DNA of 21,712 bases from a virus, in IMG/VR virus record IMGVR_UViG_3300001450_000387, positions 1-21,712 of that record; one strand, given 5' to 3'. The translations under genes were made by a program, and so were the position numbers. Positions 1 to 21,712 of this stretch are shown piece by piece. A model generated the notes under the pieces. The model was not told the DNA's origin, ran no database searches, and was given only the letters and a program-made list of their open reading frames with translations. The stretch's first letter is position 1; every line of letters starts with the position of its first letter.

Positions 1-3000
1 GGTCTTGAACATTCTTATTCCGCGGTAACTTCTGGTACAACGGCGGGTTCTAACACAGTTTTACCTTTCTATATACCACTTACGGGTGATAGTTACTACT
101 CTGGTACCACGGTTGGTCTTGACGCGTTTAGTGACGCATCAATGTCATCACCATTTTGGACAACTTTACCATCAGAATTAACCGGTATTGATTTTGGTGA
201 CTGGTCTGCTACAGGACAAACAATCACATTAAATGACGGCTCAACAATTTCATCATTTAATCAATCATTTATAGATTGGGCGTCAGCTGCCATGACACTT
301 AGTAGTGATACTTCATTTAACCCACTATTATCTTCAGGTGATACGGCTGGATGTACTTACGGCCAATCTCCATGTATACCAGTAACATTAAATGGTACAA
401 TATACCAATATGGTTGTGTACCACAATACTTTACTGAAACCGCAACTGGTGTTACTACATCTGCTTTATCGGCATTCTCCTATAACGCATCTACGTCAGT
501 ATCAGCAGCAACATTTAGTGTTGGTAATATATTAGGAACAAATTGTTCTGATTTAACTTCTTATGAAAATGACCCATGGTATTATGGATTATTTGAATAT
601 ACTGGAAGTACTGCATGTTGTACAGGTACCACATATAGTGGAGTATCATACCAACTATACGCGAGTGCTGACACACAAAATAGCACTTTAGATTTAACAC
701 AAGCAACTGGTACAACTTTTGATAGTACTGGTGGTACAATTGTTGTTTTATCTGGATATGCTGTATTCGACATTATAAATTACCAAGGAGTAACAGCTAA
801 CACTGAATGGGATGGTATGGATGTACTAACTCTAAGGTCTAGAGGTTTAAGTTCATTAGGTACTGGTGGTCCAATATACGCAATAAGTGCTAATACAAGT
901 GGAAATGTAGAATTCGATTGTAGTGGCAGTTATGAAAGTGTGTTAGAAGACCCATTCGCTACTTTTGGTATTAGTGCAAAAACTGACGATGGTAATATTT
1001 ACACTTTCGAAACTTCTATGTCTAATACAGCTCAAAACTACGCACCTAGAGTGTTTGGTAGAAGTCCTTTTGATAAAAAACAAGTTGACGTACCTGTTTT
1101 TGTTGAGGAGGCGTACCCAACACTATTGAATATAGGTTACAAGTTAGGTAAAGTTAGAGGATTACAATGTTGTCTACAATACTTACCAGCTGCTAGAGAA
1201 ACAATAAATACAAACACCATTGCTTGGTACATGAATGAGTGGCAAACACCGGAGACACCATATATAGTCTCGGAATTACAAGGTAGTGATGTATTTAGAT
1301 TATTTAAATTTGTTTCCATATCTGATGGAACAAACGCAAATAGAGAATATAAGATATCAATAGTAAACCTTTCATTTGAAAGAGCTGAATTTGATGTTAT
1401 TGTTAGAGATTTTTATGATACCGACGCAAACCCAGTAGTGTTAGAAAAATTCACTAGATGTAGTCTAGACCCAACTAAAGTATCTTTTGTGGGTAGAAAA
1501 ATAGGTACTTCTACAGGTGAATTTGAATTAAGGTCTAAGTATACTATGTTATACCCTACAGAAGCTTTATTGGATGGAACTTACGTAGGTTCATTACCAG
1601 CTGGTTTTGAGGGGTATAGATTCAGAAGGTACGGAACTTGTGGTGTAAACCCAAAAATTATATATAAAACAAAATATTTTAACCCAGGTGAAACTATTTT
1701 TGACCCACCTTACGGTTCTGGTACGGGTAATAACGTTATAAGAAGTGGTGGTGATAAAGTTAGTAAAGTTTACTTAGGTGTTTCAAATAGTAGTGGAGCT
1801 GGGTACGACGCAGACTTCTTTGATTTTAAAGGATATATCCCACCAACAAATATTTGTACTGGAGTTGCCGGTTCACAGTGGGAGGTACTTACACAAGGAT
1901 TCCATATGGATTCTGGAGCTACAGTAGTGGTTGGTGGTGTTGGAACTTACCTAACTTGGTCGTCTACAACATTAAATGGTTTATCTATATTTGATTGTGG
2001 TGTTGGACAATTTAACCACGAACCTACTTTAAGTACTGAACCATACAAATCATTAAGGTCACGTAAATTTACGATAGCACCACACGGAGGGTTTGATGGT
2101 TGGGACATCTATAGAAAAACAAGGTCAAATACAGATGACTATAGAATGGGTCTAACAGGTTTCTTAAACGGGTCGTGTACAAGTTCAGAATTCCCAACAG
2201 CAACTGGTGATGGGTCATTTAAAAAATTAAATACAACTGAAGCTAATACCGATTATTTCGCATACTTAAGAGGGATATCTAAATTTGATAACCCAGAATC
2301 TGTAGATATAAATGTATTTGCGACACCTGGTATTGATTATGTTGATAATTTAGGTTTAGTTAATGAAGCTATTGACATGGTTGAAACAGATAGAGCTGAT
2401 TCATTATACATAACTACAACACCAGATTACAACATGTTTGTAACAACAGCTTCAGATTCTGCAAATCAAATAACACCTGATGAAGCGGTAGACAATATAG
2501 AAGATTCTTTAATAGACTCAAACTATACAGCAACATACTACCCTTGGGTTCAAATAAGAGACGCAGCAAATAACAAACAACTATACATACCACCAACAGC
2601 AGAGGTAATGAGAAATATAGCTTTAACAGACAACACATCTTTCCCTTGGTTTGCATCGGCAGGTTACACTAGAGGTTTAGTAAATGCGGTGAAAGCAAGA
2701 AAGAAACTTACTTTGGATGAAAGAGATACTCTATATGTGGGTAGACTTAACCCAATCGCTACGTTTAGTGATACGGGACCAATTATTTGGGGTAATAAAA
2801 CTTTACAAGTTAGAGAATCTGCTTTAGATAGAATTAATGTAAGAAGATTGTTATTACAAACTAGAAAATTAATTTCAGCTGTCGCGGTTAGATTAATATT
2901 CGAACAGAATGACGATGTGGTTAGACAACAATTCTTAGACTTAGTAAACCCAATTCTAGATTCTATTAGAAGAGATAGAGGTTTAACAGACTTTAGAGTG

Positions 3001-3138
3001 GTTCTTTCTAATGACCCAGAAGAAATAGATAGAAATGAAATGAATGGTAAAATCTATATTAAGCCTACAAGAGCTTTAGAATACATATTTGTTGAATTCC
3101 TAATAACTCCTACAGGGGCTTCTTTTGAAGATATATAA
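1..3138 (+). CDS. Contractile tail sheath protein, gp18-like (5' partial)
   Basis: This frame is open from base 1, so the ATG at 142 is an internal methionine and the true start lies upstream of the window. At least 1045 residues are visible, against about 659 in T4 gp18. The last ~110 residues are typical of phage sheath C-terminal domains: a helix rich in R and L (SALDRINVRRLLLQTRKL, from about nt 2818), then FEQND, and a final beta segment with IYIKPTRALEYI. The protein would polymerise around the tail tube and contract to drive injection. The upstream ~700 visible residues are rich in Ser, Thr and Gly with several Cys, including two adjacent CC pairs, and probably form surface-exposed sheath domains inserted into the conserved core. 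The C-terminal assignment is firm; the inserted domains are not recognised. Confidence 0.92.
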   Translation, partial: GLEHSYSAVTSGTTAGSNTVLPFYIPLTGDSYYSGTTVGLDAFSDASMSSPFWTTLPSELTGIDFGDWSATGQTITLNDGSTISSFNQSFIDWASAAMTLSSDTSFNPLLSSGDTAGCTYGQSPCIPVTLNGTIYQYGCVPQYFTETATGVTTSALSAFSYNASTSVSAATFSVGNILGTNCSDLTSYENDPWYYGLFEYTGSTACCTGTTYSGVSYQLYASADTQNSTLDLTQATGTTFDSTGGTIVVLSGYAVFDIINYQGVTANTEWDGMDVLTLRSRGLSSLGTGGPIYAISANTSGNVEFDCSGSYESVLEDPFATFGISAKTDDGNIYTFETSMSNTAQNYAPRVFGRSPFDKKQVDVPVFVEEAYPTLLNIGYKLGKVRGLQCCLQYLPAARETINTNTIAWYMNEWQTPETPYIVSELQGSDVFRLFKFVSISDGTNANREYKISIVNLSFERAEFDVIVRDFYDTDANPVVLEKFTRCSLDPTKVSFVGRKIGTSTGEFELRSKYTMLYPTEALLDGTYVGSLPAGFEGYRFRRYGTCGVNPKIIYKTKYFNPGETIFDPPYGSGTGNNVIRSGGDKVSKVYLGVSNSSGAGYDADFFDFKGYIPPTNICTGVAGSQWEVLTQGFHMDSGATVVVGGVGTYLTWSSTTLNGLSIFDCGVGQFNHEPTLSTEPYKSLRSRKFTIAPHGGFDGWDIYRKTRSNTDDYRMGLTGFLNGSCTSSEFPTATGDGSFKKLNTTEANTDYFAYLRGISKFDNPESVDINVFATPGIDYVDNLGLVNEAIDMVETDRADSLYITTTPDYNMFVTTASDSANQITPDEAVDNIEDSLIDSNYTATYYPWVQIRDAANNKQLYIPPTAEVMRNIALTDNTSFPWFASAGYTRGLVNAVKARKKLTLDERDTLYVGRLNPIATFSDTGPIIWGNKTLQVRESALDRINVRRLLLQTRKLISAVAVRLIFEQNDDVVRQQFLDLVNPILDSIRRDRGLTDFRVVLSNDPEEIDRNEMNGKIYIKPTRALEYIFVEFLITPTGASFEDI

Positions 3139-3146
3139 TATTTATA
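3139..3146 (+). promoter_or_regulatory. TATTTATA motif, candidate phage promoter element
   Basis: Exact TATTTATA immediately after the sheath stop codon and 13 nt before the ATG at 3160, followed by an A-rich leader. It is one of a family of copies found only in intergenic gaps of this window. The promoter role is inferred from position and recurrence. Confidence 0.4.
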
Positions 3147-3159
3147 ATAAAAAAGTGAT

Positions 3160-3759
3160 ATGAAATTTACAAAAAAATTATTAGCCGAGACATTAAATAA
3201 GGTTTCTAACGGTGGTAAAACTTTTACTAGTGGTAAAAAACAAAACGTTATTATTAGTGAGGAACAACTAGAAAGAGTCTTAAGTGTTGTAGAAGAACAA
3301 TGGCAAGAAATAAATTTAGAAGAAGACGCTAAACCTGACTTTTTAGACCTTGATGGTGACGGTGATAAAAAAGAGTCTATGAAAAAAGCATCTAAAGATA
3401 AAAAAGAAATGGACGAAGGGGCAAAACCTGATTTTTTAGACCTTGATGGTGATGGTGATAAAAAAGAATCCATGAAAAAAGCATCTAAAGAGGCTAAAAC
3501 TAAAGAAGTTAAGGAAGATTCTGGTCATGATGAAGCTATGAATTATGGTAAGGATGAAGGCCATGACGATAAAGAACTTTATGATTTAAAACATGATGGT
3601 GGTAGTGAAGGCCATATAGATGATTTAGAAGATGATATGCACTATGACCATATACACGATTCAAAAAACATAGAAGAATCACAAGAAGAAAAAGAAAGAC
3701 TAATCCAAGAAGATATTAAAAAAATGAAAGCAATTATTAGTCCAATAAAAAAGATTTAA
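3160..3759 (+). CDS. Acidic repeat protein with DxDGDxD motifs and a His/Asp-rich tail
   Basis: Function not recognised. The 199-residue product is highly charged, with no signal peptide and no membrane segment. Residues 29-47 (NVIISEEQLERVLSVVEEQ) match a segment at the start of the HAD-like protein at 5112. Residues 57-79 and 88-110 are near-identical repeats containing KPDFLDLDGDGDKKE. The DxDGDxD core resembles an EF-hand or dockerin calcium loop but lacks the usual acidic residue at loop position 12 (Met here). Residues ~120-170 are rich in His and Asp (GHDE, GHDD, GHIDD, MHYDHIHD), which could bind metal. I recall similar DLDGDGD-K-rich repeats from proteins of marine T4-like phages. 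The next gene starts 1 nt after its stop, so the two are probably co-translated. A virion, head-core or internal protein is plausible but unproven. Confidence 0.75.
   Translation: MKFTKKLLAETLNKVSNGGKTFTSGKKQNVIISEEQLERVLSVVEEQWQEINLEEDAKPDFLDLDGDGDKKESMKKASKDKKEMDEGAKPDFLDLDGDGDKKESMKKASKEAKTKEVKEDSGHDEAMNYGKDEGHDDKELYDLKHDGGSEGHIDDLEDDMHYDHIHDSKNIEESQEEKERLIQEDIKKMKAIISPIKKI
3328..3489 (+). repeat. Two 69-bp imperfect direct repeats, 93-bp period
   Basis: Copies at 3328-3396 and 3421-3489 differ at about 5 of 69 positions. All differences are synonymous third-position changes, so both copies encode the same 23 residues around DLDGDGDKKE. This points to an in-frame duplication kept by selection at the protein level. 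Confidence 0.85.
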
Positions 3760-3760
3760 T

Positions 3761-4048
3761 ATGGATAAAAGTATATTAAACGAATTAAATAGAGCCCGTG
3801 AAATAATGGGGTTAAATTTACTTAAAGAAGAAGATTTAAAAGAAAATATAGGTTTTGCTTCTTCAGCTATAGGCAATGGTAATGGACAAAACTTTGGTTT
3901 AATGGGTACCCCAACAGAAAAATATAAAGACCTTTTGGAAACTGATGAGGTTGAGGAAACTGATGAGGTTGAGGAAACTGATGAGGTTGATGAGATGGAA
4001 CATCCAGCGATAGAAGATTTGGAGGAGGATATGGATACAAAAGAATAG
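3761..4048 (+). CDS. Small acidic hypothetical protein with ETDEVE tandem repeat
   Basis: Function not recognised. The 95-residue product starts 1 nt after the preceding stop codon. Residues 5-18 (ILNELNRAREIMGL) form a predicted helix that resembles the start of the 245-aa protein at 20509. The C-terminal third is strongly acidic and contains ETDEVE three times, the last as ETDEVD. There is no signal peptide or membrane segment. It ends 4 nt before the stop of the convergent minus-strand gene. A small virion-associated or internal protein is possible; the sequence does not decide. Confidence 0.65.
   Translation: MDKSILNELNRAREIMGLNLLKEEDLKENIGFASSAIGNGNGQNFGLMGTPTEKYKDLLETDEVEETDEVEETDEVDEMEHPAIEDLEEDMDTKE
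3938..3990 (+). repeat. 18-bp in-frame tandem repeat, about three copies
   Basis: The unit GAAACTGATGAGGTTGAG occurs at 3938-3955 and 3956-3973. A third copy at 3974-3990 diverges at its last codon. It encodes ETDEVE and is likely prone to slippage, so copy number may vary between relatives. Confidence 0.9.
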
Positions 4049-4052
4049 TATT

Positions 4053-4481
4053 TTAGTAAAAACCCATAAACCCAACGTAATTACCTTCTTCTAAATTACT
4101 TTCATTTACAAAAATAATAATACCTGATTCTTGTACATACAAAAATCCTTCAGTTCCACTATAGTGGTCAATAAAGTTATACGTACAACCATATCCCTTA
4201 AGAGACTTAATTTTAACTATAGATAATTCCCATTTTATATAGTCTTCATTTTTTTTAGAACTACGCTCAACTAAAATACTGTAATTTAAAGTATCTATAT
4301 AGACTTTATTTTTAGTATTTGAAAAACTTTTAAATTTTACATTTTTGTTATATTCGGACATAAAATAACCATCATAGTTAGAAATAGATACAAGTAGATT
4401 CATGGTTGTATCTTTTAAGTTTATAGTTTGTGAATAAGCTAGTGTTGGTAATAGTATTAGTAGTAGTATTAATTTTTTCAT
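4053..4481 (-). CDS. Small Sec-secreted hypothetical protein (SPase I signal)
   Basis: Function not recognised. I chose the ATG whose product begins MKKLILLLILLPTLAYSQ, a textbook signal peptide with a cleavage site after AYS, giving a mature protein of about 124 residues. A longer in-frame start at 4532 would bury this signal and overlap the upstream gene by 50 bp, so it is less likely. The start lies 1 nt beyond the stop of the lipoprotein gene, which implies translational coupling. The mature part is mixed alpha/beta with one Cys (GYGCTYN). Products ending in AYSQ followed by small beta-rich domains are common in Bacteroidota hosts and unusual between phage tail genes. It probably acts in the periplasm or outside the cell. 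Confidence 0.75.
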   Translation of the reverse strand: MKKLILLLILLPTLAYSQTINLKDTTMNLLVSISNYDGYFMSEYNKNVKFKSFSNTKNKVYIDTLNYSILVERSSKKNEDYIKWELSIVKIKSLKGYGCTYNFIDHYSGTEGFLYVQESGIIIFVNESNLEEGNYVGFMGFY

Positions 4482-4482
4482 T

Positions 4483-5055
4483 TTAGTATTTTTTAAATTT
4501 AAGTTTAGAGTGGTATTTGTAGTTATACCCATTTATATTTTTGTAAGTTTCTTGTATATGAATAACAATAATTTTATTTTCCAGGTCTAATATATTGTAT
4601 AGTACAGGCCTTCCTGACCCACCTAGTAGTAAATAAGAACCAACCAAAGGTTCTGTTACTGTTAAATTGTTATTAGTTACTGAAAGTCCGTATGGTAATA
4701 AAGTGTCATTATTTAACACAAAATCACCCATACCAGGAACATTACTAGGTAAGTAAAAACACCAACTAGTATAATTCTTTACTAAGTTTTCAAAGTCATA
4801 TATACTACCCCCATAACGTAAACTACTAGTGTCACCATTATTAAAATGGGGTAACTTAATTAATTCATTAGTTTCTAAATTTTCCATATACATTTCCCCA
4901 TCCTCAAGTAACCAACAACCGTCTATAAGGTTTTCCCCAGTGTAACTTCCTGGGTTTTGTGTTGTTGGGTATGTTTCAGTACAAGGAATATAGAGAGGTT
5001 CTTTATCACAAGAAACTAAAGATATAATTAATAAAAGGCTTATAATGTTTTTCAT
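4483..5055 (-). CDS. Lipoprotein, Bacteroidota type (SPase II signal)
   Basis: The 190-residue product begins with a short basic start, a hydrophobic run and a lipobox LVSC with the modified Cys at residue 16, followed by DKEP. It should be lipidated and anchored in the periplasm or outer membrane. The rest is rich in aromatic residues and beta strands, with spaced segments such as GCWLLEDGEMYM, LSVTNNNLTVTEP and YKYHSKLKF. This loosely recalls lipocalin-like Bacteroidota lipoproteins, but I would not assign the fold on this alone. It is the first gene of a two-gene minus-strand operon inside the phage tail cluster. A role in altering the infected cell surface, such as superinfection exclusion, is inferred from context only. 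Confidence 0.8.
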   Translation of the reverse strand: MKNIISLLLIISLVSCDKEPLYIPCTETYPTTQNPGSYTGENLIDGCWLLEDGEMYMENLETNELIKLPHFNNGDTSSLRYGGSIYDFENLVKNYTSWCFYLPSNVPGMGDFVLNNDTLLPYGLSVTNNNLTVTEPLVGSYLLLGGSGRPVLYNILDLENKIIVIHIQETYKNINGYNYKYHSKLKFKKY

Positions 5056-5059
5056 AATA

Positions 5060-5090
5060 CAAAGATAAATAAAATTAGTGAATAAACAAA
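5060..5090 (-). promoter_or_regulatory. Bacteroidota-type promoter for the lipoprotein operon
   Basis: On the minus strand, TTTG (5090-5087), a 19-nt spacer and TATCTTTG (5067-5060) match the Bacteroidota primary-sigma consensus TTTG-N19-TAnnTTTG exactly. Only 4 nt (TATT) separate the -7 element from the ATG at 5055, so the transcript would have almost no leader. No other gap in the window shows this combination. Confidence 0.7.
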
Positions 5091-5099
5091 ATTAATTTG

Positions 5100-5107
5100 T
5101 ATTTATA
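5100..5107 (+). promoter_or_regulatory. TATTTATA motif upstream of the HAD-like gene
   Basis: Exact copy ending 4 nt before the ATG at 5112. It sits in the 56-bp divergent gap next to the minus-strand host-type promoter. If it is a -10-like element, the HAD transcript would also be nearly leaderless. Confidence 0.38.
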
Positions 5108-5111
5108 TTAT

Positions 5112-5975
5112 ATGGGAAAAAATATTATATTAACGGAAAAACAGTTATTGGTGATTAATAAAGTTTTAACTGAACAAAAAACAGACCCAACTAACTTAAG
5201 GGCATACTCTTTTGATTGGGATGATAACATAATTAATATGCCCACCACAATAAAAATGTTAAAAAATAATGGAGATAATTGGGAAAAGTTTGATGTTGGT
5301 ACAGATGAATTTGCTACTATACGAGACAATAACCAGTACAAGTTAGATGATGGTGCTTTTAATAACTTTATAAATGACGACAGTTTTATTGTTGATTTAG
5401 AAAAAGCTTTAAAGGATAGTTCTTACGCTCCCTCATTTGATAAGTTTAAAGAAGCTTTAATTTATGGTAATCCAATATCAATAATTACAGCTAGAGGACA
5501 CAAACCCGAAACACTAAGAAAAGGTATGGATTTAGTAATTTCTTATACTTTCACTGAAAATGAATTATCTGACATGGTAGATAACATACAACAACAGATA
5601 CCAGAATTAGATGGGACCAATCCAGAACTAACACTAAAGACCTATCTAGACTCACAAGAGTACCACCCAGTGACCTCAAATGAATTTACTGATAAGTTTG
5701 GTCTTGAGAGGGGTTCAGCGGCTAATCCGGAAGAAAATAAAAAAATAGCATTAAGAGATTATGTAACTAAAATAGTAGACAAGACTTCTGAAATGGTTAG
5801 TACAAAATATAATAAACTTTCTGTTGGATTTAGTGATGATGATTTAGGTAATATAAACGCTATAATACCCTTTATAAAAGAGGTATTACAAATAGAATTT
5901 CCTGATGTTGAGTTTGTAGTATACGACACTTCAGAAGGAGGAATGAACAAAATAATACTAAAACAAGTAAATTAG
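5112..5975 (+). CDS. HAD-superfamily phosphatase-like protein
   Basis: I chose the ATG at 5112 (product MGKNIILTEK) over a TTG at 5097. In the 287-residue product, HAD motif I is seen as FDWDDN with D35 and D37 as nucleophile and acid/base. Motif II is IITARG with T126, and the acidic motif IV is GFSDDD with D242-D244. Lys210 or Lys220 could serve as motif III. This is the arrangement of a Mg-dependent phosphotransferase; the substrate is not evident. Residues 4-22 (NIILTEKQLLVINKVLTEQ) match a segment of the acidic protein at 3160 and end in LTE. That resembles the LxE/IxE cleavage sites of T4-type prohead proteases, so the enzyme may be packaged in the head. It lies between the minus-strand operon and the tail tube gene. 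Confidence 0.75.
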   Translation: MGKNIILTEKQLLVINKVLTEQKTDPTNLRAYSFDWDDNIINMPTTIKMLKNNGDNWEKFDVGTDEFATIRDNNQYKLDDGAFNNFINDDSFIVDLEKALKDSSYAPSFDKFKEALIYGNPISIITARGHKPETLRKGMDLVISYTFTENELSDMVDNIQQQIPELDGTNPELTLKTYLDSQEYHPVTSNEFTDKFGLERGSAANPEENKKIALRDYVTKIVDKTSEMVSTKYNKLSVGFSDDDLGNINAIIPFIKEVLQIEFPDVEFVVYDTSEGGMNKIILKQVN

Positions 5976-5997
5976 AACATTTTTTTCATTACCGTTA

Positions 5998-6005
5998 TAT
6001 TTATA
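5998..6005 (+). promoter_or_regulatory. TATTTATA motif upstream of the tail tube gene
   Basis: Exact copy in the 66-bp gap before the tube gene, 36 nt upstream of the ATG at 6042. It is followed by an A-rich leader with no Shine-Dalgarno sequence. Confidence 0.42.
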
Positions 6006-6041
6006 GGTATAATAAAAAAGTAAAAATTAAAATTAAAAGAT

Positions 6042-6530
6042 ATGGCTGACTTATTAATGAAAATGCCGATACCTTACGAACCAAAGAAAAAGAATAGATT
6101 TATTCTAAGGTTCGATTCTTCTTTAGGAATCAATGAATGGTATGTAGAGAGCACTTCAAGACCACAAGTAACAATTAACTCTGTGGAGGTACCTTTTCTT
6201 AACACATCTACTTATGTAGCTGGTAGATTTGTGTGGAATACAATAAATGTAACATTTAGAGACCCAATTGGACCATCTGCTTCACAAGCATTAATGGAGT
6301 GGGTTAGATTACATGCAGAGTCGGTAACAGGAAGAATGGGTTATGCTGCTGGATACAAGAAAAATATTGACTTGGAGATGTTAGACCCAACAGGTGTTGT
6401 TGTGGAAAAATGGATAATGCAAGGATGTTTCTTAACTGATGTAAACTTCGATAGTTTAGGGTATAGTGATGATGGTTTAGCTACAATATCTGCTACTTTA
6501 AGACCAGACAGGTGTATATTAGTTTACTAA
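6042..6530 (+). CDS. Tail tube protein, gp19-like
   Basis: The 162-residue product matches the 163 residues of T4 gp19. Its layout fits the family: an early beta segment NRFILRFDSS, a central strand FVWNTINVTFRD, the helix ALMEWVRLHAES, the YAAGYKKNIDLEMLD strand and a closing region beginning GCFLTDVNF and ending ISATLRPDRCIL. It forms the hexameric rings of the inner tube through which DNA passes. The partner sheath gene is normally adjacent, but here about 2.9 kb and five genes intervene. It has its own candidate promoter and is followed directly by a strong terminator, as expected for a highly expressed structural gene. Confidence 0.9.
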   Translation: MADLLMKMPIPYEPKKKNRFILRFDSSLGINEWYVESTSRPQVTINSVEVPFLNTSTYVAGRFVWNTINVTFRDPIGPSASQALMEWVRLHAESVTGRMGYAAGYKKNIDLEMLDPTGVVVEKWIMQGCFLTDVNFDSLGYSDDGLATISATLRPDRCILVY

Positions 6531-6549
6531 TAATAATTTAAATAAAATT

Positions 6550-6575
6550 AAAAAGTCCTAAGGGGCTTTTTTTTT
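6550..6575 (+). terminator. Rho-independent terminator after the tail tube gene
   Basis: A 9-bp stem, AAAAAGTCC pairing with GGGCTTTTT including one G-T pair, closes a 4-nt TAAG loop. It runs straight into a tract of T residues, starting 19 nt after the tube stop codon. The A-rich 5' side means it could also work on the other strand. Confidence 0.82.
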
Positions 6576-6691
6576 GCTTAAACACTTGACTTTATAATTA
6601 GAAATACTCAAGCTTTATATATAAAATAATATAGCAATATTTACTAATAAAATAAAAGCTATATAATTAAGCTATATAAAATATATAATTT
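6576..6691 (+). promoter_or_regulatory. AT-rich leader with direct and inverted repeats
   Basis: There is no gene here. AAGCTATATAA occurs twice (6656-6666 and 6669-6679, 13-bp period), and ATATAGC at 6629-6635 is the inverse of the GCTATAT inside both copies. A weak TATTTACT variant (6/8 match to the recurring motif) is at 6638-6645. The region must hold the promoter for the chaperone gene because a terminator lies just upstream. The repeats may be an operator; this is a guess. Confidence 0.4.
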
Positions 6692-7453
6692 ATGCTAGAA
6701 AATAATTTAAGGCCAGATACAGAAACAATTTTACCGTATGACGTAGTAACACTACCTTCAGAGGGTATATTCTATAAAAATAAGAAAAAATCTGTAAAAG
6801 TAACCTACCTTAATGCCTCAGACGAAAATCTATTAGCTTCACAATCACTTCAGGGTAGTGGAGATTTAGTAAATCAACTAATACTTAAAAAAGTTTTAGA
6901 TAAGGATATCCAAATTAGTGATATGCCAGAATGTGATAAACAAGCTATTTTGGTTTTTTTACGTAACACAGCTTTTGGGTCTGATTACTCAGTTAAATTA
7001 AAAGACCCAAAAACAGGGATTGAATTTGAGACCACCTTGGACTTATCTATTTTAAAAACAAAAGATGTTACAATAGAATTGGATGATAAAAACGAATTTG
7101 AGTTCTACTTAGAAAAATCTAAAAAGAAATCAAAACTAAAGTTTTTAACACCTATTGACCAAGAAGACCTAAGAAAAATTGACGAGTCTCATAAAAATGA
7201 CCCAGTAAATCCATTTATGACAAAACAATTAGAAAAAATGTTAGTTGAAGTAGATGGTACAAGAGACCGAATGACAATTGCACAGTTTATACAAACCATG
7301 CCTATTAAAGACGCTCAAGACGTTAGGAAAATGGTCAAAAATAATACCCCAGCATTGGATTTAAATGTTACGACAACCACACCATCAGGAGAAGAAATGA
7401 AAGTATCAGTTTCATTGGGTGTTGAGTTTTTTCGTCCTTTCTACGGGCTATAG
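6692..7453 (+). CDS. Tail assembly chaperone / T4 gp26-like baseplate protein, first frame
   Basis: The 253-residue product has the pattern I associate with the T4_baseplate (gp26-like) family: LPSEGIFY at residues 21-28, then a V-x-YLNASDE segment, LVNQLILKKVL, DKQAILVFLRNTAFGSDY and a C-terminal beta region ending GVEFFRPFYGL. Such proteins act as baseplate hub subunits or tail assembly chaperones. Its place between tail tube and tape measure, followed by a short overlapping frame, is the classic site of the G/GT-type chaperone pair, which favours the chaperone reading. The shift to the other frame would have to occur before the TAG at 7451. Confidence 0.72.
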   Translation: MLENNLRPDTETILPYDVVTLPSEGIFYKNKKKSVKVTYLNASDENLLASQSLQGSGDLVNQLILKKVLDKDIQISDMPECDKQAILVFLRNTAFGSDYSVKLKDPKTGIEFETTLDLSILKTKDVTIELDDKNEFEFYLEKSKKKSKLKFLTPIDQEDLRKIDESHKNDPVNPFMTKQLEKMLVEVDGTRDRMTIAQFIQTMPIKDAQDVRKMVKNNTPALDLNVTTTTPSGEEMKVSVSLGVEFFRPFYGL

Positions 7454-7628
7454 GAATGCCCTGTTGTCAGAGTTTTACTTCTTAATGAGACACCTACATA
7501 TACCATATACTGACTTACTACAAATGCCTACATTTGAAAGAAGATTCTACATTGGTAAACTAGTAGAAGAATTTGAAAAGAAAAATCAAGCTATCGAACA
7601 AGCAAAAAACAAAAGTAAAAACATATAA
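7419..7628 (+). CDS. Tail chaperone second frame, probably joined by +1 frameshift
   Basis: This frame is +1 relative to 6692-7453 and open from 7401, after a TGA at 7398. Its product contains RNALLSEFYFLM, MPTFERRFYIGKL and a charged tail. That is the pattern of the short phage tail proteins with a conserved MP-x-x-x-RRFYI segment that follow gp26-like genes. The conserved part begins upstream of the first ATG (7485), and no ribosome binding site is seen, so independent initiation there would lose residues. Joining by a +1 slip is the simplest way to express it. Candidate sites are CTA TAG G at 7448-7454, analogous to the RF2 shift at a stop codon, and TTT TTT C at 7427-7433. A GTG start at 7419 is the alternative. 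Confidence 0.62.
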   Translation: MLSFFVLSTGYRNALLSEFYFLMRHLHIPYTDLLQMPTFERRFYIGKLVEEFEKKNQAIEQAKNKSKNI

Positions 7629-7630
7629 TT

Positions 7631-7652
7631 AACTATTTATATAGAAATAGTT
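7631..7652. repeat. Perfect 8-bp palindrome overlapping the TATTTATA motif
   Basis: AACTATTT (7631-7638) and AAATAGTT (7645-7652) are exact inverse copies around a 6-nt ATATAG centre. They lie 3 to 24 nt after the chaperone stop codon and 7 nt before the tape measure ATG. The stem has only one G-C pair, so it is weak as an RNA hairpin and more plausible as a DNA operator. Confidence 0.5.
7634..7641 (+). promoter_or_regulatory. TATTTATA motif upstream of the tape measure gene
   Basis: Exact copy 18 nt before the ATG at 7660, inside the palindrome at 7631-7652. Confidence 0.4.
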
Positions 7653-7659
7653 TAATATT

Positions 7660-9573
7660 ATGCCAAACGTAGGTGAGGAAAGAGTAAGTGGTGGAGTAAA
7701 CCAAATATATACCAATGATGGTGTGTGGAAAAATGTGGGGTACTCACCTCCCAACAATAGTGGACCTTCAGCGACAGGTTTTGGTAAAATACCAGAAGAA
7801 CTGGCACAAACCAGAACACCAAAAGACGCACTTAGTTTTTCAGACCTAGAAAAATTCCAAACAGCAATTACATCCATAGGTTCAAGTACCACCACTATAC
7901 AAGATAACATGGGTGTTATATTAGATATGTTAGCTTTAGAAGATACTTTAAGGGTAGACATCTCTAAAAGTATTGGAATGTCTAACGAACAGTTATTTGA
8001 CACTATTAATGAGTTAAATGAAGCTGGTGAATCAGCTTCAAGATTTGCATTAACAGTAAATGATTTATTCACTACATTTAAAGAGATAACACTAGAGGTT
8101 GGTAGAAAATTAAGAATTTCACCTGAAGTAACAGAAAGAGCAACATTATTAACCAAAACACTAGAAGGTTTTGACGCTTCAGATTTTGCTAAAGGATTTG
8201 ACGATATAGGTTTTAGTTTAGATAAAGCGATTGGTGGTGTGGATAAATCAAATAACGCTATGAGTGAAATCATCCAAACCGGACAACAATTCGGTGTGGT
8301 GATGGAAAAATTCCTAGGAAACGTAACATCCCAACTTAAGTTAGTTAATACCTATGGATTTGAACGTGGTGTTGAAGGTTTAGCTAGAATGGTAGCTAGG
8401 GGTCAGGCACTAGGATTAGAAATGAGTACGGTAACTTCATTAGCCGACAAATTCTTTGACCCAGAAGGTGCGATTGATTTTGCAGCACAAATGCAAGTAA
8501 TAGGTGGAGCTGTCGGTGATTTACAAGACCCATTTAAACTAATGTATATGGCTACTAATGACCTAGAAGGTCTACAGGAAGCTATAATAGATACTGCCGC
8601 CGCTGCAGTAACTTTTGATGAAGACAAAGGTAAATTTGTAATATCACCTGAACAAAGACGACAGTTAAAAGATATGGCGGAAGCTATGGGTATGTCGTAC
8701 CAAGACTTAGCTGATACAGCTGTTAAATCAGCAAGAAGAGCAGAGGCTTTTTCTGAAATGGAATTTTTAAACAATGTAACAGAAGAAGATAAAGAACTTA
8801 TAGCTGGTATGGCTGCGATGGGTGAAGGTGGTGAAATGCAAGTTAAAATACCTAGTTTAGATAAAATGGTGGACATAGATTCACTAACTTCTGAACAGAT
8901 AGATGAACTAAAAGTAGTTGGTATGTCAGACAGTGATATTTACGCACAACAACTTACAGTCGCAGAAAAAGCAAATCAATATTTAGCGACAATTGATACA
9001 GGAATAAGAAAGATGGTTAGGGAAGGTGGTGGTGATACTGAGGGGATGTTGGCGGCCAGTTTATCACAACAACTTGGGGAAAGTATGGAATTATTGACAA
9101 CTGAACAATTAAATTTAATAGGTAAAGGGGATATGGCTGGTTTTTTGAAGAATTTTTCAGACCCAGCGAACACACCCACAGGTATGACGGATAAATCAAC
9201 TACAGCTATATTAGATGGTTTAGAAAGAATGGGAATAATTACACCAGACCAAAACCCAAAAGTAGTTGATGACTTTATTTTAAGACCAGGTCAGGCACCA
9301 GTAAAATTTAATGAGGGTGACCTTATATTAGGTGGTACAGAGTTAGATGGTGGACAAGGGGGTGATATAACCAATAAAATCAATAATGTTAGTAATAATA
9401 TGAGCACCACCCCTAGAGTACAAGGACAAACCGGGCCAATAGAACTTACAGGTACGTTAACTGTTAAAGGTGAGGGAGAAAACGCGACAGTAAACGTTAA
9501 AAGATTACTTTCACAATTAAGTTCAGGTGACTTACAAAACCTAAGCATGATGCTATCCAACGCAACAGCATAA
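7660..9573 (+). CDS. Tail tape measure protein
   Basis: The 637-residue product follows the chaperone pair, as tape measure genes do. It is mostly helical with many polar heptads in the first ~300 residues. It carries a conserved-looking block at about residues 225-315 (YGFERGVEGLARMVARGQ, DKFFDPEGAIDFAAQMQV, IGGAVGDLQDPFKLMYMA) that I associate with tape measure proteins of T4-like Bacteroidota phages. The C-terminal part has a Gly/Asn-rich linker (about 555-595) and a short terminal helix. It would set tail length inside the tube. At roughly 1.5 angstrom per residue this predicts a tail near 95 nm, close to T4 (gp29, 590 residues). No lytic domain is seen. Confidence 0.82.
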   Translation: MPNVGEERVSGGVNQIYTNDGVWKNVGYSPPNNSGPSATGFGKIPEELAQTRTPKDALSFSDLEKFQTAITSIGSSTTTIQDNMGVILDMLALEDTLRVDISKSIGMSNEQLFDTINELNEAGESASRFALTVNDLFTTFKEITLEVGRKLRISPEVTERATLLTKTLEGFDASDFAKGFDDIGFSLDKAIGGVDKSNNAMSEIIQTGQQFGVVMEKFLGNVTSQLKLVNTYGFERGVEGLARMVARGQALGLEMSTVTSLADKFFDPEGAIDFAAQMQVIGGAVGDLQDPFKLMYMATNDLEGLQEAIIDTAAAAVTFDEDKGKFVISPEQRRQLKDMAEAMGMSYQDLADTAVKSARRAEAFSEMEFLNNVTEEDKELIAGMAAMGEGGEMQVKIPSLDKMVDIDSLTSEQIDELKVVGMSDSDIYAQQLTVAEKANQYLATIDTGIRKMVREGGGDTEGMLAASLSQQLGESMELLTTEQLNLIGKGDMAGFLKNFSDPANTPTGMTDKSTTAILDGLERMGIITPDQNPKVVDDFILRPGQAPVKFNEGDLILGGTELDGGQGGDITNKINNVSNNMSTTPRVQGQTGPIELTGTLTVKGEGENATVNVKRLLSQLSSGDLQNLSMMLSNATA

Positions 9574-9588
9574 AAAGAAGTAGTATTC

Positions 9589-9596
9589 TATTTATT
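9589..9596 (+). promoter_or_regulatory. TATTTATT, near-copy of the intergenic motif
   Basis: Seven of eight bases match TATTTATA. It lies 10 nt before the ATG at 9607 and is followed by A-rich leader. It would be the only candidate promoter for the 10.6-kb baseplate run. Confidence 0.33.
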
Positions 9597-9606
9597 AAAA
9601 AAGAAA

Positions 9607-12483
9607 ATGGCAACACCAAACAATTCTAGTTCACAAAATCCTTATGGATTAGGCAATTATAAAATATCTATTGCTAGTACAGAAATTTTAAGGAAGTTTT
9701 TGTTGGGAAAAAATTTGCAAAGTTCTTATATGGCGGACTCAAACCCAACAACACCATCTTTTGGAATACAAAAACCAGGAACCACAAACTATAGTTACTT
9801 ATCTGATAAATTTGTAATAGACCAAGATACAGTATCTGAAGGTGGGACAAAACCACAAACCAATTTATTTTTAGATAATAAATATGGTCCAATGGGTGGT
9901 TATAGGGATGTACAATTAATTGATGTTGATAAAGTACTACCTAGAACAGGACAAGGATATGTCGCACCAAATACTGTTACACCTCAGTCATTTGTATCAT
10001 CTAACTATACACCAGCTGAAATACTAGAAACGGTAAACATAACTAATGGGCTCGTTAATACATTAAACAATAAAATTTTAAATGATAGTAAGTTAACTGA
10101 AGTATCAGCTGGTCATTTACGTAGAAACCTAGGGAGTATACAATCCCAGTACGATTTTGATATTAGTGTGGATGGGTCATCTGACTCTAACATTAGTAGA
10201 ACACCAGGAGATAAAATACTAGAGGGTACGGACTTCATGTCCAGAATAACCAATCTATACTATGGTTACTCTAGCATTCCAGGAAACTATTTCCAAACAA
10301 CATTTGTACCAGATATAAATGCTTTACAATTAAATCAGATTAATTATGTAGGTGGGTTGGCTCCAAACATAACAGCAACTGCAAACGCCATACAAAACTC
10401 AATATTTTCAAACGGACTAGGTATACCAACTAGCCCGACTAATATGCCAATTCCTAGTGATATATTTTTACAGTATGCTGGTGAAGAACAACAATCATCA
10501 CTATTCCAAGCTTTAAAATATAATATTTACAGACCAGATTATAGTAAAGTACCATTACCTAGTAATATAGAAAAGGTAGTGCCATTCTATTATGTTGGCT
10601 CTAAAGAATCAGAACCAGGAAAAATACAAAGTCCATTAGACGCTGTACCACAAGACGAATTTGGTAGAAGTACTGGAGCTTTGGTATATGGACCATCAAC
10701 ACTGGCAAAAGAATTAGAAACAGTAAATGGAAGAGCTACTTGGTTATTCCAAACTTTTGGTCTTATGGGTAAGACTTATATGGATGGTGGTGGTTTATCA
10801 GCTGGGTGGACTTGGTTTGGTAACAAATCTTTTGCGTCTTTAAATGCACCACCACAAATGTTAACTACAAAATCATCAGAAAAACCCAAAAGAAAAGGTG
10901 GTTTATTAGACGAAACACAAAAACTTATAGATTCCGCACCATTAATGGGTGGTGCAAGAAGAAAACACGCTGGACATGCAATAGACCAAACATCTAAAAT
11001 ATTTAATGATGGGTACAAAAATATATCTAAAGGTTCTGGGGTTAAATTTGTAGACGAAGGTATTTTTGGTTCATTACAAGAAAGAGAATTTTGTCGTACC
11101 TGGACCAAAGATAACCCATATTATAAATTTAATAATATGGTTAGGTTTAAAGGTAACCAACTAGGTAAAGAAAGTTCTGTGTTAAATGATACATTTAATT
11201 TAAACATAGCTCCTAATATGGGTATAAATGTAGATACGGAAGCAAAAGAAAAAAATGTTAAAAAATATATGTTTTCTATTGAAAATTTAGCTTGGAGGGG
11301 GAGTGAAGAGTTACTAAACCTGCCAAAGGCAGAGAAAGGGCCAAATGGTGGAAGGATTATGTGGTTTCCACCATACGACATAAGTATTGGTGATACAAAC
11401 TCAGCACAATGGAATTCAATTAACTTTTTAGGTAGACCAGAACCAGTTTACGCTTATAATTATACTGAAAGAATTGGGACATTAGGTTTTAAAATTGTAG
11501 TTGACCACCCATCTATATTAAACGCTATAGTACAAAAAGAACTAGCTAAAACACCAGACGGTGTTGCGGATGCAGCTTTAGAAGCTTTTTTTGCTGGATG
11601 TAAAAACTATGATGTTTATGAATTAGCTGAAAAATATGAATTTTTAACACCAGACGAAATAAACCAAGTTTTAAATAGTAATGAAACCAACCCAACACCA
11701 CCAAATACAGACCCAGGTCCTGACAATGCTGTGGAACCTACAGATGAAAACTCAAGTGACCCAAAAACATTCTGGGATACTTGGACAGAAACTGTAGCCG
11801 AAGGAGGTGGGGGTGTAACAGAAGAATTTAAAAACACACTTAAAAACAATACCACAAATCAGGAAGAAAATCAGGCTAAATTAAAAACTAAAATTTTAAG
11901 TAAGTTGTTGGGTGAAGAAAATTATTTTAAACATTTAGAAACTACTGATGAATTTTTATATAGTTCTTTAAAAAGAAAATTACAATACTTTCATCCATCA
12001 TTCCATTCTACAACACCAGAAGGTTTAAATAATAGACTATCTTTTCTATTACAATGTACTAGACCAGGAAAAACCATCCCAACACAAACAGAGGGAGGGT
12101 TAGAAAACTTAGACGCTGAAAATACGGCTTTTGGTGCACCACCAATATGTGTTCTTAGAGTAGGTGATTTTTACCACACAAAAATAGCTATAGATTCTGT
12201 TAGTTTTAGTTATGACCCATTAATATTAGATTTAAATCCAGAAGGGATAGGTGTACAACCTATGATAGCAACGGTCTCACTCAACTTTAAATATATCGGA
12301 GGTCAAGGACTTAAATCACCAATCTCACAATTACAAAATGCTTTATCTAACAATTATTTTGCTAATACAGAAATGTATAACCCTAATAGTTTAGTTAATA
12401 CTGGTGACGAACCAGAAGAGTTTAATAGTTATGATTGGATTACAAATAAAGCGACTGATAAAATAAATGATTGGTTTTCATAA
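9607..12483 (+). CDS. Large baseplate / tail tube-cap protein, possibly gp48/gp54-like
   Basis: The 958-residue product is not firmly recognised. Residues 555-595 include YMFSIENLAWRG and IMWFPPYDISIGD, a segment I associate with baseplate proteins of large myophages. A Pro/Asn/Asp-rich linker follows at about 690-722. Residues 840-905 hold GAPPICVLRVGDFYHTKIAI, then DSVSFSYDP and VSLNFKYIGGQGL. This pattern of a small beta domain, in which PP precedes a short strand pair and a final strand, resembles T4 gp48/gp54, the proteins that start tube polymerisation on the baseplate. Position right after the tape measure and before the gp53-like and hub genes agrees. The N-terminal ~500 residues are unassigned. 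The next gene begins 11 nt later. Confidence 0.55.
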   Translation: MATPNNSSSQNPYGLGNYKISIASTEILRKFLLGKNLQSSYMADSNPTTPSFGIQKPGTTNYSYLSDKFVIDQDTVSEGGTKPQTNLFLDNKYGPMGGYRDVQLIDVDKVLPRTGQGYVAPNTVTPQSFVSSNYTPAEILETVNITNGLVNTLNNKILNDSKLTEVSAGHLRRNLGSIQSQYDFDISVDGSSDSNISRTPGDKILEGTDFMSRITNLYYGYSSIPGNYFQTTFVPDINALQLNQINYVGGLAPNITATANAIQNSIFSNGLGIPTSPTNMPIPSDIFLQYAGEEQQSSLFQALKYNIYRPDYSKVPLPSNIEKVVPFYYVGSKESEPGKIQSPLDAVPQDEFGRSTGALVYGPSTLAKELETVNGRATWLFQTFGLMGKTYMDGGGLSAGWTWFGNKSFASLNAPPQMLTTKSSEKPKRKGGLLDETQKLIDSAPLMGGARRKHAGHAIDQTSKIFNDGYKNISKGSGVKFVDEGIFGSLQEREFCRTWTKDNPYYKFNNMVRFKGNQLGKESSVLNDTFNLNIAPNMGINVDTEAKEKNVKKYMFSIENLAWRGSEELLNLPKAEKGPNGGRIMWFPPYDISIGDTNSAQWNSINFLGRPEPVYAYNYTERIGTLGFKIVVDHPSILNAIVQKELAKTPDGVADAALEAFFAGCKNYDVYELAEKYEFLTPDEINQVLNSNETNPTPPNTDPGPDNAVEPTDENSSDPKTFWDTWTETVAEGGGGVTEEFKNTLKNNTTNQEENQAKLKTKILSKLLGEENYFKHLETTDEFLYSSLKRKLQYFHPSFHSTTPEGLNNRLSFLLQCTRPGKTIPTQTEGGLENLDAENTAFGAPPICVLRVGDFYHTKIAIDSVSFSYDPLILDLNPEGIGVQPMIATVSLNFKYIGGQGLKSPISQLQNALSNNYFANTEMYNPNSLVNTGDEPEEFNSYDWITNKATDKINDWFS

Positions 12484-12494
12484 AAAATTAAAAA

Positions 12495-13595
12495 ATGACA
12501 GGGACAACTAATTATAAAACTACTTTAAATACCTTTGTTGGTAGTAGTAAAGCCTATGGACTAGATGTTAAGAATAGAATACAAAATTTATTTTTATACA
12601 ATAGTATGGGTTTAGTAGAAGAATTAATGTATTCTAGAAATTATCACGAAGGTATGTTAGGTGGTAACAATAGTATTGGTGGTGGGGTAACAAACTTAGT
12701 GGGTATACCAAAAGACTTACTAGACAGGGTATCAACCTACTACACAACATTAAAAATAGCTATTAGTAGTGAAACAACAACAATACAAACAAACTTTAAC
12801 ACCTTATCACCAACAGATAATGAAAAACTATATATAAAAGAGTTGTTAAATAAAGTATTAGAAAATCAATTTGAATATATAAACAATAATTTAATATCCG
12901 TAGTTAATAGTTTAAGAAAGTTACAAAATAATTTAAGTACAACAGCAGACAAACTAAATTTTATAACAGTAAATAATTACGATGGGTATTTTCAAAACAC
13001 TTTTGGTGGGATAGTTGTGGCACAACAATTAACATCATCAACCACCACACTAATACAAGCATACACAGCAGATAGTGCAAGTATAGGTAATTATATTAGT
13101 GAATACGTTAATCCAACATTTAATAGAGATTACCCATCAGGTAACGAATATATTTTCTTTTCCAATCATATCTACACAAATAAGAGTTTATTATTTACTT
13201 TTGATGGCAATTATGAGAACGAATTAAAAAAATTAATAAGATTTAGAGATAGCCAACTCTATGATAATTTATTGAAAATAGACGAAAGTGGGTTTAAAGG
13301 CATAAAAGTAAAAACTAAAAGAGGGTTTGAACCATTGTTAAATGATATAATTAGGGGTTGGATTGGCTATGACCTTAGGTTTTTTAATTCTAGAATAACT
13401 AATGGTATCGTTGCTGGTTATGAAGTACTAGATGGGCAATTAAGTAATTATACTAGTGACTTTAATGTTGAGTTTGGTATAACAACTGGAACAACAGCAC
13501 AAAACCTAGTTAGGGATAATTTACGTCAGAGACAAGGGGGTGTACCAGATAATAAATTTAATTTTAAATTGGAAAGACAATTACATATTAGTTAA
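12495..13595 (+). CDS. Hypothetical baseplate-region protein
   Basis: The 366-residue product is not recognised. It has a mixed N-terminal part, a long predicted helical stretch at about residues 95-155 (KLYIKELLNKVLEN, then NLISVVNSLRKLQNNL), and a C-terminal alpha/beta part with IRGWIGYDLRFFNSRI. There is no signal peptide or membrane segment. It begins 11 nt after the tube-cap gene and ends 5 nt before the gp53-like gene, so it is part of the baseplate run and probably a virion protein. A wedge or tail-terminator role is possible but not shown. Confidence 0.6.
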   Translation: MTGTTNYKTTLNTFVGSSKAYGLDVKNRIQNLFLYNSMGLVEELMYSRNYHEGMLGGNNSIGGGVTNLVGIPKDLLDRVSTYYTTLKIAISSETTTIQTNFNTLSPTDNEKLYIKELLNKVLENQFEYINNNLISVVNSLRKLQNNLSTTADKLNFITVNNYDGYFQNTFGGIVVAQQLTSSTTTLIQAYTADSASIGNYISEYVNPTFNRDYPSGNEYIFFSNHIYTNKSLLFTFDGNYENELKKLIRFRDSQLYDNLLKIDESGFKGIKVKTKRGFEPLLNDIIRGWIGYDLRFFNSRITNGIVAGYEVLDGQLSNYTSDFNVEFGITTGTTAQNLVRDNLRQRQGGVPDNKFNFKLERQLHIS

Positions 13596-13600
13596 AAATT

Positions 13601-13918
13601 ATGAGTTACTATAATAGATATAATGAGTTTATTGTTAATGGTGATTATATAATGGTACCAGGCATAAAACTAGCACCAAAATCTAGTGATAGACAAGTGG
13701 TATATAAAACTGGTAAAAGTAGATTAGATAAATTTTCACAACAATACTACGGTTCACCATACTATGGTTGGTTAATTATGCAGTCTAACCCAACATTTGG
13801 TGGACAAGAATGGAATATACCAGATGGTACAATAATAACAATACCATTCCCATTAATGCAATCACTAGAGGACTATAAATCAAAATTAGACCAACACTTC
13901 CTCTACTATGGCAGATAA
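13601..13918 (+). CDS. Baseplate wedge protein, gp53-like with LysM-like fold
   Basis: The 105-residue product carries the LysM-like signature seen in T4 gp53 and tail X-type proteins. It has RLDKFSQQYYGSPYYGWLIM (about residues 41-60), a following Asn, then EWNIPDGTIITIPFP (70-84), which fits G-T-x-I-x-IP. In T4, gp53 joins neighbouring wedges during baseplate assembly. T4 gp53 is 196 residues, so this is a short form covering mainly the LysM-like part. It overlaps the start of the hub gene by 11 nt, suggesting coupled translation. Confidence 0.78.
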   Translation: MSYYNRYNEFIVNGDYIMVPGIKLAPKSSDRQVVYKTGKSRLDKFSQQYYGSPYYGWLIMQSNPTFGGQEWNIPDGTIITIPFPLMQSLEDYKSKLDQHFLYYGR

Positions 13919-16900
13919 ATTAAATTCCGGAGATGTTTTTACAAACCCAGTAGGTAACAATTTAGTTGTTGTTGACCCTAATAAAGTTATGGGCTCCAAT
14001 GGTAAAATCGTAGATAGACTAGTCAATCACGAAGATTTAGTAATGTACGCCAACCTAACAGCAAAAATTTATCCAAGAAGTAAAATTATTGCTGGTGCAG
14101 CTGCGGGTGATGAAATAAAAGTAGATTTATTTGATGGTGAATTAAATTTTTTAAAACCAGGTGGTAAAAAGAATTTAGATTCAGATTGGACAGAAGGATT
14201 TACAGACCCAGATTTTGGTAAAAGTAAAAAAAGTGATAAAAACGGTGTTAAACCATCTAGAGTTTTTGATAATGATAAAGATTTTGGTGGGTTTGGTATC
14301 ACATCTATAAGTGTTAAGGTTAATTCTTCCTATATACCACAAGTAAGTATAAACTTTACGGACGTTAGGGGTAAAACATTATTTGAACAAGCAAAAACTA
14401 ACTCACCATACACAGCATTTTTTCACCTACCGTACCCAACATTTTTTCTAACACTTAAAGGGTATTATGGTAAAGCGGTTCAGTATCAGTTAACTCTGGA
14501 AAAATTTGTATCAAGATTCGACCCTAGTAGTGGTGACTATTTAATAACTTGTGATTTTAAAGGTAACCACATTGCCCTTTTACGTGATATAAACATGCAT
14601 CAATGTGTTACAGCACCTTATATGTACCCCACAAGAGTAGATGGTGACGGAAACGTAACATCAACAAAAGGAAGACAGATTATGAGAAATGTCTATAAAA
14701 TATATAAAGACTCTAAATTAATACCTAATGATTTTCCAGAATACACCATAGTAGAATTAATAGAAAAAGTAAAAACATTAGATAAAGATTTAGGAAAATT
14801 ATATGGGCAAAAAAACTTAACAACAACTACGGATAAATTAAGGTATGAAGAAACCCTAGACAAATTAAAAGAAAAATTTAAAAAGGATTGGATGAGTGAG
14901 TATCTAGCCACTGACCTTGGAGAGGATGTAGAAATATTAATAAAAGAAGTTAATGGTGAAGGTAATAGTGTAACCAAAAAAGTTTGGACAACAGCCTACC
15001 CATTAAAAGCTACAGGAAATATAAATGAAGAGGTAAAGGCGGGTAATGGTAATCGAACAGAAATGTTACAACAAGCCGAAATAGAAGCACTTGAAGCTTT
15101 AGCACAAGTAGTTTTACCAGAATTAAATAAATTAAGTGAAAACAATACATTTGGTGTTGATGGTGTAGAAGATGGCAAATATAAAGTAAATGACTATTTT
15201 GGTGAACTAGTGAGTAATGGATTTGGTTTTAATGTAAGACAACTCTATAAAGGAATGAAGGTAAATGGGCCCGACGGAATTAAAGTTGAGAATACCGAAA
15301 AACTTAACCAAGACGATACGGGTAAAAATAGAGAACTAGAACCTTGGTTTATTACAGGACTAGCAAGTCAAACTTTTTATGGTAGATGGAACCTACAAAA
15401 GAAAAGTTTTGATACCAAAGCTAAAGAAATGTCACAAGAAATTTCTGCTGAATTAAATGAACGACTACAGAATTATTTAGGGTTTGTACCTACAATAAGA
15501 AATGTATTCGCAATTATAGTTGCTGGTGCGGATACGTTTTTAAGGTTATTAGATGATGTCCACACAAATGCGATGAGACAAAGTACCAACCCAAAAAGGT
15601 TAGCGGTTGCTAATCAGTCAAATGATACAGCTAAAAATAATACAAAAGATAATGAAATTTGTTACCCTTGGCCTCAATACTATGTTGTTGAAGAGGAGGG
15701 AGCTTGTGGTATAACTTCTGCGGTATTAAAATATCCAGGAGCTACTGACGTAATAGACGTAAATGAATCTAATAACAAAAAATTTTGGCCAGAAGTAGAT
15801 TTTGTAGAAGAATATGTTAAAAGTACCGTATATAGAATAAGTGATTATAAATTTGCAACTATTAACACAGGAATCTCAAAACAATTTACACCAATAAATG
15901 TTAGAGACTGGCCAGCAAAAACAGCACCCTACACAACTAAAGATAATAGTGAGTTTTTATTTGAAATATTAGATAGAGCACAATCAGTCATTACTTTTGG
16001 TAGCGTAATGACAAGATACCAAAGCTCCCAATCACTACCACTAATAGGTGAATCACTAACGGAATTAGCGGGATATGAAGCACAAAACATAAATAAACAA
16101 ATAGAAGAAAACCCAAAACTAAAAGAATTTATAGCATCCATAACAAGTTTTGAAGATATAGAAAGAAAATTAAAATCAACATCACCATACAACTTTAGTA
16201 TCTATGAAAATTTTGGTATAATAACACCCTTTAACCAAAAAACATTTACAATTGAAACAAGACCAAATAACCCATTTGAAATTGTTAGTAAAAATTTCTC
16301 ATTAAATTCTAGTGTTTTAGACGTTTCTAAAACTACCGGATTTTTTGATACGGTACCTTTCCTACCCCCTGTTCAAAATTCTGGGTGGGTAACTAAAAAT
16401 TTAGCTGGTGGTGAATTAATTTCTGGTCCCGGTGATTTTTATAGGTTAAAAAATTTATATTATGACATAAATGATGATGGTGTTTTAAAAGATATTGATA
16501 ATATACTGTATTTAACGGGCTCTGACGTATGTAGAGCAAGGTTTGATAGGGGTAGTTGGTTTAATACTGAAATAAGCGGACCAATATCCGACAGCTCAAT
16601 TGTAGACGAATATTACAACACGAAAGGTTTTCTTACAGATACAGGCTTTTTTCTAAATTATACGGAAGGAAGTATTAAAAATTCTTTAACACCAATTAAT
16701 GTTGTAAACCCACTTCCCATAGCAAATCAAGAAATAGATTTAACAACTAAAAAGTTAACGTCTATGTTAAACACACCTTATTTTATTAATTCATTATTGG
16801 ATGGTGTAAATAAAGACCAAGTTGGTTCTACAAATCCATACACATTAAGTTCTTATTTATTCTTAAATTCTTTACCATTAATAAATTTTAGAGAAAAGGT

Positions 16901-19900
16901 ATTTAATGATTTTGGTGACATGTTGAGTTATGTAGCTATCTCATTTAATCAAATGCCAGCTTTACATAAAGTACCACTAACACTACTTCTTAAAATAGGG
17001 TCCATATGGTGGAGATATAAACAAAATGTAAAAACGGGAGTAGACCCATTAACAAGTGTTTGGGATAATCTAGGTAATAGCCCATCCACGGTATATGACC
17101 CAGTAAATAACTCAATTAACACAAACTTCACTTTTACGGGTAGTACTGATGGTACAACATATAACTATACCTCAGAAGATATCCCCAATAACTCAGTTAG
17201 TGTTGGGGTGTATCCAACATTAATAGAAGCTATACAATATATAACAACTGACACAATAACTAGTTATACACCACCAGTAGTTGGTTCGTCTTTAAATTTA
17301 ATGTTTAATCCACTACCTCTTCCATTAGTAGACCTAAATTTAACTATAGAAAATAATACTAATTTAGCTTACACTAGTACCGACGGAACCAAAATAAAAT
17401 ACTACAATGTATATCTAGACTCAAAAAATATAAATGATGATAGTTTAGGGATTAAATTCGGTAATAAAATTAAACCAAAAAGATACTTTATTTTATACCC
17501 TTGCACGGGCGGTATAAAATGGACTGAAGCACCGGCCTATGCTGACGACGGAAGTATGAGCCCAGCAATTCTACCAAACAACATAAACTCATTACACAAT
17601 GGAGCCGCCAGAATGTTATGGTACTCATCACCCAAGGGATACTTTGAACACAAAAGTTCTTACAAACCCTCACCAAATCAATATATTAAATTAGTCGACC
17701 CATCGATAGATAAACAGACAATACCTTGGTCTCTTATAGAAGGTGGTAATTATTCCACAATAGATGATTTAAGAGGTGTGTTTAACACAGAACAACTTGA
17801 CGAGTTTGAAAAAATGTTTTTAAAATTTTCTGATAGTAAAACCACTTCATCTGCGGTTACATCTACACTAAAAAGTATTATAAAAGATATTAGTTATGTG
17901 ACCGACAGGGATATAGATGAGGCCACATTAGAATTTGATGTGGTAACAGGGTCAGATTTACTAGCGGCACAAGCACTTAAATTCCCATATATAATAGAAA
18001 ATTTAATAAACACAAATGTAGATTACTCACATAATTCTACAAATAATTTGGATATGATTGTAAATGGGTCTACAGTACTACAAAACCTAATGGGTCTTTA
18101 TAGTGAGAGTGCTGACTATAATTTTGGAACCTACGCAGAGTCATCAATACTAATCCCAACAACACCCGCAGGTACATTTCCACCATTAACACAAGAACAT
18201 ATAGATATGCAAATTTATGTGGGTGAACACTATGTTAGTAATGACCCATTAGACATACTTACTACAACAGATACTAGTAATCCATTCTATAACTTTTTTG
18301 TTACGGCAAGACCTGATGGTAACGGAATAACATTCAATAGTAATAATATACAAGCTTTTGCTCCAATAATTAGAATGTATGGTACCTATTGTTCAAAAAC
18401 CCCAGCATTAAACACTTTTCCCGCTCATGAGTATTTTAAATTATTAGTTACAGAATTAGAAACATTAAATAATAAAGAAGAAGATTATGTTAACGCTATT
18501 TTAAAAGAAACAAACAAAAAAATAAAGAAAGAAAAAAATCTAAGTAAATTAAAAGAAGCTGACCCTAGAGCTAATGTGGAGGGTGATGACTTAAAATTAG
18601 AATTATATAATGGATTCAAAACTATGAATGATAGGTGGGTTTCTGGAATTAACCTAACAGCAACTGGTGGAACATTGTTTGAAAGATTTTTATTTTTAGA
18701 TAGGGCAAATAGAGATATTGGAAGTGAAGCGATAGTTAATATATGGGATGTTCTAAAACTAGACTCCCCATTTGACGACGCTAGTTCTAAAACTCTAACT
18801 CAAAGTATAGCAAGTTACCTAAGTATTATTTTAGCTAATAATTATTTTAATTTTATACCACTACCATCCTACATTAACTTCTTTAATGTGGAGGGGGACA
18901 ATTCACAAAGACAAGGTAATGCAATGTTTGGTACATTTACTACAGTAGATTATTTAGACTCTAGGCCAGCATTCCTATGTCAATACGTTGGAAAAACATC
19001 AAGTCAATTAGACGTAAAAACTTCTAACAATGGATATAGTACCGACACATTTAACGTTAATAACACAGCAAATAACCCACTATTGGCAGAAGAATGTGGT
19101 GATAGAAAACTATCCAACAAAGTAATGGGGTTTAATGTGGACTTTGGTATCGCAAATCAAAATATATTTGAATCGGTAACATTAGACCAATCACAATACC
19201 AAAACACTGCTGAAAGTTATAAAATTTTACAAGAAATGGCAAATTCTGGTGGTGGGGGAGCTACCACAATGGCCTCAACATCATTATATAATGTATACGC
19301 TAGTAGGTCTTATACAGCAAAAATTACCTGTATGGGTAACGTAACAATACAACCAACACAATATTTTCAGTTAAGATATTTACCTATGTTTAATGGGCCA
19401 TACTTAATTATTAATGTTGAACATGATATAAGACCTAATACTATTGAAACTAGTTTTGAGGGCATCAGAGTACCAATACCAAAACTACCAAAAATAGATG
19501 ATTTAGTACAACGTGTTAATGAAAGTTTATATAAAGAAGCGGAGACAAATCTAAAAGAAACGAGAAAACCAAACTACTACTATGATGATTTAACAGCTAC
19601 AAAACAACAAATGAAACTACTACCAAACCAAGATGGGTATATAGATAGTGGTAGTACATATACTTCATTAAATGACCCAGTAACTTTTGGTTACGCTATG
19701 GACACTCAACAAGTAGAGTATTCAGAAGATAACCCACTAGAACCACACTTAGGTTTAGATTACATTCCTCTAACTGAATATACTGAATTAGCGTCTAGTG
19801 AAGAAGGATTATCGATATACCCAGTTATAGATGGTATTGTTACGGCAGTTCTTGATGGATGTACGGTAGGTAATACTAGTGATAATTGTGGGTTAGGTAA

Positions 19901-20231
19901 TTATATTGAAATAACAAAAACACTACAGGAAAATCCAACAGAAAATGAAACAGCTTACTACAAAGTTACGTACTATTACTTACGAGAAGGTATTTTAGTT
20001 GCGGCCAATGAAGGGGCGGAATCAATAGTAGACAGAAACAGTGTTCCAATTCAACCTTCTACACTAGGAGGCACAATATCCATGGGTAGAAAAATAGCTA
20101 AATTAGGTAATACTGGAAAATCTAAAGGACAACACCTACATTTAGAAATACGTAGAGGTGTACAAATAGAAGGCAAAATAGTAGAACACATACTAAACCC
20201 TAGAAATATAATACCACCTTTTTCTTTTTAG
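13908..20231 (+). CDS. Giant baseplate hub protein with C-terminal M23 peptidase domain
   Basis: The product is 2107 residues. Residues ~130-235 form a beta-rich block (SISVKVNSSYIPQVSINFTD, then FFLTLKGYYGKAVQYQLTLE) that looks like a hub (gp27/gpD-type) ring domain. Residues ~1797-1863 (SYTAKITCMGNVTIQP, FNGPYLIINVEHDI, TSFEG) are typical of the closing hub barrel. The last ~170 residues are an M23-type metallopeptidase: HLGLD (H1947, D1951) and HLH (H2076, H2078) supply the zinc ligands, within GNTGKSKGQHLHLEIR. The usual YxHL histidine appears as YYYL at 2022-2025. The middle 1300 residues are unassigned. It probably forms the central hub and cuts peptidoglycan during entry, doing the combined job of T4 gp27 and gp5 with a different enzyme. 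There is no second hub gene in the window. Confidence 0.8.
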   Translation: MADKLNSGDVFTNPVGNNLVVVDPNKVMGSNGKIVDRLVNHEDLVMYANLTAKIYPRSKIIAGAAAGDEIKVDLFDGELNFLKPGGKKNLDSDWTEGFTDPDFGKSKKSDKNGVKPSRVFDNDKDFGGFGITSISVKVNSSYIPQVSINFTDVRGKTLFEQAKTNSPYTAFFHLPYPTFFLTLKGYYGKAVQYQLTLEKFVSRFDPSSGDYLITCDFKGNHIALLRDINMHQCVTAPYMYPTRVDGDGNVTSTKGRQIMRNVYKIYKDSKLIPNDFPEYTIVELIEKVKTLDKDLGKLYGQKNLTTTTDKLRYEETLDKLKEKFKKDWMSEYLATDLGEDVEILIKEVNGEGNSVTKKVWTTAYPLKATGNINEEVKAGNGNRTEMLQQAEIEALEALAQVVLPELNKLSENNTFGVDGVEDGKYKVNDYFGELVSNGFGFNVRQLYKGMKVNGPDGIKVENTEKLNQDDTGKNRELEPWFITGLASQTFYGRWNLQKKSFDTKAKEMSQEISAELNERLQNYLGFVPTIRNVFAIIVAGADTFLRLLDDVHTNAMRQSTNPKRLAVANQSNDTAKNNTKDNEICYPWPQYYVVEEEGACGITSAVLKYPGATDVIDVNESNNKKFWPEVDFVEEYVKSTVYRISDYKFATINTGISKQFTPINVRDWPAKTAPYTTKDNSEFLFEILDRAQSVITFGSVMTRYQSSQSLPLIGESLTELAGYEAQNINKQIEENPKLKEFIASITSFEDIERKLKSTSPYNFSIYENFGIITPFNQKTFTIETRPNNPFEIVSKNFSLNSSVLDVSKTTGFFDTVPFLPPVQNSGWVTKNLAGGELISGPGDFYRLKNLYYDINDDGVLKDIDNILYLTGSDVCRARFDRGSWFNTEISGPISDSSIVDEYYNTKGFLTDTGFFLNYTEGSIKNSLTPINVVNPLPIANQEIDLTTKKLTSMLNTPYFINSLLDGVNKDQVGSTNPYTLSSYLFLNSLPLINFREKVFNDFGDMLSYVAISFNQMPALHKVPLTLLLKIGSIWWRYKQNVKTGVDPLTSVWDNLGNSPSTVYDPVNNSINTNFTFTGSTDGTTYNYTSEDIPNNSVSVGVYPTLIEAIQYITTDTITSYTPPVVGSSLNLMFNPLPLPLVDLNLTIENNTNLAYTSTDGTKIKYYNVYLDSKNINDDSLGIKFGNKIKPKRYFILYPCTGGIKWTEAPAYADDGSMSPAILPNNINSLHNGAARMLWYSSPKGYFEHKSSYKPSPNQYIKLVDPSIDKQTIPWSLIEGGNYSTIDDLRGVFNTEQLDEFEKMFLKFSDSKTTSSAVTSTLKSIIKDISYVTDRDIDEATLEFDVVTGSDLLAAQALKFPYIIENLINTNVDYSHNSTNNLDMIVNGSTVLQNLMGLYSESADYNFGTYAESSILIPTTPAGTFPPLTQEHIDMQIYVGEHYVSNDPLDILTTTDTSNPFYNFFVTARPDGNGITFNSNNIQAFAPIIRMYGTYCSKTPALNTFPAHEYFKLLVTELETLNNKEEDYVNAILKETNKKIKKEKNLSKLKEADPRANVEGDDLKLELYNGFKTMNDRWVSGINLTATGGTLFERFLFLDRANRDIGSEAIVNIWDVLKLDSPFDDASSKTLTQSIASYLSIILANNYFNFIPLPSYINFFNVEGDNSQRQGNAMFGTFTTVDYLDSRPAFLCQYVGKTSSQLDVKTSNNGYSTDTFNVNNTANNPLLAEECGDRKLSNKVMGFNVDFGIANQNIFESVTLDQSQYQNTAESYKILQEMANSGGGGATTMASTSLYNVYASRSYTAKITCMGNVTIQPTQYFQLRYLPMFNGPYLIINVEHDIRPNTIETSFEGIRVPIPKLPKIDDLVQRVNESLYKEAETNLKETRKPNYYYDDLTATKQQMKLLPNQDGYIDSGSTYTSLNDPVTFGYAMDTQQVEYSEDNPLEPHLGLDYIPLTEYTELASSEEGLSIYPVIDGIVTAVLDGCTVGNTSDNCGLGNYIEITKTLQENPTENETAYYKVTYYYLREGILVAANEGAESIVDRNSVPIQPSTLGGTISMGRKIAKLGNTGKSKGQHLHLEIRRGVQIEGKIVEHILNPRNIIPPFSF

Positions 20232-20235
20232 GTGG
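20214..20235 (+). terminator. Possible weak terminator overlapping the hub stop codon
   Basis: CCACCT (20214-20219) and AGGTGG (20230-20235) form a 6-bp stem around a T-rich 10-nt loop that includes part of the TAG stop. The following T-run is poor, so termination would be inefficient. A new TATTTATA motif follows 20 nt later, which fits a transcription-unit boundary. Confidence 0.35.
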
Positions 20236-20255
20236 GTTTATAATCATCTTGGGGA

Positions 20256-20263
20256 TATTTATA
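20256..20263 (+). promoter_or_regulatory. TATTTATA motif upstream of the 79-aa gene
   Basis: Exact copy 13 nt before the ATG at 20277, the same spacing as the copy before 3160. Confidence 0.42.
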
Positions 20264-20276
20264 TAAAAAAAGAAAT

Positions 20277-20516
20277 ATGATTTCAGAAAGTATAAAACAA
20301 AAATTAGGTAATTTTTTAGGCAAAAAAACAGATAATGTAGTTGAAAACGGTGCAAACCAAGATGGACAACAAGTTTGTGATTTAGATACTGGTGTTTGTT
20401 ATACTATTAGAAGTAGGGATGGACTAATTGAAAGAGTTGAAAATAGTATTAGAGTAAATAGAAGAGTACAAGTAGAGTCACCATCAGGTGAAGTAAAACA
20501 ATTATTAAATGGCTAA
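20277..20516 (+). CDS. Small hypothetical protein with CxLxTGxC motif
   Basis: The 79-residue product is not recognised. It has an amphipathic N-terminal helix (SIKQKLGNFLGKK), a central VCDLDTGVCYTI with two Cys seven residues apart, and a short beta region ending near VESPSGEVKQLL. The paired Cys in a predicted turn could bind metal or form a disulfide. The last 8 nt overlap the start of the 245-aa gene, so the two are probably translationally coupled. Confidence 0.65.
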   Translation: MISESIKQKLGNFLGKKTDNVVENGANQDGQQVCDLDTGVCYTIRSRDGLIERVENSIRVNRRVQVESPSGEVKQLLNG

Positions 20517-21246
20517 AGAATTAGAAAAAAAATTATTAAAAGAGTTATCTAGATTTAAAGAAATCGGACGTAATTCTAGTAACCTAGACGAACAACTTAT
20601 TGGTGGTGGTTCAGGATTTGAAAAATCACAAGGAGCTTCAGACTTACTTAATAAGTTTAAAAAACGTCAAGAAATGGGTGAACAAGAAGAAGACGCTGAT
20701 ATACCTTTAGACCCAGAAGCGGAAGTAGAGGATTTAGATGTGCCGGTTGAAGATGAACCAGCAATAGAAGATGTTGGAGATGAAGAAGATACTTTAGATT
20801 TAGATACTGATATAGATACTGAATTGGGTGGAGATACTAAAGAATTAGATGTTACAGACTTAGTTACAAAACAAGATGAAGTTAATACAGAACTATCCGA
20901 CCAAAAAGACATACTTTCTAAAAATAGTGAAAGTTTAGATGACTTAATGAATAAATTATCAGAATTAGAAACCCACTTATCATCTATGGATGATATGGTA
21001 CAAAAAATTGGTAATTTAGAAAACAAAATTGAAGAATACCGTCCACGTACCCCAGAAGAAAAATTAGGATTAAAAAAACATGACAGTGGTCCCTACACTC
21101 AAAACCTAAGTGATTTTTTTGTTGATAAAGAAGAAGTGTTTGACAAGACAGGTAAAAAACAATACATTTTAACAAAAGATGATGTCGATAACTACAGTAA
21201 AGACGATATCAAAAAAAGCTTTTCAGAACCAGAAGAAGAAGAATAG
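20509..21246 (+). CDS. Acidic coiled-coil hypothetical protein
   Basis: The 245-residue product is not recognised. Residues 10-19 (LKELSRFKEI) match the helix near the start of the 95-aa protein at 3761. Residues ~58-112 are a strongly acidic, low-complexity region with repeated D, E, L and T. Residues ~117-178 form a coiled coil (DEVNTELSDQKDILSKNSES, then LMNKLSELETHLSS). The end is mixed, with HDSGPYTQNLSDFF and a closing acidic tail. This build recalls phage scaffold or head-core proteins, but no family is assigned. It overlaps the preceding gene by 8 nt and is followed by an 89-nt gap before the gp32-like gene. Confidence 0.65.
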   Translation: MAKELEKKLLKELSRFKEIGRNSSNLDEQLIGGGSGFEKSQGASDLLNKFKKRQEMGEQEEDADIPLDPEAEVEDLDVPVEDEPAIEDVGDEEDTLDLDTDIDTELGGDTKELDVTDLVTKQDEVNTELSDQKDILSKNSESLDDLMNKLSELETHLSSMDDMVQKIGNLENKIEEYRPRTPEEKLGLKKHDSGPYTQNLSDFFVDKEEVFDKTGKKQYILTKDDVDNYSKDDIKKSFSEPEEEE

Positions 21247-21267
21247 TAAACTTACACCCATCTTTAT

Positions 21268-21296
21268 TTGACATACCCATAATATATTCTTATATT
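21268..21296 (+). promoter_or_regulatory. TTGACA-N17-TATATT, possible promoter for the gp32-like gene
   Basis: TTGACA at 21268-21273, a 17-nt spacer and TATATT at 21291-21296 resemble a standard sigma70 promoter. Bacteroidota hosts do not normally use this form, and the region is AT-rich, so chance is a real possibility. Confidence 0.25.
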
Positions 21297-21304
21297 TATT
21301 TATA
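21297..21304 (+). promoter_or_regulatory. TATTTATA motif upstream of the gp32-like gene
   Basis: Exact copy, overlapped by a TATTTATT at 21293-21300, 31 nt before the ATG at 21336. The remaining leader is T/A-rich and ends in a long A run. Confidence 0.4.
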
Positions 21305-21335
21305 CATTAATTAATTAATTATTAAAAAAAAAATC

Positions 21336-21712
21336 ATGAGTAATAGTTTAGACGCGGTTTTAGCTCAATACGAGAAAAACAAACAAAGTGGCGGTTCCAC
21401 AAAACCACAAATGACATCAGAAGAAAGAATGAAACAATACCTTTCTATTATGTTACCAAAAGGAACAAAACAAGGAGAAAAAAGAATTAGAATAGTACCG
21501 ACAACAGACGGTTCATCACCATTTAAAGAAGTATTCTTCCACAATGTACAGGTACAAGGAAGGTGGCAAAAACTTTATGACCCAGGAAAAGATGAAACTG
21601 GAAAACCATCTGGTGAAAGAAGTCCATTAAATGAAGTTGAAGAAGCTTTAAGATTAGCGGGTGACGCACAATCAAAAGAATTAGCACGTTCTTATCGTTC
21701 ACAAAAATTTTA
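21336..21712 (+). CDS. gp32-like single-stranded DNA-binding protein (3' partial)
   Basis: The frame runs off the end of the window, leaving 125 residues. The start product is MSNSLDAVLAQYEKN, comparable to the basic N-terminal region of T4 gp32. Residues ~50-78 (GEKRIRIVPTTDGSSPFKEV, then FFHNVQVQGRW) follow the gp32 core pattern in which an IRxxP strand, a PF pair, a His and a GxW segment lead to the zinc region. Here that region reads ERSPLNEVEEAL, with Ser and Asn where gp32 has the two Cys of CPVC, so zinc binding by this motif is unlikely. It would coat ssDNA in replication and recombination. It is the only replication gene in a window of structural genes. Confidence 0.78.
   Translation, partial: MSNSLDAVLAQYEKNKQSGGSTKPQMTSEERMKQYLSIMLPKGTKQGEKRIRIVPTTDGSSPFKEVFFHNVQVQGRWQKLYDPGKDETGKPSGERSPLNEVEEALRLAGDAQSKELARSYRSQKF

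Follow-up and report, generated by a model that had tools for sequence, protein, structure and literature searches.

Promoters read by the primary sigma factor of Bacteroidota, sigma-ABfr, consist of a -33 element TTTG and a -7 element TAHHTTTG (PMC6847099). Transcription of F. johnsoniae genes starts 4-5 nt past the -7 element, and leaders longer than 10 nt are present in 87% of the mRNAs of this bacterium that have a probable promoter (PMC6847099). The late promoter of T4 is TATAAATA, which takes the form NATAAATA in cyanophages (PMC2984593). Far-T4-like viruses of marine Bacteroidetes with about 33% GC are known (TARA_ERS490346_N000037; PMC7198788). How T4-like phages of Bacteroidota organize their promoters is hardly described, and a literature search found no paper on the subject. 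Here we analyze a candidate sigma-ABfr-type promoter located among the tail genes of a virus that probably belongs to this group.

Results

The window analyzed here is an entire IMG/VR record of 21,712 bases (32.7% GC). Its T4-like modules all lie on the plus strand and include a sheath-like ORF at 1-3138 (called from gene order and size, with tail-sheath PHROG matches of its orthologue class in a related record), a tail tube gene at 6042-6530 (PHROG E 7e-32) and, from Pfam/PHROG searches, a T4_baseplate gene at 6692-7453, a baseplate wedge gene at 13601-13918 and a gp32-like gene from 21336 onward. The sheath gene is followed at 3160-3759 by a gene for an acidic protein with two copies of the AKPDFLDLDGDGDKKESMKKA repeat, which is calcium-binding-like (DxDxDGD). 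This product matched phrog_24078, whose function is unknown. Between the sheath and tail tube genes a plus-strand gene at 5112-5975 encodes a HAD-like product with an FDWDDN motif that had no accepted Pfam or PHROG match; its remote relatives were found in 630-735 kb uncultured phages. The window has just two credible minus-strand genes, here called A (4483-5055) and B (4053-4481), which are separated by one base, with the end of B four bases away from the stop codon of a facing plus-strand gene.

The nearest annotated relatives of the tail tube included those of Rhodothermus phage RM378 (41% identity), Flavobacterium phages and also a Microcystis phage. The window resembles the far-T4-like phages (RM378; TARA_ERS490346_N000037) in its T4-like modules and in sharing a GC content of about 33% with the marine virus, and differs from them in that no relative of A, or of a third cassette protein C encoded by related contigs, was found in annotated phage genomes. 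The tail tube relatives, the known far-T4-like viruses and the promoter class described below suggest Bacteroidota as the host phylum, and the window comes from a T4-like virus, probably of marine Bacteroidota.

The string TTTGTTTATTCACTAATTTTATTTATCTTTG was matched exactly at 5090->5060 on the minus strand of the window. It contains TTTG at 5090-5087 as the -33 element, a 19-base spacer and TATCTTTG at 5067-5060 as the -7 element, and this octamer ends 4 bases ahead of the ATG of gene A. Both elements and their spacing are those of sigma-ABfr promoters, as TATCTTTG fits TAHHTTTG and TTTG-N19 supplies the TTG/TTTG about 19 nt upstream, and the two free -7 positions likewise contain no G. When one mismatch was allowed, TTTG-N19-TATCTTTG had a single match in the window compared to 0.37 expected from dinucleotide shuffles, and the exact promoter string is expected 0.01 times per window by chance. 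Leaving the two unspecified -7 bases free (TTTG-N19-TANNTTTG) resulted in two exact matches compared to 0.28 expected, the second being at 18013-18043 on the minus strand within the coding sequence 13908-20231. A version with looser spacing was unremarkable (3 seen, 2.2 expected per window) and a generic sigma-70 scan demonstrated no excess (16 found, 20.8 expected). By itself the motif is just moderately improbable in 33% GC DNA; the case for a promoter comes from its placement 4 nt before an ORF start and from its conservation in relatives. The initial annotation had read this site as a Bacteroidota-type promoter that fits the consensus, that is the sole match noticed in the intergenic gaps and that serves an operon. 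All of this agrees with our results, from the exact string, both elements, their spacing and conservation to the location of the other exact match inside a coding sequence and the two minus-strand genes one base apart. No convincing terminator was detected around the cassette.

Relatives of the locus were collected using the neighboring plus-strand gene at 5112-5975 as the anchor, which produced 78 loci whose counts are not independent as they share ancestry and were all fetched through this one gene. Forty-four of the inspected relatives, with identities reaching as low as about 56%, had a minus-strand TATMTTTG promoter in the corresponding position, and in these 44 contigs TATMTTTGTA was kept as the spacer and coding bases drifted. 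Among 37 distinct sequences the columns of the -7 octamer were 0.97-1.00 identical and TTTATCTTTGTA hardly varied at all, compared with identities of 0.4-0.9 for most columns of the spacer and coding sequence. The sites of the window and its relatives have an extra conserved TAGTA/TATTA after the octamer, which sets them apart from sigma-ABfr promoters. The -33 element is TTGG, not TTTG, in most relatives and therefore only TTKG and the -7 octamer are conserved.

The genes behind the promoter varied among relatives, with the arrangements A-B, A-B-C, A-C, B-C or C alone. The ATG was exactly 4 nt past the octamer in 27 of 34 distinct sequences and 15-90 nt off in the other seven (L121-L124, L127, L129 and L130), where TATCTTTGTAGTAT or a close form was retained. 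As the promoter was kept whether the first gene was A, B or C and also when the ATG was 15-90 nt on, it is not a by-product of the start codon. The promoter-plus-start string TATCTTTGTAGTATGAAAAA was found in 69 IMG/VR stretches; an A gene follows it in 25 of them, a B gene in two and varied genes in the rest. Twelve remoter relatives (<50% identity) had neither the promoter nor A, B or C, and in most of these a sheath gene or a small plus-strand gene adjoins the homologue of the gene at 5112. The remote relative L135 has two unrelated minus-strand ORFs and no host-type promoter within about 900 nt upstream of position 6001, hinting that the slot accepts other cassettes.

Conservation of the octamer could have another origin, either as the DNA site of a regulator or through chance combined with shared ancestry, with the cassette transcribed from elsewhere. 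Loose matches are frequent in AT-rich DNA (the 2.2 expected per window) and the relatives are linked by descent. We nevertheless regard this explanation as highly improbable, as just the octamer columns are invariant among drifting neighbors, the motif persists when the first gene changes and unrelated early genes of these genomes have the same motif upstream.

We then compared promoter classes, using motif and proximity alone to assign them, in the window and in four long related records of 96, 211, 156 and 128 kb. The octamer TATTTATA was among the commonest 8-mers upstream of genes in all five records. It was found in the sense orientation within 60 nt of an ATG 20, 35, 22 and 14 times in the long records and 5 times in the window, and its reverse complement 10, 10, 6 and 4 times and once, for sums of 91 sense and 30 reverse complement copies in the four long records. 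The distances from TATTTATA to the ATG clustered at 4 and about 12-18 nt. All six copies in the window are on the plus strand (3139, 5100, 5998, 7634, 20256 and 21297) and for five of the six an ATG ORF begins no more than 60 nt downstream. Among the genes with TATTTATA in the 211-kb record, those that could be identified by PHROG were portal, terminase, head protease and head-tail adaptor, and this distribution suggests that TATTTATA is probably a phage late promoter motif. Like the T4 late promoter it is an AT-only octamer near the structural genes of a T4-like phage. It differs in that TATTTATA, not its reverse complement TATAAATA, is the form mostly oriented with the genes (91 to 30), and in that the sigma factor found in the relatives is a Sigma70_r2/r4 protein. 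The same orientation statistics led us to reject minus-strand TATAAATA as a possible second cassette promoter.

Host-type TATMTTTG sites in gaps were scarce, with 1-10 per record. They precede genes for family-B DNA polymerase, the Sigma70_r2/r4 protein, a SprT-like protein, secreted proteins and a lipoprotein, as well as this cassette. The host-type promoter was found at orthologous positions for sigma in 3/3 cases, for DNA polymerase in 3/4 and for the SprT-like gene in 2/2, the DNA polymerase gene of L172 being without a clean -7 element. The cassette therefore has the promoter type of the replication and regulator genes, unlike that of the structural genes, and sharing it with the polymerase and sigma orthologues places the cassette in this presumed early class despite its late-gene location. 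The phage sigma factor behind a host-type promoter is a 265-aa protein with Sigma70 regions 2 and 4 (L191:16254-17048, with homologues in L185 and L168) and is possibly a late sigma. Secreted proteins behind host-type promoters are encoded at L166:13823-14329 and, as two genes in tandem, at L176:2082-2606 and 2696-3220, with a CAP domain in L176; these are probably further early envelope genes.

With the host-type promoter on the minus strand and an element of the TATTTATA class on the plus strand, the 56-bp gap at 5056-5111 carries back-to-back promoters. The TATTTATA copy at 5100-5107 is a probable phage-type late element that faces the other way, 4 nt before the ATG of the HAD-like gene that it would serve. 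It is separated by 9 bp from the -33 element of the host-type promoter and by 32 bp from its -7 element. The spacing between the two facing elements was unchanged in 27 of 34 relatives, and four more had one altered base. The 4-5 nt spacing of F. johnsoniae predicts a minus-strand 5' end within the start codon, at 5055 or 5054, and the cassette mRNA probably starts at its AUG and is leaderless. This predicted start is positioned downstream of the -7 element as in sigma-ABfr promoters (PMC6847099), from which the site differs in its location on a phage, in having the start codon at the start site and in being overlapped by a divergent phage-type promoter. As 87% of the F. johnsoniae messages have leaders of more than 10 nt, a leaderless start would be atypical for that bacterium.

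Gene A encodes a predicted lipoprotein of 190 aa with the lipobox LVSC, and gene B a predicted secreted protein of 142 aa with a signal peptide ending in LAYSQ. The surface export signal of Bacteroidota lipoproteins is C-X-K-(D/E)2 (PMC5080379); A of the window reads C-D-K-E-P at this position, with the K and one acid only. The AlphaFold models of A (pLDDT 72) and B (pLDDT 87.5) were both beta-rich. Neither protein had a match in Pfam or PHROG, and Foldseek against the PDB returned nothing at E<=0.001 for either model. The best Foldseek matches were lipocalin, FABP, NHBA and TbpB-like barrels at TM ~0.3, a weak fold resemblance that we treat as a lead only. Protein C of the relatives, which is missing from the window and from its nearest relatives, which like the window have A and B, is 78-83 aa long with two hydrophobic segments and is predicted to be a two-TM protein. 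Its Pfam matches were weak and below cut-off (DUF420, E 0.001, 19.6 bits vs 30.5) and PHROG gave nothing better than E 0.024. A search of 84,980 bacterial and archaeal genomes with one degenerate pattern found no close relative of A, and a single 15-residue match to C in a Micrarchaeota MAG was judged spurious.

Discussion

Taken from its sequence, the site is likely a working sigma-ABfr-type promoter of a lytic, far-T4-like phage, from which unmodified host RNA polymerase transcribes the two-gene envelope cassette early in the infection of a host from the Bacteroidota. With a start signal of the host's own type, the cassette proteins would probably be made at the start of infection. The initial annotation proposed transcription by host RNA polymerase from the moment of entry, independently of the late program. 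The first proposal is supported as far as the early-type class of the promoter, with transcription from entry staying a prediction, and the second at the sequence level, in that the class differs from that of the surrounding TATTTATA structural genes and matches that of the DNA polymerase and phage sigma genes. A further proposal, expression in a silent prophage, would make the cassette a lysogenic-conversion gene of a temperate phage. A lysogen would be able to use a host-type promoter, but the T4-like gene content, relatives that are all virus contigs, the lack of an integrase in the window and the lack of a relative of A in the genomes searched with one pattern all argue against this, and we give it almost no credence.

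The cassette could also be late or constitutive, with the TATCTTTG site used at all times or read late by phage-modified polymerase, so that its timing is not separate from that of the tail genes. The cassette does sit within the late block and the phage could keep host-type initiation late in infection. This explanation appears unlikely, as the promoter class is unlike that of the surrounding structural genes and like that of the replication and regulator genes, and the divergent geometry with the TATTTATA promoter is held at fixed spacing in most relatives.

With host-type promoters presumed early and TATTTATA late, early transcription of the cassette suggests a mechanism, which we offer tentatively. 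The 56 bp may form a compact early/late switch in which unmodified host RNA polymerase reads the sigma-ABfr-type site first and makes a leaderless mRNA encoding an envelope exclusion system not described before (A, B and in relatives C), as the neighboring tail genes wait for the phage's own late signal. The phage sigma factor, itself expressed from a host-type promoter, might then read the facing TATTTATA; this step is a guess. From the size of their footprints two polymerases are unlikely to occupy both elements together, and late initiation should therefore close the early promoter by occlusion, turning the cassette off and the tail genes on.

Early envelope proteins of lytic phages, where well understood, often serve superinfection exclusion. 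T4 Imm, for example, is an 83-aa protein that stops the entry of superinfecting DNA. Gene C of the relatives shares the size of Imm and its two hydrophobic segments, and differs in having no sequence similarity to Imm and in being absent from the window; C as an Imm homologue was rejected (hmmsearch E 1, hhalign probability 0.3%). The T5 lipoprotein Llp inactivates the phage receptor FhuA (PMC9586334). Like Llp, A is an envelope-bound phage lipoprotein and probably early. It differs in being beta-rich and 190 aa long, in having no relative that could be detected and in sharing its operon with one or two more envelope genes.

As A, B and C had no accepted match in the libraries scanned, the argument for exclusion comes from their anatomy: all three are predicted envelope proteins. 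We suggest that the cassette alters the infected cell's envelope and most likely serves superinfection exclusion, to which we assign a chance a little short of even. A comparable, nearly even chance goes to other envelope changes that help the phage, such as capturing nutrients, keeping the envelope together up to lysis, blocking host contact or defense, or timing lysis via C. The weak lipocalin, FABP and TbpB-like resemblance of A and B fits ligand binding, but no family match in Pfam or PHROG ties A, B or C to any such function. C is of holin size, although holin-type genes are expected to be late and not behind an early-type promoter.

The comparison defines a host-type and a TATTTATA class of promoters that can be put to the test in a widespread group of marine phages. 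It also points to phage envelope proteins, widely shared and so far undescribed, that are encoded within the tail genes behind promoters of the host-type class. Should these proteins exclude superinfecting phage, they would add a new exclusion system to the few known from the probable host phylum.
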